NCBI GenBank assembly: GCA_025056255.1
Contig: JANWVT010000003.1
Coordinates: forward strand, 186,001-250,000
Length of the DNA stretch: 64,000 bases
Direction of reading: 5' to 3'
From: Bernardetiaceae bacterium
GTDB taxonomy: Bacteria; Bacteroidota; Bacteroidia; Cytophagales; Thermoflexibacteraceae
Shown here: positions 1 to 64,000 of the stretch, piece by piece
Layout: every line of letters starts with the position of its first letter
Position numbering within the stretch: the stretch's first letter is position 1
Made by a program: the position numbers and the translations under genes
The notes under the pieces: generated by a model
What the model was told of the DNA's origin: nothing
Database searches by the model: none
The model's input: only the letters and a program-made list of their open reading frames with translations

Positions 1-645
1 CAGGGTGGTGCGTAGTATAGGCAGATACTGAGTGTCATCGGTGCCATCGGGCAACCCAATATCTAAATCCGATTTCTCTTTCTGCAATGGATAATTTTTT
101 TCACCATGCATACTGAAAGTAAATACGCGCGGCTCATTGGCAAAAATTTGGGCAGTACCGTTGCCTTGGTGTACATCTAAATCAACAATTAAAATACGTG
201 CTGCTAAACAATGGTTAAGCAAATAGTGCGCTGCTATTGCCACGTCATTAAGTAAGCAGAATCCTTCGCCCCTATCAGTAAAAGCATGATGCGTACCTCC
301 TGCCACATTCATAGCAATCCCATATTGCAAAGCAAATAAAGCTGCCTGAATGGTACCCTGTACAATTACAGTTTCGCGATGCACCAACTCTTTAGAAAGG
401 GGGAAGCCTGTTTTGCGAATTTCGCTTGTTGAAAGTTGGCATGTTTTTAATTTCTCCCACCACGCTACACTGTGGCTTGCCAAAATATCTGCCTCTGCAA
501 CGGGCTGTGGAGCAAAAAAATTGTCTTCTGTGGCAGTTCCTTCATATAAAAGTTGTTCAGGTAGCAATGAGTATTTCTCCATCGGGAAACGATGCCCCTC
601 TGGCAATGGGTGATGATAGACAGGCGACCAAGCTATTTTCAACAT
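1..645 (-). CDS. Histone deacetylase family protein (AcuC-like), 3' end outside window
   Basis: 215 codons are visible from an ATG at 643-645 to the window edge; the C-terminus is missing. The frame reads an arginase/deacetylase-fold enzyme that removes acyl groups from lysine or small amines using a metal. Seen: the tandem active-site histidines in GGTHHAFTDRGEGFC (H119, H120) and the metal-binding DLDVHQGNGTA (D157, H159), both class-defining. A purine-rich GATAAGGGGGT lies directly before the ATG. Bacterial members deacetylate acetyl-CoA synthetase (AcuC) or polyamines; the substrate cannot be told from this fragment. It is transcribed away from the TPR gene at 737, sharing a 91-bp intergenic region. 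Confidence 0.9.
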   Translation of the reverse strand, partial: MLKIAWSPVYHHPLPEGHRFPMEKYSLLPEQLLYEGTATEDNFFAPQPVAEADILASHSVAWWEKLKTCQLSTSEIRKTGFPLSKELVHRETVIVQGTIQAALFALQYGIAMNVAGGTHHAFTDRGEGFCLLNDVAIAAHYLLNHCLAARILIVDLDVHQGNGTAQIFANEPRVFTFSMHGEKNYPLQKEKSDLDIGLPDGTDDTQYLPILRTTL

Positions 646-736
646 ACCCCCTTATCGGTTTGTGGTAGCAGAATGTTTGCAATGGCTGTTAAACTTGTTT
701 GAACTTTGTACTTTCGCATAATTAATCAAAGCTGCT

Positions 737-1531
737 ATGATAGCCAAACTTTGGGGTGGATGCTGGTTGTTTGCCGTCATTATCTTGCAAGCCAATATTA
801 CCGATATTCCCGCTATCAATCGTTTGAAAAGGGAGGCAGAAGCAGCCTTCCAAAACAAATACTGGAACGTGGCTGCCAGTAAATATGGCGAATTGGTAGA
901 AAAATATCAGGTAAAAGAGCCAGAGGTGCTGCTCAACTTAGCCCATGCCTATTTTGAAGCACAAGATTTTGCAAAAGCACTAACCCATTATGAACAAGCA
1001 GCCAAAAGCAACGAAAAAGTCATACAATCTGTTGCCTACCAACAAGCAGCTATTATCAAAGCGCAAAACGGTCAGTTAGAAGAAGCTTTGAAATACTTGC
1101 GCAACAGTTTGCGCGCTTTGCCAGACAATCAAGCTGCCCGCTATAATTACGAGGTTGTGTATGCTTTGTTAAGCAAACAAAAGCAACAAAGCCAAAACCA
1201 ATCAGAAGATACTGCCGACCGCTCACAACAAGATCAGAATAAGCAGCAGCAACAACAAAATGCGGACCGCCAACAGCAACAGGGCAACCAAGGCAAAAAT
1301 GATGCCCAGAGCCAAAGCGGAGAGCAGGACAATCAGGGCGCTGAACAAGGAAAAATGGAAGAAAAAAGCAACAAAAGCGAACTACGCAGCAAAAGGCTGG
1401 AACAAATTAAAATGACTGAAGAGCAAGCTAGGGGCATACTAGATGCCATTCGCAACAATGAAGTGCAATATTTACAGCAGCTTCAGCGTCAGCCTACGCG
1501 TCGCGCAGACCGCAGCAAACCCGACTGGTAA
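737..1531 (+). CDS. TPR-repeat protein, BatC/BatE-like
   Basis: 264 residues. An N-terminal hydrophobic stretch (about 1-22) looks like a signal peptide or membrane anchor. Residues about 30-150 form two to three tetratricopeptide repeats ending in ARYNYEVVYALL, the arrangement seen in BatC-type proteins of Bacteroidota aerotolerance operons. Residues about 155-215 are a Gln/Asn-rich low-complexity linker, followed by a charged tail (RSKRLEQIKMTEEQARGIL). BatA, BatB and BatD are not adjacent, so the name is by similarity only and it may be an independent periplasmic scaffold. It ends 3 bp from the end of the convergent Crp/Fnr gene. A weak -7 box (TACTTTCG, 709-716) precedes it. Confidence 0.75.
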   Translation: MIAKLWGGCWLFAVIILQANITDIPAINRLKREAEAAFQNKYWNVAASKYGELVEKYQVKEPEVLLNLAHAYFEAQDFAKALTHYEQAAKSNEKVIQSVAYQQAAIIKAQNGQLEEALKYLRNSLRALPDNQAARYNYEVVYALLSKQKQQSQNQSEDTADRSQQDQNKQQQQQNADRQQQQGNQGKNDAQSQSGEQDNQGAEQGKMEEKSNKSELRSKRLEQIKMTEEQARGILDAIRNNEVQYLQQLQRQPTRRADRSKPDW

Positions 1532-1534
1532 GCC

Positions 1535-2227
1535 TCAATCGTACACGTTGCTGATATGGGTAAGCATTTGCGGGTTTAAAATGCGTATTTTGCGCTTTTC
1601 TATGCTGATAATATTGGCATCCCGCAATTCAGAAATAACGCGGATGGCTGTTTCTTTTACGGTTCCTACAAAACTGGCTAAGTCCTCCCGCGTAAGGGAA
1701 ATAGTATGTTCCTCATCTGTGGAAGAATTAGCAAGCAACAGCAGCGCCTCTGCAATGCGACTTTTAACGGGTTTGTGTGCTAAGTCGCTTAATTTAGCCT
1801 CTGCTTCGTCAGCCTCTTTGCATATTAGCTCCATTAGGGCTTGGTAAAAATCGTTGTTATTTCGCAATAGCGAAAAAAAATCAGCCTTAGGAATCACACA
1901 AATCCGACACTCTTCTAAGGCAACGGCAGAGTACGTGTAGCGGCTTTTCAGTATCAGCGAGCGATACCCTAAAAAGTTACCTTCATGGGCAATGCGCACA
2001 ATCTGCTCTTTTCCGTTGGCACTCAGTTTGCTGATTTTTACCGTGCCGCTATTGATGCAATACAAAGCAGCCGGAGGCGTATTCTCTACAAATATGTACT
2101 CGCCTTTGCGGAACCACTGGGTTGATTTATGAGCGTTAATCTGTTCGGTTTCTGCTACTTGGCAAAAGCTAAATAGCGATTGTCCCCTGCTTTTGCAGTT
2201 GCGACAAATGGGACCTGCTAATTTCAT
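1535..2227 (-). CDS. Crp/Fnr family transcriptional regulator
   Basis: 230 residues. The N-terminal part (about 35-130) is a cyclic-nucleotide-binding type beta-roll; the C-terminal part has a winged helix-turn-helix (about 175-210) with recognition helix VGTVKETAIRV. Its E and R are placed like those of Fnr/Crp proteins that read a TGA half-site. Cysteines at 8, 11 and 22, plus a CRIC pair at 107/110 in the roll, invite comparison with Fnr-type redox sensing, but their spacing is not that of E. coli FNR, so the signal is unknown. It lies 58 bp downstream of the universal stress gene on the same strand and also has its own -7 box at 2255-2262. Confidence 0.9.
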   Translation of the reverse strand: MKLAGPICRNCKSRGQSLFSFCQVAETEQINAHKSTQWFRKGEYIFVENTPPAALYCINSGTVKISKLSANGKEQIVRIAHEGNFLGYRSLILKSRYTYSAVALEECRICVIPKADFFSLLRNNNDFYQALMELICKEADEAEAKLSDLAHKPVKSRIAEALLLLANSSTDEEHTISLTREDLASFVGTVKETAIRVISELRDANIISIEKRKIRILNPQMLTHISNVYD

Positions 2228-2254
2228 GATTTTGCGCCTTGAAGTTTGTTATCT

Positions 2255-2262
2255 CAAAGATA
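2255..2262 (-). promoter_or_regulatory. Putative -7 promoter box of the Crp/Fnr gene (TATCTTTG)
   Basis: Exact match to the Bacteroidota primary-sigma box TAnnTTTG on the minus strand, placing a start site about 20 bases before the ATG at 2227. No clear -33 TTTG is seen. Confidence 0.5.
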
Positions 2263-2285
2263 CAAAATCCTGCGAAATCATGCTC

Positions 2286-3188
2286 TTATTTTTTTAAAAT
2301 CATAACAGGAATATTGGCAGTATAGGTAAACGCTTTACTAACACTTGGGTCGAAAATCCGCTCAATAAAACTCCGCTTTTGATTGAGCAGTACCAACATG
2401 TCTGGTTTATGAGCCTGTACATATTGCCGAATACCCTCCATAGCACTGTCGGCTGTTTGCAGAACAAACGCAATCTGGGCTTCTGAAACATGCCAGTAGG
2501 TATTTTTGAGTTCGTCTATCAGTAATTGGTCGCTTTCTATTTGCTTGCTGTTAGTAGTGATGTGCAAACAAGTGAGCTTGCTATCGAACAATTTGCAAAA
2601 CTCCAGTAGTCCGTCAATAACAGCTGTATCGGCACGGTCGAAATTGGTAGCGTACACAATGTTGTGCAAGCCTTGATAGGTTACTTGTTGAGGAATTATC
2701 AAGATAGGGCAAGTTACTTGCTCAGCTACTGCTCCGGCAATAGAGCCCAGTATGATGCGCTCTAAACCACTTGCTCCTTTAGTTCCCATGACTACGAGTT
2801 GATACTCGCCACGATGCACCATTTCGCCGATGTCGTCGGCTACCAGCCCCATTTTCACCAATGTTTTCACAGAGAGTGGAGAGCCGTCGGCATAGGTTTT
2901 ATCGGCAAGTTTTTCTTTCAAACTCTCTAATCGCTCATTCCAATATAGCTCTTGGTTGTTAATCTGCATGTTGAGATAACTGGGGTCTATGGTGGCAAAC
3001 TGCACTTCGGTCATAACGTAAAAACCATGATACAAAGTAACTTCCGCCCCTGTTTTAGCAGCAATAGCAACAGCATAGTCTAATGCTGCTATCGAATTAT
3101 CAGAAAAATCTATGGGCACCAGTATTTGTGTGCGTGCCTGAGCAGTATCGGCTTGGGTTTGGTTAGTATGAGTTGGCAAAATATTCAT
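2286..3188 (-). CDS. Universal stress protein, tandem UspA domains
   Basis: 300 residues with two UspA folds in tandem (about 19-165 and 170-300). The first carries the ATP-binding signature G-x2-G-x9-G-S within GTKGASGLERIILGS. The second lacks these glycines (its end reads NIPVMIL) and probably does not bind nucleotide; such pairs are common in Bacteroidota. It is cytoplasmic, with a role in stress survival inferred from the family. It is the first gene of a unit with the Crp/Fnr regulator. An exact -7 box at 3216-3223 and a palindrome at 3246-3259 lie upstream, suggesting control by a Crp/Fnr protein, possibly the neighbour. Confidence 0.92.
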   Translation of the reverse strand: MNILPTHTNQTQADTAQARTQILVPIDFSDNSIAALDYAVAIAAKTGAEVTLYHGFYVMTEVQFATIDPSYLNMQINNQELYWNERLESLKEKLADKTYADGSPLSVKTLVKMGLVADDIGEMVHRGEYQLVVMGTKGASGLERIILGSIAGAVAEQVTCPILIIPQQVTYQGLHNIVYATNFDRADTAVIDGLLEFCKLFDSKLTCLHITTNSKQIESDQLLIDELKNTYWHVSEAQIAFVLQTADSAMEGIRQYVQAHKPDMLVLLNQKRSFIERIFDPSVSKAFTYTANIPVMILKK

Positions 3189-3215
3189 AGTTGAAATGAA
3201 AATAGGTTGTTAAGC

Positions 3216-3223
3216 CAAAGTTA
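3216..3223 (-). promoter_or_regulatory. Putative -7 promoter box of the usp gene (TAACTTTG)
   Basis: Exact TAnnTTTG match on the minus strand. With the usual placement (-11 to -4) transcription would start near 3212, giving a leader of about 24 bases to the ATG at 3188. Confidence 0.6.
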
Positions 3224-3245
3224 GGTGCAATACACAGTCGGATAA

Positions 3246-3259
3246 ATGACTTCTGTCAT
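3246..3259. promoter_or_regulatory. Fnr-type palindrome ATGAC-N4-GTCAT upstream of usp
   Basis: A perfect inverted repeat with 5-base arms and a 4-base spacer, the same geometry as the E. coli FNR site (TTGAT-N4-ATCAA), including TGA-N6-TCA. Its centre lies about 40-41 bases upstream of the predicted usp start site, the classical position for a class II Crp/Fnr activator. It also lies 39 bases before the ATG of the divergent gene at 3298, so it could affect both. Confidence 0.55.
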
Positions 3260-3297
3260 CATTTCCCTAAATTTCGGAAAAATTCGCTTCAGTAAAT

Positions 3298-4593
3298 ATG
3301 ACAAACACAATTGCTTTTGATGCTTCTCGAAGAGATTTTATTCGCTCTGCCGGCATACTCACCTTAGGCGCCGCTACTGCTTCTTGGTCGGCAGCCACAT
3401 TTCGCCCCAATAGCGATACGTTGCGAATTGGGCTAATTGGTTGTGGCGGACGTGGCACAGGTGCTGCCAGCCAAGCTTTAAAAGCCGACAAAAACACAGT
3501 GCTGACAGCAATGGCAGATATTTTTGAAGACCATTTGGAAGAGTCGTACAAAAATCTGGTCTCTAAACACGGCGACAGGGTACGGGTATCCAAAGAGCAC
3601 CGCTTCATAGGATTAGATGCGTATCGCAAACTGATACATGCAGGCGTAGATGTAGTGATTTTGGCTTCACCACCAGCATTTCGTCCACAGCATATGGAAG
3701 AAGCGGTAGCTGCCGGTAAACATATTTTTGCTGAAAAACCAATGGCGGTGGATGTGCCTGGGTTGAAACGCGTGTTGGAGGCAACCCGCAAAGCACGCGA
3801 AAAAAAATTAGCCGTAGTATCAGGATTTTGCTGGCGTTATGACCTACCCAAACGAGCCATATTTTCCAAAATTCTCAATGGCGAAATAGGAGAGGTAGTG
3901 TCTATTTTGAATACATACAACACCGGACCTGCTTGGCAAAAAGACCGACAACCCAATTGGAACGATGCCGAATTTACACTTCGCAACTGGCCGCATTTTA
4001 CGTGGCTCTCTGGTGACTCCATCGCTGAACAAGCTGTTCACAGCCTCGATATGATGAGCTGGGCTCTGGGCGACAAGCCTCCTGTACGCGTATTTGGTAC
4101 GGGTGGGCGGCAAGTGAATACCGGCAAAGAATTAGGCAATATTTTTGACCACTTCGCTATTGTATACGAATATGAAAATGGTGTGAAAGGATACCATTTT
4201 AGCCGCAAGCAGTCCGGATGTTCCAACAGTTACTTAGTAGAAGTGGCTGGAACAAAAGGACAAGCCCTAATTGACTGCATGAAAAGCCGCCATGTTATCA
4301 CCTCATACGATAATAGGGCTTGGGAATACAGAGGCGAAAAAAATGACATGTACCAAACCGAACACGACGAGCTTTTTGCCTCCATTCGCAGCGGTCAGCC
4401 CCTCAACGACGGGGAGTGGATGACGCAAAGCACGATGTTAGCACTTATTGGCAGAATGGCTGCCTATACCGGACAAACCATTACTTGGCAAGAAGCATGG
4501 GCATCCAAAGAAGTGCTTATTCCCGACGACTTGCAGTGGGGGCAAACCCTGCCCGCCCCTATGGCAGTTCCGGGCATTACTAAGTTGTTGTAA
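3298..4593 (+). CDS. Gfo/Idh/MocA family oxidoreductase with Tat signal
   Basis: 431 residues. The N-terminus carries a twin-arginine export motif (ASRRDFIRSAG) and a hydrophobic run to about residue 33. An NAD(P)-binding Rossmann segment IGLIGCGGRGTGA (about 45-57) follows, then the family EKPMAVD motif whose lysine belongs to the active site, then the C-terminal substrate-binding domain. Family members oxidise or reduce sugars, often with tightly bound NAD(P); Tat-exported ones are frequent in Bacteroidota and Planctomycetota. Substrate unknown. Its last 14 bases overlap the end of the convergent kdsB. A degenerate -7 box TAAATTTC lies at 3268-3275. Confidence 0.9.
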   Translation: MTNTIAFDASRRDFIRSAGILTLGAATASWSAATFRPNSDTLRIGLIGCGGRGTGAASQALKADKNTVLTAMADIFEDHLEESYKNLVSKHGDRVRVSKEHRFIGLDAYRKLIHAGVDVVILASPPAFRPQHMEEAVAAGKHIFAEKPMAVDVPGLKRVLEATRKAREKKLAVVSGFCWRYDLPKRAIFSKILNGEIGEVVSILNTYNTGPAWQKDRQPNWNDAEFTLRNWPHFTWLSGDSIAEQAVHSLDMMSWALGDKPPVRVFGTGGRQVNTGKELGNIFDHFAIVYEYENGVKGYHFSRKQSGCSNSYLVEVAGTKGQALIDCMKSRHVITSYDNRAWEYRGEKNDMYQTEHDELFASIRSGQPLNDGEWMTQSTMLALIGRMAAYTGQTITWQEAWASKEVLIPDDLQWGQTLPAPMAVPGITKLL

Positions 4594-5344
4594 ACAGTTT
4601 GTTAGCTATTTCAACAGCCTTTGCAAGGTCTTCAGGTGTTTCTACACAGAAGCTGTCTTCTGTGGTAATAGCTGTTTGGATGCGGTAGCCATGTTCTAAC
4701 CAGCGTAGTTGTTCTAACTTTTCGCACTCTTCCAATGGCGAAGGCGGTAGGCGCGTAATGGCTTCCAATACTTCGCTGCGGTAGCCATAAATGCCTACGT
4801 GCCGATAGAAAATATGATGCTCCAGCCAATTTTCCAGTGGAATGCCTCGCAAATGTGGTATTGGCTGGCGGCTGAAATAAAGTGCTTCTCCATTGGCTTT
4901 GAGCACCACTTTTGCCTCACCCGGGTCGGTGAGTTGTTCGGTTTTATCTACCTTCATAATCAGTGTGGCAATATCGGCACCTTCGCGTTGTAGCGCCTCT
5001 GCTACCAAGTCTATCTGCAAGGGTTTGATGAAAGGCTCATCGCCTTGAATGTTGATAACATGCGTAAAATTGCCTGCTACCTTTTGCAATGCCTCAAAGC
5101 AGCGGTCGGTGCCACTGGGATGCTCTTTGTGCGTAAGCACTACCTCTCCACCAAAGCGGCTTACTTCCTCTGCCACAAGCTCATGGTCGGTGGCAACTAC
5201 CACCTTAGCAAGCGATGCGCAACTGCCGACTTGTTCATATACACGGCGCAACATGGTTTTTCCGGCAATATCGGCTAACACTTTGCCCGGAAAGCGCGTA
5301 GAAGCATAGCGAGCAGGAATAATCCCCAGTATTTGCATGCTCAT
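4580..5344 (-). CDS. kdsB: 3-deoxy-manno-octulosonate cytidylyltransferase
   Basis: 254 residues, the usual family length. It activates KDO with CTP to CMP-KDO for lipopolysaccharide inner-core synthesis, in the cytoplasm. Seen: nucleotide-binding loop PARYASTRFPGK (10-21), SGTDRC (77-82), QGDEP (100-104, metal/nucleotide site) and RHVGIYGYR. Two in-frame ATGs, 5342-5344 and 5336-5338, are both possible starts; the second would give MQILGIIPAR. It lies 67 bp downstream of the tryptophan dioxygenase gene on the same strand and overlaps the convergent oxidoreductase gene by 14 bp. Confidence 0.96.
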   Translation of the reverse strand: MSMQILGIIPARYASTRFPGKVLADIAGKTMLRRVYEQVGSCASLAKVVVATDHELVAEEVSRFGGEVVLTHKEHPSGTDRCFEALQKVAGNFTHVINIQGDEPFIKPLQIDLVAEALQREGADIATLIMKVDKTEQLTDPGEAKVVLKANGEALYFSRQPIPHLRGIPLENWLEHHIFYRHVGIYGYRSEVLEAITRLPPSPLEECEKLEQLRWLEHGYRIQTAITTEDSFCVETPEDLAKAVEIANKLFTTT

Positions 5345-5411
5345 GTTCCTATTTATTCAGTAACCTCCATTTCACTACCGAAATTTTTTATCAGATTTTG
5401 TCGCAATATAG

Positions 5412-6362
5412 CTATCCCTTCAACTTCTGTATTACCCAGCTCTTGCCCCATTCATGCTTTTCTTCTTCTGTCCATAGTTCAGGATAAAACATTCTTTTCT
5501 GAAAGCGAGGGGGCAAATACTCTTGCCAGTTAGTACCACCTGTGGCAGCAATGTCGGCAGGTTCGCGTTTTAAGTAGCGCATAGCAGCGCTCAGGTGTGC
5601 CAGTGGCCAGTCGATATTGACCAGTGCATCTAATTCGCGAAGCACTTGTTTTACTGTTTCGTTATCGGGGAACAAAGCTCTGTACAGTCGCCAAAGGTTG
5701 CAGTCGCGATAGCGATAAGCCAGTTCAATCAGCATTTTGCTGTATTTAGCGTCAAATTGTTTGAGGGTAAGCGTTTGTTTACCTGTTGCCAACTCAGTAG
5801 CGCCTTGTTTCCAATAAATCTGTTCGTACATTTCTTCAATAGTTGTGTGGGTGTCTATTTGGCGTCGGAAATCTTTGGCTACTAAGTTTTTAAAGTCGGT
5901 AGCACAAATTTCAATCATGCGATACTGAACCGACTGAAACCCACTGGAAGGCAATAGCGACATGCGAAACTTGAGAAATTGTGCCTGTTCCATGCCCTCT
6001 ACCATAACAGTAAAGGAAGTAATCAGCTGCTTGAAATAACGCGAAATGCGGCGAACCTTGTCAATAAAAACATTAACATGGGGCTGTTCGCTTGCCAACT
6101 GACGCATTTCATGTAAACAAAGTTTGAAGTAAAGCTCTGTAATTTGATGATAAGTAATAAATATGACCTCATCGGGAAAGTCAGTTTTCGGATTTTGTAG
6201 GCTGAGCAGGGTATCCAAATGGATATAGTCCCAGTAAGTCAGGTAGTTAGCATACAGCAGTCCATCTAAGTAAGAGGACAAATCTTGCCCCATTACTTCG
6301 TATTTCTCTTCCAGTTTTCTGACCTGCTCCAAAATATTGTTGGGTATATGATTGGTTTCCAT
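5412..6362 (-). CDS. kynA: Tryptophan 2,3-dioxygenase
   Basis: 316 residues. A heme enzyme that opens the indole ring of L-tryptophan to N-formylkynurenine, the first step of the kynurenine pathway. Seen: YWDYIHLDTLLSLQ and TYHQITELYFKLCLHE (substrate pocket), the histidine of WPLAHLSAAMRYLK (expected proximal heme ligand) and TGGTNWQEYLPP near the C-terminus. It is slightly longer than Xanthomonas-type enzymes because of an extra C-terminal segment typical of Bacteroidota. No other kynurenine genes are in the window. A leader of about 60 bp is shared with the divergent gene at 6498. Confidence 0.96.
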   Translation of the reverse strand: METNHIPNNILEQVRKLEEKYEVMGQDLSSYLDGLLYANYLTYWDYIHLDTLLSLQNPKTDFPDEVIFITYHQITELYFKLCLHEMRQLASEQPHVNVFIDKVRRISRYFKQLITSFTVMVEGMEQAQFLKFRMSLLPSSGFQSVQYRMIEICATDFKNLVAKDFRRQIDTHTTIEEMYEQIYWKQGATELATGKQTLTLKQFDAKYSKMLIELAYRYRDCNLWRLYRALFPDNETVKQVLRELDALVNIDWPLAHLSAAMRYLKREPADIAATGGTNWQEYLPPRFQKRMFYPELWTEEEKHEWGKSWVIQKLKG

Positions 6363-6416
6363 ACAAATTCAACAAAAAATAAACAGCTCAAAATAACGTA
6401 GAAAAACAATACACTG

Positions 6417-6424
6417 TACTTTTG
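6417..6424 (+). promoter_or_regulatory. Possible -7 box (TACTTTTG) for the DUF5916 gene
   Basis: TAnnTTTG match on the plus strand about 74 bases before the TTG start at 6498. No good -33 element is visible, so support is modest. Confidence 0.35.
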
Positions 6425-6497
6425 CATTATACTACAGGAAGACATATCAGCCGGAATATTTACCTAATTTGTTGTACCTTCAAATTGTTTAGTTTAG

Positions 6498-8726
6498 TTG
6501 CGCCAGATTTTTACTATTGTTGTTTGGGGTCTTGTCTTTCTGTTTAGCCTGCCCACAGGCGCACAACCAGCCGCTTTGCGCAAGGAGAAAAAATTTATTC
6601 ACATTCAAAAAGCCAACACGAAAATTTTTTTGGATGGTATATTGAATGAACCCGAATGGGAAGTAGCTGAAAAAGCGAGCAATTTTTTTCAACATTTTCC
6701 ATTTGACAGTTCCTATGCCGATGCAAAAACCGAAGTGCGTATGACCTACGACGAGCAATTTATCTACGTAGGTGCAACCTGCTACAACGAACTGCAAGGC
6801 AACTACCTCATTTCTTCACTACGCCGCGACTATCGCGGACCTGCATACGATGGCTTTACCGTAGTGCTTGACCCCTTTTGTGACCGCACTAATGGCTTCT
6901 TTTTTGGCATTAGTCCGTTTGGAGTACAGCGCGAAGGGCTGATTGCCAACGGCGGTAGCGCTACCTCAGACTTTGCCCTTTCTTGGGATAATAAATGGTA
7001 TGCTGAAACCAAAATTCATCCGGGCGGCTGGACGGTAGAAATTGCTATCCCCTTCAAAACGCTGCGCTTTAAAGAAGGTGCTGACAAATGGTTTGTCAAT
7101 TTTTATCGCATAGACAGTAAATATAACGAGCGCTCTACTTGGGTACCTATCCCGCGCAACTTTCAGCTATATTCACTAGCTTACACTGCTGACTTAATTT
7201 GGGACAAACCCTTGCAAAAACCCGGCTCTAACCTCGTATTGATTCCCTATGCTGCCGGGGGAATCTCTCGCCAACACATTCTCAAAGCAGATACCCGCTA
7301 CCAGCACAGTGGCGGTATAGATGCCAAAGTGGCGGTTACTCCTGCTCTTAACTTAGACCTAACCGTAAATCCAGACTTCTCACAAGTAGAAGTAGACAGA
7401 CAAGTAACTAACTTAGACCGTTTTGAAATTTTCTTTCCTGAAAGAAGACAATTCTTTTTGGAAAATGCCGATTTGTTTGCTGATTTTGGCATGAACCGGC
7501 TGCGTCCTTTTTTCTCGCGCCGCATTGGCGTAGCCATAGACCAACGCACTGGACAAAACATTCAGAACACCATTCACTTTGGAGCCCGACTGAGCGGCAA
7601 GCTCAACAGCAACTGGCGCACTGGGCTCATGACTATGCAAGCTGCCCCTGATGAAGCAATTGGCTTGCCGGGCTACAACTATTCAGTAGCGGCTCTGCAA
7701 CGCAAAGTGTTTAGCCGCTCTAACATCGGCGGCATCTTTGTCAACAAAGAAACTTTTGCGCCTATTACCGAAACAGACCCTGCCAAACGACCTATGCGCT
7801 TTCATCGGTTGGTAGGAATAGACTACAACCTTGCTTCTAAAAGCAACGAATGGACAGGTAAATTTTTCCTTCATAAAAGTATAACAGAAGAAAAACACAC
7901 CGAGGATTTTGTACACGGTGCTAATCTGGTTTACAGCAAACCTACACTCACTGTAGAGTGGATACATCAGATAGTTGGGAAAAATTATACAGCCCCGGTT
8001 GGTTTTGTACCGCGCAACGACTTCCGGCGCATCGCCCCTCGCATTGTGCGCAACTTTTTCCCTCATTCTAAAACCATTAACCGGTATGGCTTCTTTGCTA
8101 CCACAGATATTATTTGGAATGCCACCAATGGCTTAACCGACCACAATATTAGCATAGGTAACACGATTCGTTTCCGAAGTACTGCTGAGTTTGAACTTTC
8201 ATTTGCTCGCGACTATACCTTGTTGTTCCGCCCATTTGACCCTACCAACACCGGCGGCGAACGCTTGCCCGCAGGCTCAGCTTACACGTATCATAGCTTT
8301 ACAGCTGGCTATTCGGAAAGCACTATCAACGATTTTTACTACAACCTACAAACCTATCTAGGACAATTTTTTAACGGCAGCCGCATCGGTATTTCTGGGG
8401 ACATTAACTACCGCATTCGCCCCTATGCACTGCTCTCGTTAGATTTTACCTACAACCGACTGCGCTTCCCTGCCCCCTATAATAGCACCGACTTGTGGTT
8501 GCTTGGTCCGCGCTTTGACATAACCTTTACTCGTTCGGTATTCCTAACAGCATTTTTTCAATACAACAGCCAAATCAACAATATTAACATCAACACGCGC
8601 TTACAGTGGCGATTCAAACCCGTCTCCGACTTCTTTTTGGTTTACACCGACAACTACTTTGCCGACACGTTTCTAGTAAAAAATCGGGCAATTGTAGCAA
8701 AATTGACCTACTGGTTGAACATTTGA
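6498..8726 (+). CDS. DUF5916 outer-membrane protein with CBM9-like N-terminal domain
   Basis: 742 residues. A signal peptide (about 1-22, ending PTGAQ) is followed by a family 9-type carbohydrate-binding fold (about 33-210; FLDGILNEPEWEVA, then VGATCYNE) and a long C-terminal region rich in alternating aromatic strands ending in ...VAKLTYWLNI, typical of the DUF5916 beta-barrel. The function of the family is not established; location is most likely the outer membrane. The start is TTG at 6498: a TAG stop lies immediately upstream in frame (6495-6497) and the next in-frame ATG would remove the signal peptide. It converges on the M61 peptidase gene. Confidence 0.82.
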   Translation: MRQIFTIVVWGLVFLFSLPTGAQPAALRKEKKFIHIQKANTKIFLDGILNEPEWEVAEKASNFFQHFPFDSSYADAKTEVRMTYDEQFIYVGATCYNELQGNYLISSLRRDYRGPAYDGFTVVLDPFCDRTNGFFFGISPFGVQREGLIANGGSATSDFALSWDNKWYAETKIHPGGWTVEIAIPFKTLRFKEGADKWFVNFYRIDSKYNERSTWVPIPRNFQLYSLAYTADLIWDKPLQKPGSNLVLIPYAAGGISRQHILKADTRYQHSGGIDAKVAVTPALNLDLTVNPDFSQVEVDRQVTNLDRFEIFFPERRQFFLENADLFADFGMNRLRPFFSRRIGVAIDQRTGQNIQNTIHFGARLSGKLNSNWRTGLMTMQAAPDEAIGLPGYNYSVAALQRKVFSRSNIGGIFVNKETFAPITETDPAKRPMRFHRLVGIDYNLASKSNEWTGKFFLHKSITEEKHTEDFVHGANLVYSKPTLTVEWIHQIVGKNYTAPVGFVPRNDFRRIAPRIVRNFFPHSKTINRYGFFATTDIIWNATNGLTDHNISIGNTIRFRSTAEFELSFARDYTLLFRPFDPTNTGGERLPAGSAYTYHSFTAGYSESTINDFYYNLQTYLGQFFNGSRIGISGDINYRIRPYALLSLDFTYNRLRFPAPYNSTDLWLLGPRFDITFTRSVFLTAFFQYNSQINNININTRLQWRFKPVSDFFLVYTDNYFADTFLVKNRAIVAKLTYWLNI

Positions 8727-8889
8727 GGCAAGGTTTGCAAAGAAAAACAAATGATGGTGAAGAGGGGCAATAGTTACACAAATAAAAAGTCGAAAAGTAA
8801 AGCTGTAGCGGCAGTACCCTATTGTAATAATATGGTTGTTCGTGCCTGCACAAACAACAACAGCGTGCAACAGCAGCAATGGATTGGTA

Positions 8890-10566
8890 TTAAAACCTTT
8901 GCCGTAGCTTAGTATAACTAAAATATTGTTTGCCATCTGCTTTCAACACTACTCGGTGAATGCGCTCATCGCGGTTGACCGTTAGCTGAACAGTGGAGAA
9001 ACGCTCCATGATAAGCGAAATTTCCGACAAATCTTGCATCACTAACTCGTTGACGGAGAGGATTTTGTCTTTTATGGCAAGTACTTTGTCGGCAGGCGAA
9101 TCTGGGATAATTTTGGTAACGAGCATGTGCCCTGCTTGCTTTTCGAGCATCATACCAAATCTTCGCTCCCAGGCATGAGGCGCTGGCACAGTCTCTGCTT
9201 GGCAATGTATTGCTTTTGCTAGTTGGCTGATGGCTTGGGCGAGGTCTTCGGTGGCTTCAATGTAGCGGTTAAAATAATCATCCATAGCTTGCTCGGCTAC
9301 TTCGCTGACAATTTTTTTGTAATCTTCCATGGTATAACCTTTGCCAGTTGTTTTATAGTTTTGCCAAAGGCGCCGCATCACGTCGTCTAATGAGCGTTTG
9401 CCTTGGGTAGTGCTTAGCAGCCACAAATGCAGCAGCAGCGCTGCCAGTGCACCTTCGTTGTAAATAGAAACTTTGCGATGCGGAATACCTACTGAGTAGC
9501 CATCTGTCCACAAATCATAACTGGCTTCCACCAACGACATGGTTTTCCTGCCAAAATTGTGCGCATACTTCTTCAACTGAGCATTGACTTCTTCTAAATA
9601 GCGTTCAAAACTCCATACACCGCTTTTGTAGAGCATCCAGTCCCCGTAGAAAGTGGTAATTCCTTCCACAATAAAGCCAGTAGGAAAATACACTTCACGA
9701 GTTAAATCATATGGCATCAATTCTTGGGGACGGATGCGGCAAACATTCCAAAAGTGAAATAACTCATGAGAAGCAATTGCTAGCATGTTGTCATAAAAAT
9801 ATTGTTCCTCAAAATCGGCATCTGGACCTAACACAATCAATGTGGAGTTGCGATGTTCTACGCCATGATAAATTTGCCAGGGGGCAATGATAAACTGAAA
9901 ATGAAAATCCGACGCGGGAAAGTCTCCAAAAAGTTCCAGTTGAACCTTAGTACACTTTTGAAAATCAGCAATTATTTTATCCCAATCGGGCATGCAGTCG
10001 CCATAGAACCAAATGTGAAAGTTGGCAGAATAACCTTCCACGCGGTAACTGCGATGTTGCAAATGCGGCGATGCCATCATGGGAGCGTCTACCAGCTCAT
10101 AAAAATCAGCCGCCTGCAGGCATTTAGGAGTAGGCATTTCTAATCCACAACTGATGCAATAGCTTTCTGGCAGCTGCAATTGCACTTGATAAGGTTCATC
10201 AATACGCCCTTCTACATAAAAAGTGCAGTTAATCCAATTGATGTAGAGCAAGCGCTCATCTAACCAACTGCCGCCTGCATCTAACTGTTTGGCGAAGTAA
10301 TTATAGTGCAGTTGTACCTGTTTTGCGCCTTCGGTAGCCACTTCCCATGTGTTGCGGGCAATACGTTTCAGGTGAAGAGATTTGCCTGTCTCCGATGTTG
10401 CGCTTATCTGCTGTATGTTACGGGCAAAATTTTGCAGCTCGTAGCGTCCCGGACGCCATGCAGGTAGCTGCAAACGCAGTGTAGGAGCATCATTAGTGGG
10501 AATGTGCAATACCAGATCTATCAAATGCCTGTGAGGATATCGATAAGCAACCTCTAAGCGTATCAT
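8890..10566 (-). CDS. M61 family metallopeptidase with PDZ domain
   Basis: 558 residues from the ATG at 10564-10566. Order: N-terminal beta domain (about 1-170), thermolysin-like catalytic domain with zinc motif HELFH (H267, E268, H271) and third ligand E301 in FIVEGITTFY, then a PDZ domain (about 450-540). M61 enzymes (glycyl aminopeptidase type) release N-terminal residues, with preference for glycine or alanine in known members. No clear signal peptide, so probably cytoplasmic. The open frame extends further upstream, but ATG 10566 overlaps the TGA of the preceding gene by 4 bases (ATGA), which fits translational coupling and the expected N-terminus MIRLEVAYRYP. Confidence 0.93.
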   Translation of the reverse strand: MIRLEVAYRYPHRHLIDLVLHIPTNDAPTLRLQLPAWRPGRYELQNFARNIQQISATSETGKSLHLKRIARNTWEVATEGAKQVQLHYNYFAKQLDAGGSWLDERLLYINWINCTFYVEGRIDEPYQVQLQLPESYCISCGLEMPTPKCLQAADFYELVDAPMMASPHLQHRSYRVEGYSANFHIWFYGDCMPDWDKIIADFQKCTKVQLELFGDFPASDFHFQFIIAPWQIYHGVEHRNSTLIVLGPDADFEEQYFYDNMLAIASHELFHFWNVCRIRPQELMPYDLTREVYFPTGFIVEGITTFYGDWMLYKSGVWSFERYLEEVNAQLKKYAHNFGRKTMSLVEASYDLWTDGYSVGIPHRKVSIYNEGALAALLLHLWLLSTTQGKRSLDDVMRRLWQNYKTTGKGYTMEDYKKIVSEVAEQAMDDYFNRYIEATEDLAQAISQLAKAIHCQAETVPAPHAWERRFGMMLEKQAGHMLVTKIIPDSPADKVLAIKDKILSVNELVMQDLSEISLIMERFSTVQLTVNRDERIHRVVLKADGKQYFSYTKLRQRF

Positions 10567-10886
10567 GGTTCTTTGTCGGGTTCGTTGGCAATGCGAAATG
10601 AGAGCGCATGGCGATCGTAGTTGCCGCGGCGCTCTTGCCATTGCATAATCAGTTCAAAGGTGTTGTTGGAGCGCTGGTAGTCCATGTAGCCCGATTCAGC
10701 CGTAACGCCGATAAGGCTGTTGAAAACCTGCTTGTCTTCAGCCGTAGGAGTGGCAGGTAGAAAGCAAATCAAGTCGTACACATGGTAGAGTGCCACTAAT
10801 TCATCAAATTTTTCTACTTCGTAGAGGTCAGCAAAAGCGCGGTACTGCTCTATCCAGTGCGCTTCATTAGCAGGGTTGTAACTCAT
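10563..10886 (-). CDS. Conserved-looking small protein of unknown function
   Basis: 107 residues from the ATG at 10884-10886 (MSYNPANEAHW); the frame is open to 10937, but an upstream start would sit inside the ald promoter. Not recognised. It is acidic, rich in aromatic residues (IEQYRAFADLYEVEKFDELVALYHVYDLICFLP), with no signal peptide or membrane segment. Its stop overlaps the M61 start by 4 bases, so the two are probably translated from one transcript and may work together. It runs divergently from alanine dehydrogenase. Confidence 0.65.
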   Translation of the reverse strand: MSYNPANEAHWIEQYRAFADLYEVEKFDELVALYHVYDLICFLPATPTAEDKQVFNSLIGVTAESGYMDYQRSNNTFELIMQWQERRGNYDRHALSFRIANEPDKEP

Positions 10887-10920
10887 TGCTTCATACATAC
10901 AAAACTTCGTTCTCTTTCCG

Positions 10921-10928
10921 TACCTTTG
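10921..10928 (+). promoter_or_regulatory. Putative -7 promoter box of ald (TACCTTTG)
   Basis: Exact TAnnTTTG match on the plus strand, predicting transcription from near 10932-10935, about 28 bases before the ald ATG. Confidence 0.55.
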
Positions 10929-10961
10929 TTGCCACAATCAAACACAAAATAAGCAACAGTC

Positions 10962-12077
10962 ATGATTATTGGTGTTCCAAAAGAAATCAAAAATAATGAA
11001 AATCGCGTTGCACTCACTCCTGCGGGTGCGGCAGAGTTGACCGAACGGGGTCATCAGGTTTATGTGCAGAGTGGCGCTGGGCTAGGCAGCGGCTTCGAAG
11101 ACGAGGAGTACGTGGCAGCGGGAGCAAAAATTTTGCCTACTATTGAAGAGGTATACGGCATTGCTGAAATGATTGTCAAGGTAAAAGAGCCTATTGAGTC
11201 GGAATATATTTTAGTGCGCAAAGACCAACTTATCTTTACCTATTTTCATTTTGCTTCTTCTGAGGAGCTCACCCACGCCATGATTCGCAGTGGTGCAGTG
11301 TGCTGTGCTTACGAAACAGTTGAAAAGGCAGACCGCAGCCTACCGCTGCTTATTCCCATGTCGGAAGTAGCAGGACGCATGTCTATTCAGCAGGGAGCCA
11401 AATATTTGGAGAAGCCTATTAAAGGACGCGGCATCTTACTGGGGGGCATTCCGGGCGTAAAACCCGCCAATGTACTTATTTTGGGAGGCGGCATTGTGGG
11501 TACACAAGCTGCTAAAATGGCTGCCGGATTAGGTGCGCATGTTACCATTATGGATGTGAGCCTGCCACGTTTGCGCGTATTAGACGATATTATGCCCGCT
11601 AATGTGAATACACTCATTTCCAGTCGCCACAATATCATGCAAGAGCTGCCCCATACCGACCTAATTATTGGTGCCGTGCTGATTCCGGGAGCAAAAGCTC
11701 CTAAGCTCATCACCCGCGACATGCTCAAACTGATGCGACCCGGCACTGTAATGGTAGATGTAGCTGTTGATCAAGGCGGTTGTTTTGAAACTACCCGACC
11801 TACTACTCACGAAAATCCAACCTATATTATTGACGACGTAGTGCATTACTGCGTAGCCAACATGCCCGGCGCCGTACCTTACACGTCAACACTTGGGCTA
11901 ACTAACGCTACACTGCCCTATATTACCCAGTTGGCTGACAAAGGCTGGCGAAAAGCCTGCAAAGAAAACCGAGAGCTCATGCTCGGGCTCAATATTGTAC
12001 AAGGTAAGGTGGTTTACAAGAGCATCGCCGACGACTGGAACCTACCCTACCACGATGTATCCACTGTTTTGAACTAA
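10962..12077 (+). CDS. ald: Alanine dehydrogenase
   Basis: 371 residues, full length. It interconverts L-alanine and pyruvate plus ammonia with NAD. Seen: catalytic and pyruvate-binding residues R15 (ENRVALTP), K75 (VKVKEP) and H96 (TYFHFA), at the numbering known for characterised bacterial Ald; the NAD fold GGGIVGTQAA; and the conserved GAVPYTST segment. Cytoplasmic, normally a hexamer. It is monocistronic: its own -7 box at 10921 and a hairpin terminator at 12084-12119 directly after the stop. Confidence 0.97.
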   Translation: MIIGVPKEIKNNENRVALTPAGAAELTERGHQVYVQSGAGLGSGFEDEEYVAAGAKILPTIEEVYGIAEMIVKVKEPIESEYILVRKDQLIFTYFHFASSEELTHAMIRSGAVCCAYETVEKADRSLPLLIPMSEVAGRMSIQQGAKYLEKPIKGRGILLGGIPGVKPANVLILGGGIVGTQAAKMAAGLGAHVTIMDVSLPRLRVLDDIMPANVNTLISSRHNIMQELPHTDLIIGAVLIPGAKAPKLITRDMLKLMRPGTVMVDVAVDQGGCFETTRPTTHENPTYIIDDVVHYCVANMPGAVPYTSTLGLTNATLPYITQLADKGWRKACKENRELMLGLNIVQGKVVYKSIADDWNLPYHDVSTVLN

Positions 12078-12083
12078 TGCAAC

Positions 12084-12119
12084 AAAACCTGTCTGGTTTT
12101 ACACAACCCGACAGGTTTT
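12084..12119 (+). terminator. Hairpin terminator after ald (AAACCTGTC family)
   Basis: Inverted repeat AAAACCTGTC (12084-12093) and GACAGGTTTT (12110-12119), 7 bases after the ald stop, with a 3' T run. It is one member of a recurring hairpin family in this window. Confidence 0.75.
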
Positions 12120-12128
12120 CACTGTACA

Positions 12129-13331
12129 ATGCCTACCAAAGTACTTATTGCTTCGGTGCTTAAACCTGTGGACGATGTGCGTAGCTTTGAACGCTTTGCT
12201 CTCTCCATCCATGCCAATTTTGAAGTGTTCTTAGTAGGCGCCCCCAGTCTTGCTCCTCTACCTAAAATAAGCAATATTCATTTTCTACCCTACGCGTTTT
12301 TCCCACGTCGTTTAGTACAACGCTGGCGGGCAGCTCTTGTGTTTCAACGCTATTTGTGGAATGTTAAGCCCCAAATAGTGATTGTACAAAGCCCCGATTT
12401 GCTGCCTTTTGCAGCTATCTACGCTCTATTGCACAACTGCCAGCTGATTTACGACGTGCAAGAAAACTATCGCTTCAACATCTTCCATCAGGGCTACTAC
12501 CAAGGGCTGGTAAAATACATCCTGGCAAATGCTGTCAGAATGGTTGAAATCATAAGCAGCTGTTGCATTAGTCGCTACTGGATAGCAGAGCGAAGTTATG
12601 CCGATGAGTTGTTCTTTGTAAAAAATAAATGCGACTTTGTGCCTAACAAATATGCACCGCTTCATCCGACTAACCAGCTCCCCAAAAACATACCACCTAT
12701 CAGACTGACGCCTCACCGACTTCGCTTGATTTATACCGGTACAGTTTCGTGTGCATACGGTACACACTTAGCTATTGATTTGGCTAAAAAACTACATGCT
12801 GCCCAAGCGGGAATTTCTCTGTTGGTCATAGGCTCGTGCAGCGACGAAAAATATAGGCAAGAACTGGAAAAAATGGTAACCGATTGTCCTTTTATTGACT
12901 GGCGAGTTAGTCCACAACCGCTCAACCATCAGCTTATCATAAAAGCCTTAGCTAATGCCGACTTGGCACTAATGCCCTATCTGCCCAATCGCAGCACTGA
13001 ACGCTGTATGCCAACAAAACTGTATGAATACATGGCTTTCCGACTTCCATTTCTGATGCCTGCCAATCCGTTGTGGGAGTCGGTTGCTCTGCCTTGGCGA
13101 GCAGGTTTAGTGGTTAATTTTCAGAATATTGATACTGAAAAACTGCTGCAACAAATTGTAACAACTACTTTTTACGACCCTCCGCCGCCCCAGTGGGTAT
13201 GGCGCTTCAATCGCAAACAATTCAGGCGCTTGTTGCTTGAATGCCCCAGTAGGCTAAGGCAGTCAAAGCCTCTTGTAAACGTTGCTCACCTGTTGCTTGA
13301 ATGTGTGCATAACAACAGCCTAAGCGTTTGA
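12129..13331 (+). CDS. Glycosyltransferase, GT-B fold (family 4-like)
   Basis: 400 residues. Two Rossmann-like halves: the N-terminal acceptor half (about 1-190; QLIYDVQENYRFN) and the C-terminal nucleotide-sugar half (about 200-360; LIYTGTVSCAYGTHLAIDLA, later MPTKLYEYMAF, where GT4 enzymes place the donor-binding glutamate). Probable role in cell-surface polysaccharide or glycolipid synthesis; donor and acceptor unknown. It begins 10 bases after the ald terminator. Its last about 36 codons overlap the convergent NadR-like gene by 110 bp, and this tail (from about RRLLLEC) has no recognisable fold, so the natural C-terminus may once have been shorter. Confidence 0.82.
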   Translation: MPTKVLIASVLKPVDDVRSFERFALSIHANFEVFLVGAPSLAPLPKISNIHFLPYAFFPRRLVQRWRAALVFQRYLWNVKPQIVIVQSPDLLPFAAIYALLHNCQLIYDVQENYRFNIFHQGYYQGLVKYILANAVRMVEIISSCCISRYWIAERSYADELFFVKNKCDFVPNKYAPLHPTNQLPKNIPPIRLTPHRLRLIYTGTVSCAYGTHLAIDLAKKLHAAQAGISLLVIGSCSDEKYRQELEKMVTDCPFIDWRVSPQPLNHQLIIKALANADLALMPYLPNRSTERCMPTKLYEYMAFRLPFLMPANPLWESVALPWRAGLVVNFQNIDTEKLLQQIVTTTFYDPPPPQWVWRFNRKQFRRLLLECPSRLRQSKPLVNVAHLLLECVHNNSLSV

Positions 13332-13803
13332 GTGCATCGTAGAAAATTGCTCGAAGTGTTGCTCGTTCGTCAGGGCGGTCGCGCAGCCCATCGGCTTGCC
13401 AAGGCAAATTGGGTTCCATAAACAAATAAGCATCGTATTGCCGATTTTTAATCATTAATGGCAACCATGCGGGTGCTTTCCCAAAATAGTATTCAGCATA
13501 TACTAAATTGGTTAGCAGGTTGGTATCGTGAAAAACAATACCATTAGTAGCACAAACCACGGCATGGTCTTCTACTGCCAGTTGCCCAATGGCTATGGGC
13601 TCTATGTCTTCATAAACCGATATGAAGCCTCTCTGCCAACGGTTTTCGAGGTCATTTTTGCATAGCAGGTAGGGTCTGGCAAATTCAGGTGACCAGGCTG
13701 TTTGGAAGTGCTTTGCCAACTGTTGGGTCAGGGTGGTTTTGCCACTGCACTCCGGACCGAAAATAACAATGCGCTTTACGGAGGCTTGCTGTGTGCCACT
13801 CAT
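13222..13803 (-). CDS. NadR-like nicotinamide riboside kinase / AAA ATPase
   Basis: 193 residues. P-loop GPECSGKTT (16-24) and SPEFARPYL match the ribosylnicotinamide kinase half of NadR, and DGLRDRPDERATL matches its distal conserved arginine region. NadR kinase domains phosphorylate nicotinamide riboside to NMN. The adenylyltransferase domain and the helix-turn-helix of full NadR are absent, so this is a stand-alone kinase of the salvage pathway or a relative with another substrate. Last gene of a three-gene minus-strand operon; its ATG overlaps the HIT stop by 4 bases. The C-terminus IQATSA echoes IQATGEQ 20 residues earlier, because of a 13-bp direct repeat. Confidence 0.8.
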   Translation of the reverse strand: MSGTQQASVKRIVIFGPECSGKTTLTQQLAKHFQTAWSPEFARPYLLCKNDLENRWQRGFISVYEDIEPIAIGQLAVEDHAVVCATNGIVFHDTNLLTNLVYAEYYFGKAPAWLPLMIKNRQYDAYLFMEPNLPWQADGLRDRPDERATLRAIFYDALKRLGCCYAHIQATGEQRLQEALTALAYWGIQATSA

Positions 13804-14186
13804 AAATGTGCCACAATTTTCCGAGCCGTGGCAGCCAATTGCTCAGGGCTTTGCTGCAAAGTGTTTCGGAAGTCTATGTAGGGCTGATGCAGTGGAATGA
13901 GGTGCAAGTGAGTATGCGGTACTTCTAAGCCAATGACTGCCAAACCCACGCGCAGGCAGGGAATAGCCTTTTCAATTGCTCTGGCAACCTGTTTGGCAAA
14001 AGCCATCATGGCTGCCAGTGTTTGGTCGTCGTGGTCGAAAATGTAGTCAATTTCCTTTTTAGGCACTACCAGCGTGTGCCCTTCGGCTACGGGACGAATG
14101 TCTAAGAAGGCAATAAATTGCTCATTTTCAGCGATTTTGTGGCAAGGAATTTCGCCATTGATAATGCGGGTGAAAATAGTAGGCAT
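13800..14186 (-). CDS. HIT family protein (HinT-like)
   Basis: 128 residues from the ATG at 14184-14186 (MPTIFTRIINGEIPCHKI, the standard family start); the frame is open further upstream into the preceding gene. It has the histidine triad HTHLHL (H91, H93, H95). HIT proteins hydrolyse purine nucleoside phosphoramidates and related AMP conjugates in the cytoplasm. It starts 4 bases after the lipoprotein stop and its TGA overlaps the ATG of the NadR-like kinase, so the three genes are one operon. Confidence 0.95.
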   Translation of the reverse strand: MPTIFTRIINGEIPCHKIAENEQFIAFLDIRPVAEGHTLVVPKKEIDYIFDHDDQTLAAMMAFAKQVARAIEKAIPCLRVGLAVIGLEVPHTHLHLIPLHQPYIDFRNTLQQSPEQLAATARKIVAHL

Positions 14187-14190
14187 AGTT

Positions 14191-14664
14191 TTATCTTTTT
14201 TTTGCGGCAAATCTGCCATTGGTAACTACAATGCGGCGATTGTTGGCGCCCCTACCAATGCTCCCCTCAAAGTTGAAAGTGCCCTCTACCCAGCGGTCGG
14301 TAATGCGCGTGATGACTAAGGCGCCCCTGCTGATATCTGCCGATTCAGCTTCTTCAATGTAGCCCACCTCGTTGCCATTTACTGCACCAATTCCATACGT
14401 GCCTGGGCGGGTGAAAGGTCCTTGTATGACAATAACGCGAGTAGGAAAACCATTAGCATCCAACTCCTGCCCACTCAATAAAAAATCATTGTCCAAAAGT
14501 AGCATATCTACTACTTGCGCCTTCCAGTTGGAGCCATTAATAGTAGCTGTCATGCTTTCTTCGGTTGGTTCAGGAACAACCTCCTCTTTCTGAGCTCCTC
14601 CGCAACCAATCAGTAGCCAACTTAGTAAAACAACCGACCAATAGTATCCAGTGCACTTCATCAT
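14191..14664 (-). CDS. Small lipoprotein of unknown function
   Basis: 157 residues. A signal peptide with lipobox LLIGC puts the lipidated cysteine at about residue 21. The mature part opens with an acidic stretch and then has TATINGSNWKA and GTYGIG segments, reminiscent of Bacteroidota lipoproteins that resemble DUF6252 beta-sandwiches; that family call is tentative. Probably anchored in the outer membrane facing the periplasm. First gene of the operon with HIT and the NadR-like kinase; preceded by an exact -7 box at 14693-14700. Confidence 0.75.
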   Translation of the reverse strand: MMKCTGYYWSVVLLSWLLIGCGGAQKEEVVPEPTEESMTATINGSNWKAQVVDMLLLDNDFLLSGQELDANGFPTRVIVIQGPFTRPGTYGIGAVNGNEVGYIEEAESADISRGALVITRITDRWVEGTFNFEGSIGRGANNRRIVVTNGRFAAKKR

Positions 14665-14686
14665 GATAAATCACACAAAACAAATA

Positions 14687-14718
14687 TTTGCACAAAAATA
14701 TCAAATCACATAGACTTG
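14687..14718 (+). promoter_or_regulatory. Putative promoter of the Xaa-Pro aminopeptidase gene
   Basis: TTTG (14687-14690), 20 bases, then TAGACTTG (14711-14718, one mismatch to TAnnTTTG), a good Bacteroidota -33/-7 pair about 25 bases before the ATG. Confidence 0.5.
14693..14700 (-). promoter_or_regulatory. Putative -7 promoter box of the lipoprotein-HIT-NadR operon (TATTTTTG)
   Basis: Exact TAnnTTTG match on the minus strand, 29 bases before the ATG at 14664; it overlaps the divergent promoter for the gene at 14743. Confidence 0.45.
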
Positions 14719-14742
14719 TTGCTCATTTAAACCACTAAAGCA

Positions 14743-16035
14743 ATGCGCTACGAACCTATTCCCTCCGATTTATTTGTGTATAACCGCGAAAAATTTCGCC
14801 AATACCTTAAACCGGGTGGCTTGGCAGTGTTTCACTCCAACGATATTATGCCTACCAATGCCGACGGCACTATGGGCTTTAAACAACAAAGCGACTTGTT
14901 TTATCTCTGCGGCATTGACCAAGAAGAAACTATTTTAGTTATTTTTCCCGATGCCAAACAAGAAAAGCACCGCGAAATCTTGTTTTTGCGCGAAACCAAT
15001 GAACACATTGCTATTTGGGAAGGACACAAGCTCACCAAAGAAGAAGCACGGCAGCGCTCGGGCATTCAGACGATTTATTGGACACATGAGTTTGCCAATA
15101 TTTTCAATGAATTGGCTTTTGAAGCCGAGTATCTGTATTTGAATACAAATGAGCATTTGCGCAACAGTAGTGAAGTGCAAACTCGCAACGACCGTTTTAT
15201 CCGCTATTGCAAAGAAAAATATCCTTTGCACAAATACGAGCGCCTACAACCCATTATGCACCGCTTGCGAGCAGTTAAATCTACTTGGGAAATAGAACAA
15301 ATACGCACTGCCATAGACATTACCGCCAAAGGATTTCGCCGATTGCTTACCTTCGTACGTCCGGGAGTTTGGGAATATGAGATAGAAGCCGAACTGATTC
15401 ATGAGTTTATTCGCCACCGTTCTAACGGCTTTGCATACATGCCCATTATTGCGTCCGGAGCGAACTCTTGCATCCTGCACTATATCACCAACAACCGCCA
15501 ATGCCAAGCAGGTGAAGTGTTGCTGTTAGATGTAGGTGCACAATACGCCAACTACAACGCCGACTTAACCCGCGTACTACCTGTCAGCGGCAAATTTAGC
15601 CAGCGCCAAAAAGCAGTGTATAATGCCGTTTACCGCGTGATGCAACAAGCCAAAGACATGCTCGTTGCAGGTAACAACTGGATAGACTATCACAAAGAAG
15701 TAGGCAAAATAATGGAGTCTGAACTGATTGGGCTGGGGCTGTTAAACCGGCATGAAGTAGCCCAGCAAGACCCCGACAACCCGCTGTACAAAAAGTATTT
15801 CATGCATGGCACCTCCCATCATTTAGGGTTAGATGTACACGATTATGGCAGCCGCTACCATGTATTTGAGCCCGGTATGGTATTTACCTGCGAACCGGGC
15901 ATCTACATCCGCGAAGAAGGCATTGGCATCCGCTTGGAAAACAACATCCTCATCACCGAAAACGGCAATATTGACCTAATGGCAGACATTCCCATTTTGG
16001 CAGAAGAAATAGAAGACTTGATGAATAGCCAATAG
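14743..16035 (+). CDS. pepP: Xaa-Pro aminopeptidase (M24B)
   Basis: 430 residues. It removes the N-terminal residue from peptides with proline in second position. An N-terminal creatinase-like domain (about 1-170) precedes a pita-bread catalytic domain with the dinuclear metal ligands: D in LLLDVGAQY, D in NADLTR, H in HGTSHHLGLDVHD, E in TCEPGIY and E in IRLENN. No signal peptide, so cytoplasmic. Together with M61, arginine deiminase and the amino-acid dehydrogenases it supports peptide use as a carbon source. Confidence 0.95.
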   Translation: MRYEPIPSDLFVYNREKFRQYLKPGGLAVFHSNDIMPTNADGTMGFKQQSDLFYLCGIDQEETILVIFPDAKQEKHREILFLRETNEHIAIWEGHKLTKEEARQRSGIQTIYWTHEFANIFNELAFEAEYLYLNTNEHLRNSSEVQTRNDRFIRYCKEKYPLHKYERLQPIMHRLRAVKSTWEIEQIRTAIDITAKGFRRLLTFVRPGVWEYEIEAELIHEFIRHRSNGFAYMPIIASGANSCILHYITNNRQCQAGEVLLLDVGAQYANYNADLTRVLPVSGKFSQRQKAVYNAVYRVMQQAKDMLVAGNNWIDYHKEVGKIMESELIGLGLLNRHEVAQQDPDNPLYKKYFMHGTSHHLGLDVHDYGSRYHVFEPGMVFTCEPGIYIREEGIGIRLENNILITENGNIDLMADIPILAEEIEDLMNSQ

Positions 16036-16124
16036 TAAACTACGTCAAAAAAAGTTAAAAAGGTGGCTGAAAACTGGCAATACAGTACATTTAGGCTTGT
16101 AACCACTTTATAATCGCTAAGCCC

Positions 16125-16631
16125 ATGAAAAACTCAATTGTATTTTTATGCCTGTTCTTGCTAACGGGCATATTTGCACAAGCGCAAGATAAGCAGCCTC
16201 TTAGTCCACCCGCTTCTGTTTCAGAGAAAATTGGCGAAACGCTTGTTACCATTCACTACTCGCAGCCCTCAGTAAGAGGTCGCAAAATATGGGGCGAGCT
16301 TGTTCCCTACGGTAAAGTTTGGCGCACTGGTGCAAACAAAGCTACTACTTTTGAGGTCAGCCAAGATGTTACTATTGAAGGTAAAAAACTACCCAAAGGC
16401 AAATATGCGCTTTTTACTATCCCCGGCGAAAAAGAATGGACTATCATTTTTAACAGCAAACACGACCAATGGGGAGCTTACGACTACAAAGAGTCGGAAG
16501 ATGTGCTGCGCGTAAAAGTAAAACCTGCCACTGCCGACGAACACTTTGAAGCCATGACCTTCGATATCAACAAAGAGGGTATTGTAAGCCTGCTGTGGGA
16601 AAAAATGCGGGTAAGTTTTCAGGTGAAATAA
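16125..16631 (+). CDS. DUF2911 secreted protein
   Basis: 168 residues with a clear signal peptide (about 1-20, ending FAQAQ). The whole mature protein fits DUF2911: YSQPSVRGRKIWG, then YGKVWRTGANKAT, then KGKYALFTIPG. Function unknown; the family is abundant in Bacteroidota and sits in the periplasm or outer membrane. It follows pepP by 89 bp on the same strand, with only a degenerate -7 box (TACATTTA, 16086-16093), and could be read from either. Confidence 0.85.
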   Translation: MKNSIVFLCLFLLTGIFAQAQDKQPLSPPASVSEKIGETLVTIHYSQPSVRGRKIWGELVPYGKVWRTGANKATTFEVSQDVTIEGKKLPKGKYALFTIPGEKEWTIIFNSKHDQWGAYDYKESEDVLRVKVKPATADEHFEAMTFDINKEGIVSLLWEKMRVSFQVK

Positions 16632-16655
16632 ATTAGCTCATGATAGGAAGGGTTG

Positions 16656-18392
16656 TCAAATTTTTCGCAACCCTTCTATTTCATACTTTTCAAGCGAGTT
16701 AGTTGCATCTACAATCCTGTGAATGATATCGTCTAACTCTCGGGCTGCCAAATTTAAGTAGTGAACGTATTGTCTCTTTTCACTCTCCGTATTAGAGTAG
16801 TTGCTAAGCAAGTCGCACAAACCCAAAATGCTGGCAACAGGACGCCGCAAATGGTGTGATTGCTGCCAAGCAATATCTTGCAAAATCTTGTTCTGCCGCA
16901 CAATTGTATCCTGATATAATTTTTGCTCGCTTACATCTTGCAAAATAACAATGACGAACTGTTCGTTATTAGACCAAAAAGTGTTTAAGCTCGCATCAGT
17001 GGCAATTTCTTTGCCGCTTTTAGTAAGCGCTGCCAAAAATCTTCCCATGCGAACCGATTTTCCTCCTTGCGCCATATAGTTTTGGTGCAAATGCTGATGC
17101 GATGCGCGATAGCGCTCTGGAATAAGCAAATTGATATTTTTGCCCACTATTTCCTCAGACATGTAGCCAAATACTTTCTCGAACTCCTCATTGACATATT
17201 CAACGTTGGCTGTTTGATTGACAATTAGCAATGGATGTGGTATTGCCTCAATAATTTTTTGCAACTGCTGACGGCTCTCTGCCAATTTTTGTTCTTTTTC
17301 TTTGCGTTCGGAAATATTCTGCACGTTGTGTGCAATGCCTATGATGCGCTGCTGCTCGTCATACACTGGCAATAAAGAAAATTGCCACCATTGTGTGCCA
17401 TCAGTATACTCAAGTACCATGCTTTCTCCTTGCAACACACGGCGATAGTAACCTTCAAACAATGCTTGGTACTCGGGTAGCACATAGTCTAAGGAAGGCT
17501 CGCCCGGTTGAGCAGCTTTGCCAAAAATTTTCTGTGTAATTTCTTGCGCTACGCGATTGTTGTAGCGAATAATTAAGTCGGTATCAATGAACGTACTTGC
17601 CTCGGTAGTGCTGTTGTAGATTGCTCGTAGCATGTATTCTTGTTGGTGCAGTTGCCAAATATTTTTCTTTTCTTGTGTAACATCTTTAAAAAATACGGTT
17701 AAGCCCTCTACGGAAGGATAGACAACCGTACTAAACCACTTGTCTAAATCGGGACGGTAATCTTCAAAACTAATGGTAACACCCTCTTGCATAGCTTTGC
17801 GAAGCTGCAGCGAATAATTGTAGTCAGTTGTATTGGGAAATAGTTCCCACAAAGTTTTGCCCAACAGGGCTTGGCGAGATAGCCCCAGTATTTGCTCAGC
17901 CACTTTGTTAACACGCACAAAGCGCCACTGATTGTCTATTTGATAAAAGCCATCTGTAATTTCTTCAATAATAGTTTCTACTTTGTCAGCAAAAACCTTT
18001 GCCTCACGACTGGCGCGCTCAGTGGCAGTGATATCATGCCCTATGCAAACAATACCCACTGGCTCTTGTGTATGACTTTTAACAACGGAAAACTCCCACG
18101 AAGTCCAGTAAAAGTCATTGTGTGAAGTATCTGGTTTGCGCAAATCAATCTTCACAACTTTATCAGGATTTGCCAGACACTGTTCTACTGCCTGCAAGCA
18201 CTTCGCATGGTCTTCAGGATAGATAGCAATAAAAGCAGGTTGACCAACAAAATTTTCTGTAATAAAATGAAATCGCTTTTGAAACAACTCATTAACAAAC
18301 ACATAGCGACCTTCTAAGTCGGTGAGCACTACTAAATAGGTCTGCGACCGACGCAAGTACTCAGGGATAAAATTAGACCAATCTTCATTCAT
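16656..18392 (-). CDS. Multi-PAS sensor protein with HisKA-like end but no ATPase domain
   Basis: 578 residues, cytoplasmic, no membrane segment. Four PAS/PAC units in tandem (about 10-130, 140-240, 255-375, 385-505), each ending in a PAC-type strand such as GHDITATE or LQDVSEQK. The last about 70 residues resemble a histidine-kinase dimerisation domain with SHHLRRPVASILGL as H-box. It stops there: the N, G1 and G2 boxes of a HATPase domain are absent, and the next gene begins 24 bases further on the opposite strand, so no lost domain is downstream. It may be phosphorylated in trans by another kinase or act by binding partners. Confidence 0.8.
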   Translation of the reverse strand: MNEDWSNFIPEYLRRSQTYLVVLTDLEGRYVFVNELFQKRFHFITENFVGQPAFIAIYPEDHAKCLQAVEQCLANPDKVVKIDLRKPDTSHNDFYWTSWEFSVVKSHTQEPVGIVCIGHDITATERASREAKVFADKVETIIEEITDGFYQIDNQWRFVRVNKVAEQILGLSRQALLGKTLWELFPNTTDYNYSLQLRKAMQEGVTISFEDYRPDLDKWFSTVVYPSVEGLTVFFKDVTQEKKNIWQLHQQEYMLRAIYNSTTEASTFIDTDLIIRYNNRVAQEITQKIFGKAAQPGEPSLDYVLPEYQALFEGYYRRVLQGESMVLEYTDGTQWWQFSLLPVYDEQQRIIGIAHNVQNISERKEKEQKLAESRQQLQKIIEAIPHPLLIVNQTANVEYVNEEFEKVFGYMSEEIVGKNINLLIPERYRASHQHLHQNYMAQGGKSVRMGRFLAALTKSGKEIATDASLNTFWSNNEQFVIVILQDVSEQKLYQDTIVRQNKILQDIAWQQSHHLRRPVASILGLCDLLSNYSNTESEKRQYVHYLNLAARELDDIIHRIVDATNSLEKYEIEGLRKI

Positions 18393-18907
18393 GTTAGGGA
18401 AGGTAGTTTGTAAAAAAGATACTGACTGTTTTTTGACTAACGAGTTCTGCTTATTGGAGTATCAAACAACTAAGTTTACTGTCAACAACCAGCAAAACAT
18501 TGATGAAGAAATAGCAAAACAACACTCGAAACACAAAACAAATAACTCAAATTATTACTCATGTAAGATTATACGCCAATATAAAAATAAAGTTTTATCA
18601 AACACTGCTCAAGTCTGAAAATATTTTTGCAGCGCAAATTGTTAACAAAAAATAAGAGAAAAAGGTGAAAAGCAGTTGAAAAAAATTAAACAGAAGAGCC
18701 TCCAATAGAACAACGGTTTTGCTAACAAGCTGCTTACATGAAAGCAACAAGAAAGCTGAATTTGTGCTCAAGAGTAGGCAAATATTTTTATGAACATCTT
18801 CAATTTAGCCTTATTTACCAAGCATTTGAAAAAATCCTCTTCCATACTAACATGCAAGATAGCTTTTGCCACAGTTGTTCATACTGGGAAGGTTTAATAA
18901 TAACACT
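18393..18907. other. AT-rich gene-free stretch
   Basis: About 515 bp of strongly A/T-rich sequence between the PAS gene and a terminator hairpin. Short open frames exist (for example 18738-18926, which runs through the hairpin) but none has a recognisable product or start. It probably holds the promoter of the PAS gene (weak -7-like TATCTTTT on the minus strand near 18415); I see nothing else. Confidence 0.5.
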
Positions 18908-18942
18908 AAACCCGACAGGTTATTGAAGCCTGTCGGGTTTTT
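18908..18942. terminator. Bidirectional hairpin (AAACCCGACAGG / CCTGTCGGGTTT)
   Basis: Perfect 12-base arms at 18908-18919 and 18929-18940 with a 9-base loop and a T run on the plus strand. It lies 42 bases beyond the stop of the minus-strand TonB receptor, which it probably terminates. Confidence 0.7.
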
Positions 18943-18984
18943 ATAACAAAACACTTTTAAACGGGATACTTTAACTTGTAGAGC

Positions 18985-21900
18985 TTAGTTGAAGGTATAA
19001 CGCACGCCAAACTGCATGCGGTACACATCGCCAAGACCTGTAGAAGAAACAAAGGTAGTGTTAGGCAACACAGGGTTAGTAGTGGTACCTACGTTCACCA
19101 AGCGATAGGTTGGAACTCCTTGTGCATTCACACCTGCAAAGTTGAGTGGCGTAGTAGTAACAATTGTTTTGCCAACTCCCCAGTTGCTGTTAATCAGGTT
19201 GCCTACGTTAAACACGTCCCAGCGGAATTGCAATTTGTTTTTCGGCGTAACTTTTACGTCTAACTGCAAGCTAAAATCAGCACGATATATCCAAGGCAAC
19301 AGCGCACCATTGCGTTCAGCATACTGACCGCGACGTGAACTTAAATACTTGTCCTGATTGATGAACGCCTCGAAAGCAGCAGCCTGCTCTTCAGGGGTGA
19401 AGGTTCTTGAGCCAATAGTCAATGGCAGGAAAGTAAGGTCGCTGGCACGATTAGGAACAAACAACAGGTCATTACCATTCAAACCGTCTCCATTCATGTC
19501 TCCATTGATGCGATAGCTGAAACGCCCTTGATTACGCGCTTCGTAGAACAGCGATGCGGTAACAGTAAACAAGCGTCCAAAGTTTTTGCGGTAGTCAATG
19601 GCAGAAATAAAGCGGTGGCGCTGGTCGTTGTCGGAGAATGACATTTCTGGCAAGTTATTGCCTCGAACGGTTGGCAACCCAGACCAAGAAGAGAAAGCAA
19701 TAAAAGCCGGGTCAATTAGGTTCCGAGCATCGCCAAAGTTGTAAGCTGCCATTACGTTCAGCCCAAAATCGAAGCGTTTTTCTAAACGAGCGGTGATGTT
19801 ATAAGCGCGTCCTTTGTTAGTATTTTTCAATACAATGGCATCTGTGATATTGTCATTAATGCGGATAGCATTGTTCAAAGCCGTACCAGACAAGCCAGAG
19901 CCCGGGAAGCGAGGACGTGTATCAGGACCGTTGAAAGTAGCGGTTGCAGGCTCACGGTTAGCATCTATGTAGTAGGCTTGGTTAACATCTTTGCTGTAAA
20001 TGAATTCCAACGTTCCAATAATGCCGCCCGGCAATTTTTGGTCAACAGCAATGTTGGAGCGCCATACCTGTGGGAAACGGAAAGAAGGGTCAGTTACAGC
20101 AATATTGAAGGAAGAAGGCAATTGAGGATTTGCCGGAATATGCCTACGCGGGTTGGGGTCAAAGGGGAACGCGGTAGTATTATCTATGTTAATGAGCCCT
20201 GTTAACACACCATTGTTACCCACTTGATTAGAAATCCACACAAAAGGAGGACGACCAGAGAAAATACCCGTACCCCCGCGAACCTGTGTAGTTTGATTTT
20301 TAAATACGTCCCAGTTAAATCCTAAACGCGGCGACCACAAGACGTTTGAGTCGGGCAGTTTAGCAGTATTATAACGCACTGGGGCACCGGTTTCGTCGCG
20401 GAAGGTTAGGTTTTCCACTACTGGGTTAAAATAGCCCGTTTGAGCAAAGAAAGGAACATCTACCCGAATACCAGCCGTAACTTTGAAGTTATCAGCAGCT
20501 TGAATTTCATCTTGCAAATACAAGCCGGCATAAGTTACACGAGTGGGCTGCACAGGCTCTGCACCACCGGGCAGCGCTGAATAGTTCAAACGATAGTTGC
20601 GCACTACTACGGGTGAAACAGTTAAGCTAGGATTAGCTAAATAAGCATTGGCAGCAGTGTAAAAGTCTTGCAGCGAGTTAAACGCATACCGACCTTGTGA
20701 GAAGGGGAAGAACACGTTTACGAAAGACAAGCGTTCTACGTTGAAACCTGCAGTGATAGTATGTTTCCGACCGTAATAGGTGAAGTTGTTCTGCATCTGA
20801 AAGGTCTTGTAGTTCAGCTTGTTATTAGGGGTAAACGGCTCGAAGCCGAAGGTGATGTAGGTAGCACCGCCTTGTGCAATTTCAACTAATGGGAAGAAGT
20901 CGCCGCGTGAGCCACGGTCTTCGTTCTGATAAGTATAACCAATGATGAAGTTGTTGGAAAACTTGCCTTTGAAATTGGAGTTTAACTCAGCAATAGCAGA
21001 ACGGATATTTTCAAACTGGATGTAGTTAGAGTTCTGATAGTTAAGCGCGTTGAGATTACCCCTACGGTTGCCCAGTACAGTAGTACTATTGCTCACTAAA
21101 ATATCTGCTTGCGAATTCAGGTGGTTGTAGCGAACGCTCAGTTTATGATTGTCGTTGATGTTGTAGTCCAAACGAATCAAGAACTTGTCGCTACGGGTCT
21201 CATTGTTGTAGCCCTCATACGGACCTGTCTCATAGTTGAAACGAGAGCGTAAGAAGTTGCGCAACTCGTCCAAGTCGGAACGCAACACGCGCGTTACATT
21301 ACCTCCTACTGGTTCGCCACCGGCATTAGCACGGAAAGTAGTACCCGGTTCGGTCTGGCGTTCCATTTCTCCGTTGAGGAAAAAGAACAGCTTGTTTTTC
21401 AAAATGGGTCCCCCCAGTCGGAAGCCTGTTTGAAACACGTTAAAGTCGCCCACAGCAACTTCATTGCCTTTGGCTTTTGTACCTACAAAGTTCTTATTGC
21501 GGCTGTTGTAGAAGATAGAACCGCTAAATTCGTTGGTACCACTGCGGGTTACAGCATTCACACCAGCACCTACAAAGCCTCCTTGGCGCACATCGTAAGG
21601 AGCCAAGTTTACCTGAATTTCTTCAATAGCATCTAACGAAATAGGAGCCTGTCCAGTACGACCACCCGGCTGACCTGCCAAACCGAATGAGTTATTGAAC
21701 AAAGAACCGTCAATAGTAATGTTGTTAAAGCGATTATCAGCGCCACCAAAAGAACCTCCCGGACCGGCTTGTGGAGTCAAACGAGTGAAGTCGTTGATGG
21801 AGCGGTTCAGCGTAGGCATTGAATTAATTTGGTCTTTGCTGATATTAGTAGCTGCTCCTGTGCGCTCAGAACTGAATATGTCGTTGCGGCTACCCGTGAT

Positions 21901-22266
21901 AACTACCTCACCCAGTTCCACGTTTTGCTCTTTCATGCTAAAACTTACATCGGCAGATGTGCCCAAGCTGAGAAATATATTCTCTTTTGTCTCCTCTTTA
22001 TAACCTACAAAGGTTACAGTTACTTTGTACGGACCGCCTACCCGCATGCCGGGAATGGTATAGCGCCCGTCGAGTTGTGTAGCTGTACCATAGCGAGTTC
22101 CAGAGGGAATGTGAATAGCTACCACATTGGCTCCCGGCAAACCTTGTCCTTTATCGTCAAGCACTTTGCCTGTCATAGCCGCAGTAGTAACTTGTGCATG
22201 TGCATCTGTTGCAACAAACCAACCAATAATTGCAGCAAACGAAATGAGTAATAATTTTCTAATCAT
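18985..22266 (-). CDS. TonB-dependent receptor, Oar-like, with carboxypeptidase-regulatory domain
   Basis: 1,093 residues. Signal peptide (about 1-24, ending DAHAQ); carboxypeptidase-regulatory-like beta-sandwich (about 27-112; GKVLDDKGQGLPGANVVA, then TVTFVGYKEET); plug domain (about 120-240; LGEVVITGSRNDIFSSERTG); then the outer-membrane beta-barrel ending in a terminal aromatic (MQFGVRYTFN). The spacing and the GGADNRFNNITIDGS region match Oar-like receptors of Bacteroidota and myxobacteria, implicated in uptake or protein secretion; substrate unknown. No SusD-like partner next to it. -7 box at 22292-22299; terminator hairpin at 18908. Confidence 0.93.
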   Translation of the reverse strand: MIRKLLLISFAAIIGWFVATDAHAQVTTAAMTGKVLDDKGQGLPGANVVAIHIPSGTRYGTATQLDGRYTIPGMRVGGPYKVTVTFVGYKEETKENIFLSLGTSADVSFSMKEQNVELGEVVITGSRNDIFSSERTGAATNISKDQINSMPTLNRSINDFTRLTPQAGPGGSFGGADNRFNNITIDGSLFNNSFGLAGQPGGRTGQAPISLDAIEEIQVNLAPYDVRQGGFVGAGVNAVTRSGTNEFSGSIFYNSRNKNFVGTKAKGNEVAVGDFNVFQTGFRLGGPILKNKLFFFLNGEMERQTEPGTTFRANAGGEPVGGNVTRVLRSDLDELRNFLRSRFNYETGPYEGYNNETRSDKFLIRLDYNINDNHKLSVRYNHLNSQADILVSNSTTVLGNRRGNLNALNYQNSNYIQFENIRSAIAELNSNFKGKFSNNFIIGYTYQNEDRGSRGDFFPLVEIAQGGATYITFGFEPFTPNNKLNYKTFQMQNNFTYYGRKHTITAGFNVERLSFVNVFFPFSQGRYAFNSLQDFYTAANAYLANPSLTVSPVVVRNYRLNYSALPGGAEPVQPTRVTYAGLYLQDEIQAADNFKVTAGIRVDVPFFAQTGYFNPVVENLTFRDETGAPVRYNTAKLPDSNVLWSPRLGFNWDVFKNQTTQVRGGTGIFSGRPPFVWISNQVGNNGVLTGLINIDNTTAFPFDPNPRRHIPANPQLPSSFNIAVTDPSFRFPQVWRSNIAVDQKLPGGIIGTLEFIYSKDVNQAYYIDANREPATATFNGPDTRPRFPGSGLSGTALNNAIRINDNITDAIVLKNTNKGRAYNITARLEKRFDFGLNVMAAYNFGDARNLIDPAFIAFSSWSGLPTVRGNNLPEMSFSDNDQRHRFISAIDYRKNFGRLFTVTASLFYEARNQGRFSYRINGDMNGDGLNGNDLLFVPNRASDLTFLPLTIGSRTFTPEEQAAAFEAFINQDKYLSSRRGQYAERNGALLPWIYRADFSLQLDVKVTPKNKLQFRWDVFNVGNLINSNWGVGKTIVTTTPLNFAGVNAQGVPTYRLVNVGTTTNPVLPNTTFVSSTGLGDVYRMQFGVRYTFN

Positions 22267-22291
22267 AAGAAGATTGCTCTTTGTCTTGCCA

Positions 22292-22299
22292 CAAAGTTA
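22292..22299 (-). promoter_or_regulatory. Putative -7 promoter box of the Oar-like receptor (TAACTTTG)
   Basis: Exact TAnnTTTG match on the minus strand, 25 bases before the ATG at 22266. Confidence 0.55.
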
Positions 22300-22563
22300 G
22301 ACGTTGCAACAAGCAACCTTCTATTTTCCAATGTTAAGAAATTGCTAAACATGCACACGCCGGTAGCAGCAATTAAATAAATCCAATCTCACACTTTAAT
22401 TATGTAGCAAACAACCCCAATAATTCGATTGATGCGAGTTGCCTTTGCTGCAACTACACGTAGGCAAGCTCATAACAGCACGGCTTGCTGTTTTACTGCA
22501 AAGTGATTGCTCATAATGTAAGAAAATGATGAGAGGCGCCATATTTTAGCACACCCTGTTTGC

Positions 22564-22974
22564 TTATATAGTTAAACCTAACCAAGCTATTGCATCGCGC
22601 TCACTACCAAAGTAGCGATTTTCGTAAGAGGTGTTGTTGTTTTCATCCATCGTTTGCTCAATGGACAGCTGGGCAATAAAGTCTGGACTTACCAGAAGAG
22701 CATGCTTTTTCAGTTGAATTTGATTGTAGAAAGCAAGAATTCTTTCGTTGATACGCTGTTGAATATCGGGTGATATGGTAAAGTAGAACGACCGCATGTC
22801 GGCGCAAATAGACTGAGGTTTGAAGTGATGTATCAACTCTTCGTACTTATCTAATTCCTGCAAATACTCTTCATAAGTCATTTGCTTTGTATAATCATTA
22901 AATACGGGACGTAAGCATTTGGCATTCTCGTGCCAATAGATTGTCCATACACGACTTTGGTAAATGGTTTCCAT
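22564..22974 (-). CDS. Small STAS/SpoIIAA-like protein
   Basis: 136 residues, no signal peptide or membrane segment. The alternating strand/helix pattern and the C-terminal YFGSERDAIAWLGL, resembling the end of SpoIIAA-like (STAS) proteins in which the last helix reads as F..e.dAi.WL, suggest this fold; the rest is not diagnostic. Possible regulatory partner, function unknown. Monocistronic, about 260 bp from the neighbours on both sides. Confidence 0.6.
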   Translation of the reverse strand: METIYQSRVWTIYWHENAKCLRPVFNDYTKQMTYEEYLQELDKYEELIHHFKPQSICADMRSFYFTISPDIQQRINERILAFYNQIQLKKHALLVSPDFIAQLSIEQTMDENNNTSYENRYFGSERDAIAWLGLTI

Positions 22975-23106
22975 GGCAGCAATTGTTTTTATAAATTTAG
23001 GGCATTTTATTGAGAAAACGAATTTTTTTTACAAGCGAGTTGTGCTAATAAATATTTGCTTGACACATTTCAAATCGTTTTATCAGTGATTTTGTTTAAT
23101 AACTCG

Positions 23107-23135
23107 ACCCGATAGTGTTGGCACTACTACCGGGT
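23107..23135. terminator. Imperfect hairpin downstream of arginine deiminase
   Basis: ACCCGATAGTG then CACTACTACCGGGT with a 4-base loop and a 3-base bulge, about 100 bases beyond the arginine deiminase stop on the minus strand. Probably a degenerate member of the CCGACAGG hairpin family; no good T run. Confidence 0.4.
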
Positions 23136-23235
23136 TGCTAATGAAGCTGAGTTAGGCTCAATTGAATAGTTGGCTCATAAGCTCTTCGCAGCCACATCCC
23201 TTTTTTTTGGCATTGTTGCTCAATATGCTCTACTG

Positions 23236-24654
23236 TCAAATACTATCTCGCAACAAGGGCATACTCATGCAATGCGAGCCACCCCGTGCACGAGAAAGTT
23301 CTGCCGAAGGCAACACAATTAAAGTATTGGTGAGGGTTTGGGGCGACAGTTCGCCAGACTCAAATTTTTGTAGCAAGTCAGCTGCTTTAATTACTCGGAA
23401 ACCATGTTTAGCAAAAGCCTCAGCAGTTTTGTCATTGCGGTCGTAGCCAATCACAACTCCCTCTTTCAAAGCCAGTAAGTTGCAGGAGTCCGTCCATTGT
23501 TCGCGTAGGCTATACGGAAACTCGTAGTCGCCCGAATAAATAAACTGTGTAGGTTCGGTGGCGTGCAAATCGTTCTTACTAATATCGTCCAGCAGGTCTT
23601 CCATGTTGTCAAACTCATAAAATTGGTTGTTTTTTTTTACAAATTGAATGATTTTCAGTTTGTTTTCATCGCCTTTTTTGTAAAATTTATCTAATAAGTC
23701 TTTTTCTTCCAAGTTGCGTTTCGAGAACTTACCATATAACACCCACATGTTGCGCTTCACTTGCGTAAAAACAGTATCAATATGCATAAAGTCGCGCTTG
23801 GCAGGAATGCGAATAACAGTAACCTTGTCCAATACATCGCGATTGAACATTGTTTGGATAATTTTATTAACTGCATGTGCACTGGTGCGCTCGCTGATAC
23901 CAACGAGCAAGTGATTGGGTGCCACTATCATAATATCGCCTCCTTCCAGGGTAACTTGGCGGTTTTCGCGTTCGGTGCCGTCTAATAGAAAAAACTGCTC
24001 GTCGTCGGGAATTTCAATGATGTTTTGGCGAATGCTTTCAAAAGCAGGATGATAGTAGAACACGTAACGCGCAATAAACGACTCGCGGCGGCGTGCCTCC
24101 TTAGCAGGGCGGTTCAATAAAATATAATTGTTAATAGTAATGCCAATGTCGCGGGTAAAAATGAAGTTGGGAACAGGAGCAAAAATCATCTTTTCGTTGG
24201 GCAACGCACCAGAGATGATAGTTTTTGCTAGCAGGCGTGGCTCTAAGCGCAACAACTCGTTTTGCAAAGTGAATGAACAGCGCTCTAAGGCAGCAATAGA
24301 GGCTACAATTTCCCGACGAATGCCTGTATCTGTCAAAATATCTCCCAGCAGGTATTCGATATCCATCACCTTATCGGAAGCATGGAAATGCGGGTCTTCG
24401 GGCTTATAAAACCGCCGGTGATGGTCTGGGTGGTCAATCTCGGCTAATTTGCCACGCACTTTATCAGGGTCTAAAAAATAAAGCAATATCTTCACATAAT
24501 AATCATATTCCTCGCGACGCATGGTTTGTAGGTGAACAATATCTTCAAATAGCCAATCTTGTGCTTTTGAAGGAACCACTTTTCCTAAACCACTGTCGGG
24601 GCTATGAATAATGAGTCGGCGTAAGGTGCCAATTTCAGAATTTACGTGAATCAT
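23236..24654 (-). CDS. arcA: Arginine deiminase
   Basis: 472 residues, slightly longer than typical ArcA. It hydrolyses L-arginine to citrulline and ammonia. Seen: FTRD motif (substrate binding), EGGD, ISERTS, MHIDTVF (catalytic histidine) and the C-terminal RGGSHCMSMPL with nucleophile C462. Carbamate kinase and ornithine carbamoyltransferase do not flank it, so it may serve nitrogen release or acid resistance rather than the classical ATP-yielding pathway. It is divergent from glutamate dehydrogenase, with 93 bp between the starts. Confidence 0.9.
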   Translation of the reverse strand: MIHVNSEIGTLRRLIIHSPDSGLGKVVPSKAQDWLFEDIVHLQTMRREEYDYYVKILLYFLDPDKVRGKLAEIDHPDHHRRFYKPEDPHFHASDKVMDIEYLLGDILTDTGIRREIVASIAALERCSFTLQNELLRLEPRLLAKTIISGALPNEKMIFAPVPNFIFTRDIGITINNYILLNRPAKEARRRESFIARYVFYYHPAFESIRQNIIEIPDDEQFFLLDGTERENRQVTLEGGDIMIVAPNHLLVGISERTSAHAVNKIIQTMFNRDVLDKVTVIRIPAKRDFMHIDTVFTQVKRNMWVLYGKFSKRNLEEKDLLDKFYKKGDENKLKIIQFVKKNNQFYEFDNMEDLLDDISKNDLHATEPTQFIYSGDYEFPYSLREQWTDSCNLLALKEGVVIGYDRNDKTAEAFAKHGFRVIKAADLLQKFESGELSPQTLTNTLIVLPSAELSRARGGSHCMSMPLLRDSI

Positions 24655-24682
24655 AAGTCAGCTATCTTCATTTGAGCGGCAA

Positions 24683-24715
24683 TTTGGCAAATCACAAGTA
24701 ATATTTCTACATTTG
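24683..24715 (+). promoter_or_regulatory. Putative promoter of glutamate dehydrogenase
   Basis: TTTG at 24683-24686, 21 bases, then an exact -7 box TACATTTG at 24708-24715: the best -33/-7 pair in the window. Transcription would start near 24719, about 29 bases before the ATG. Confidence 0.65.
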
Positions 24716-24747
24716 CCGCACCAATTCCAATAAATCAACATTCAATT

Positions 24748-26034
24748 ATGGCTAGTCAAGCGCAGTATATAGAGCCTGCACCCATTAAAGACAAAGAGAA
24801 CCCATTTGAATCCATGATGTCTCGCTTCAACGATGCAGCTAACATCCTTGGATTAGATGACGAAACGTATGAAGTGTTGAAGCGTCCGCACCGTCAGGTG
24901 ATTGTATCATTGCCTATTACCATGGATAATGGCAAAATAAAAGTGTTTGAAGGATACCGGGTCATTCATTCCAATATTTTAGGACCGGCAAAAGGCGGCA
25001 TTCGCTACGACTTAGGAGTAAACTTAGACGAGGTAAAAGCACTTGCAGCTTGGATGACTTGGAAATGTGCCGTGGTAGATATTCCGTATGGAGGCGGTAA
25101 AGGAGGTATTGTTTGCGACCCACGGAGCATGTCTACTGGCGAATTGGAACGCCTTACTCGCGCCTACACTTCCGCTTTGGTAGATGTTTTCGGTCCGGAC
25201 AAAGATATTCCTGCCCCCGACATGGGTACAGGCGAACGAGAAATGGCTTGGCTAATGGACGAGTACTCCAAAGCACAAGGCAAAACTGAACCTGCCGTAG
25301 TAACAGGTAAGCCGCTTGTACTGGGCGGTTCGTTAGGACGTTCGGCAGCTACTGGACGAGGTGTAATGGTTACTGCCCTTGCTGCCATGGAAAAACTCAA
25401 ACTTAACCCAGCTAAATCTACTTGTGCTGTGCAAGGGTTTGGCAACGTAGGTTCGCACGCTGCCTTACTGATGGAAGAACGCGGGTTGAAAATCTGTGGC
25501 ATTAGCGATCATACCGGCGCTTACTGGAACGACAAAGGCATTGACGTTGAAAAGGCTATTGAATACAAAAATAAAAACAACGGCGTTTTGCAAGGCTTTG
25601 ACGGCGGCGAGCCTATCACTAACGCCGAATTGTTGGAAGCTAAGGTAGACGTGCTGATTCCAGCTGCAAAAGAAGACGTTATCACGCAGGAAAACGCACC
25701 ACGAATTCGCGCTAAATTAATTGTAGAGGGAGCTAACGGTCCGACTTCCGCCAAAGCAGACAGCACTTTGTACAACAATGAAGTATCTGTGGTGCCTGAT
25801 ATTTTGGCTAATGCGGGGGGGGTAACGGTTTCCTATTTTGAATGGGTACAGAACCGAATCGGCTACAAGTGGCCGCTCGACCGCATCAACCGCCGTACCG
25901 ACCGCGCGATGAAAGACGCTTTTGAGCGCGTTTATAAAACTGCTCAAAAACACAATATTTCGCTGCGTCTGGCTGCTTACGTAGTAGCTATTGCCAAAGT
26001 AGCCGAAACTTACAAATACCGTGGCGGTTATTAA
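24748..26034 (+). CDS. gdhA: Glutamate dehydrogenase (Glu/Leu/Phe/Val family)
   Basis: 428 residues. It oxidatively deaminates L-glutamate to 2-oxoglutarate, or the reverse. Seen: PAKGGIRYD (K82, glutamate carboxylate binding), WMTWKCAVVDIPYGGGKGG (K106; catalytic K118), PDMGTGEREMAW, the dinucleotide fold VQGFGNVGSHAA, and the C-terminal NAGGVTVSYFEWVQN. The length and the GGSLGRSAATGRGV segment fit catabolic hexameric enzymes. It has its own promoter and a strong terminator at 26075-26113. Confidence 0.95.
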   Translation: MASQAQYIEPAPIKDKENPFESMMSRFNDAANILGLDDETYEVLKRPHRQVIVSLPITMDNGKIKVFEGYRVIHSNILGPAKGGIRYDLGVNLDEVKALAAWMTWKCAVVDIPYGGGKGGIVCDPRSMSTGELERLTRAYTSALVDVFGPDKDIPAPDMGTGEREMAWLMDEYSKAQGKTEPAVVTGKPLVLGGSLGRSAATGRGVMVTALAAMEKLKLNPAKSTCAVQGFGNVGSHAALLMEERGLKICGISDHTGAYWNDKGIDVEKAIEYKNKNNGVLQGFDGGEPITNAELLEAKVDVLIPAAKEDVITQENAPRIRAKLIVEGANGPTSAKADSTLYNNEVSVVPDILANAGGVTVSYFEWVQNRIGYKWPLDRINRRTDRAMKDAFERVYKTAQKHNISLRLAAYVVAIAKVAETYKYRGGY

Positions 26035-26074
26035 GATTCTATGCAATAGTGGCACAGCCTTTTGCAGGCTGGCT

Positions 26075-26113
26075 AAAAAACCCTAAAAGCCTGAAAACTT
26101 TTAGGGTTTTTTT
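26075..26113 (+). terminator. Rho-independent terminator after glutamate dehydrogenase
   Basis: AAACCCTAAAAG pairs with CTTTTAGGGTTT around an 8-base loop, followed by a T run. It closes the gdhA unit and separates it from the two-component operon. Confidence 0.85.
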
Positions 26114-26149
26114 CCGTTAATCAGCGCTCAAACCTTGTTGCTCAAAGCA

Positions 26150-26833
26150 TTGAAAAAAATATTGCTCATAGAAGACGATTTTACCTTGAGTCGGAATATC
26201 AAAGAAGCCCTGACAGATGCCAACTGGCAGGTAGAAGTCGCCTATCAAGGTGCTATTGCAGAAAAACTGCTCCAAAGAGAATTTTACGATTGCATCATAT
26301 TAGACATCAATTTACCCGACAAAAGCGGTTATGACATTTGTCAACATTTTCGGCGCTACAACCAGTCCACACCTGTTCTTATGCTAACCGCCTTCGGAGA
26401 ACTGGAAGACAAGGTACAAGGCTTTGAGTGTGGAGCAGATGACTACCTGACTAAGCCTTTCTATATTCGGGAGTTGATTTTGCGCATACAATCGCTGCTG
26501 AAACGCAGCGAAAAAACGGCGGCTGCCGTGAAAGAAATCCTCACTGTGGGCGATATTGTGATTGACTTATCGGCGAAGGCTGTCAGCAGACAGGGCAAAA
26601 CAATAGACCTTACGCCCCGAGAGCTCCAAATATTGGTCAAATTAGCTGAAAATCAAGGGGAAGTTATTTCCAAAAAGGAACTCATTGAAACCATTTGGGG
26701 GCGCTCCATAGACATTAACACCAACACCATTGAAGTGTATATCAACTTTTTGCGCAATAAAATTGACAAGCCTTTTGGTACAAACTCCATCCGTACCAAG
26801 CCCGGCTACGGCTATTACTTAGATGCCCAATGA
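26150..26833 (+). CDS. OmpR-family response regulator
   Basis: 227 residues from TTG at 26150 (reads MKKILLIEDDFTLS); the frame is open to another TTG at 26135, but the chosen start gives the standard receiver N-terminus. Receiver domain (about 1-118) with acidic pair E9/D10, phospho-acceptor D52 (IILDINLP), T in MLTAFGE and K in DYLTKPF; winged helix DNA-binding domain (about 135-225; LTPRELQILVKLAENQG, then IRTKPGYGYYL). Its TGA overlaps the histidine kinase ATG by 4 bases. Context points to control of the metal-efflux operon downstream. Confidence 0.93.
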   Translation: MKKILLIEDDFTLSRNIKEALTDANWQVEVAYQGAIAEKLLQREFYDCIILDINLPDKSGYDICQHFRRYNQSTPVLMLTAFGELEDKVQGFECGADDYLTKPFYIRELILRIQSLLKRSEKTAAAVKEILTVGDIVIDLSAKAVSRQGKTIDLTPRELQILVKLAENQGEVISKKELIETIWGRSIDINTNTIEVYINFLRNKIDKPFGTNSIRTKPGYGYYLDAQ

Positions 26834-28188
26834 ACATCCGCAACAAAATACAGTTGTATGTTTCCTCTTCCGTTACTTTACTTGCCGGAGCAGTGCTATT
26901 TTTCATTTACCAGCTTTTTGCCAACTATCGCGAAGAAGAATTTCAGCAGCGGCAGAAAGAAAGAATTACCAATACGCTGCGCTTCATTACTGAAATAGAA
27001 AAAGCAGACAGCGAACTGATTGAAACATTAGACCAATTGACCATACATAAGTTGTATGACGAAAAGCTGCTGATTTTCAACAAAAACAAAGAACTGATTT
27101 ACACCAGCATTGACGACACACCCATTCCGTACCCTGAAAAAATCTTGCAACAACTCTCCGCCAATCAAACATGGGTAGAACAAAAAGACGGCAAATACGA
27201 TGTCATCGGCATTTACATTGAAAAAGACAACAAAGCCTATTACGGTATCAGCAAAGCCTATGACCGCTTTGGCTACTCTAAACTCAACTATTTGCGCAAC
27301 GTACTGATTGCGGCTTTCTTTGTCATCGTTACCGTTTTACTGGCAACTACCTATTGGATTGCACGCAGCATTACCCGACCGCTGACGGCTATCACCCGAC
27401 AAATTGCAGGCTATTCTATCGGACAGACGACCCCTGAACAATCCTTAGCCACCACCAAAGATGAAATCGCTATTTTGGCAAACAAATTTGCACTGCTTGT
27501 AAAACGCACCAACGAAGCATTTTTATTCCAAAAACATTTTATTCATCACCTTTCACATGAATTAAAAACCCCTATCAGCATTTTGGTTTCCAACTTTGAA
27601 CGGATGGAGCGAGCAACCTCTCTCAAAGCCTTGCACAGTATGCTCCAAGAGCAAAAAGAGAACACCAAAGGATTGAGCGAAATCATAGATGCCTTGCTGG
27701 CAATATCAAAGTCCGAAACAGGGGGCTTGCCTGCCGTTGAACCTTTGCGGATAGATGAACTATTGTTTGATGTTGCCGAAGAGGTCAAAGCCGTATTTTC
27801 CGAGTTTATCATGGCTGTTCACTATGCCCCCAATAGTGAGGCAAACTTGACCATACGCGGCAGTAAGCGACTGTTGGGAATAGTCTTCCGAAATCTGCTT
27901 CACAATGCCGCCCAATACAGTCCGGAACAAAAAGTAGGGGTAGAACTTTCTGCCGACAGCGGCTATTTGTCCATTGCTTTTCAGAATCGGGGGGCAGGCA
28001 TTACGCCTGATGAACAACCGTTTCTGTTTCAACATTTTTTCAGAGGTGCAAACAGCCAAGGCAAACGCGGCTTAGGACTGGGGTTGGTGCTGGCTCATAA
28101 AATTGTTTCTCTGCATGGTGGCATTATCTGTTACCAAATAGATGAGGCAGGCACGAATGTATTTACCGTTTCGCTGCCTTTAAGCTAA
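26830..28188 (+). CDS. Sensor histidine kinase
   Basis: 452 residues, inner membrane. TM1 about 10-30, a periplasmic sensor of about 125 residues, TM2 about 157-180, HAMP (about 182-235), dimerisation domain with phospho-histidine H243 (LSHELKTPISIL), then HATPase with N box (FRNLLHNAAQYSP), a degenerate G1 box (QNRGAGI in place of the usual D-x-G) and G2 (GLGLGLVLAHKIV). Architecture like CusS/CzcS metal sensors. Translationally coupled to the response regulator and 52 bp before the TolC-like gene. Confidence 0.92.
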   Translation: MNIRNKIQLYVSSSVTLLAGAVLFFIYQLFANYREEEFQQRQKERITNTLRFITEIEKADSELIETLDQLTIHKLYDEKLLIFNKNKELIYTSIDDTPIPYPEKILQQLSANQTWVEQKDGKYDVIGIYIEKDNKAYYGISKAYDRFGYSKLNYLRNVLIAAFFVIVTVLLATTYWIARSITRPLTAITRQIAGYSIGQTTPEQSLATTKDEIAILANKFALLVKRTNEAFLFQKHFIHHLSHELKTPISILVSNFERMERATSLKALHSMLQEQKENTKGLSEIIDALLAISKSETGGLPAVEPLRIDELLFDVAEEVKAVFSEFIMAVHYAPNSEANLTIRGSKRLLGIVFRNLLHNAAQYSPEQKVGVELSADSGYLSIAFQNRGAGITPDEQPFLFQHFFRGANSQGKRGLGLGLVLAHKIVSLHGGIICYQIDEAGTNVFTVSLPLS

Positions 28189-28240
28189 ATTTTAACGGCT
28201 TTAAGGTCTTTTTAAGATTTTTTGCAGGTGCTTTGTAAGC

Positions 28241-29500
28241 ATGAAGCACCTACCCAAAAATTTTTTTTTGCTCATGGTTGGCGGGCTATTGAGCCATTGT
28301 ACTTATGCAGCAGACACACTTCGAATCAATATCAGGCAGGCAGACAGCATTTTTCAAGTGCGCAACTATTACCTGTTGGCAGCCGCACTCAATGTAGAAG
28401 CACAGCGCGCACAAGTGCTGCAAGCAAGTCTTTATCCCAACCCGGTATTTACGGCTGACCTGAATGCATTTAATCCGGAGCGCAGCCGCATAGTCGATAT
28501 TGGTTCGCAAGGGCAAAAAGCCTTTCAGATAGAACAACTCATTTTGCTGGGAGGAAAAAAGAAAGCCGAAGTACAATTGGCGCGCACCAATGCCCTAATT
28601 GCAGAAACCGAACTGCAACGGCTTGTCCGCGAGTTAAAATTTCGGTTGCATACCCAACTGTTTACCTGTGGGCAACAGTGGCTACTACTTGCTAAATACA
28701 ACAGCCAAATGGCACTGCTGGATACCCTGCTGAACACCTACGGCGAACAGGCAGCCAAAGGCAATATCCCGCTCAAAGAGGTAGTGCGCCTCAAAAGCGC
28801 TTATTTGAAGTTAGGCAACGACCGTGCAGCCCTCTATCAGGATTTTTACGAAACGCAAGCGCAACTGCAAACCCTGCTGCAAACCGATAAAATCATTCGG
28901 TTTGAGTTTGCCGAAAGCGAAATTACGGGCTACATCAAAGATGTTGCCTTGAGCCAACTGCAACAGGAAGCACTCAACTCCCGCCCCGAATGGCTGCTGA
29001 TGCAACAGCAAAAAAGTTTTGCCGAGCAGTATTTGGCGTATCAGCAAAAATTGGCAATCCCCAACCTTAACTTGTTTGCCAACTACGACCAGCGCGGCGG
29101 TGCTTTTAACGACCAACTCAATGTGGGGCTGAACATAGAGCTTCCCCTGTTCAACCGCAACCAAGGGAACATCCGCAGTGCCCGCTACAAGTTGCAAGAA
29201 ACCGAACAACTCCTCAAAGCCTTTGAAAACGAAATGATGAGCCGCCTGCAAACAAGTTACAGCAGCTATCGGCAAACCATATCGGACTATAACAAGGCTT
29301 CGCGCCTTTACAATGCAGACTTTGACGTTATCCTGAAAGGCATTACCGATAACTTCCGCAAACGCAACGTGTCCATTATTGAATTCATTGACTTTTTTGA
29401 GTCGTACAACGATGCGCTTTCCGAACTAACACGCAGCAAAATCCAGTTAGTAACCTCTGCCGAACAACTCAATCTTCTTACCGGAAAAGATATTTATTAA
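28241..29500 (+). CDS. TolC family outer-membrane efflux protein (CzcC-like)
   Basis: 419 residues. Signal peptide (about 1-23, ending YAADT), then two OEP-type repeats of long helices with short beta segments; LYPNPVFTADLNAF and IEQLILLGGKKKAEVQLA are characteristic of CzcC/CusC relatives. Forms the outer-membrane duct of the tripartite metal pump encoded with the next two genes. It ends one base before the adaptor ATG. Confidence 0.9.
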   Translation: MKHLPKNFFLLMVGGLLSHCTYAADTLRINIRQADSIFQVRNYYLLAAALNVEAQRAQVLQASLYPNPVFTADLNAFNPERSRIVDIGSQGQKAFQIEQLILLGGKKKAEVQLARTNALIAETELQRLVRELKFRLHTQLFTCGQQWLLLAKYNSQMALLDTLLNTYGEQAAKGNIPLKEVVRLKSAYLKLGNDRAALYQDFYETQAQLQTLLQTDKIIRFEFAESEITGYIKDVALSQLQQEALNSRPEWLLMQQQKSFAEQYLAYQQKLAIPNLNLFANYDQRGGAFNDQLNVGLNIELPLFNRNQGNIRSARYKLQETEQLLKAFENEMMSRLQTSYSSYRQTISDYNKASRLYNADFDVILKGITDNFRKRNVSIIEFIDFFESYNDALSELTRSKIQLVTSAEQLNLLTGKDIY

Positions 29501-29501
29501 T

Positions 29502-30593
29502 ATGCAACGATTCCTCTTCATACCTGCTGCCCTGCTGATGGGGGCTTTAATAGCTGTCGGATGTACCGAAAAACAGCCTGCCGAGCCGGAGCAAATCGCT
29601 TTTTCAATGAGCGACAACATGTTGAAAAAAGTAACTTTTCACAAAGCCGACAGCAGCGAAGTAAAAAACGAATTGCGCTTTTTCGGCAAAATAGCCGCCG
29701 ACAACAATAAACTTGCACAAGTTTACCCGATTGTAAGCGGTGTAGTCAAATCTATTGCCGTAGAACTGGGCGACTACGTCCAACAAGGGCAGGTGTTGGC
29801 AAGCATAGAAAGCAGCGAAGTTGCCGAATTTCAGAAAGAAATGCTCAATGCGCTTAGCGAAGTTGCCATTGCCGAAAAAAATCTGGCAGTTGCCCGCGAC
29901 CTTTTTGCAGGTAAACTCAACTCGGAAAAGGATGTGGCTGTTGCCGAAAAAGAGCTGGAAAAAGCCAAAGCCGAACTCACGCGGATTACCGAAATATACA
30001 AGATTTACAGCCTGAAAAATGGCTCTATCTACAATGTTACAGCCCCCATCAGCGGCTTTATCGTCAATAAAAAAATCAACCAAAACGAGCAAATTCGCCC
30101 CGACATTTCCGAGCCGCTGTTTTCTATTGCCGAAATCAACGAAGTATGGGCACTTGCCAATATCACTGAAAGCGATATTGCCAAAGTGCAGGTAGGCTAC
30201 GAAGCCGACATTAGAACGCTGGCTTTCCCCGATTCGGTCTATCGCGGCAAGATTGACAAAATATTTAACGCCATAGACCCCGAAACCAAATCCATGAAAG
30301 TGCGGGTGCGCATTCCGAACAAAAATTTGATGCTCAAACCCGAAATGAACTGCACCGTATCGGTTCGCTTTTCAGAAAAGAAAAAAATGATTTGCGTGCC
30401 CTCCGCCGCGGTCATTTTTGATAAAAACAAGTATTGGGTGATGGTATTTAAAGACCGCTACAACATAGAAACACGCCAAGTAGAGCCATACAGGCAGCTG
30501 CCCGATGTTACCTACCTTTCGGCAGGACTGAATGCAGGCGAGCAAGTAATTGTCAAAAATGCCCTGCTGGTTTACGATGCCCTCAACGATTAA
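29502..30593 (+). CDS. RND efflux periplasmic adaptor lipoprotein (CzcB/CusB-like)
   Basis: 363 residues. Lipobox LIAVGC (C21) marks a lipoprotein. A barrel-sandwich/lipoyl half (about 70-105; YPIVSGVVKSIAVELGDYV) and its return strand (VTAPISGFIVNKKINQNE) flank an alpha-helical hairpin (about 105-165), followed by the beta-barrel and membrane-proximal domains (VRIPNKNLMLKPEMNCTV). It links the inner-membrane pump to the outer-membrane duct. The His/Cys-rich N-terminal extension of some CzcB proteins is absent. Confidence 0.92.
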   Translation: MQRFLFIPAALLMGALIAVGCTEKQPAEPEQIAFSMSDNMLKKVTFHKADSSEVKNELRFFGKIAADNNKLAQVYPIVSGVVKSIAVELGDYVQQGQVLASIESSEVAEFQKEMLNALSEVAIAEKNLAVARDLFAGKLNSEKDVAVAEKELEKAKAELTRITEIYKIYSLKNGSIYNVTAPISGFIVNKKINQNEQIRPDISEPLFSIAEINEVWALANITESDIAKVQVGYEADIRTLAFPDSVYRGKIDKIFNAIDPETKSMKVRVRIPNKNLMLKPEMNCTVSVRFSEKKKMICVPSAAVIFDKNKYWVMVFKDRYNIETRQVEPYRQLPDVTYLSAGLNAGEQVIVKNALLVYDALND

Positions 30594-30626
30594 ACCAAGC
30601 TCTTTATTCGTTTCCTGATAACAACC

Positions 30627-33600
30627 ATGAATGCGCTCATTAAAAATATCATCAGCTTTTCGCTCAAAAATCGGCTATTTACCTTTTTGTGGGTAGTGCT
30701 GCTATTGATTGCAGGCATTGTCAGCTTTATCAGAATACCCATAGAAGCATTTCCCGACGTTACTAATACGCAAATCATCATTGTAACCGAATGGCGCGGG
30801 CGCAGTGCGGAAGAAGTTGAACGCTTTGTTACCACGCCCATTGAAATTGCTTTGAACAGCGTACAGCGCAAAACCAGCGTGCGCAGCATTACCATGTTCG
30901 GGCTGAGCGTTATCAAAGTTATCTTTGACGACGATGTAGAAGATTTTTTTGCCCGCCAACAGGTCAATAATCAACTGTTCAACGTGCAACTGCCCGAAGG
31001 CGTAGAACCGGAAGTGCAACCCCCCTACGGACCTACGGGCGAAATTTTTCGCTACATCCTGCAAAGTCCGCAACGCGACTCTCGCGAATTGCTCACCCTG
31101 CAAAACTGGACGATAGACCGCGAACTGCGCAGCGTGCCGGGCGTAGCCGATGTAGTGGCGTTTGGCGGACAAGAAAAAATCTATGAAATCACGATTGACC
31201 CTGTCAAACTGCAACGCTATAACCTCACACCGCTCGAGCTTTATGAAGCAGTTAGTAAAGCCAACTTGAACGTAGGCGGCGATGTGATTGAAAAAAATGG
31301 GCAGGCATACGTTGTGCGCGGCATCGGTCTTTTAGATAGCCGCCGCGACATTGAAAACACCATTGTAGATATTTTCAACGACAACCCGCTTCTGGTAAAA
31401 GATGTGGCAACGGTGCAGGAAACAAGCGCGCCACGCGTAGGGCAAGCAGGCTTCAACGACCAAAACGACATTGTGGAAGGCATTGTTGTGATGCGAAAAG
31501 GCGAAAACCCAAGTGCCGTATTGGAACGGGTCAAAGCAAAAATTGAGGAACTCAACACCCAAATTTTGCCCTCTGATGTCAAAATGGTAACTTTTTATGA
31601 CCGCGACAACCTGATGCAATACTGCACCGCAACCGTTATGCACAATTTGGCGGAAGGCATTGTGCTGGTTACGGTCATCGTTTTTCTGTTCATGGCAGAC
31701 TGGCGCACCACCGTTATTGTTGCCGTTGTCATTCCGCTGTCACTTTTGTTTGCCTTTTTTATGCTCCAACTAAAAGGCATGAGCGCCAACCTGATTTCAC
31801 TGGGTGCAATTGACTTCGGCATTATCATAGACGGGGCTGTGGTGATGGTGGAAGGCATTTTCGTCGCCCTTGACCATAAAGCCCATCAGGTAGGGATGCA
31901 ACGGTTCAATCGCCTTGCCAAGTTGGGGCTGATTAAAAATACGGGCATCCAAATGGGCAAAGCCATTTTTTTCTCTAAGCTGATTATTATTTCGGCACTG
32001 TTGCCCATTTTTTCGTTTGAAAAAGTAGAGGGCAAAATGTTTTCCCCTCTTGCATGGACATTGGGCTTTGCCCTGCTGGGCGCGCTCATCTTTACGCTGA
32101 CCTTAGTACCCGTGCTTGCCTCTTTCCTGCTCAAACGCAACGTGCAGGAAAAAGAATATTTTTTTACCCGATGGATTAACCATTCAGTAGAACGTGCCTT
32201 TCGCTTTACTTTCGGGCATAAGTTCATCACTATTTTGGTAGCGCTGGTCAGTTTTGCGCTCACTATGTTTTCTACCCGATGGCTGGGAACCGAATTCTTA
32301 CCGCAACTCAACGAAGGTGCGCTTTGGGTAACTGCCGAACTGCCCATGAGCATGTCATTAACCGAAAGCGTAGAACTTACTAACGAACTGCGGCAAAAAT
32401 TGCGCAACTTCCCCGAAGTAAAAGATGTGCTCTCTCAAACCGGACGCAGCAACGACGGCACCGACCCCAACGGATTCTATTTTGTTCAGTTTCAGGTAGA
32501 TTTGATACCCAAAGACCGTTGGCGCAAGGGTATCACCATAGACCACATCATCGCCGAAATGGATGCAGAACTGTCGCGCTATCAGGGCATTCTCTACAAC
32601 TATTCCCAACCGATTATAGACAACGTGGCAGAAGCCGCCGCGGGCATTAAGGCTGCCAATGCCATTAAAATCTATGGTAACAGCTTAGAGCAGTTAGACG
32701 AACTGGCAAACTTGGTGATAGACAAAATCAAAGATATACCGGGCGTTAAAGATGTCGGCATTTTGCGCAACATCGGACAGCCCGAAATGAGCGTCATACT
32801 TGATGAAGAAAAAATGGCGATGTACGGTGTTACCAAAGCCGATGCGCAAACCGTGATTGAAATGGCAGTGGGAGGCAAAACCGCTACTGTTAAGTACGAA
32901 GGTGAACGCAAATTTGATATTCGCATCCGTTACCGAAAGGACTTCCGCAACAACGAAAACGACATTATGATGCTGATGATTCCCACCATTACGGGTAACA
33001 AAATACCCTTGAAAGAAATAGCAAGCATCAAACAGGTTACGGGACCTGCATTCATTTATCGGGACAATACCAAACGTTTCATTGGTGTTAAGTTCTCCGT
33101 CCGCGAACGCGACTTGGGCAGTACCATTGCCGAAGCACAAGAGAAAGTAAAAGAAATAGAACTGCCCGAAGGCTACCGCATCAGTTGGACAGGTGAGTTT
33201 GAAAATCAGGTGCGGGCTACCCAACGCTTGGGGCAGGTTACGCCTGTCAGCCTGTTGCTGATTTTCCTGCTGCTGTTCGTTATGTTCGGCAATGTGCGCG
33301 ATGCCGCTTTTGTGCTGATTAACGTGCCTTTTGCCCTTATTGGTGGCATTTTAGCACTGCACCTGACAGGCATCAACTTTGGAATTTCCGCAGGGGTCGG
33401 CTTTATTGCTCTTTTCGGTATTTGCGTGCAAAACGGCGTTATCCTGATTTCCGAATTTCAAAAGCAACACAAAGCCCTCAAAAATGCGACAGAGGCTATT
33501 TTACAATCCGTGAAAATCAGGACGCGACCGGTCGTAATGACCGCACTAATGGCTGCCATCGGACTTTTACCTGCTGCCACCAGTACCGGCATCGGCTCTG

Positions 33601-33722
33601 AAAGCCAAAAGCCCTTGGCCATTGTCATCATCGGCGGACTGGTTACGGCTACGCTCTTTACGCTGCTGGTGTTTCCTATCATTTACCATATGGTACTGAA
33701 ACGGCAAGACCGCATCAAATAA
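30627..33722 (+). CDS. Heavy-metal efflux RND permease (CzcA/CusA family)
   Basis: 1,031 residues, full length, 12 predicted membrane helices in two halves. Opens with FSLKNRLFTFLWVVLLLIAG (TM1) and IPIEAFPDVTN, a hallmark of the family. The TM4 segment DFGIIIDGAVVMVE (about 395-408) has the two acidic residues of CzcA-type (Co/Zn/Cd) pumps rather than the CusA arrangement, but the substrate needs testing. Proton-driven antiport from periplasm or cytoplasm to outside. It lies 33 bp after the adaptor and ends in a perfect hairpin. Confidence 0.93.
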   Translation: MNALIKNIISFSLKNRLFTFLWVVLLLIAGIVSFIRIPIEAFPDVTNTQIIIVTEWRGRSAEEVERFVTTPIEIALNSVQRKTSVRSITMFGLSVIKVIFDDDVEDFFARQQVNNQLFNVQLPEGVEPEVQPPYGPTGEIFRYILQSPQRDSRELLTLQNWTIDRELRSVPGVADVVAFGGQEKIYEITIDPVKLQRYNLTPLELYEAVSKANLNVGGDVIEKNGQAYVVRGIGLLDSRRDIENTIVDIFNDNPLLVKDVATVQETSAPRVGQAGFNDQNDIVEGIVVMRKGENPSAVLERVKAKIEELNTQILPSDVKMVTFYDRDNLMQYCTATVMHNLAEGIVLVTVIVFLFMADWRTTVIVAVVIPLSLLFAFFMLQLKGMSANLISLGAIDFGIIIDGAVVMVEGIFVALDHKAHQVGMQRFNRLAKLGLIKNTGIQMGKAIFFSKLIIISALLPIFSFEKVEGKMFSPLAWTLGFALLGALIFTLTLVPVLASFLLKRNVQEKEYFFTRWINHSVERAFRFTFGHKFITILVALVSFALTMFSTRWLGTEFLPQLNEGALWVTAELPMSMSLTESVELTNELRQKLRNFPEVKDVLSQTGRSNDGTDPNGFYFVQFQVDLIPKDRWRKGITIDHIIAEMDAELSRYQGILYNYSQPIIDNVAEAAAGIKAANAIKIYGNSLEQLDELANLVIDKIKDIPGVKDVGILRNIGQPEMSVILDEEKMAMYGVTKADAQTVIEMAVGGKTATVKYEGERKFDIRIRYRKDFRNNENDIMMLMIPTITGNKIPLKEIASIKQVTGPAFIYRDNTKRFIGVKFSVRERDLGSTIAEAQEKVKEIELPEGYRISWTGEFENQVRATQRLGQVTPVSLLLIFLLLFVMFGNVRDAAFVLINVPFALIGGILALHLTGINFGISAGVGFIALFGICVQNGVILISEFQKQHKALKNATEAILQSVKIRTRPVVMTALMAAIGLLPAATSTGIGSESQKPLAIVIIGGLVTATLFTLLVFPIIYHMVLKRQDRIK

Positions 33723-33758
33723 ACAAACGCAGCAGCTGCTTGACTGCTGCGTTTGTTT
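33721..33758. terminator. Terminator hairpin between the RND operon and the giant surface-protein gene
   Basis: 15-base arms AAACAAACGCAGCAG (33721-33735) and CTGCTGCGTTTGTTT (33744-33758) with an 8-base loop; the first arm contains the end of the RND stop codon. It can serve both convergent genes, since both arms end in T-rich sequence. Confidence 0.8.
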
Positions 33759-33774
33759 AGTGAGAACAATGCCA

Positions 33775-36700
33775 TTACTGCGCTCCTACGACTACTTTCA
33801 ACTGTTCGCGCTTGATGTTGCCGTCCAAGTCAAACAGTTCAATCATCAACAAATAAGGTCCGATGCGGGCTTTTGCGCCGTTGTCGGTAGTGCCGTCCCA
33901 CGAAAGGAACATGCCCGGCGCAACGGTTTGCTGATTGAGCAGGGTACGCATCGGTCTGCCGGCTGCATCAAAAATTTGGATAGTGGCTACTCCTCCCGTT
34001 GCCGCACAGTCCAAATGCAGCAGCATGAAATCCTGAAAACCGTCGCCATCGGGCGTAAATACCTGATTTTCAATGCGAAAACAATCTTTTAGCGTGCTCA
34101 GTGCGCTTTGTCGCTCCGATTGGGAATTGAGGTAGGTAGGCGTGCCGAAGAAAGGCGCAGCAGCTGAAAACCAATTATTGCGGTCTTGTGTGGGCGCATT
34201 GAACGAAATGCGTTCCAGCGAAACACCTTCTTTGCGCTCCAACAGTGGAAAATGCCAGCGTTCCTGATAATCTAACCTGTCCATTAGTACGCTTTGTGGG
34301 GTGAGCAGACGTACAGAACCGTCGCTGTCGTTGTAAGACGGTAAATTGACTACCTGCACCAGTGAATCAATCGTGCGGCTGTACTGCTGTTTCAACTTTG
34401 CCAAATCGGGTGTCAGCACCAAATAGCTTTGCGGCGGCATGATGCGCATTTCCGTTGTGATGACGCGGTTGGTTGTCGCATTGGCAATCACCCAATTTTG
34501 CAGGTTGATGAACTTGTCGGACTTGTTGTAAATCTCCACAAAGTCCACCCCGTTGGGCGGTGGATTGAACAGTATCTCATTGATAATCAGGTCGCCTAAG
34601 GCTGCCTCTTGCGGCACAACAAAAGGAATCACGGGCGAATTAAACAGCGTATTACCTGCACAATCGCGCAGGTTACGGACTTGCAGCGTAGCTCGTTCGC
34701 CCGGAGCAAGCACTTGCGGCAAAGTGAGCAGCACCTCATCGGGCTGCGCATAGCGGAAAGCAATCGTTCTGACAGTCAGCGAATTATTGAGCAGATAAAC
34801 CGCCTGCACTGCTGCCAAACTGTCAATGGCTTCACTGAAAACTACGCGTACGGTGCGACCGTCTGCCGTTTCTACGCGCTGAATCTGCGGCGGTTGGCTG
34901 TCGGTCAGGGTGCTGCGAATGCTGTTCGGGGCGGCAGGCGTACCCCCCGAAGGATGTTCGGAAGCCTCCCAGTTGGCACTGCCGGCACATGGATTGCTCG
35001 TGTCGCGCATTTCCAAGCTCCAACCGCCGTCGCGTTTTTGCACATCGCTTATCCACATAGCGCGGTAGGCGACTTGATGCAGCAGCAAACCCTGCGCATT
35101 GCGCAGTTGCATCACGTCGGACGTGTTGCTCAAAGCTGCCCAACGATTCGGGGCAACTACGCGGTCTTCGGGCAGAAAGGTTCGGAACGCCGCCGCCGAA
35201 CTGCTCGGACATAATATCATGTAGCTTTGCGGCAAAATATTCACATCTGGCAGCACACCCGTTGTGCCGTTCGCATTGTTCAGGCGTACCCCGTTGAGAC
35301 TCAATACCTTGTTGCTTGCGTTGAAAATTTCCACGTATTCCGATTCGGGCAAACCTACCACCGGCGAAGGGTCGGGCATGAGTTCAGTCATCAGCAACTC
35401 AAACTTTTGCGGCGTTGCGCCCAAGCCGAAGTTAAAGCCTGCCTGCACAATCGCATTGCCGGAACAGTCGCGCACTTCGCGGACAGTAATGCGATTCAAT
35501 GCGCCACGTTCTACCGGACGGAACAGTTGCAAAATGACCGTCTGCTCATTCAAAACCTGTACGGAATCCACAAGCAAGCCATTGGTAAGCAAATAGTTAG
35601 CTCGCGGCAGCAGGCTTGCGCTGTCCATCGGTTCGTTGAAGGTGATGCGCAGCAATCGTTCATTCAGCACGCGCACCTCCTGTACCTGCGGCGGTGTGCG
35701 GTCAGGGTTCGGGCGGCGCACACTGTTTGCGCTGCCGGGCGTTCCTCCTCTGGCATCAACCGATGAAACCCAATTCGTAGCCTGTTGGCAAGGCTGGTCG
35801 GTATCCATCATTTCCAAACTCCAACCGCCGTCGCGTTTGACTGCTTCGTGCCAACCTACCTGATAGTTAATGCCGTGAATCAAGTTGCCTAAATGCCTGA
35901 TTTCCAACAGTTCGCCACTATTGGAAAGAGCGGGGAAATTGGCTACGCCTACCACTCGCGCCGCAGGAACGGCAGCGGCAATTTGCGATGCGGCACTCGT
36001 ATTCGCCAACACGATATAGCCGCGGGCGGCAATGACTATCGGCGGCAAACGCAAACTGAAATTGCTTTCGGGTTTGGTGAATGATACGCCTGCCAAGCTG
36101 ATGAGTGCATCGGTGTTGTTGTAAAGCTCAATATATTCACGGTCAGGCAGTTGCACAGGGGGCGAAGGGTCAGACATGATTTCCGTGATGAGCAACTCGT
36201 GGCGAACGGGCGCACGACCGATGCCGAAAGTGGTGCGCAAGCTGCTTGCATTCAACAAGTTACCGGCACAATCGCGCAGATTTTCCAATAAAACGACTTC
36301 ATACAAACGTCCTGCCTGCGGAGCTTCCGCCAAAGTCAGTTGCACCATGCGGTTGTTCTGTAATTCCAGACTGCGAATCGCAATGGCAGGCTCTATGCGA
36401 TAGTTGGCAAGCGTAACCAATGCAGTGCTGTCCATTCTTTCGCTGAAAGTCAGCGTCAAGTTGCTGCCCGTTAATTGTACGTTTACAAGTTCGGGCGATA
36501 TGCGGTCGGGGTTGGAGGCCGCTACCGAATTGGGCTGCCCGGGCGTTCCGCCACTTGGGTGCACCGATGCCGTCCAGTTTTCTGCTTCGCTGCAAAGGTT
36601 GTCTGGGTCAATCATTTCCAAACTCCAACCGCCGTTGCGCTTCACAGGGTCGGTGTACCAATCTACCCGATAAGTAACTTCATGTAACACCAAGCCATTG

Positions 36701-39700
36701 ACAGACAAGGCTAAACGCTCACCCGTATTATTCAGCGAAGGAAAACTCGTAACACCAATGACACGCTGTGGCTCAGGGCGATGGCGCTGGAAGCTATCCA
36801 CCCGTGAAGTCGCGCAGAGCACTGCATACTGCCGCGGCGACAGGAACACATTTGGCAAACGGACTGTTGCATTGTCATCACTCAATTGTACATTTTGAAG
36901 GCTGATGAGGTCGTCGGAATTGTTGTAAATCTCAATGAATTCCGCCAATGGCAAGCCCACTTTGGGTGTTTCATCTGCCAAAATTTCAGTGATGAGTAAC
37001 TCGCCGCGCTGTGGGTTGCGCCCGATGCCTAAGTTTTGGGCAAAAGGTGTAAGCAAGTTGCCCGCACAGTCGCGCAGGTTGCTGATTTGCAAGCGATACG
37101 CCAGTGCAGGATTGAGCGGTTGGGCAAGCAAAAGCCGCACCTGACGGCGGCTTACAACCTGTATCTCGCGGATTTGTGCGCCTTGCGTAAGCGTGTAGGA
37201 AGCCGTTTGCCGTATCGTTTCCGCCGTAATCAGTTCGGAAAACTGCACTTCAATTTCGCGCTCGTTGCGCAGCGTTGCCGAAGTTACGCGGGGCGGCGTA
37301 TTGTCTTGCACCGTGCCGCGTACCGAATTGGGCGCACCGGGCGTGCCTCCGCTCGGATGCACCGATGCCCGCCAGTTTTGCTCCTCTGCACAGAAGTTGG
37401 TCAGGTCAATCATTTCCAAGCTCCAACCGCCGCGTTGTTTGTCTGCATCGCCGTACCATGCGGAAGAGTAGCGCACCGCATCTATTTCAAAGCCCGCCGT
37501 ATCGGTCAGGGAAAGTTGCGCGCCGCCATCGGCTAAAACGGGGAAGCTCGTAACACCTACGCCGCGACTGCCAAAATTGGCAGCGCGGGTCGTGCTTGTC
37601 AATACCAGTGATTCATTGGGCGCAATCGTGCGATTCGGCAGCGGAAACAGGCGCGTTTCATAGCCTAACTGAGTGGTATTCAGGCGGATAAGGTCGCCTG
37701 TCAGGTTAGTAATTTCTATGTATTCCCCGCGATTGACTGTAATAGGGCTGCCCGCGGGGGGAATAGGATTCGCCATGATTTCGCTGATGCGCAAATCGCG
37801 GGGGCGAATGCTTCTGCCAATGCCAATACGTGCCGTATCGGGCGCAACATTGCCGATGCAATCTGCTATATTGTTGATAATCAACAAGTACTGCCTTGCG
37901 CTGTCCAAAGGTGCGGAAAGGCGCAGGCGCACATTCAAGGTATCGGAAGGCGTAACTGTTTGAATACTCGGTACAGTTCCACCCGACAGGCGATAGTTCG
38001 CAGTGCGGGACAAAATCGTGCGGCTCACAGGCTCACTCAGGCGGATTTGCAGGGTTTGCGCATCGGCAACCGTGAACGAAGCAATGCGCGGCGGGGTCTT
38101 GTCGGGATGATTGCCCAACAGCGAATTGGGTTTGCCGGGCGTACCGCCGCGCTCATCTACCGATGCGTACCAATTGTTGGCAGGTTCGCAGGTATTTTCT
38201 TTCAAATCAACTCGTTCCAGCGTCCAGCCGCCGTTGCGTTTCACCGCATCGCGATACCATGTATCGCTGTACCGCAGCGAATCAATCACTTGGTCGTCCA
38301 TGTCCAACAGGCGTATGCTCTCACCCGAATTGGTCAGTGCCCGCCACGGATTCAGCCCGATGACGCGCCCGAAGGGACGCCATGATTCCACCGCATTGGC
38401 AGGGCAAAGGATGACATATTCGCCCGGCGCGATACTGCCTTCGCCCAAAGCCGTTGCGCCCGACTCATCGGCGAATTTGATGCTCAACAGGTCAAAAGAC
38501 GTAGCGGACGCGTTGTAAATTTCTATGAATTCGGTTTCGGGCAGTGCCACAACGGGCGTAGGGTCTGCCATAATTTCGGTGATAATCAGTTCATTGCGGC
38601 GCGGTTGCGTTGGGCGGCGGAAGGTCAGCGTAGCAGCGGGCATGGTATTGCGCAATACATCCTGCACGTTTTGCACCGTCAGCGTATAACTGATGCCGTC
38701 CTGCAAACGACTGCTTAACCTGAGTTCAACTTCCGTACCACGCAGCACGGCACTTGTCGGTCTGCCGATGCCGCCCGAAATGTTGTAGTGGTTCAAGGCT
38801 TCGGCAGTGGCACGGTCTAAGACTTTGTTGAAAACAACCAGGATGCGGTCGGGTGCCAGCACACGCACGGCAGTAGCCTGCGGTGGGCGGCGGTCTAAGG
38901 TAAACTCTTGCACCGACTGCGGTACATAGCGACGGCAAACTGCTTCAAATCCGCCCAGCGTAATGGTATAGCTTTGATTCTCAACAAAATCATTGGCAAA
39001 AAACAGCGTTACAACGGCAGGATTTTGAGTGCTGCGCACAGCGGAAACGGGTTTCAAATTGGTATCGCCGTTAAGAAAATAGCTGTTTTCATTTTCTACT
39101 GCTGCGGCAGGCATTTCTTCGGAAAACACAATTTCCAGCAACTTAGATGTGCGCGGGAAAACCTGTGTAACGTAAGTCGTGAAAGTCAGGCTTTGGGTAG
39201 CCGGCTGCATGGTGTTACCGTTCAAATCTGCCACATTGCGCACGGTCAGGTTGTAGCTCTGCTCTTGTGTCATCGGGTTGGGATAGGTGAGCCGCACCAC
39301 TTGGGGTGAAACCACCTGCACCGCAGGCGTACCGCTGATGCCAGAAAGTACATAACTATTTGCCAATGAGGCTATTGTCGCCTGTACAGGCTCCGTAAAA
39401 CGCACCTCAATTTCACGGCGACTTAGAATGAATGCCTCTCCGACTTTGGGCGCAATGGTGTTAAAGGTGCGCGACTGCACAGCTACCCGATTGCCACCAA
39501 CGTCAGCAATATTGCTGATTTGCAATCTGAAATTTTTATCATCGGGCAGCGGCGCAGCAGTTGTCAGGTAAACCACTGACGGATTCACCGGACAAAGTGC
39601 TACTGATGCAAGGCTAATCACCTGATTATCCGTTGTATTGGTCAGTTCAAAATTTGCCGGAACGATACTCGCTGCACCTAAGGCTTCGCTGAATCGCAAT

Positions 39701-41364
39701 TCCAAAACAGTGGATGAGCGGTGCAAAAGTTGCTGCCATTCGGGCGCATCGGGGTCGTAGCGCACGGCTATGTTGTTGGTGCTCATCGTATTACCTGCCA
39801 AATCTCGCACACCTGCCACACGCAACGTCAGCGGGGTATTGGCAGGCACGGGCTGGGCAAACGTGATGACCACAATATTGGTATTGACAGGGTCGCGCTC
39901 TGCCCGTAGCGGAAAGCCGATACCATTGCTCAGCGAATAATTATTAACCAATTGCGCCGTAATTGGCTCTACAGGTTCGGAAAAAGTAATTTCAATTTGC
40001 GTAGCCGAAAGGAATCGCCAGCCTGTCAGGTCATTGACTGTCGGGGCGCGGGTGTCGCGCTGAAAGACGATGCTTGCACTGCTCATTGCATTGCCCAACA
40101 AGTCGCGTACGCCGTTGATTATCAGCATCTGATTGCTGTTTTCGGGGAAATTGGTGTTAAAGAGCAAATGCACCAACGCAGGATTGGCAGCATCGCGGAC
40201 GGCTGCCCGCGGCGGATTGCCATTCCATGTGTAATTGGCTAAGGCGGTGGCGCTTGCCTGTTCTACGGGTTCATCAAACAGCACATCCAGCGACTGCGGC
40301 GCCACTACGTTCGCTCGCAAGACCTTAGGCGCCAACACATCGTTGAACGTAAAGGCAAAGTCGGGAATGCTTGCCGATACATTGCCGTAAATATCGGTGA
40401 GGTTTTGGCTCTGCAGCGTGTAGTTATTGCCTGCCGCAAAATCAAACGGGAAACTCACATACACGGAAAATTCATCTTCGGCTGGCAGTACCTGCGTAGC
40501 TGCCACCCCACCGATGGAAAAAACAGCCGACTGCCGCAGCGCATTAATGTCCATCAGTTCGTTAAACCGCACCCGAATTTGTCTGGTATTTGAGCCGTTG
40601 ACAGCACTGACAGTAGTAGGAATGGTATTGACATAGCTCTGAATCGCCAGATTATCCACCTGAAACATGGCATTGCGCCCTGCTGCACTGTATCGGTGAT
40701 GGAAACCGAAAAATTGCGTAGCAGTGTGCGTGTCATCTGTTGCACTGCCTTGGTACACATCATTGACAAAAACCAACCAACGCCCACCTGCCAAGCGAAT
40801 AACCTGTACGCGAATCGGCTGAGGAAGCGTGCTTAAATTGGTCAGTGTACCGCCGGATATGTTCAAATTGCTGTTGGAAGATGTACCGCTCCGCCACAGC
40901 TCTATATTATCCAGCAAACGTAAATGGTAGCCGTTGAGTGCGCCGTCTATATCCGCTGCACTGCTTACCAAGAAAACCCGCCCGTGATTGTCGGCATTGA
41001 CGTTGGTGCTGTTCCATGCTACTCCATTGTACCAAAAATCAAAACGCCACTCCAAAGGCTGTGCATTGAGGTTGCCTATGTTGAGTGGCGTTTGTGCATA
41101 AATGCGGCGTGTGCCTGTGCCTCCTGTTGGACCGTTTGCGCGCAGTACACGGTTACTGCCCGACAGGATGGGCGTTGAAAAGAACGGTGGCGTTCCCGTA
41201 GTCGGGTTTACCGTAACCGTTGTCCACGCAGGTGCAGGATTGCCCGATATGTAGCTGTTAAAATTATCATTGAAAGGAATTTGAGCGATAGCCGCAGCAG
41301 ATAGGGCAGCAATCATTAGCACAGCCAGTCGGAAGGCTTTCTTTAAAGAATTAGCCGATACCAT
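33775..41364 (-). CDS. Giant secreted protein with Ig-like and lamin-tail domain repeats
   Basis: 2,529 residues from the ATG at 41362-41364 (a TTG one codon earlier is in frame). Signal peptide about 1-28 (ending AIAQ). Order: LamG/jelly-roll-like region (about 30-245); seven SbsA/Big_5-type Ig-like domains (to about 920), most with a motif like IEVRFTEPV; then six lamin-tail domains (starting near 922, 1189, 1454, 1721, 1988, 2256), each opening with a form of LLITEIMADPTP and the first five carrying GGWSLEMID, separated by five more Ig-like domains; finally a FlgD-like/gliding-type C-terminal domain (FTPDGDGFQDF, then LSWDGTTDNG). Probably exported, perhaps by type IX secretion, and displayed on the surface; adhesion is inference. 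G+C is well above the neighbours. Confidence 0.88.
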   Translation of the reverse strand: MVSANSLKKAFRLAVLMIAALSAAAIAQIPFNDNFNSYISGNPAPAWTTVTVNPTTGTPPFFSTPILSGSNRVLRANGPTGGTGTRRIYAQTPLNIGNLNAQPLEWRFDFWYNGVAWNSTNVNADNHGRVFLVSSAADIDGALNGYHLRLLDNIELWRSGTSSNSNLNISGGTLTNLSTLPQPIRVQVIRLAGGRWLVFVNDVYQGSATDDTHTATQFFGFHHRYSAAGRNAMFQVDNLAIQSYVNTIPTTVSAVNGSNTRQIRVRFNELMDINALRQSAVFSIGGVAATQVLPAEDEFSVYVSFPFDFAAGNNYTLQSQNLTDIYGNVSASIPDFAFTFNDVLAPKVLRANVVAPQSLDVLFDEPVEQASATALANYTWNGNPPRAAVRDAANPALVHLLFNTNFPENSNQMLIINGVRDLLGNAMSSASIVFQRDTRAPTVNDLTGWRFLSATQIEITFSEPVEPITAQLVNNYSLSNGIGFPLRAERDPVNTNIVVITFAQPVPANTPLTLRVAGVRDLAGNTMSTNNIAVRYDPDAPEWQQLLHRSSTVLELRFSEALGAASIVPANFELTNTTDNQVISLASVALCPVNPSVVYLTTAAPLPDDKNFRLQISNIADVGGNRVAVQSRTFNTIAPKVGEAFILSRREIEVRFTEPVQATIASLANSYVLSGISGTPAVQVVSPQVVRLTYPNPMTQEQSYNLTVRNVADLNGNTMQPATQSLTFTTYVTQVFPRTSKLLEIVFSEEMPAAAVENENSYFLNGDTNLKPVSAVRSTQNPAVVTLFFANDFVENQSYTITLGGFEAVCRRYVPQSVQEFTLDRRPPQATAVRVLAPDRILVVFNKVLDRATAEALNHYNISGGIGRPTSAVLRGTEVELRLSSRLQDGISYTLTVQNVQDVLRNTMPAATLTFRRPTQPRRNELIITEIMADPTPVVALPETEFIEIYNASATSFDLLSIKFADESGATALGEGSIAPGEYVILCPANAVESWRPFGRVIGLNPWRALTNSGESIRLLDMDDQVIDSLRYSDTWYRDAVKRNGGWTLERVDLKENTCEPANNWYASVDERGGTPGKPNSLLGNHPDKTPPRIASFTVADAQTLQIRLSEPVSRTILSRTANYRLSGGTVPSIQTVTPSDTLNVRLRLSAPLDSARQYLLIINNIADCIGNVAPDTARIGIGRSIRPRDLRISEIMANPIPPAGSPITVNRGEYIEITNLTGDLIRLNTTQLGYETRLFPLPNRTIAPNESLVLTSTTRAANFGSRGVGVTSFPVLADGGAQLSLTDTAGFEIDAVRYSSAWYGDADKQRGGWSLEMIDLTNFCAEEQNWRASVHPSGGTPGAPNSVRGTVQDNTPPRVTSATLRNEREIEVQFSELITAETIRQTASYTLTQGAQIREIQVVSRRQVRLLLAQPLNPALAYRLQISNLRDCAGNLLTPFAQNLGIGRNPQRGELLITEILADETPKVGLPLAEFIEIYNNSDDLISLQNVQLSDDNATVRLPNVFLSPRQYAVLCATSRVDSFQRHRPEPQRVIGVTSFPSLNNTGERLALSVNGLVLHEVTYRVDWYTDPVKRNGGWSLEMIDPDNLCSEAENWTASVHPSGGTPGQPNSVAASNPDRISPELVNVQLTGSNLTLTFSERMDSTALVTLANYRIEPAIAIRSLELQNNRMVQLTLAEAPQAGRLYEVVLLENLRDCAGNLLNASSLRTTFGIGRAPVRHELLITEIMSDPSPPVQLPDREYIELYNNTDALISLAGVSFTKPESNFSLRLPPIVIAARGYIVLANTSAASQIAAAVPAARVVGVANFPALSNSGELLEIRHLGNLIHGINYQVGWHEAVKRDGGWSLEMMDTDQPCQQATNWVSSVDARGGTPGSANSVRRPNPDRTPPQVQEVRVLNERLLRITFNEPMDSASLLPRANYLLTNGLLVDSVQVLNEQTVILQLFRPVERGALNRITVREVRDCSGNAIVQAGFNFGLGATPQKFELLMTELMPDPSPVVGLPESEYVEIFNASNKVLSLNGVRLNNANGTTGVLPDVNILPQSYMILCPSSSAAAFRTFLPEDRVVAPNRWAALSNTSDVMQLRNAQGLLLHQVAYRAMWISDVQKRDGGWSLEMRDTSNPCAGSANWEASEHPSGGTPAAPNSIRSTLTDSQPPQIQRVETADGRTVRVVFSEAIDSLAAVQAVYLLNNSLTVRTIAFRYAQPDEVLLTLPQVLAPGERATLQVRNLRDCAGNTLFNSPVIPFVVPQEAALGDLIINEILFNPPPNGVDFVEIYNKSDKFINLQNWVIANATTNRVITTEMRIMPPQSYLVLTPDLAKLKQQYSRTIDSLVQVVNLPSYNDSDGSVRLLTPQSVLMDRLDYQERWHFPLLERKEGVSLERISFNAPTQDRNNWFSAAAPFFGTPTYLNSQSERQSALSTLKDCFRIENQVFTPDGDGFQDFMLLHLDCAATGGVATIQIFDAAGRPMRTLLNQQTVAPGMFLSWDGTTDNGAKARIGPYLLMIELFDLDGNIKREQLKVVVGAQ
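34213..38220 (-). repeat. Tandem coding repeat, period 798-804 bp
   Basis: The same block (plus-strand text beginning ttccaa/g..ccaaccgccg, encoding GGWSLE) recurs at 38215, 37414, 36616, 35812 and 35011, with a divergent sixth copy at 34213. The spacings are 801, 798, 804, 801 and 798 bases, all whole codons. Each unit encodes one lamin-tail plus one Ig-like domain. Confidence 0.85.
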
Positions 41365-41438
41365 CAATCATACATTTGGTCTTAGAAAGTTACATCTTTT
41401 AGCACAACCCGCCAACCAAAAAAGGGGGTATGATTGTT

Positions 41439-41446
41439 TATCTTTG
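41439..41446 (+). promoter_or_regulatory. Putative -7 promoter box (TATCTTTG) of the AAA/PD-(D/E)XK gene
   Basis: Exact TAnnTTTG match 21 bases before the ATG at 41467. It lies inside the in-frame upstream extension and so argues for the ATG rather than the TTG at 41434. Confidence 0.55.
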
Positions 41447-41466
41447 CAAAGAAGCCTCCTAAAACC

Positions 41467-43011
41467 ATGCAAGCACTCCAACCGCTTTCTACCGGACAAC
41501 AGGAATTTGACCAAATTAGAACCAAAGGGATGACCTACGTGGACAAAACCCCGTTCATCTGGCGAATTTTACAAACCTTACAGCCTTTCTTCTTCCTCTC
41601 TCGCCCCCGCAGATTTGGCAAATCGCTGCTAATCAATACTTTGAAAGAACTCTTTCTGGGCAGGAAAGAGCTCTTTGACGGACTGTACATCTATGACAAA
41701 ATCCAATGGGAAACCTACCCCGTCCTGCACTTTGATTTCAGCAACATGGATTTCAAAAATAAAGGACTCGGCAAAGCTATACATGATAGGTTGAAGGCAA
41801 TTGCTCACAGCTACAATATTTCTTTGCAAGAAGATACTATTGGAAGCATGTTTGCCGAACTGATGGCAACCCTGCACGAAAAAACGGGTAAACAAACCGT
41901 CATCCTCATTGACGAATACGACAAACCCCTCACCGACGTGCTGGAAGTAGGCGAAAACAAACAAGCCCACGAACACAGAAATATCTTGCGCAGCTTGTAT
42001 AGCGTGGTGAAAGGCTCTTCGGCACACATCCGATTCTTTTTCATGACCGGCATCTCCCGATTCTCCAAACTGTCCCTCTTCTCTGACCTCAACAACCTCA
42101 CCGACCTGACCTACTTTGCAGACTTTCACGACATCTGCGGCTATACGCAAGAAGAACTTGAAACCAACTTCGCCCCGCATCTCCAAAACGCCGCTGACTA
42201 TCAGGGCGTTACTCTACAAGAACTATTGCAGCAAGTCAAACGCTGGTACAACGGCTATTCTTGGAACGGAAAGTCAAAAGTCTATAACCCCTACTCCATC
42301 CTTAGGTTTCTCGATGCCAAAGAGTTCAGAAACTTCTGGTTTGACAGCGGTACACCTAAGTTTTTGATTGAAATACTCAAAAACAGAATGGTATACGACA
42401 TCTCCAACATCCAAATCTCCATGGCAGAAGCCGACAACTTTGACATCGACAACCTCAGTCTGGAAACACTGCTCTTTCAAACAGGCTACCTCACAATAAA
42501 GGAAATTGACCGATTCAAACGCTATCGACTGGCTTACCCCAATTTGGAAGTAGAAGAATCCATGACGCAGTACATTCTGGCGGCTTATGCGGGCAATAAC
42601 AAGACTTCGCTGGCTTATGAAATTGTCATCGCCGTAGAAAAGCACGACATAGAGAAACTCATTCAGACGATTAACGCGCTGTTTGCTGCCATTCCCTACC
42701 AACTTTTTGACCAGCACCGCGAACGGTATTTCCATGCCATCCTCTTCCTTGCCTTCAAACTCTGCGGATTTTACATCCAATCCGAAATCAGCGTGGCAAC
42801 AGGGCGCATTGATGCCGTCATGCATTATGAAAACCGCATCTACGTTTTCGAGTTCAAACTCAACGATTCAGCAGAAAACGCCCTGCAACAGATTCGCGAA
42901 AAGGGCTATTACAACGCCTACCTGAATCAGGGCAAAGAAATTTACCTGCTCGGCATCGGCTTTGACAGCCAATCCCGAACCGTCGCCGATTGGAAATTGG
43001 AACAGGTGTAG
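41467..43011 (+). CDS. AAA-ATPase-like / PD-(D/E)XK nuclease-fold protein (DUF1703 type)
   Basis: 514 residues from the ATG at 41467. N-terminal AAA-ATPase-like domain: a Walker A variant RPRRFGKSLLINT, Walker B VILIDEYDKPL and FFFMTGISRFSK. The C-terminal domain has GRIDAVMHYENRIYVFEFKL, the D...E-x-K core of the PD-(D/E)XK_9 nuclease fold. Such proteins are common, often multi-copy, in Bacteroidota genomes; their function is not established, though mobile-element or defence roles have been suggested. No transposase, repeats or partner genes are adjacent. Base composition matches the block upstream, not the MFS gene downstream. Confidence 0.88.
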   Translation: MQALQPLSTGQQEFDQIRTKGMTYVDKTPFIWRILQTLQPFFFLSRPRRFGKSLLINTLKELFLGRKELFDGLYIYDKIQWETYPVLHFDFSNMDFKNKGLGKAIHDRLKAIAHSYNISLQEDTIGSMFAELMATLHEKTGKQTVILIDEYDKPLTDVLEVGENKQAHEHRNILRSLYSVVKGSSAHIRFFFMTGISRFSKLSLFSDLNNLTDLTYFADFHDICGYTQEELETNFAPHLQNAADYQGVTLQELLQQVKRWYNGYSWNGKSKVYNPYSILRFLDAKEFRNFWFDSGTPKFLIEILKNRMVYDISNIQISMAEADNFDIDNLSLETLLFQTGYLTIKEIDRFKRYRLAYPNLEVEESMTQYILAAYAGNNKTSLAYEIVIAVEKHDIEKLIQTINALFAAIPYQLFDQHRERYFHAILFLAFKLCGFYIQSEISVATGRIDAVMHYENRIYVFEFKLNDSAENALQQIREKGYYNAYLNQGKEIYLLGIGFDSQSRTVADWKLEQV

Positions 43012-43033
43012 TTACATCAAATCGCTTAGCCCT

Positions 43034-44248
43034 TTAACTGCTTAGCGATTCGGGCATTCGGAATTTGATAATCAACGAAGAAGCTACTGTGAGCCATCCA
43101 ACCAGTAATATTGCAAATTGTACCCCTAACCAATCAGCTGTTATTCCTGAAATAATTGCACCAAAGGCATATCCTAGGTCTCTCCATAATCGAAAAACCC
43201 CAATGCTTTCTGCTCGCTGTTGTGGACGAGTTGCTTGCGCAATGGTAGCAAGAAAAGTTGGATAAACTACGGCTGTTCCTATTCCTAATAACACAGAAAG
43301 AAAAGCCAATGCATACAAATGCTTGCTCAATGGAATAAGTAGAATAGCAACGCCTTGCAAAAGCATCCCCCAAAACAACATTGCCTTTTTGGAGTAATAA
43401 TCAGACATTTTGCCTGTAACAAGTTGGCTAACTCCCCAAACTGCTGGGTAAATTGCAGCAATAACGCCTATTTGTTCACTATTCAAATGCAATGAATACG
43501 CTACGATAGGAAGCAAGCCCCAGAGCATACCATCGTTCAAATTATTGACAAGTCCTGCCTGTGTTACTGCGCTTAAAGTTTTATTTTTCCAAATAGTTTC
43601 CACAAAAACATTGTTTAGCAGCACCACATCATTTGCAGCACTTTCTTGGCGAACAAAAGCATTGGTATCTTGCACCCATACAGCTGTTACAAGCAAACCC
43701 GTAATGGAAATAAAAATGCCAATATAAAAAGGATGAGGGCTTATACTGTACTTATCAGCAATGTACGCGGTCAAAAAAGCAACAATTCCTACGGCAAAAT
43801 ATCCTGCAAATTCGTTGAGTCCCATTGCCAGCCCCCGTTCTTTTTCTCCCACGAGGTCTATTTTCATTATCACAGTGCTGCTCCAAGTCAATCCTTGACT
43901 GATGCCTAAAAGCACGTTAGCAAAAATTATCTGACTCCAATCAGAAGCATAAATAAAGATAAACGGAATGGGAACGGTCAGCAACCAACCTAATAGTAGC
44001 AGATTTTTTCTCCCTACTTGATTGGCAAGCCGCCCTGCATAATAATTAGCAATGGCTTTGGTGATACCAAATGCTGTGATAAAAGAGAGTATAGCCGTCT
44101 TAGAAGCTATTCCGAATACAGAAGCAGCAAATTGAGGCAATATAGCTCGTTCCATGCCCACCATGCCACCTACAAAGGCATTAACGATTACTAGAAGAGT
44201 AAATTGCTTCCAGTTGGCTTTAAGCCCTAACTGTATGTGGTTCGACAT
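43034..44248 (-). CDS. Major facilitator superfamily transporter
   Basis: 404 residues, about 12 hydrophobic helices. Seen: motif A-like loop YAGRLANQVGRKNLLLLG between TM2 and TM3 and its echo MSDYYSKKAMLFWG in the second half. N-terminal GGMVGMERAILPQFA is typical of a Bacteroidota/Proteobacteria clade often annotated as drug or metabolite exporters; substrate unknown. A/T-rich codons contrast with the gene at 41467. The leader contains an inverted repeat at 44264-44309. Confidence 0.88.
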   Translation of the reverse strand: MSNHIQLGLKANWKQFTLLVIVNAFVGGMVGMERAILPQFAASVFGIASKTAILSFITAFGITKAIANYYAGRLANQVGRKNLLLLGWLLTVPIPFIFIYASDWSQIIFANVLLGISQGLTWSSTVIMKIDLVGEKERGLAMGLNEFAGYFAVGIVAFLTAYIADKYSISPHPFYIGIFISITGLLVTAVWVQDTNAFVRQESAANDVVLLNNVFVETIWKNKTLSAVTQAGLVNNLNDGMLWGLLPIVAYSLHLNSEQIGVIAAIYPAVWGVSQLVTGKMSDYYSKKAMLFWGMLLQGVAILLIPLSKHLYALAFLSVLLGIGTAVVYPTFLATIAQATRPQQRAESIGVFRLWRDLGYAFGAIISGITADWLGVQFAILLVGWLTVASSLIIKFRMPESLSS

Positions 44249-44263
44249 ATTTTTCCAACAAAA

Positions 44264-44309
44264 CTCCGATAAATGTTCTCATCTGTTTGTTACAAAAGTT
44301 ACATCGGAG
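44264..44309. promoter_or_regulatory. Inverted repeat CTCCGAT-N32-ATCGGAG in the MFS leader
   Basis: 7-base perfect arms at 44264-44270 and 44303-44309, 16 to 61 bases before the MFS start. The spacer holds a near-miss -7 box on the minus strand (TAACTTTTG). It could be a leader hairpin or paired operator half-sites. Confidence 0.3.
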
Positions 44310-44832
44310 CATTAAAACAAAAACCCAGCTGCAAATTAGCAGTTGGCATTAAAGCATATTTAGATTTCAGAAGTAAAAATGATGGACAACAACCTCAATA
44401 CTTAGACAGGATGCATCAATTTAAGTATTGAGTAGCTAAAAAACACACTTGCTACACAGTGACGCCTTTCCTTACCAGCAAGGGTTATTTGCGAGAGGAC
44501 GAACAACAGCGAGTTTGCCTTCACGCATATGCACTTGGCAAAAGTGACCTTACAAAAAACCTAAGTAAACAATTTAACAAGAACAATGCCATATCAAATT
44601 GACAGTTGCCTGCCTACAAGAAAAAGATTAGCTTGTTTTGAAGAATGAATAACAATTAAGTTTTGAGTACCCGCACAAGTTGTACTGCACTCTACTAAGA
44701 ATTTACTCCAAAACACAGCTGCGACAGGTTTCAAAAATCTGTCAGGTTTTACAAGGTCGCTAACTATTTGGTAAGGCACTGCAAGCGATCAATGGCAAGC
44801 TACAAGCACAAGCGAACATTTGAAGTAGCTGA
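44310..44832. other. Gene-free stretch with a strong inverted repeat
   Basis: About 520 bp with no credible coding frame between the divergent... same-strand MFS gene and the end of the RelA/SpoT gene. It holds a perfect 11-base inverted repeat at 44394-44432 and, near 44712-44755, degenerate copies of the AACCTGTC hairpin motif. A frame at 44594-44779 (minus) is not convincing. Confidence 0.5.
44394..44432. repeat. Perfect 11-bp inverted repeat CTCAATACTTA / TAAGTATTGAG
   Basis: Arms at 44394-44404 and 44422-44432 enclose a 17-base loop that contains the palindrome ATGCAT. No T run follows on either strand, so it is not an ordinary terminator. It might be an operator, an RNA hairpin or the remnant end of a mobile element. 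Confidence 0.6.
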
Positions 44833-47271
44833 TTATAATACGTTGCGCTTGACACTAGAAACGCCTTTTATTTTTTCGAGGTCTTTAATCAGGTTTTCTA
44901 ATTGATTAATGCTATACACAACTACAACAATTTCTCCTTCAAACAGTCCATTGTTTTCTACCATCCGAATGGAACGCATCATAATGTTACGGTCATTAAT
45001 TACACGGGTAATATCATTGGTAATACCGTTTCGGTCGAGACCATACATATCTAGCACCACTTCATACTGCACAGGAGTAGGAAAAGGAGGCTGTGGCTCT
45101 GTTGTGTTGCAACTTGATGGCTGGGTACTACCCTCTGTAGTAGCACTTGATGTATATGATGAGGTATTTTTATCGCTACGTTCCTGCTTTTGGCTATCTT
45201 TTTGTTCATCAATCCACTCTAATGGAATAACTTTACTATTATCTTTTGCCATTTGGTTGATGGCATTGGGGCAGTCTATTCGATGTACCATCAGCCTGCG
45301 GCTGACCGTCATATAGCCGACTACTTCTTCTCCTTTTATAGGAGAGCAACATTTAGCAAGAGTATAAACAATATCGCCCGACTGACCGCCAATGAGTAGT
45401 TTTCCTGTATTAGGCTTGAGATTTTGCACCAATTTGTTAGAAGTTTGATAAAGCGTTGCCATCGATTTTTCTGTTTTTTTTATTTCGTCTAGCAACTCTC
45501 TAATGGCTTCTTTAATTTGGTTATGCGGCAACTCATCTTTGCCAAGTTTTTCTTCGAGGTCAGTGATGGAGTTTTGCCCAAACTTTTTAGCAAGTTTTAA
45601 TCGAAACTCCTCTGTTTGCGGTACTTGCACTTGCATTTGCTCAATTTTGCGTTTGAGAATTTCACGCCCTTTTGCTACAAATGCATTGCGCTTCCCGTTG
45701 AGATACTGGTTAATCTTTGATTGTGTACGTTTGTTATTAGCTATTTTTAGCCAGTCGGGAGTGGCGTTAGGCATACTGCTTTTGATAATTTCTACCTTGT
45801 CGCCGTTTCTGAGCACGTAGTTGATAGGCACTAGTTTGCCGTTAACTTTTGCCCCAAGGCAGTGCAAACCCAATTGGGTGTGAATCATGAAAGCGAAGTC
45901 TAACACAGTAGAACCATTGCGCAATATTTTCATCTCTCCTTTGGGGGTAAATACGTACACTTCTTCTTCATGCAGTTCTTTGTAGATTTCGCTCATCATT
46001 TCCAGCCCGTCCAAGTCACGGTTTTCCAATGTTTCCCGTATACGCATCAGCCAATCTTCCCACAGGTTAGTTGAGTTTTTGCCTGGCTGGGCTGTTTTTT
46101 CTTTATAACGCCAGTGAGCAGCCACACCTTTTTCAGCAACTTCGTCCATGCGTTTGCTGCGAATTTGTACTTCTACCCACTGACCGGTGTGGCTCATAAC
46201 AGTAATGTGTAGCGATTCATAGCCATTGCTGCGCGGATGTCCAATCCAGTTGCGCATGCGGTCGGGATTGGGTTGATAAAAATCAGTCACAATACTGTAA
46301 ACAAACCAGCAGTCTTGTTTTTCGGTTTCGGGAGGCGAGTCGAGAATAATGCGAATAGCGAACAAGTCGTACACATCTTCAAAAGCAATCTTCTGTTTTT
46401 CCATCTTATTATAGATGGAAGAAACAGCTTTCACCCTACTTTTAATCACAAATTGAAAGCCGTGTTCGCGAAGTTTTTCTTCGATGGGTTTAATAAAGTC
46501 TTTTACAAATTTTTCGCGGGCTGGCTGTGTCTTTTTAATCTTGCGGACAATTTCGTTGTAAATATCGGGCGATTTGTATTTGAGGCACAAGTCTTCCAGT
46601 TCACTTTTGATTTCGTAAAAGCCCAAGCGATGTGCCAAAGGGGCATATACCATTTCTGTTTCTGCAATAGTACGCAGCTGTTTGTCGCGCCGCATGCTCT
46701 CTAAGGTGCGCATGTTGTGCAAGCGGTCTGCAATTTTAATGAGCACTACGCGAATATCTTTTGAAAGATTGAGCAATACTTTGCGAAACGTCTCAATTTG
46801 TTCGGTAGTGCTGTTGTCTAGTGGCGTATCTTTAATTTTAGTGAGCCCATCTATAATATTGGCTTCCTTGTCGCCAAACTTGCGGCGAATATCTTCTATT
46901 GTAATGTTAGTGTCTTCTACTACATCGTGCAAAAAGGCACAAATCACAGAAGTTGCTCCTAAGCCCATTTCTTCCACTACTATGCGAGCTACTTCCAAAG
47001 GATGATAAATGTAAGGCTCACCCGATTTACGACGCTCTCCCCGATGAGCTTCCTCTGCCATTTCGAAAGCAGCTTTGATGCGTTTGATATCTTCTTTGGG
47101 GTTTCTTAATACCGGATGCACCTTGCGTAGTATCAAGCGATAACGGCGTAAAATTTCCTTTCGCTCGTGCTCCAATTGTTCGTCAGTAGGCATTGTGGCA
47201 TCATGATAGGTAGGAGTAGCTCCCTGAACAGTTGTAGGGGTAATAATACTAATATGCGGGTCTTCTTTCAT
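44833..47271 (-). CDS. Bifunctional (p)ppGpp synthetase/hydrolase, RelA/SpoT family
   Basis: 812 residues from ATG 47269-47271 (MKEDPHISI); the frame is open back through the antisense of tRNA-Leu, which is not coding. Order: HD hydrolase domain (about 70-215) with intact metal motif FLHDVVEDT; synthetase domain (about 260-400; VYDLFAIRII, SNGYESLHITVM, VEVQIRSKRM); TGS (about 425-485; VYVFTPKGEM); zinc-finger/RIS segment with KCCSPIKGEEVVGYM; C-terminal ACT (about 735-812). An intact HD argues for both making and degrading the alarmone. The loop usually written RFKD reads RMRN here. Confidence 0.95.
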   Translation of the reverse strand: MKEDPHISIITPTTVQGATPTYHDATMPTDEQLEHERKEILRRYRLILRKVHPVLRNPKEDIKRIKAAFEMAEEAHRGERRKSGEPYIYHPLEVARIVVEEMGLGATSVICAFLHDVVEDTNITIEDIRRKFGDKEANIIDGLTKIKDTPLDNSTTEQIETFRKVLLNLSKDIRVVLIKIADRLHNMRTLESMRRDKQLRTIAETEMVYAPLAHRLGFYEIKSELEDLCLKYKSPDIYNEIVRKIKKTQPAREKFVKDFIKPIEEKLREHGFQFVIKSRVKAVSSIYNKMEKQKIAFEDVYDLFAIRIILDSPPETEKQDCWFVYSIVTDFYQPNPDRMRNWIGHPRSNGYESLHITVMSHTGQWVEVQIRSKRMDEVAEKGVAAHWRYKEKTAQPGKNSTNLWEDWLMRIRETLENRDLDGLEMMSEIYKELHEEEVYVFTPKGEMKILRNGSTVLDFAFMIHTQLGLHCLGAKVNGKLVPINYVLRNGDKVEIIKSSMPNATPDWLKIANNKRTQSKINQYLNGKRNAFVAKGREILKRKIEQMQVQVPQTEEFRLKLAKKFGQNSITDLEEKLGKDELPHNQIKEAIRELLDEIKKTEKSMATLYQTSNKLVQNLKPNTGKLLIGGQSGDIVYTLAKCCSPIKGEEVVGYMTVSRRLMVHRIDCPNAINQMAKDNSKVIPLEWIDEQKDSQKQERSDKNTSSYTSSATTEGSTQPSSCNTTEPQPPFPTPVQYEVVLDMYGLDRNGITNDITRVINDRNIMMRSIRMVENNGLFEGEIVVVVYSINQLENLIKDLEKIKGVSSVKRNVL

Positions 47272-47336
47272 AGCTAAATTTTCAAGCACCGTAAAACAAA
47301 AAAATACAAAACAATGGAGTTTTAATAGAAGTAGAT

Positions 47337-47344
47337 TAACTTTG
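47337..47344 (+). promoter_or_regulatory. Putative -7 promoter box of tRNA-Leu (TAACTTTG)
   Basis: Exact TAnnTTTG match 16 bases before the mature tRNA 5' end, so transcription would start about 10 bases before it. Confidence 0.6.
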
Positions 47345-47359
47345 CCGGACTTTTGACAA

Positions 47360-47441
<82 letters not shown>

Positions 47442-47493
47442 CTGTATTTGAATACTAATCATTCCCTTTCACGCAGATAAATTCAGTAGAGCC

Positions 47494-48846
47494 TTGGAAA
47501 TCTTATTTGAAAAAACAGACTCGCTCACTGCTTTAATTAAAATTACGCTGAGCGAAGCAGATTATCAAGAAAGAGTAGAGAAAAAAATAAAAGAATACGC
47601 ACGTACCTCTCACATCAAAGGATTTAGACCGGGTAAAGTGCCGGCAAACATTATCCGCAAAATGTTTGGAAAGTCTATCAAGGCATCAGAAGTTTCATCT
47701 ACTTCTGCTGATGCGTTAGAAAACTACTTGCGCGATAATGATATTCAGATTTTGGGCGGACCGCTCATGAGTGCCGATACACAAAACGACAACTATGACT
47801 GGGAAAATCAGACCCATTTTGAGTTTGCATACGAAATTGGGTTGCGCCCACCACTTAAACCTACTGTCGATAAAAATATTGTCATTAATAAGCCCAGTGC
47901 AGATGTCACCGATGAACAAGTAGAAGCGTTCATCGAGCAGTTACGCCGCCAGCACATGGTTTACGAAGCACAGGAGCAAGTGCCCGATATGCCAACAGTA
48001 GTTATTAGCGGCTCTGTTGTTACTGCTAGTGGCAAGCCCATTTTAATCCCCAATGTAAATAACCCAGAAGAAAAGCACGAACTTTTCGTTACAAACTCCG
48101 AAGGTTTCTTAGTAGTAAGATTAGACGAGATTCCAGAACATAAATCTATTTTTATAGGCAAGTCTGCCAACGATACTGTTAGCTTTGATGCCCGTACGTT
48201 GTTTCCTTCCGATGAGCAAATAAGCCAAGTGTTTAACATTCGGTTGGAACATGCCCCCCTTATTCAGGGCGAGTTGGTGCTTAAGATTGCTCGGATTGCT
48301 ATTGGAAAACTACCAGAAATTAATCAGGAGTTTTTTGATGCCATTCTGGGTGCACAAAAAGTACAAGATGAGGCTTCTTTCCGTGCAAAACTGAGGGAAA
48401 TTAAAGAAAGAGAAGCCAAAATTGTACAAAAGGAAGCCATGCTCAACCAATTTCAAGACCAGCTATTAAAAGCCAACTACTTTGCATTGCCCGACTCGTT
48501 CCTCAAACGTTGGCTATCTGCTAACAACCCTAATCTTTCGCAAGAAGAGATTGACCGCTCCTATGAAAGCTACAGCGATACGATGCGCTTTGAAATGCTG
48601 ATAGCTGAACTTGCCAAAGCAAAAGGAATTGACGTAAAAATAGCAGACATTGTAAGCTGCATGAACGATACAAACTTTATGCAGATGGTTAGAATGGGGT
48701 ACTTTTTCATGGTTGGCATGGAAGAAAGCCTCAGTATGAATATGTTAAAAGACCCAGCTAAGAAAAATAGAGTAGACGATTTTGCTCGCCTTACGCTATT
48801 GCACAAGGTTTTTGACGCTTATGCAGAGGAAATGACAATACAGTAA
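47494..48846 (+). CDS. tig: Trigger factor
   Basis: 450 residues. A ribosome-associated chaperone that receives nascent chains at the exit tunnel. Ribosome-binding signature GFRPGKVP (43-50) in the N-terminal domain; a strongly diverged FKBP-type middle domain (about 155-250), as usual in Bacteroidota; helical C-terminal domain to the end. The start is TTG at 47494: it yields MEILFEKTDSLTALIKI, matching the family N-terminus, and no ATG is available nearby. It lies 52 bp after tRNA-Leu and may be cotranscribed with it. Confidence 0.95.
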   Translation: MEILFEKTDSLTALIKITLSEADYQERVEKKIKEYARTSHIKGFRPGKVPANIIRKMFGKSIKASEVSSTSADALENYLRDNDIQILGGPLMSADTQNDNYDWENQTHFEFAYEIGLRPPLKPTVDKNIVINKPSADVTDEQVEAFIEQLRRQHMVYEAQEQVPDMPTVVISGSVVTASGKPILIPNVNNPEEKHELFVTNSEGFLVVRLDEIPEHKSIFIGKSANDTVSFDARTLFPSDEQISQVFNIRLEHAPLIQGELVLKIARIAIGKLPEINQEFFDAILGAQKVQDEASFRAKLREIKEREAKIVQKEAMLNQFQDQLLKANYFALPDSFLKRWLSANNPNLSQEEIDRSYESYSDTMRFEMLIAELAKAKGIDVKIADIVSCMNDTNFMQMVRMGYFFMVGMEESLSMNMLKDPAKKNRVDDFARLTLLHKVFDAYAEEMTIQ

Positions 48847-48964
48847 AAATAAACAAAATACTTTGCAAACTCGCTCAACTTTGTAAGTAAATTTAACTAC
48901 AAAACAAACACGCAAATATTGCTCGCACAATTTACTCTAATCTTGATTTGGTTTGCATACACAA

Positions 48965-48997
48965 AAACCCGACTGGCTCTACAGGCTTGTCGGGTTT
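48965..48997. terminator. Hairpin between trigger factor and the BioF-like gene (AAACCCGAC / GTCGGGTTT)
   Basis: 9-base arms at 48965-48973 and 48989-48997 enclose a 15-base loop. It lies between two convergent genes and can terminate both. Another copy of the CCCGAC family. Confidence 0.65.
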
Positions 48998-49032
48998 ATT
49001 GCATGGCAATCAAGACATCTTTGTGAATTTAT

Positions 49033-50139
49033 TTAGTTCGCATAGTGGCTAAAGCCCAGTTGTTGCTGTTGTGCTACAAAAGCACTCACTTGCTCAGCCA
49101 GCAATGTTATATCATCTTTCGTATGAGCAGCACTTATGACTACACGTGTAACTACCGGTCCGTCTATTTTAGGATAAGGAAATGCAGAAATAAGAATGCC
49201 TCTTGCTAACAAAAACTCATACAAACCCTGCTCTGCTGTGTAAAACACCGGATAATCGGTTGTGAAATTAAAGATTCCCAGAGGAGCGAGTTTTTGAGCA
49301 GCAAAAGCTATGTTTTCTAATAGCTTGGCTCGTTGCTGTTGCCAAATATTTGTGGCGCGCATCATAGCATAAGCACAAGCAGGCATACAAGGTGAGGCAC
49401 CTGCAAAAAAAGGGTTGCATGTAAGCAGCTTGCCGCAATGAGCATCTGTTAAAATGAGCCCTGCAGCAAGTCCACAAGCTTTTGCCAAAGAAGCAACCAC
49501 AACGATTTGCAGCTGTGAAAATTGCCGTAGTACTGGAAAAATACCCTTGCCACTTGGTCCTGTGATGCCAATACCGTGCGAGTCGTCGGCAATGAGCGTC
49601 ACTTTGGCTGAGGCAGGAAGTTTTGCCAATGGCGAAAAATCGTACAGCTCGGCTTTTACTGAGTCTAAGGCGTTGCAAACTAATACAAAACGACGTTGGG
49701 GGGTAGCAGCAATGTGCTTTACTACTCCTAAAAGCCAATCTTGGAAAGTTTCATCTGAATATCTTTCCAAACCTGACCAAAGCGCCTGATGCGTATTAGG
49801 TGCGTAGGCAACCACCGTAGCAGGTTGTTCAGCTACTTGTTGCCGCAGCCACCATGCAATCAGTTGTCCAGCCATAAATCCAGAAGAAAGCAAAATGGCT
49901 TTTTCTGCACCTGCATATTCTTGCCAAAATTGCTCTGCCTCTTCATAAACCGACAGCCGCAGGTTGGCAGTTCGCGAGCCGCCAAAGTTGTTACCATACC
50001 GCTCCATGCCTTCTACAAGCAACTGGCGAAAAGCAATATGGGTAGGCAAAGCTAAATAAGACGTACCACTGAAATAAAGCATTTCACCGCGCTCGGTGCG
50101 CACAAGTCGTCCGACAGGGTCGTGAGTATGTAAAATCAT
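49033..50139 (-). CDS. Class II PLP-dependent acyltransferase, BioF/KBL-like
   Basis: 368 residues, type I fold. PLP-binding residues visible: ADDSHGIGITG (D185/D186, H188) and Schiff-base lysine K220 in VASLAKACGLAAG. The family (8-amino-7-oxononanoate synthase, 2-amino-3-ketobutyrate CoA ligase, serine palmitoyltransferase) condenses an amino acid with an acyl-CoA. NFGGSRTANLRLSVYEEAE aligns with the BioF region GxGGSR. It is shorter and more diverged than BioF and no other biotin genes are nearby, so the exact substrate is open. Divergent from sufS. Confidence 0.8.
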   Translation of the reverse strand: MILHTHDPVGRLVRTERGEMLYFSGTSYLALPTHIAFRQLLVEGMERYGNNFGGSRTANLRLSVYEEAEQFWQEYAGAEKAILLSSGFMAGQLIAWWLRQQVAEQPATVVAYAPNTHQALWSGLERYSDETFQDWLLGVVKHIAATPQRRFVLVCNALDSVKAELYDFSPLAKLPASAKVTLIADDSHGIGITGPSGKGIFPVLRQFSQLQIVVVASLAKACGLAAGLILTDAHCGKLLTCNPFFAGASPCMPACAYAMMRATNIWQQQRAKLLENIAFAAQKLAPLGIFNFTTDYPVFYTAEQGLYEFLLARGILISAFPYPKIDGPVVTRVVISAAHTKDDITLLAEQVSAFVAQQQQLGFSHYAN

Positions 50140-50235
50140 ATGGCAAAATACGCAGAATTTGTCCGCTAAACAGACTGTACAACGAACAAATTCACATGCA
50201 AACAGTTTTTATTTAAAACTGATTTAAATAAGCGC

Positions 50236-50243
50236 TAACTTTG
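50236..50243 (+). promoter_or_regulatory. Putative -7 promoter box of the suf genes (TAACTTTG)
   Basis: Exact TAnnTTTG match on the plus strand, 35 bases before the sufS ATG. Confidence 0.55.
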
Positions 50244-50264
50244 CTAATGCATTGTTAGCTGCGT

Positions 50265-50270
50265 GAAGGA
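50265..50270 (+). promoter_or_regulatory. Shine-Dalgarno-like GAAGGA of sufS
   Basis: Lies 7 bases before ATG 50278 and decides for that start over the in-frame GTG at 50263. Clear ribosome-binding sites are rare in this window. Confidence 0.55.
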
Positions 50271-50277
50271 AATTATT

Positions 50278-51495
50278 ATGCTCAATCCAGAACTTATTCG
50301 CCGCGACTTCCCCATTTTGCAACAAAAGGTAAATGGAAAGCCGCTGATATATTTCGACAATGCCGCCACTTCCCAAAAGCCGCGCCAAGTGATTGATGCA
50401 CTTGCCCATTACTATACCTCCATGAATGCCAATGTGCACCGCGGTGTTCATTTTTTAGCAGAAAAGGCAACAGAGGCTTTTGAGGAAACTCGCCAAGCCG
50501 TTGCCCAGATGATAAATGCCCCTGCTAAGGAGCAAATTATTTTTACACGTGGTACAACTGAGTCTATCAATTTAGTAGCTGCTAGCTATGGTCGCAATTT
50601 TATTGGCGAGGGCGATGAAATTATCATCAGCACCATGGAACACCATTCTAACATTGTTCCTTGGCAAATGCTCTGCCTTGAGAAAAAAGCAGTACTCAAA
50701 GTGCTGCCTATTAACGATGCAGGCGAGCTGTTGATGGAAGAATATCGGCAAATGCTTTCTACTCGCACTAAATTAGTGGCGGTGATGCACGTTTCCAACG
50801 CTTTGGGAACAGTGAATCCCGTTTCAGAAATCATTCGCTTGGCTCATGAACAAGGAGCAAAAGTGCTAATAGATGGCGCACAAGCAGTTCCTCATTACTT
50901 GGTTGATGTACAAGCCTTAGATGTAGACTTCTATGCTTTCTCAGCTCACAAAATGTACGGACCCACAGGGATGGGTATTCTCTATGGTAAACGCGACCTT
51001 TTAGAAGCTATGCCGCCGTACATGGGTGGAGGAGAAATGATTAAAGAAGTGCGCTTCAATGGCACAACTTACAACGATATCCCTTACAAATTTGAGGCAG
51101 GAACGCCTAATATTGCCGATGTAGTAGCAATGAAAGCCGCTATTGATTACATGCAAGGCATCGGGCAGCAAGCTATTGCACAGCATGAGCAAAACTTACT
51201 CCAATATGCCGTTGATAGTATCTCATCTGTTCCCGGCATTCGCTTAGTGGGCACGGCTAAACAAAAAGCAAGTGTTCTTTCTTTCCTGATAGAAGGAGTG
51301 CACCCTATGGATGTTGGTATGTTACTCGATGCCAAAGGTATTGCTGTGCGGACAGGTAACCACTGCGCCATGCCCCTGATGGAACGTTTGGGAATTCCCG
51401 GAACTGTTCGTGCCTCTTTTGCTGTTTACAACACCGAAGCTGAAATAGATACTTTTGCCAAAGAACTACGACGAGCTGCCGATATCTTGCTATAA
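50278..51495 (+). CDS. sufS: Cysteine desulfurase SufS
   Basis: 405 residues. It takes sulfur from L-cysteine as a persulfide for iron-sulfur cluster assembly. Group II features: PLP lysine K225 in FSAHKMYGPTG and active-site C363 in RTGNHCAMPLM; DNAATSQKP near the N-terminus and EHHSNIVPW. First gene of a unit with sufE, a DUF59 gene and a bacilliredoxin gene. SufB, SufC and SufD are not in the window. Confidence 0.96.
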   Translation: MLNPELIRRDFPILQQKVNGKPLIYFDNAATSQKPRQVIDALAHYYTSMNANVHRGVHFLAEKATEAFEETRQAVAQMINAPAKEQIIFTRGTTESINLVAASYGRNFIGEGDEIIISTMEHHSNIVPWQMLCLEKKAVLKVLPINDAGELLMEEYRQMLSTRTKLVAVMHVSNALGTVNPVSEIIRLAHEQGAKVLIDGAQAVPHYLVDVQALDVDFYAFSAHKMYGPTGMGILYGKRDLLEAMPPYMGGGEMIKEVRFNGTTYNDIPYKFEAGTPNIADVVAMKAAIDYMQGIGQQAIAQHEQNLLQYAVDSISSVPGIRLVGTAKQKASVLSFLIEGVHPMDVGMLLDAKGIAVRTGNHCAMPLMERLGIPGTVRASFAVYNTEAEIDTFAKELRRAADILL

Positions 51496-51509
51496 GACCC
51501 TTTACAGCC

Positions 51510-51932
51510 ATGACTATTCGCCAAATTCAGGATGAAATTATAGACGAGTTTGCTTTGTTCGATAACAAAGAAGACAAATACAGCTACATTATTGAACTGG
51601 GAAAAAAACTACCGCCTTATCCTGAGGACTGCAAAACAGATGATTTTCAGATTAAAGGCTGCCAGTCCAAAGTATGGATTAAGCCCGAGCAGAAAAATGA
51701 CTGTATCATATTCTACGGCGACAGTGACTCGGTTTTCGTAAAGGGCATTGTCAGCTTGTTGCTACGTGTGCTCTCAGGGCAGCCAGCGCAAGAGATTGCT
51801 ACTGCTGATTTGTATTTTTTAGACCGCATCGGTCTGAAACAAATGCTTTCGATGAACCGTGCCAATGGCTTGGCATCCATGATTAAACAAATTAAATTGT
51901 ACGGTATTGCTTATACCTCCAATTCCAATTGA
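51510..51932 (+). CDS. sufE: SufE family sulfur acceptor
   Basis: 140 residues. It receives sulfane sulfur from SufS on its conserved cysteine, C51 in IKGCQSKVW, and stimulates the desulfurase. SIVSLLLRVLSGQ-type helix and LSMNRANGLASM are typical of the family. It starts 14 bases after sufS and ends 7 bases before the DUF59 gene. Confidence 0.96.
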   Translation: MTIRQIQDEIIDEFALFDNKEDKYSYIIELGKKLPPYPEDCKTDDFQIKGCQSKVWIKPEQKNDCIIFYGDSDSVFVKGIVSLLLRVLSGQPAQEIATADLYFLDRIGLKQMLSMNRANGLASMIKQIKLYGIAYTSNSN

Positions 51933-51939
51933 ATCGGCT

Positions 51940-52311
51940 ATGGAACAGACTCACAACGCTCAAACAGCATCGCATCCTGCAAGTCAGCAATCGGATGCGA
52001 CTCCAGTAGAAAATCTGCGCGATAAGGTAATAGCTGTGCTCAAAACTATTTACGACCCTGAAATTCCAGTAGATATTTATGAACTTGGGTTGATTTATGA
52101 AATTACAGTATATCCGGTCAATAACGTTTTCATTTTAATGACGCTTACCTCGCCTGCCTGCCCTTCAGCAGAGCAAATACCCAATGAGGTAAAAGAAAAA
52201 GTAAGTGCTATTCCCGGCATCAATGAGGTAACCGTAGAACTGACTTTTAATCCGCCCTATTCGCAGGAGATGATGTCAGAAGTTGCCAAGTTGGAGTTGG
52301 GCTTCTTATAA
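51940..52311 (+). CDS. DUF59/MIP18-type iron-sulfur assembly protein (SufT-like)
   Basis: 123 residues from the ATG at 51940, 7 bases after the sufE stop; the frame is open a little further into sufE, but that start is unlikely. MIP18 domain (about 25-123): YDPEIPVDIYELGLIY and the conserved cysteine C74 in TSPACPSAEQIP. Relatives act in cluster maturation or transfer, as the SUF position supports. The first about 22 residues are a polar, probably disordered tail. Confidence 0.93.
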   Translation: MEQTHNAQTASHPASQQSDATPVENLRDKVIAVLKTIYDPEIPVDIYELGLIYEITVYPVNNVFILMTLTSPACPSAEQIPNEVKEKVSAIPGINEVTVELTFNPPYSQEMMSEVAKLELGFL

Positions 52312-52356
52312 TTTTGATTGTATTTTATTGTTTCACCTACAAAATCAGCTTAGGCT

Positions 52357-52794
52357 ATGTATCCAAAAGAACTTACCGACCCAATGAAACAAGAACTTGT
52401 GTCAATCGGCTTTGAAGATTTAGATACCCCCGAAAAAGTAGAAGCAGCCATGAAACGCGAAGGGGTTACCCTAATGGTTGTTAACTCGGTATGTGGCTGT
52501 GCAGCAGGGGCAGCCCGCCCGGGAGTAAAGCTGGCAGTGCAAAATGCTCCCGTGAAACCTGACCACTTAGTTACTGTTTTTGCAGGAGTAGACAAAGAAG
52601 CCGTAGCAAAAGCAAGAGAATACATGTTGCCGTATCCACCTTCTTCGCCTTCCATTGCTATTTTTAAAGACGGCGACCTAATGCACTTTATTCAGCGTCA
52701 TAGCATTGAAGGACGCTCTGCTCAGATGATTGCAGAGCATTTGATAGGTGCCTTCCAAGAATTTTGCACTGCTACTAACGATTTTGCACGTTGA
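52357..52794 (+). CDS. Bacilliredoxin (BrxA/BrxB family)
   Basis: 145 residues. Thioredoxin-like fold with the family's active site CGC (C46, C48) in VNSVCGCAAGAARPG. In Bacillus these remove bacillithiol from oxidised proteins. Bacteroidota members are widespread; the low-molecular-weight thiol used here is unknown. It follows the suf genes by 45 bp and precedes a terminator, which suggests a link between cluster assembly and thiol redox state. Confidence 0.93.
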   Translation: MYPKELTDPMKQELVSIGFEDLDTPEKVEAAMKREGVTLMVVNSVCGCAAGAARPGVKLAVQNAPVKPDHLVTVFAGVDKEAVAKAREYMLPYPPSSPSIAIFKDGDLMHFIQRHSIEGRSAQMIAEHLIGAFQEFCTATNDFAR

Positions 52795-52823
52795 CAATAG
52801 CTTTGCTTGTACGAAAAAGCATA

Positions 52824-52861
52824 AAAAACCTTGCAGCAAGACATTTCTCTGCAAGGTTTTT
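52824..52861 (+). terminator. Rho-independent terminator of the suf operon
   Basis: AAAACCTTGCAG pairs with CTGCAAGGTTTT around a 12-base loop, followed by T residues, 30 bases after the bacilliredoxin stop. Confidence 0.85.
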
Positions 52862-52984
52862 ACTTTTATAAAATTAAGATTCGGTAAAGCCGTACTTGCA
52901 TAACAGCTAACATTCCTTACAACCCAATAAGGAGTAGCTCGCCAGAGATGCACAACAACAGTGTGCAAAAATTTTCAGCAACAG

Positions 52985-53016
52985 AAAAAAGAGCCACCTG
53001 CAGCTGCAAGTGGCTC
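52985..53016 (-). terminator. Rho-independent terminator of the S8 protease gene
   Basis: On the minus strand GAGCCAC pairs with GTGGCTC (52991-53016), with a further TGCAGCTGCA palindrome inside, followed by six T residues. 23 bases beyond the protease stop. Confidence 0.85.
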
Positions 53017-53038
53017 GCATTGTTTTTTTAGAAAAGTT

Positions 53039-56000
53039 TTACTCTTTAACAAACTTGCGAACTACCTGTCCTTCGCCCGTGCTAATTTGCAAGAAATAAA
53101 TACCCGAAGCGAGTCCTTGTACGTTTATCTCCTCTTCAACAGTAAAGCTGCGTTTTTGTATTTGTTGTGTATGCAGTACTTTGCCGGTCAGGTCAGTAAT
53201 GCGTATTTCAAGAGAGGTGTTGCTATGTTGGCTATATGCAACTTTTAAAGAGGAGCCAACCGGATTGGGGTAAAAACTCAATCCAGTTGGAGCCGAAGCA
53301 GCATTTTCAGCAGCAGTAAGTACTATTGGGTCGGAGGTTGCCGTACAACCGTCGGAGGTTACGCGCACAGCATAGATGCCGGCTTGGTCTGCATTGTAGG
53401 TTTGTCCTGTAGCGCCGGGTATTGGGTTCCCATTGAGTAACCACTGGTTGCCAGTTGGCGAACTGGAAGTAAATATTTGTCCTCGTACACTTACCACCGG
53501 TTTAATAACGCTAATAACATTTACACGAATGGGGTTGGAGGTGATGGCGCAACCGCTCATATTAGTAACTACCACACTAAATTCACCCTCTTCGGCAATT
53601 GTCAATGTAGCTTGATTGGCATTAATGATGTTCACACCATTTCTACGCCATTGGTAAGTTACCAGAGGGTCGCTGGAGTTGGCAGTGAGTGTAATACTTT
53701 CTCCCTGACAAATAGGCAGCTCGCGCGAAGTAGTAATGGTAACGCTTAGTGCAGCAACCTGCGTGGTCTGCACTTCTGCTCTTGGTGTAGAGCAACCCAA
53801 AGCGCGGAGCGTTATGTCGTAGAAATAGTACCAAAAAGTGTTAGGGTTGGGCGTAGCAGTATTGCCTGTAATAGCAAATACGCCGGGTATTTGCGTTTGC
53901 GGATAAGGATTTTGCAACTCGGGAATGTTGTTGTTGCGATAAATAGTAGCGCCGCCACCATAGGCGATGGCAATTTCATAGTCGCCAGCACGTGGAAAGC
54001 GCAGATCTAAACGATACACTTGCCCCGAATCTAGGGGGTCGTTTTCCTGTGAACCTGTTCCGGGTACTGTACGGGTTGCGCGAACATTGAGTAGTACGGA
54101 AGAAACCTCCTCGCGCGTGCGCACATCGGTTACAGTAAATTGTAACACGCCACTGTTGCCAATATACAGCCTTGCTGATTCAATCACAACTGGCTGCTGT
54201 ACGCGTACAGTGATAGAAGGGCTAAACTGATTGTAGTTGCCACTTGCAAAGGCTTCTTTGGTGCGCGGTCCGAAGCCAGTGCGCACAAAGTCATTGATGC
54301 CGGCATAATAACGCCCGTTGGCAGGTCTGATATTAGTAACTACTTGGTTGCCCGCGCCAATTAAGTTGCCTCCTACTGGCGCATCGTACCAGTACAACCC
54401 ACTTCCTTCTGAGTTTCGTCTCAGCGTAACCGGTCCACTACTGCCGCAGGCTATTGCTGAAAGCCCTGTTGGGGCTACTCCAGCATCTGCTGTTCTAAAG
54501 GTGCTAACATTGGTGTTGTTATTGGGATTGGCATCGCCTTCCACATTGAAAGTAGTCCTCACTGTGTAAGTAGTGCCGGCTTGCAAGCTAATTGGCTGAT
54601 TGAGCGAAATGCGTACAAAACTACTTGCCAACGAAGGCAGTCCACTGGGGAAGTTGAACGTGCCAGATAGATTGGTCAACGAACTATTTTGAGGGTCGGT
54701 TATGACCAATGAGAAAGTGCCAGTATTAATGGCAATGGTACCCAAGTTGCGCACCCCTACTTCTACTGTTTGTACTCTTTGCTCGGGACAAATGCCAGAG
54801 GTAGGGCTAATGAGCCCAGTAACAGCAATATCGGCTTGTGGACGTACAAATAGTACTGTATAGTCGCGCGTTTCTCCTTTGGCATAATTGCCGCAGGGGG
54901 CAATATTAGCTGCGTTGGTGGTTTCAGAGAGTACAATGCGCAGGCGGCTGAAGCGCCCTATTTGCACTGTATTAGGTACTTGGAAGTTCGTGGTATAGGT
55001 TTCCGAACTGTTGATAACGCCAGAAGTAGCTACCAGTTCGCCCTCATCGGTAAAGTTTCCATTGCCGTTCCAATCTATGTAAACACGGGCAATTTTAGGA
55101 AAATTAGCACCACAGGTGCCAATTCCTATGCTAAGATTGACGCGCTGTCCGGGTGCAATAAATGCTGTCAAATTGGTGAAATCAGCATAGGCACGGCATT
55201 GATTTACAGGGCTATGGTTAAAATCGGCGATAGTGACGCCTTCAATGCGCGAGTCGGCATCGGAAGTTGGTGCAGAGGTACAGTAAGCCGTTCCTCCGAT
55301 TCCACTCAGTATTAAGGAGAAGTTTTGGAGGTTGCCTCGTAGCGTACCTTTGTGGCTAATGCGAATGGTATATGCTTTTCCCGGGATAGGGTTTTCAATG
55401 AGCACTTGTTCTACATTGTCGCGAATGTTGTCGCCACGCGTAGCGGGAGCAGCTGGCTGCTCGGGGTTTAGTACCCAAGGCAGATGGGTGGTAGAGCCTT
55501 CTATGATGCGCAAGTCCAAATCGTTGACCAAACGAGGGCTTGGGTTGTTCAAATTGGCTCTGATAACAGGCAGCACTGTGCCCTCGGGGTCTGTCCAAAC
55601 AAGGGTTGCTTTCAGCGGACCGTTTCCACTTGCTACTACATTGAGAGTAAAAGTCTGATTTTGAGCAAGCGCCTCTTCTCGGATAGCATGCGTGCGGTCG
55701 CGGTTCAAAATAACAATGCCAGCCTGCTCTGCATTGAGTAGCCCCCAGCCAAACTGGTAGTCAGGACCGGGTGCGTTGCCAGCTTCATTAGCAGTGTGTA
55801 TTGCCAAGGCTTTCAGTGTGGCGGCAAGCATAAAGTTGCCCTGATTTTGCTGCCCATAGAGTTCCTGCAATAAAAATAGCGTACCCGATACATTGGGCGT
55901 AGCCATTGAAGTACCTTGCATGGAGGTGTAGGCATTGTTGGCAGTGTTAGTGGCAGAAACCACAGCCACTCCATTGCCCACTAAGTCGGGTTTGATACGT

Positions 56001-57067
56001 CCGTCGTCAGTAGGTCCCCAGCTACTAAATGCCGACATTACTACATCAGTAGGTTGGGTATAGCCGTTGGCAATAGGATTCACCGCGCCAATAGTGAGTA
56101 TATTTTTGGCATTTCCTGCTGTTGGGATGGTGTTATAGCTGTTGTTAGAGCTGATGCTATCGGGGCGAGCATCTACTAGGCGGAAGCCAGTTTGTGCAGC
56201 CACATCGCGCTGCCAGTAAGGCTGCCCCACTGCCGGACCGTTTTGAGTGCGACTATTCGCAGCCGCAAATACGGGTAAATAGTACGGCGCATTAAATACA
56301 ATGCGGTCTAAATCGCGGCAGCGATTGTCGTAAAAGCCAAACTTCCAATCTTCTCTACCACTTACAGTGGGGTCGCCGTGCCATTCCCAACGTGGATTAT
56401 CGGCTGTTCCCGAGCGGGACGAGTTGCTGTACCAGCCGGCAATAGTGCCATACGAATGGTTAGACAGCAGCATGCCACCATTGGCAGCGGCAGTCATCTC
56501 CGACAAGTCGTTGCTTGAACCATAAGCGCGCAGTTGTGCCCCAAAAGCCATTCCTCTGGCAATGGGGTTAACACCTGAGGCAATCATAGTGCCAGCAACA
56601 TGAGTAGCATGACTGGATGCCGTACGCTCATCGTCAGCAATGGTCACGCGTCCTGTCAATTCTTCGTGTGTAGTCAGTACGTTGCCACCAGCTTCCCAAA
56701 TGCCCAGTCTGCCATTCATAAACTCGCTTCTGCCGCTTAAATTCAACCCTAAGCTACCGCCTTGCCACAGTGCAGTAGTATTGGTGGTAGCAGCAGCGCG
56801 CGTATTGTTGTATGTAATCAAGTATTCGGGATAGCCTGAATCGTCTAAGCCGTTGAGAGCAGCTACAGTACCGTCTGGATAGCGAATCACTTCGGGAATA
56901 CCCCAACGTTTGATAATTGCACGCGCTTTTTCCATTTCGCTTCGATGAGTCTGCTGAAAGTCGCGAGCCAAGCGTTCTAATTCAATTAAATTGGTTTTAG
57001 GGGATTGAGCATGTGTGATGCTCATCAGCACCATACCAATGATACTTGCGAGCAAGAGCTTTTTCAT
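53039..57067 (-). CDS. Secreted S8 serine protease with GEVED, Ig-like and type IX sorting domains
   Basis: 1,342 residues from the ATG at 57065-57067 (MKKLLLASIIG). Signal peptide about 1-21; subtilisin-type catalytic domain about 115-465 with H153 (SHATHVAGT), oxyanion N271 (FAAANS) and nucleophile S387 (QGTSMATP). At the usual catalytic-Asp position the sequence reads IWEAGG (E125). Then a C-terminal beta-sandwich, a GEVED domain (VYIDWNGNGNFTDEGE), a CARDB-like region, Ig-like repeats and a C-terminal type A sorting signal (SFYPNPVGSSLKV...GIYFLQI). Predicted to be exported by type IX secretion and fixed at or released from the surface. Terminator at 52985-53016. Confidence 0.9.
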   Translation of the reverse strand: MKKLLLASIIGMVLMSITHAQSPKTNLIELERLARDFQQTHRSEMEKARAIIKRWGIPEVIRYPDGTVAALNGLDDSGYPEYLITYNNTRAAATTNTTALWQGGSLGLNLSGRSEFMNGRLGIWEAGGNVLTTHEELTGRVTIADDERTASSHATHVAGTMIASGVNPIARGMAFGAQLRAYGSSNDLSEMTAAANGGMLLSNHSYGTIAGWYSNSSRSGTADNPRWEWHGDPTVSGREDWKFGFYDNRCRDLDRIVFNAPYYLPVFAAANSRTQNGPAVGQPYWQRDVAAQTGFRLVDARPDSISSNNSYNTIPTAGNAKNILTIGAVNPIANGYTQPTDVVMSAFSSWGPTDDGRIKPDLVGNGVAVVSATNTANNAYTSMQGTSMATPNVSGTLFLLQELYGQQNQGNFMLAATLKALAIHTANEAGNAPGPDYQFGWGLLNAEQAGIVILNRDRTHAIREEALAQNQTFTLNVVASGNGPLKATLVWTDPEGTVLPVIRANLNNPSPRLVNDLDLRIIEGSTTHLPWVLNPEQPAAPATRGDNIRDNVEQVLIENPIPGKAYTIRISHKGTLRGNLQNFSLILSGIGGTAYCTSAPTSDADSRIEGVTIADFNHSPVNQCRAYADFTNLTAFIAPGQRVNLSIGIGTCGANFPKIARVYIDWNGNGNFTDEGELVATSGVINSSETYTTNFQVPNTVQIGRFSRLRIVLSETTNAANIAPCGNYAKGETRDYTVLFVRPQADIAVTGLISPTSGICPEQRVQTVEVGVRNLGTIAINTGTFSLVITDPQNSSLTNLSGTFNFPSGLPSLASSFVRISLNQPISLQAGTTYTVRTTFNVEGDANPNNNTNVSTFRTADAGVAPTGLSAIACGSSGPVTLRRNSEGSGLYWYDAPVGGNLIGAGNQVVTNIRPANGRYYAGINDFVRTGFGPRTKEAFASGNYNQFSPSITVRVQQPVVIESARLYIGNSGVLQFTVTDVRTREEVSSVLLNVRATRTVPGTGSQENDPLDSGQVYRLDLRFPRAGDYEIAIAYGGGATIYRNNNIPELQNPYPQTQIPGVFAITGNTATPNPNTFWYYFYDITLRALGCSTPRAEVQTTQVAALSVTITTSRELPICQGESITLTANSSDPLVTYQWRRNGVNIINANQATLTIAEEGEFSVVVTNMSGCAITSNPIRVNVISVIKPVVSVRGQIFTSSSPTGNQWLLNGNPIPGATGQTYNADQAGIYAVRVTSDGCTATSDPIVLTAAENAASAPTGLSFYPNPVGSSLKVAYSQHSNTSLEIRITDLTGKVLHTQQIQKRSFTVEEEINVQGLASGIYFLQISTGEGQVVRKFVKE

Positions 57068-57103
57068 GTGAAATTTACGTGGTATTAATTGGAATATGTG
57101 CAT

Positions 57104-57594
57104 TGATGTTATTCTGCAAAGTAATCAAAAAATTGCGTTAGCCACTATTTTTTGAACTTAAAGCCAATTGGCAGCTGCTAGTGGCTATTGAATGCCTATA
57201 TGCTTGCAAGCCCATTACTTGAAACAACAAACAAAACAAACATATGTGAAAAATTTTTCATGCAATAAAGCGTATAAACGCAACAGCAAATTGCTGCAAT
57301 CAATTTTATTAAAAAAATTTTACAAAAAAAGTTGTTTTTTTGTGGTTGTTCTAATATTTTTAAACAACCCGTGAACGATAGTGCGTCTGAGCGTTATATC
57401 TTTTTACCTATTGCTTGGTTAGCTATTTTCTGTTGCCACTTATAATTGCTTATCAAGCAAGCATCAAACTTAGATATTCGTTTATTGCAATGGTATTAAT
57501 CTTATCAACAAAATTTTAACCTTATAACTTGTTTTTAACATTTCTTTTGCAGATATTCCCGACAAAAAACTCTTTAGTTTCTCACCAAATTTTT
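57104..57594. other. Divergent regulatory region between the S8 protease and SusC genes
   Basis: About 490 bp, A/T-rich, no credible gene. Two adjacent stem-loops: ACAAAAAAA/TTTTTTTGT (57322-57343) and GGTTGTT/AACAACC (57344-57369). A near-match -7 box for the protease lies at 57117-57124 (minus, TTACTTTG) and one for susC at 57542-57549 (TTCTTTTG). No antisense RNA or riboswitch recognised. Confidence 0.45.
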
Positions 57595-60500
57595 ATGAAA
57601 ATGAACATGACAATAGACAGGCGCCTTTGGGGGGGCATTCCCATTCTACTTTTTCTGCTGGTATGGTGGCAACCAGTATTCTCCCAAAAAAAAGTAACTG
57701 GCAAAGTTACAGATGCAGAAAGTAACACGCCACTGCCGGGCGTAGCTGTACTGGCAAAGGGCACGCAGACAGGTACTACCACTGATTCCGAGGGCAAGTT
57801 TTCACTCAACGTTCCTGCCGGAAGTGATGTACTGGTGTTTTCCTATGTGGGCTTCAAGACCCAAGAAATTGTAATAGGTAACCAGACCAACATTGAAATT
57901 GCTTTGCAAGCCGATGACAAATTGTTGAGCGAGGTAGTAGTAACGGGCTACCTAACTGAACAGAAAAAAGACATTGTGGGTTCTGTAGCAACTGTAAAGT
58001 CAAAAGACTTGGTTGCTATTCCGCAAGGCAACGTAGAACAACAGTTACAAGGGCGTGTAGCAGGTGTTACAGTACTTACTTCTGGGCAACCGGGTGTGCA
58101 AACCTCTGTGCGTGTACGTGGTTTTACTACACTGGGCAACAATGCACCACTTTACATTGTTGATGGCGTACCTTTAACCGATGTGTCTGACTTAAACGGC
58201 TTAGATATAGAATCTACCACGGTACTGAAAGATGCTGGCTCGGCTTCTATCTACGGGGCACGTGCCTCTAACGGGGTGATTGTGATGACAACCAAGCGTG
58301 GCTTGACCCGTCCGGGAAAAGTTCGGCTAGACTATGAAATGCAATATGGCATGCAATACCCCGGTAAACGTCCGCCCATTCTTACCCCTCAGGAACAGGC
58401 AGAGTGGACGTTCCGCGCTTTGCGCAATGCTGGGCAGGCAACCGTTCACCCACAGTACGGCTCGGGTGCTAACCCTGTACTGCCCGACTATATCAATGTG
58501 GGGGGCTTAGGGGGATTGTTTGAAGGTGACCCACGCATAGACCGCAACCGCTACAACGTTAATTTTGATCGCGGACCTATTTACCAAATTGTGCGTGCCA
58601 ACAAAGCTGGTACCGACTGGTATGATGAACTGACCAACCCCGCTCCTATTCTCAACCAAAGTATTGGTTTGTCTGGTGGCAACGAAAACAGCCGCTTCTA
58701 CTTAGGACTGGGACAATACGAGCAACAAGGCGTTGTGCTGAACACATGGTTAAAACGCTATACAGCCCGTTTAAACTCTGAGTTTACTATTGCCAAAAAA
58801 CTGCGCATTGGTGAAAACTTTCAGGCAACCTTTCGGGAAAACCCTAACATCGGTAACGACCTAAACTCGCCACAAAGCGAAAACGACCTGTTCATGGCAC
58901 TGACCATCAACCCACTTATTCCCGTTTATGATGAGTTTGGCGGCTGGGCAGGTACGGCAGCACCGGGTTTTAACAACTCCCGCAACCCAGTAGCAGATCG
59001 CACCCGTGCAGGGCAAAATAGAGGGTTTAGTTTTTCTACACTGGGTAATCTTTATGCCGAACTTGAACCCATTCCTAATTTAAACTTGCGCACCAGCATC
59101 GGCGGCAGACTGGGCTCATTCCATTTCCGTGCAGCACAATTCCGCACTTATGAGCGCTCAGAAAACGTAGGGGCTAACTCTGTTACCGAAGGGGGCGGAT
59201 TTTTCTACACTTGGACATGGACTAACACAGCTACCTACCAAAAAACATTCTTAGACAAACACAACGTAAAAGGCTTGATAGGCTATGAGTATGTGGTAAC
59301 CGATGGTTTCCGGCAAATTAATGGATTCGGTTTAAATCCATTTTCAATGGATCCTGCTTTCCGCACGCTTTCTACTACTGAAACAGTGGGGCGGCAAGTC
59401 AATAGCTTTGGTAGTCCGGAGCGCCGGTTTGGCTCATTGTTCGGTCGGGTGGACTACAACTATGCCGATAAATACTACTTTAATGGTACCATTCGGCAAG
59501 ACCAATCCTCAGTGTTTGGTGCCAACAACCGCACAGGTGTATTCCCTGCTTTCTCTGCTGCATGGCGCATTTCTAGTGAGGAATTCATGAAAGGACTTGA
59601 ATGGATAGATGACTTGAAGATTCGCGGCGGCTGGGGACAAATGGGCAACTCTTTGATAGACCCTAACAACCAGTTCGACTTGTTTGTAGCTACTTCTTAT
59701 GACATTTCTGGCGTCAACTCTGGTGCTGACCCTGCCTTGCGCCAAAGCCGTCTGGGTAACCGAAATGCTCGTTGGGAAACTACTACCACTACCAACATCG
59801 GTTTTGACGGAACCTTCTTCAAAGGTAAAATGGATATTATTTTAGACCTTTATCAAAAACGAACCGATGACATTCTCTATCAAGTTCCTTTGCCTGCGGT
59901 ACTCGGACAAGTAACGCCTCCTTCTGTCAACATTGCTTCCATTAGCAACCGCGGTATCGACTTGCAGATTATTAACCGCGGTAACATTACTCAGGACTTG
60001 CGCTTTGAAACCGACCTTACTTTTACCACCTTCAACAACCGAATTGAGTCGCTTGCTCCTGATGCTGGCATTACTTTCTTTGATGGTGGCTTTGCTACTC
60101 GCTTGGGCTCCACCACCCGCAACCAAGTAGGCAGTTCTTTCTCCCGTTTCTTTGGTTACAAAGTAGTGGGATTGTTCCAAAATGAAGCGGATGTCCGTAA
60201 TTCCCCTGTACAAGAAGGGGCAGCACCCGGTAGGCTCAAATTTGCCGATATCAACGGCGATGGGCGCATTACCCCCGACGACCGCACCTTTATTGGAAGC
60301 CCTATCCCCGACTTTACGATGGGGCTCAACCTGCGGCTAATGTACAAAAACTTTGAGTTTGAAACCTTTTTCTACTGGGTAGCAGGTGCAGACGCCTTTA
60401 ACAACTATCGCTTGTTTACCGATTTCTATCCGCTCTTCCCGGGTATTGCCATTAGTAGAAATGTGTTAGACTCTTGGACGCCGCAAAATCCAAATGCCAG

Positions 60501-60810
60501 AACCCCCATATTTGAGAACGTAGCCAACTTCAGTACTAACACACAAGTATCTTCTTACTTTATCGAAAATGCTTCCTACTTGCGCAATCGCAACATGCAA
60601 ATCAGCTACAATGTGCCTAAGAAACTCTTAGAACGTGTAGGAGCAGAGCGTTTGCGGGTGTTTGTACAGGCTGCTAACCTGTTTACTATCACTAAGTATA
60701 CTGGTCTTGACCCAGCCATCTCTGGCGGCGATGCAGGATTTGGCATAGACACTGGTGGCAACTATCCTTTTGTGCGCACGTTTATGCTGGGCGCCAGTTT
60801 AGGATTTTAA
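57595..60810 (+). CDS. SusC/RagA family TonB-linked outer-membrane transporter
   Basis: 1,071 residues from the ATG at 57595 (MKMNMTIDRRLW), which puts the signal peptide first (to about 31, PVFSQ); the frame is open 66 bases upstream. Carboxypeptidase-regulatory domain (about 33-112), TonB plug with SEVVVTGYLTEQKKDIVGS and the SusC signature VLKDAGSASIYGARASNGVI, then a barrel ending in GASLGF. With its SusD partner it imports oligomers across the outer membrane. No glycoside hydrolase or ECF sigma/anti-sigma pair accompanies it; the neighbour is a secreted protease, so a peptide substrate is possible. Confidence 0.95.
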   Translation: MKMNMTIDRRLWGGIPILLFLLVWWQPVFSQKKVTGKVTDAESNTPLPGVAVLAKGTQTGTTTDSEGKFSLNVPAGSDVLVFSYVGFKTQEIVIGNQTNIEIALQADDKLLSEVVVTGYLTEQKKDIVGSVATVKSKDLVAIPQGNVEQQLQGRVAGVTVLTSGQPGVQTSVRVRGFTTLGNNAPLYIVDGVPLTDVSDLNGLDIESTTVLKDAGSASIYGARASNGVIVMTTKRGLTRPGKVRLDYEMQYGMQYPGKRPPILTPQEQAEWTFRALRNAGQATVHPQYGSGANPVLPDYINVGGLGGLFEGDPRIDRNRYNVNFDRGPIYQIVRANKAGTDWYDELTNPAPILNQSIGLSGGNENSRFYLGLGQYEQQGVVLNTWLKRYTARLNSEFTIAKKLRIGENFQATFRENPNIGNDLNSPQSENDLFMALTINPLIPVYDEFGGWAGTAAPGFNNSRNPVADRTRAGQNRGFSFSTLGNLYAELEPIPNLNLRTSIGGRLGSFHFRAAQFRTYERSENVGANSVTEGGGFFYTWTWTNTATYQKTFLDKHNVKGLIGYEYVVTDGFRQINGFGLNPFSMDPAFRTLSTTETVGRQVNSFGSPERRFGSLFGRVDYNYADKYYFNGTIRQDQSSVFGANNRTGVFPAFSAAWRISSEEFMKGLEWIDDLKIRGGWGQMGNSLIDPNNQFDLFVATSYDISGVNSGADPALRQSRLGNRNARWETTTTTNIGFDGTFFKGKMDIILDLYQKRTDDILYQVPLPAVLGQVTPPSVNIASISNRGIDLQIINRGNITQDLRFETDLTFTTFNNRIESLAPDAGITFFDGGFATRLGSTTRNQVGSSFSRFFGYKVVGLFQNEADVRNSPVQEGAAPGRLKFADINGDGRITPDDRTFIGSPIPDFTMGLNLRLMYKNFEFETFFYWVAGADAFNNYRLFTDFYPLFPGIAISRNVLDSWTPQNPNARTPIFENVANFSTNTQVSSYFIENASYLRNRNMQISYNVPKKLLERVGAERLRVFVQAANLFTITKYTGLDPAISGGDAGFGIDTGGNYPFVRTFMLGASLGF

Positions 60811-60854
60811 ACCTTTCACTTTCACAAAACGATAAGACTAAAACTGCAGTAAAT

Positions 60855-62618
60855 ATGAAAAGAGCATTCTTAAAAACAGTATCGCTCTCAATAGCGCTAA
60901 TTGTGGGAGTGATAACTGCATGCAACAAAAGTTTCTTCGATGTAGAACCTATCGGGCAGTTGGCAAATACCCAAGTAACCAGCCAAAAGGGTGCAGAGCA
61001 AATTTTGATTGGTGCCTATGCCACTCTGAACAGCGGCAACTGGAACGGTTCTTTTACTAACTGGATTTATGGTAGCGCTTGTGGAGGAGATGCTAACAAA
61101 GGCTCCAATGCAGGCGACCAGTCGCAGATGAACGAAATCATTCGCTTTGAAGGACAACCGGTCAATTTTGACTTTAATTTGAAGTGGGTAGCTATTTATA
61201 ATGGTGTAGCGCGTGCCAACCAAGCCATTATTGTTACTAATAACCTCACACGCGAACAAATTCCCGATGCTGACCGCCGTCGGATTATTGCCGAAGCACG
61301 ATTCCTGAGAGGGTTCTATCACTTTGAAGGCAAGAAAGTTTTTAACATGGTGCCCTACATAGACGAGACCATTAGCTACAGTGCCGGCAACTTCCGCGTA
61401 CCTAACGACCGCGACATCTGGCCAAACATTGAAGCCGATTTCAGACATGCTTATGAAAACTTACCCGAGGTGCAAGCACAACCCGGCAGAGCAAACAAAT
61501 GGGCTGCTGCTGCTTTTTTGGGCAAAGTGTTGCTTTTCCAGCGCAAGTTTGCCGAAGCTAAACGCTTGTTTGATGAATGTATCGACCGCGGCAGAACAGC
61601 CAAAGGAGAACGCTATGGGCTCATGGACGAGTTTTGGCAAAATTTCAATGCAGATTTTGACAATAACAGAGAATCTATTTTTGCATGTCAGGCTTCGGTA
61701 AACGACGGCACTGGTGCAGCTAATGCTAACCCCGACCAAGTGCTCAACTTCCCCCACAACAATGGCTGGGCAGGAGCTATGCCCGCAGGCTGTTGCGGCT
61801 TTCATCAGCCTTCGTTTGATTTGGCAAACTCTTTCCGCACCACTCAGCAAGGTTTGCCCTTGTTAGATGGCTCTTACAATTTGCCGCAAAATGAGCTCCG
61901 TACCGATATGGGCATCCCTTCCGACCGTCCTTTTACTCCCGACGAAGGACCGCTTGACCCCAGAATAGACTGGACTATTGGACGGCGCGGCATTCCTTAC
62001 TTAGATTGGGGACTACACCCGGGCAATGCATGGATTCGCGATGTAAACAATGGAGGTCCTTTCTCTCCCAAGAAAAACGTGTTCTACCGCGCCCAGCAAG
62101 GACGCCTAACCGACAACTCATCTTGGACACCCGGTTTCACCGCACTTAACTATGTCTTTATGCGCTATGCCGACCTGTTGCTCATGGCTGCCGAGTGCGA
62201 AGTAGAACTGGGTAACTTAGAGCGAGCTCGTCAGCTTGTCAATCAAGTGCGTCGCAGAGCTGCTAACCCTGCCGGATTTGTTCGCTTCTCCGACGGACGC
62301 CCTGCTGCCAATTATCGCATCAGCGAATATACAACTCCTTGGAGCAGCCAAGATTTTGCCCGCAATGCTGTGCGGTTTGAGCGCCGCTTAGAGTTGGCAA
62401 TGGAAGGACATCGCTTCTTCGACCTTGTGCGCTGGGGCATTGCCGACCCTGTGCTGAATGCTTATTTGCAATACGAAAGTACCAAGTTAGCATTCTTCCG
62501 CGGAGCACGCTTCACACGTGGTAAAAACGAATACTTCCCTATTCCGCAAGTACAAATTGATGTAACGGGCAACGGTCCTGATGGCAGACCCATTCTAAGG
62601 CAGAATCCGGGTTACTAA
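60855..62618 (+). CDS. SusD/RagB family surface lipoprotein
   Basis: 587 residues. Signal peptide with lipobox VITAC (C23) followed by the N-terminal helix typical of the family (KSFFDVEPIGQL). TPR-like helical core with AEARFLRGFYHFE and, near the C-terminus, RFERRLELAMEGHRFFDLVRWG, both hallmarks. It binds substrate over the SusC barrel as a lid. It starts 45 bases after susC and ends before a perfect terminator. Confidence 0.96.
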   Translation: MKRAFLKTVSLSIALIVGVITACNKSFFDVEPIGQLANTQVTSQKGAEQILIGAYATLNSGNWNGSFTNWIYGSACGGDANKGSNAGDQSQMNEIIRFEGQPVNFDFNLKWVAIYNGVARANQAIIVTNNLTREQIPDADRRRIIAEARFLRGFYHFEGKKVFNMVPYIDETISYSAGNFRVPNDRDIWPNIEADFRHAYENLPEVQAQPGRANKWAAAAFLGKVLLFQRKFAEAKRLFDECIDRGRTAKGERYGLMDEFWQNFNADFDNNRESIFACQASVNDGTGAANANPDQVLNFPHNNGWAGAMPAGCCGFHQPSFDLANSFRTTQQGLPLLDGSYNLPQNELRTDMGIPSDRPFTPDEGPLDPRIDWTIGRRGIPYLDWGLHPGNAWIRDVNNGGPFSPKKNVFYRAQQGRLTDNSSWTPGFTALNYVFMRYADLLLMAAECEVELGNLERARQLVNQVRRRAANPAGFVRFSDGRPAANYRISEYTTPWSSQDFARNAVRFERRLELAMEGHRFFDLVRWGIADPVLNAYLQYESTKLAFFRGARFTRGKNEYFPIPQVQIDVTGNGPDGRPILRQNPGY

Positions 62619-62641
62619 AAAAGTCATTTTTGCTCAGCTAC

Positions 62642-62675
62642 AAAACCCGATAGGTTTTAAAACCTGTCGGGTTTT
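62642..62675 (+). terminator. Terminator hairpin of the susCD unit (CCCGATAGG / CCTGTCGGG)
   Basis: 17-base arms 62642-62658 and 62659-62675 with one G-T pair and essentially no loop, then T residues. A full-length member of the AAACCTGTCGGGTTT hairpin family. Confidence 0.8.
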
Positions 62676-63076
62676 TGTATGCTTATGTTGTTGCTATAAG
62701 CAAACCACCTATTGGCATAGTAAGCAGCACTTCCTCTGAAAACACAAACATGTAGATATGCTTCTTAGCAGATGCAAACTGCTATTTTTTTGCTTATAAT
62801 CAACTGACTATCAAACTACTACACCTGTGGTCTACATTTTATAAACAACCTGTCGGAGTAAAAACTTTCAAAAAAATGCGAGCCAATTGTTAGGGCAAGA
62901 GGCTCTTTCATTGGGCAGCTCTGCGGTTGAAAATTTTTGCTATCAGGTTAAAATAACACTGCTCAAGTCCGCATTTTTAGTATGAGCAGCTTTCATTTTT
63001 GCCCCATTGCTGCAACTGTATTTTTCCTGATGCCTGCTAATTTTGCAGCCGTTTAAAACCTTTTTAGCACACTGCC
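62676..63076. other. Gene-free stretch before the E1 alpha gene
   Basis: About 400 bp without a credible gene. It carries a half-copy of the hairpin motif (CAACCTGTCGGAG near 62850) and the E1 alpha promoter box near its right end; otherwise I see nothing in it. Confidence 0.5.
63038..63045 (+). promoter_or_regulatory. Putative -7 promoter box of the E1 alpha gene (TAATTTTG)
   Basis: Exact TAnnTTTG match, 32 bases before the ATG at 63077. Confidence 0.5.
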
Positions 63077-64000
63077 ATGTACCTTACATTCGACCGCAAA
63101 CACTACAGCGCCGATACGCTAATTCATTTATACACCAATTTGGTAAAACCTCGCATGATTGAAGAGAAAATGCTGGTACTGCTGCGGCAGGGAAAAATTA
63201 GCAAGTGGTTTTCGGGTATCGGTCAGGAAGCCATTTCAGTAGGTGCTGTTTGTGCAATGGCGCCCGATGAGTACATTCTCCCGATGCACCGCAATTTAGG
63301 TATTTTTACAGGGCGCGGCGTAGATTTGGCGCAGCTATTCGCACAATTTCAGGGCAAAAAGTCAGGTTTTACCAAAGGACGCGACCGCTCTTTTCACTTT
63401 GGTAGCAAGCCGCACCACATTGTCGGCATGATTTCGCATTTAGGTCCTCAACTGGCAATTGCCGACGGCATTGCATTGGCAGACGTGCTACAAAAAAACA
63501 AGAAAGCTACACTTGTTTTCACTGGCGACGGCGCCACCTCCGAAGGTGATTTCCACGAAGGCGTCAATGTGGCTGCTGTGTGGGACTTGCCTGTCATTTT
63601 TGTCATCGAAAACAATGGCTATGGGCTTTCTACCCCCAGTAGCGAACAGTTTCGCTGCAAGCAATTCATCGACAAATGCATTGGCTACGGCATAGAGGGC
63701 GTTAAAGTAGATGGCAACAACGTATTGGAAGTGTACGATGCTGTTATCCGAATTTTGGAAGACATCCGCCAAAATCCACGTCCTTTTTTATTAGAAGCCA
63801 TTACCTTCCGCATGCGTGGACACGAGGAAGCCTCTGGCACCAAATACGTTCCGCAAGAGCTGTTTGAAGAATGGGGTAAAAAAGACCCTGTAACTAACTA
63901 CGAAGCCTATTTGCTTTCCGAGGGCGTGCTGTCGCAAGCAGATGTAGCTGCCATTCGCGCCGAAATTCGGGAAGAAATCGAGCGCGGCATTGCCATCGCT
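63077..64000 (+). CDS. 2-oxoacid dehydrogenase E1 component, alpha part (runs off window)
   Basis: 308 codons visible from ATG 63077, no stop before the window ends. It decarboxylates a 2-oxoacid with thiamine diphosphate and passes the acyl group to E2 lipoyl. Seen: SGIGQEAISVG, LPMHRNLG, the substrate/phosphorylation-loop-like GRDRSFHFGS, and the ThDP/Mg motif GDGATSEGDFHEG ... ENNGYGLS. Later RMRGHEE. Most like the branched-chain (2-oxoisovalerate) type; in Bacteroidota such genes are often fused to E1 beta in one chain of about 660 residues, which cannot be checked here. Confidence 0.92.
   Translation, partial: MYLTFDRKHYSADTLIHLYTNLVKPRMIEEKMLVLLRQGKISKWFSGIGQEAISVGAVCAMAPDEYILPMHRNLGIFTGRGVDLAQLFAQFQGKKSGFTKGRDRSFHFGSKPHHIVGMISHLGPQLAIADGIALADVLQKNKKATLVFTGDGATSEGDFHEGVNVAAVWDLPVIFVIENNGYGLSTPSSEQFRCKQFIDKCIGYGIEGVKVDGNNVLEVYDAVIRILEDIRQNPRPFLLEAITFRMRGHEEASGTKYVPQELFEEWGKKDPVTNYEAYLLSEGVLSQADVAAIRAEIREEIERGIAIA

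Follow-up and report, generated by a model that had tools for sequence, protein, structure and literature searches.

Genes and features of the locus

The window analysed here is a stretch of 64,000 nucleotides from a Bernardetiaceae genome (contig JANWVT010000003.1, positions 186,001 to 250,000). Near its beginning the minus strand carries a gene for a two-domain universal stress protein of 300 residues (usp, 2286..3188; PF00582 matched in two stretches, E 6.6e-35) and, after a gap of 58 bp, a gene for a Crp/Fnr-type regulator of 230 residues (crp, 1535..2227, also minus strand). Divergent from usp, on the plus strand, lies a gene for a Gfo/Idh/MocA oxidoreductase with a twin-arginine leader (3298..4593).

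Between the divergent genes, at 3246-3259, is a perfect palindrome of the form ATGAC-N4-GTCAT, reading ATGACAGAAGTCAT on the usp strand and ATGACTTCTGTCAT on the plus strand and having no second exact match within the window. It is followed on the minus strand by the -7 box TAACTTTG (3216-3223), which agrees with the sigma-A consensus TAnnTTTG at all six of its six defined bases and is separated from the palindrome by a spacer of 22 bases. The palindrome with a -7 box behind it is a real feature, and an earlier reading made from sequence alone (the sequence-only reading) had given the palindrome and its coordinates correctly. We propose the palindrome as an operator, with no strand assigned.

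Class II activators are centred at -41.5. Transcript starts mapped in Flavobacterium psychrophilum put TAnnTTTG, the -7 box, at -12 to -5 (PMC9723704). With this placement, the usp transcript is predicted to start at 3211 on the minus strand, 23 nt ahead of the usp start codon, and the palindrome centre at 3252.5 is predicted to fall at -41.5. The class II position claimed in the sequence-only reading therefore stands, while its value of about -40.5 gives way to -41.5 under the Flavobacterium box placement.

The palindrome centre is also 45.5 bp from the start codon of the Gfo/Idh gene, with a similar distance of 43.5 bp in a second genome of the genus (G002). On that side, however, there is no -7 box at a spacer of 22 and the best box overlaps the start codon, so that the divergent gene was rejected as a class II target. 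The guarded suggestion that it too might be controlled from this site is not supported, because a properly spaced -7 box is missing and one congener keeps the site beside a different neighbour; we do not count the gene as a target.

The regulator protein

The regulator scores above the cut-offs of PF00027 and PF13545, giving a cNMP-binding-like domain followed by a Crp-type helix-turn-helix (HTH), the arrangement of the Crp/Fnr superfamily. Close relatives share 90 and 87% identity (from an uncultured Cytophagales bacterium and a Bernardetiaceae bacterium, respectively). Its recognition helix, GTVKETAIR (188-196), retains glutamate and arginine at the TGA-reading positions, as had been pointed out before, and neither E192 nor R196 varies among 17 orthologues.

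Four cysteines, C8, C11, C22 and C110, are all found in the best orthologue of each of the 11 family genomes aligned (11/11). Among the 27 non-fused orthologues of the order, 15 have all four; C8 and C110 are present in 27 of 27 and C11 in 26, and C22 is missing from 12. The N-terminal cysteines are spaced C-x2-C-x10-C, and C110 aligns with C122 of Escherichia coli FNR.

Scores against the curated NCBIfam models are far below their cut-offs: 69.9 of 228 bits for Fnr, 69.6 of 300 for FnrL, 60.1 of 300 for FixK and 67.3 of 266 for CRP, with NtcA likewise well short. An AlphaFold2 model of mean pLDDT 85.7, which contains no cluster, matches cAMP-binding CRPs and Aliivibrio fischeri holo-FNR (TM 0.85 to 5e44) about equally, so the ligand is not decided by the fold.

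The genome encodes one other protein whose Crp-type HTH exceeds the cut-off. Its helix, TARVVVSR, lacks the TGA-reading glutamate. The gene (L078 1576-2199, G000:C9) sits beside TauE-like, rhodanese-like and thioredoxin-like genes, as judged by eye.

We take K191 of the regulator to occupy CRP/FNR position 180. That position was linked to the third operator base by Rodionov and colleagues (PMC1274295). Here, orthologues with a VKE-type helix have A as the outer operator base in 25 of 34 half-sites and those of the T-type have C in 10 of 16, which suggests that helix residue 191 and the outer base are connected, although the association is confounded with clade.

Conservation and frequency of the exact palindrome

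The genus is represented by four genomes, G000 (that of the window) to G003. The exact palindrome occurs five times in the whole of G000 and the backwards control also five times; because exact sites are no commoner than control sites, the count alone proves nothing and was rejected as evidence. Their positions are more informative. Four of the five are centred outside called genes, 58-77 bp ahead of a start, and the fifth is intragenic. The genes behind the four are usp, hsp20, a metallo-beta-lactamase/rhodanese gene and a Tat-type sugar isomerase, the last named by eye. Across the four genomes, 13 of 24 exact sites lie outside called genes compared with 0 of 16 control sites (16 read of 17 found; Fisher P 0.0003) and, with a looser gene-edge rule, 15 of 24 compared with 3 of 16 (P 0.01), both P values being nominal as they count orthologous sites as independent although orthologues are not.

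The palindrome precedes usp-crp in all four genus genomes, the outcome that the sequence-only reading had looked for in its proposed comparison of related upstream regions. Two of the other three have it as ATGACGAAAGTCAT and the third as ATGACAAAAGTCAT; the full TAnnTTTG is here at a spacer of 23. In G001 the divergent gene is a different one and the DNA flanking the palindrome has diverged, yet the palindrome is kept. Beyond the genus, G009 from another genus of the family has a perfect palindrome 355 bp from usp, in a differing arrangement.

A broader motif and its candidate regulon

Since the cco promoters showed either C or T as the inner base, the motif was broadened to ATGAY-N4-RTCAT. 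This form occurs 23, 18, 27 and 24 times in G000 to G003, against 15, 11, 9 and 6 occurrences of the backwards control. All 68 sites of G000 (23), G001 (18) and G002 (27) were inspected, together with those of the 24 in G003 that were among the matches listed. One site was entered twice, and 29 of the 69 inspected entries are intragenic; these are presumed to be noise.

The genes behind the noncoding sites, apart from usp-crp, include ccoS-ccoN (ccoS by eye), ccoG (FixG_C, Fer4_18), ccoI (by eye), hemA (GlutR), two HSP20 genes, pdxH (PNPOx) and an aldehyde dehydrogenase gene. Further genes in this position encode the lactamase-rhodanese protein, a nitroreductase and two small proteins without any Pfam match, 114 and 128 residues long. 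Among the genes inspected behind noncoding sites in G000-G002, no hcp was noticed. The sequence-only reading had named the stress protein as a target: stress genes are indeed among the candidate targets, but the set as a whole consists mainly of genes for low-oxygen respiration, heme and chaperones.

In G000 and in G002 the palindrome ahead of the gene for the 128-residue protein is followed at spacer 22 by a full -7 box, and behind a palindrome of G008 lies a gene that looks similar by eye (loci L173 1570-1956, L186 near 1501 and L067 1054-1440). The 128-residue protein is a candidate for an unknown low-oxygen protein. Elsewhere in G000 and G002, where ccoG and a gene judged by eye to be pheT-like diverge (L172 around 1501, L195 around 1501), the palindrome between them also has a full -7 box at a spacer of 16 on the pheT side, where a dimer bound between the two genes might act as a repressor.

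Spacing between palindrome and -7 box

The spacing was assessed on an unpicked set, the 80 sides of the 40 noncoding entries, with a -7 box defined by at least five of six matching bases. At a spacer of 22, 19 of the 80 sides have a -7 box, where about 1.2 are expected per spacer from the background rate of 0.015 per side. Spacers of 23 and 21 give three and two, respectively, and any other spacer from 0 to 59 gives at most seven. On the sides of coding sites a -7 box at spacer 22 is seen once in 58. A histogram of 35 sites serves for illustration only, those sites having been hand-picked once their best -7 boxes had been seen. A good -7 box at 22-23 is absent from hsp20a in G000, G002 and G003, from ccoI and from several noncoding sites in all. 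The genome scan suggested earlier, for hits clustering near -41, found noncoding sites ahead of respiration and stress genes whose -7 box is spaced for a centre at -41.5.

Of 291 genomes of the order Cytophagales, 207 contain the pattern TGAYN4RTCA-N23-TAnnTTTG, with 737 matches in all; its N23 corresponds to a spacer of 22 counted from beyond the outer base. With the spacer shortened by 5 bp there are 90 matches in 73 genomes. This shifted-spacer pattern served as the order-wide control; the backwards control was dropped at this level, since promoters often have a -7 box in any case. No other single result of the analysis is as strong as this eightfold excess. Orthologues of the usp-linked regulator need not account for all of it. 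At 15 inspected loci, the downstream genes include one Usp (Pfam) and one lactamase-like gene (by eye).

Association with the cbb3 oxidase

A ccoN gene over the curated cut-off is present in 11 of 13 family genomes, and in all 11 the TGAY-N4-RTCA core is found upstream of ccoS/ccoN. In eight of these the site is a perfect ATGAYN4RTCAT; G000 and G010 are off by one outer base and G009 by two. The remaining two genomes, G004 and G006, have neither a ccoN over the cut-off nor a regulator orthologue at E 1e-20. At further full-length ccoN loci of the order, with three excluded as partial or weak, the core is found within 650 bp in 19 of 27 and not in the other 8, the chance expectation being about 0.04 per ccoN locus for equal base frequencies. 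The divergent neighbour of the regulator orthologue is ccoS-ccoN in G005, G011 and G012 and a ccoI-like gene in G029.

Several cco promoters (L103, L106, L132, L137, L157 and L158) have paired TGA-N6-TCA palindromes 22-23 bp apart, or about two helical turns.

Comparison with known regulators

The recognition helix of FNR is VETISR, its cysteines follow the pattern C-x2-C-x5-C with an additional central cysteine, and its operator is TTGAT-N4-ATCAA. The regulator described here shares with FNR the TGA-reading E and R and an operator in the class II position of -41.5, for predicted starts. It differs in the remainder of the helix (VKETAIR), in the cysteine spacing (C-x2-C-x10-C), in the operator, in family scores far under the NCBIfam cut-offs and in the Bacteroidota -7 box. 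Its half-site is ATGAY, with outer A and inner C or T, rather than the TTGAT of FNR-type proteins (given as TTGA-N6-TCAA in PMC11784457) or the TGTGA of CRP. Given the departures from FNR in operator, in the rest of the helix, in the spacing of the cysteines and in family score, we do not classify the protein as FNR proper, even though it appears from its sequence features to work like FNR.

The FNR, ANR, FnrN and FixK regulons of Proteobacteria have in common with the present system a TGA-N6-TCA palindrome, class II spacing and the E and R of the helix, as well as cbb3 oxidase and heme targets and, for FnrN, a small heat-shock target and autoregulation (PMC11784457). In Rhizobium leguminosarum, according to the same text, a small heat-shock protein is under FnrN control by way of an anaerobox, and FnrN also regulates itself and fixNOQP; this dependence of a small heat-shock protein and fixNOQP on FnrN is a known parallel that supports our reading. 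Anr boxes lie ahead of hemN and ccoN in Pseudomonas (PMC6588701), Usp proteins are up in micro-oxic Burkholderia cenocepacia (PMC3759415), and cbb3 and heme genes are up at oxygen limitation in F. psychrophilum (PMC9723704). Among the matches listed from the open-licence literature, no title or introduction describes an FNR-type regulon or operator of Cytophagales.

Two further families invite comparison. HcpR is also a Crp/Fnr protein, with the motif TTGACnnnnGTCAA in delta-proteobacteria and, for HcpR2 of Bacteroides and others, GTAACnnnnGTTAC; the delta-proteobacterial motif differs from ATGACnnnnGTCAT in the outer base alone (PMC1274295). HcpR targets are hcp and frdX, whereas the genes behind sites here are cco, hemA, hsp20, pdxH and usp. 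PgRsp of Porphyromonas gingivalis resembles the present regulator in being a redox regulator of the Crp/Fnr superfamily in Bacteroidota, but it is described as heme-binding and nearest to CooA, and the portion of its description available (PMC6955866) mentions neither an operator motif nor a link to cbb3.

Interpretation and alternative explanations

In our view the palindrome is quite probably the operator of the usp-linked Crp/Fnr protein, which would be an FNR/FixK-like low-oxygen activator that regulates its own gene along with a cbb3, heme and small heat-shock regulon. When oxygen is low, a cysteine-bound iron-sulphur cluster, its ligands probably C8, C11, C22 and C110, would stay intact, and the dimer would bind ATGAY-N4-RTCAT centred at -41.5. 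It could then recruit sigma-A RNA polymerase to the TAnnTTTG promoter, whose upstream element the operator covers, and so activate its own operon, including usp. The same element would act at ccoS-ccoN, ccoG, ccoI, hemA, the hsp20 genes, pdxH and others, forming a regulon of low-oxygen respiration and survival. What the genomes display directly is the palindrome with its spacing, its conservation and its downstream genes; from these we infer that the usp-linked regulator binds there, in which direction it acts, and that it carries a cluster and responds to oxygen. The core of the sequence-only reading, namely an Fnr-geometry class II operator serving the regulator's own usp-crp operon, is supported by the conservation in four of four genomes, the spacing and E192/R196.

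The same regulator and operator might instead answer to another signal, whether as a heme-bound sensor of NO or redox state in the manner of HcpR or PgRsp, through a thiol switch or through a small-molecule ligand. We judge this unlikely. It would fit the lack of C22 in 12 of 27 non-fused orthologues, an N-terminal cysteine spacing unlike that of FNR, the heme binding described for the Bacteroidota relatives HcpR and PgRsp (PMC12750200 and PMC6955866) and the carbon sensing to which Bacteroidota-type homologues have been assigned (PMC8510549). However, cbb3 oxidase and heme targets are typical of oxygen regulons, no hcp was noticed among the genes inspected behind noncoding sites, and the four cysteines, one of them aligned with FNR C122, are found in all 11 family orthologues.

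The sign and the reach of the effect are a separate question, since a bound dimer could repress usp-crp or act on both divergent genes. The distances to the Gfo/Idh start codon (45.5 bp, and 43.5 bp in G002) would suit this, but activators have the geometry seen here, in which a -7 box follows a centre at -41.5. On the Gfo/Idh side no -7 box occurs at 22 and the best one overlaps the start codon, and G001 retains the site next to another neighbour. We consider repression of usp-crp, or action on both genes, improbable. Very improbable, in turn, is that the operator is real and belongs mainly to some other regulator of the genome. Various Crp/Fnr types across the order, including receiver-fused ones near cco, may read TGA-N6-TCA; against this, the sole other Crp-type HTH protein over the cut-off in this genome lacks the TGA-reading glutamate, and the site is retained in front of usp-crp. 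The equal genomic counts of exact palindrome and backwards control, five each, would be expected of a chance palindrome without function, an explanation hardly credible in the face of the conservation, the sharp -7 box spacing and the eightfold order-wide excess over the shifted spacer.

Regulation of the FNR type is itself well known; what would be new is an FNR-like regulon of Bacteroidota with an operator of its own. The sensing of falling oxygen by Bacteroidota is little described, and a defined operator, spacing and regulator would make the low-oxygen regulon predictable in hundreds of genomes and directly testable.

A wider reading, to which we give an even chance, is that Cytophagales as an order possess an FNR-like low-oxygen system. 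It would comprise a distinct branch of regulators with their own cysteine pattern, pair K191 with outer A and T191 with outer C, and couple cbb3 and heme genes to Hsp20 and Usp. In some families it would be replaced or joined by a PAS kinase and a receiver-Crp fusion beside cco.

Such a fusion of receiver, cNMP domain and Crp HTH (352-353 residues) is found in other Cytophagales families, adjoining a kinase-like gene and 6-9 kb from ccoN (L232 12141-14497, L233 3256-5559, L234 9027-11277). At L233, Pfam confirms the receiver, the cNMP domain, the Crp HTH and a PAS histidine kinase, and a radical-SAM HemN-like gene lies alongside. A downstream Usp gene is borne out by Pfam at L232, its counterpart at L234 not. 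The fusion with its PAS kinase resembles FixL accompanied by FixJ and FixK in one chain.
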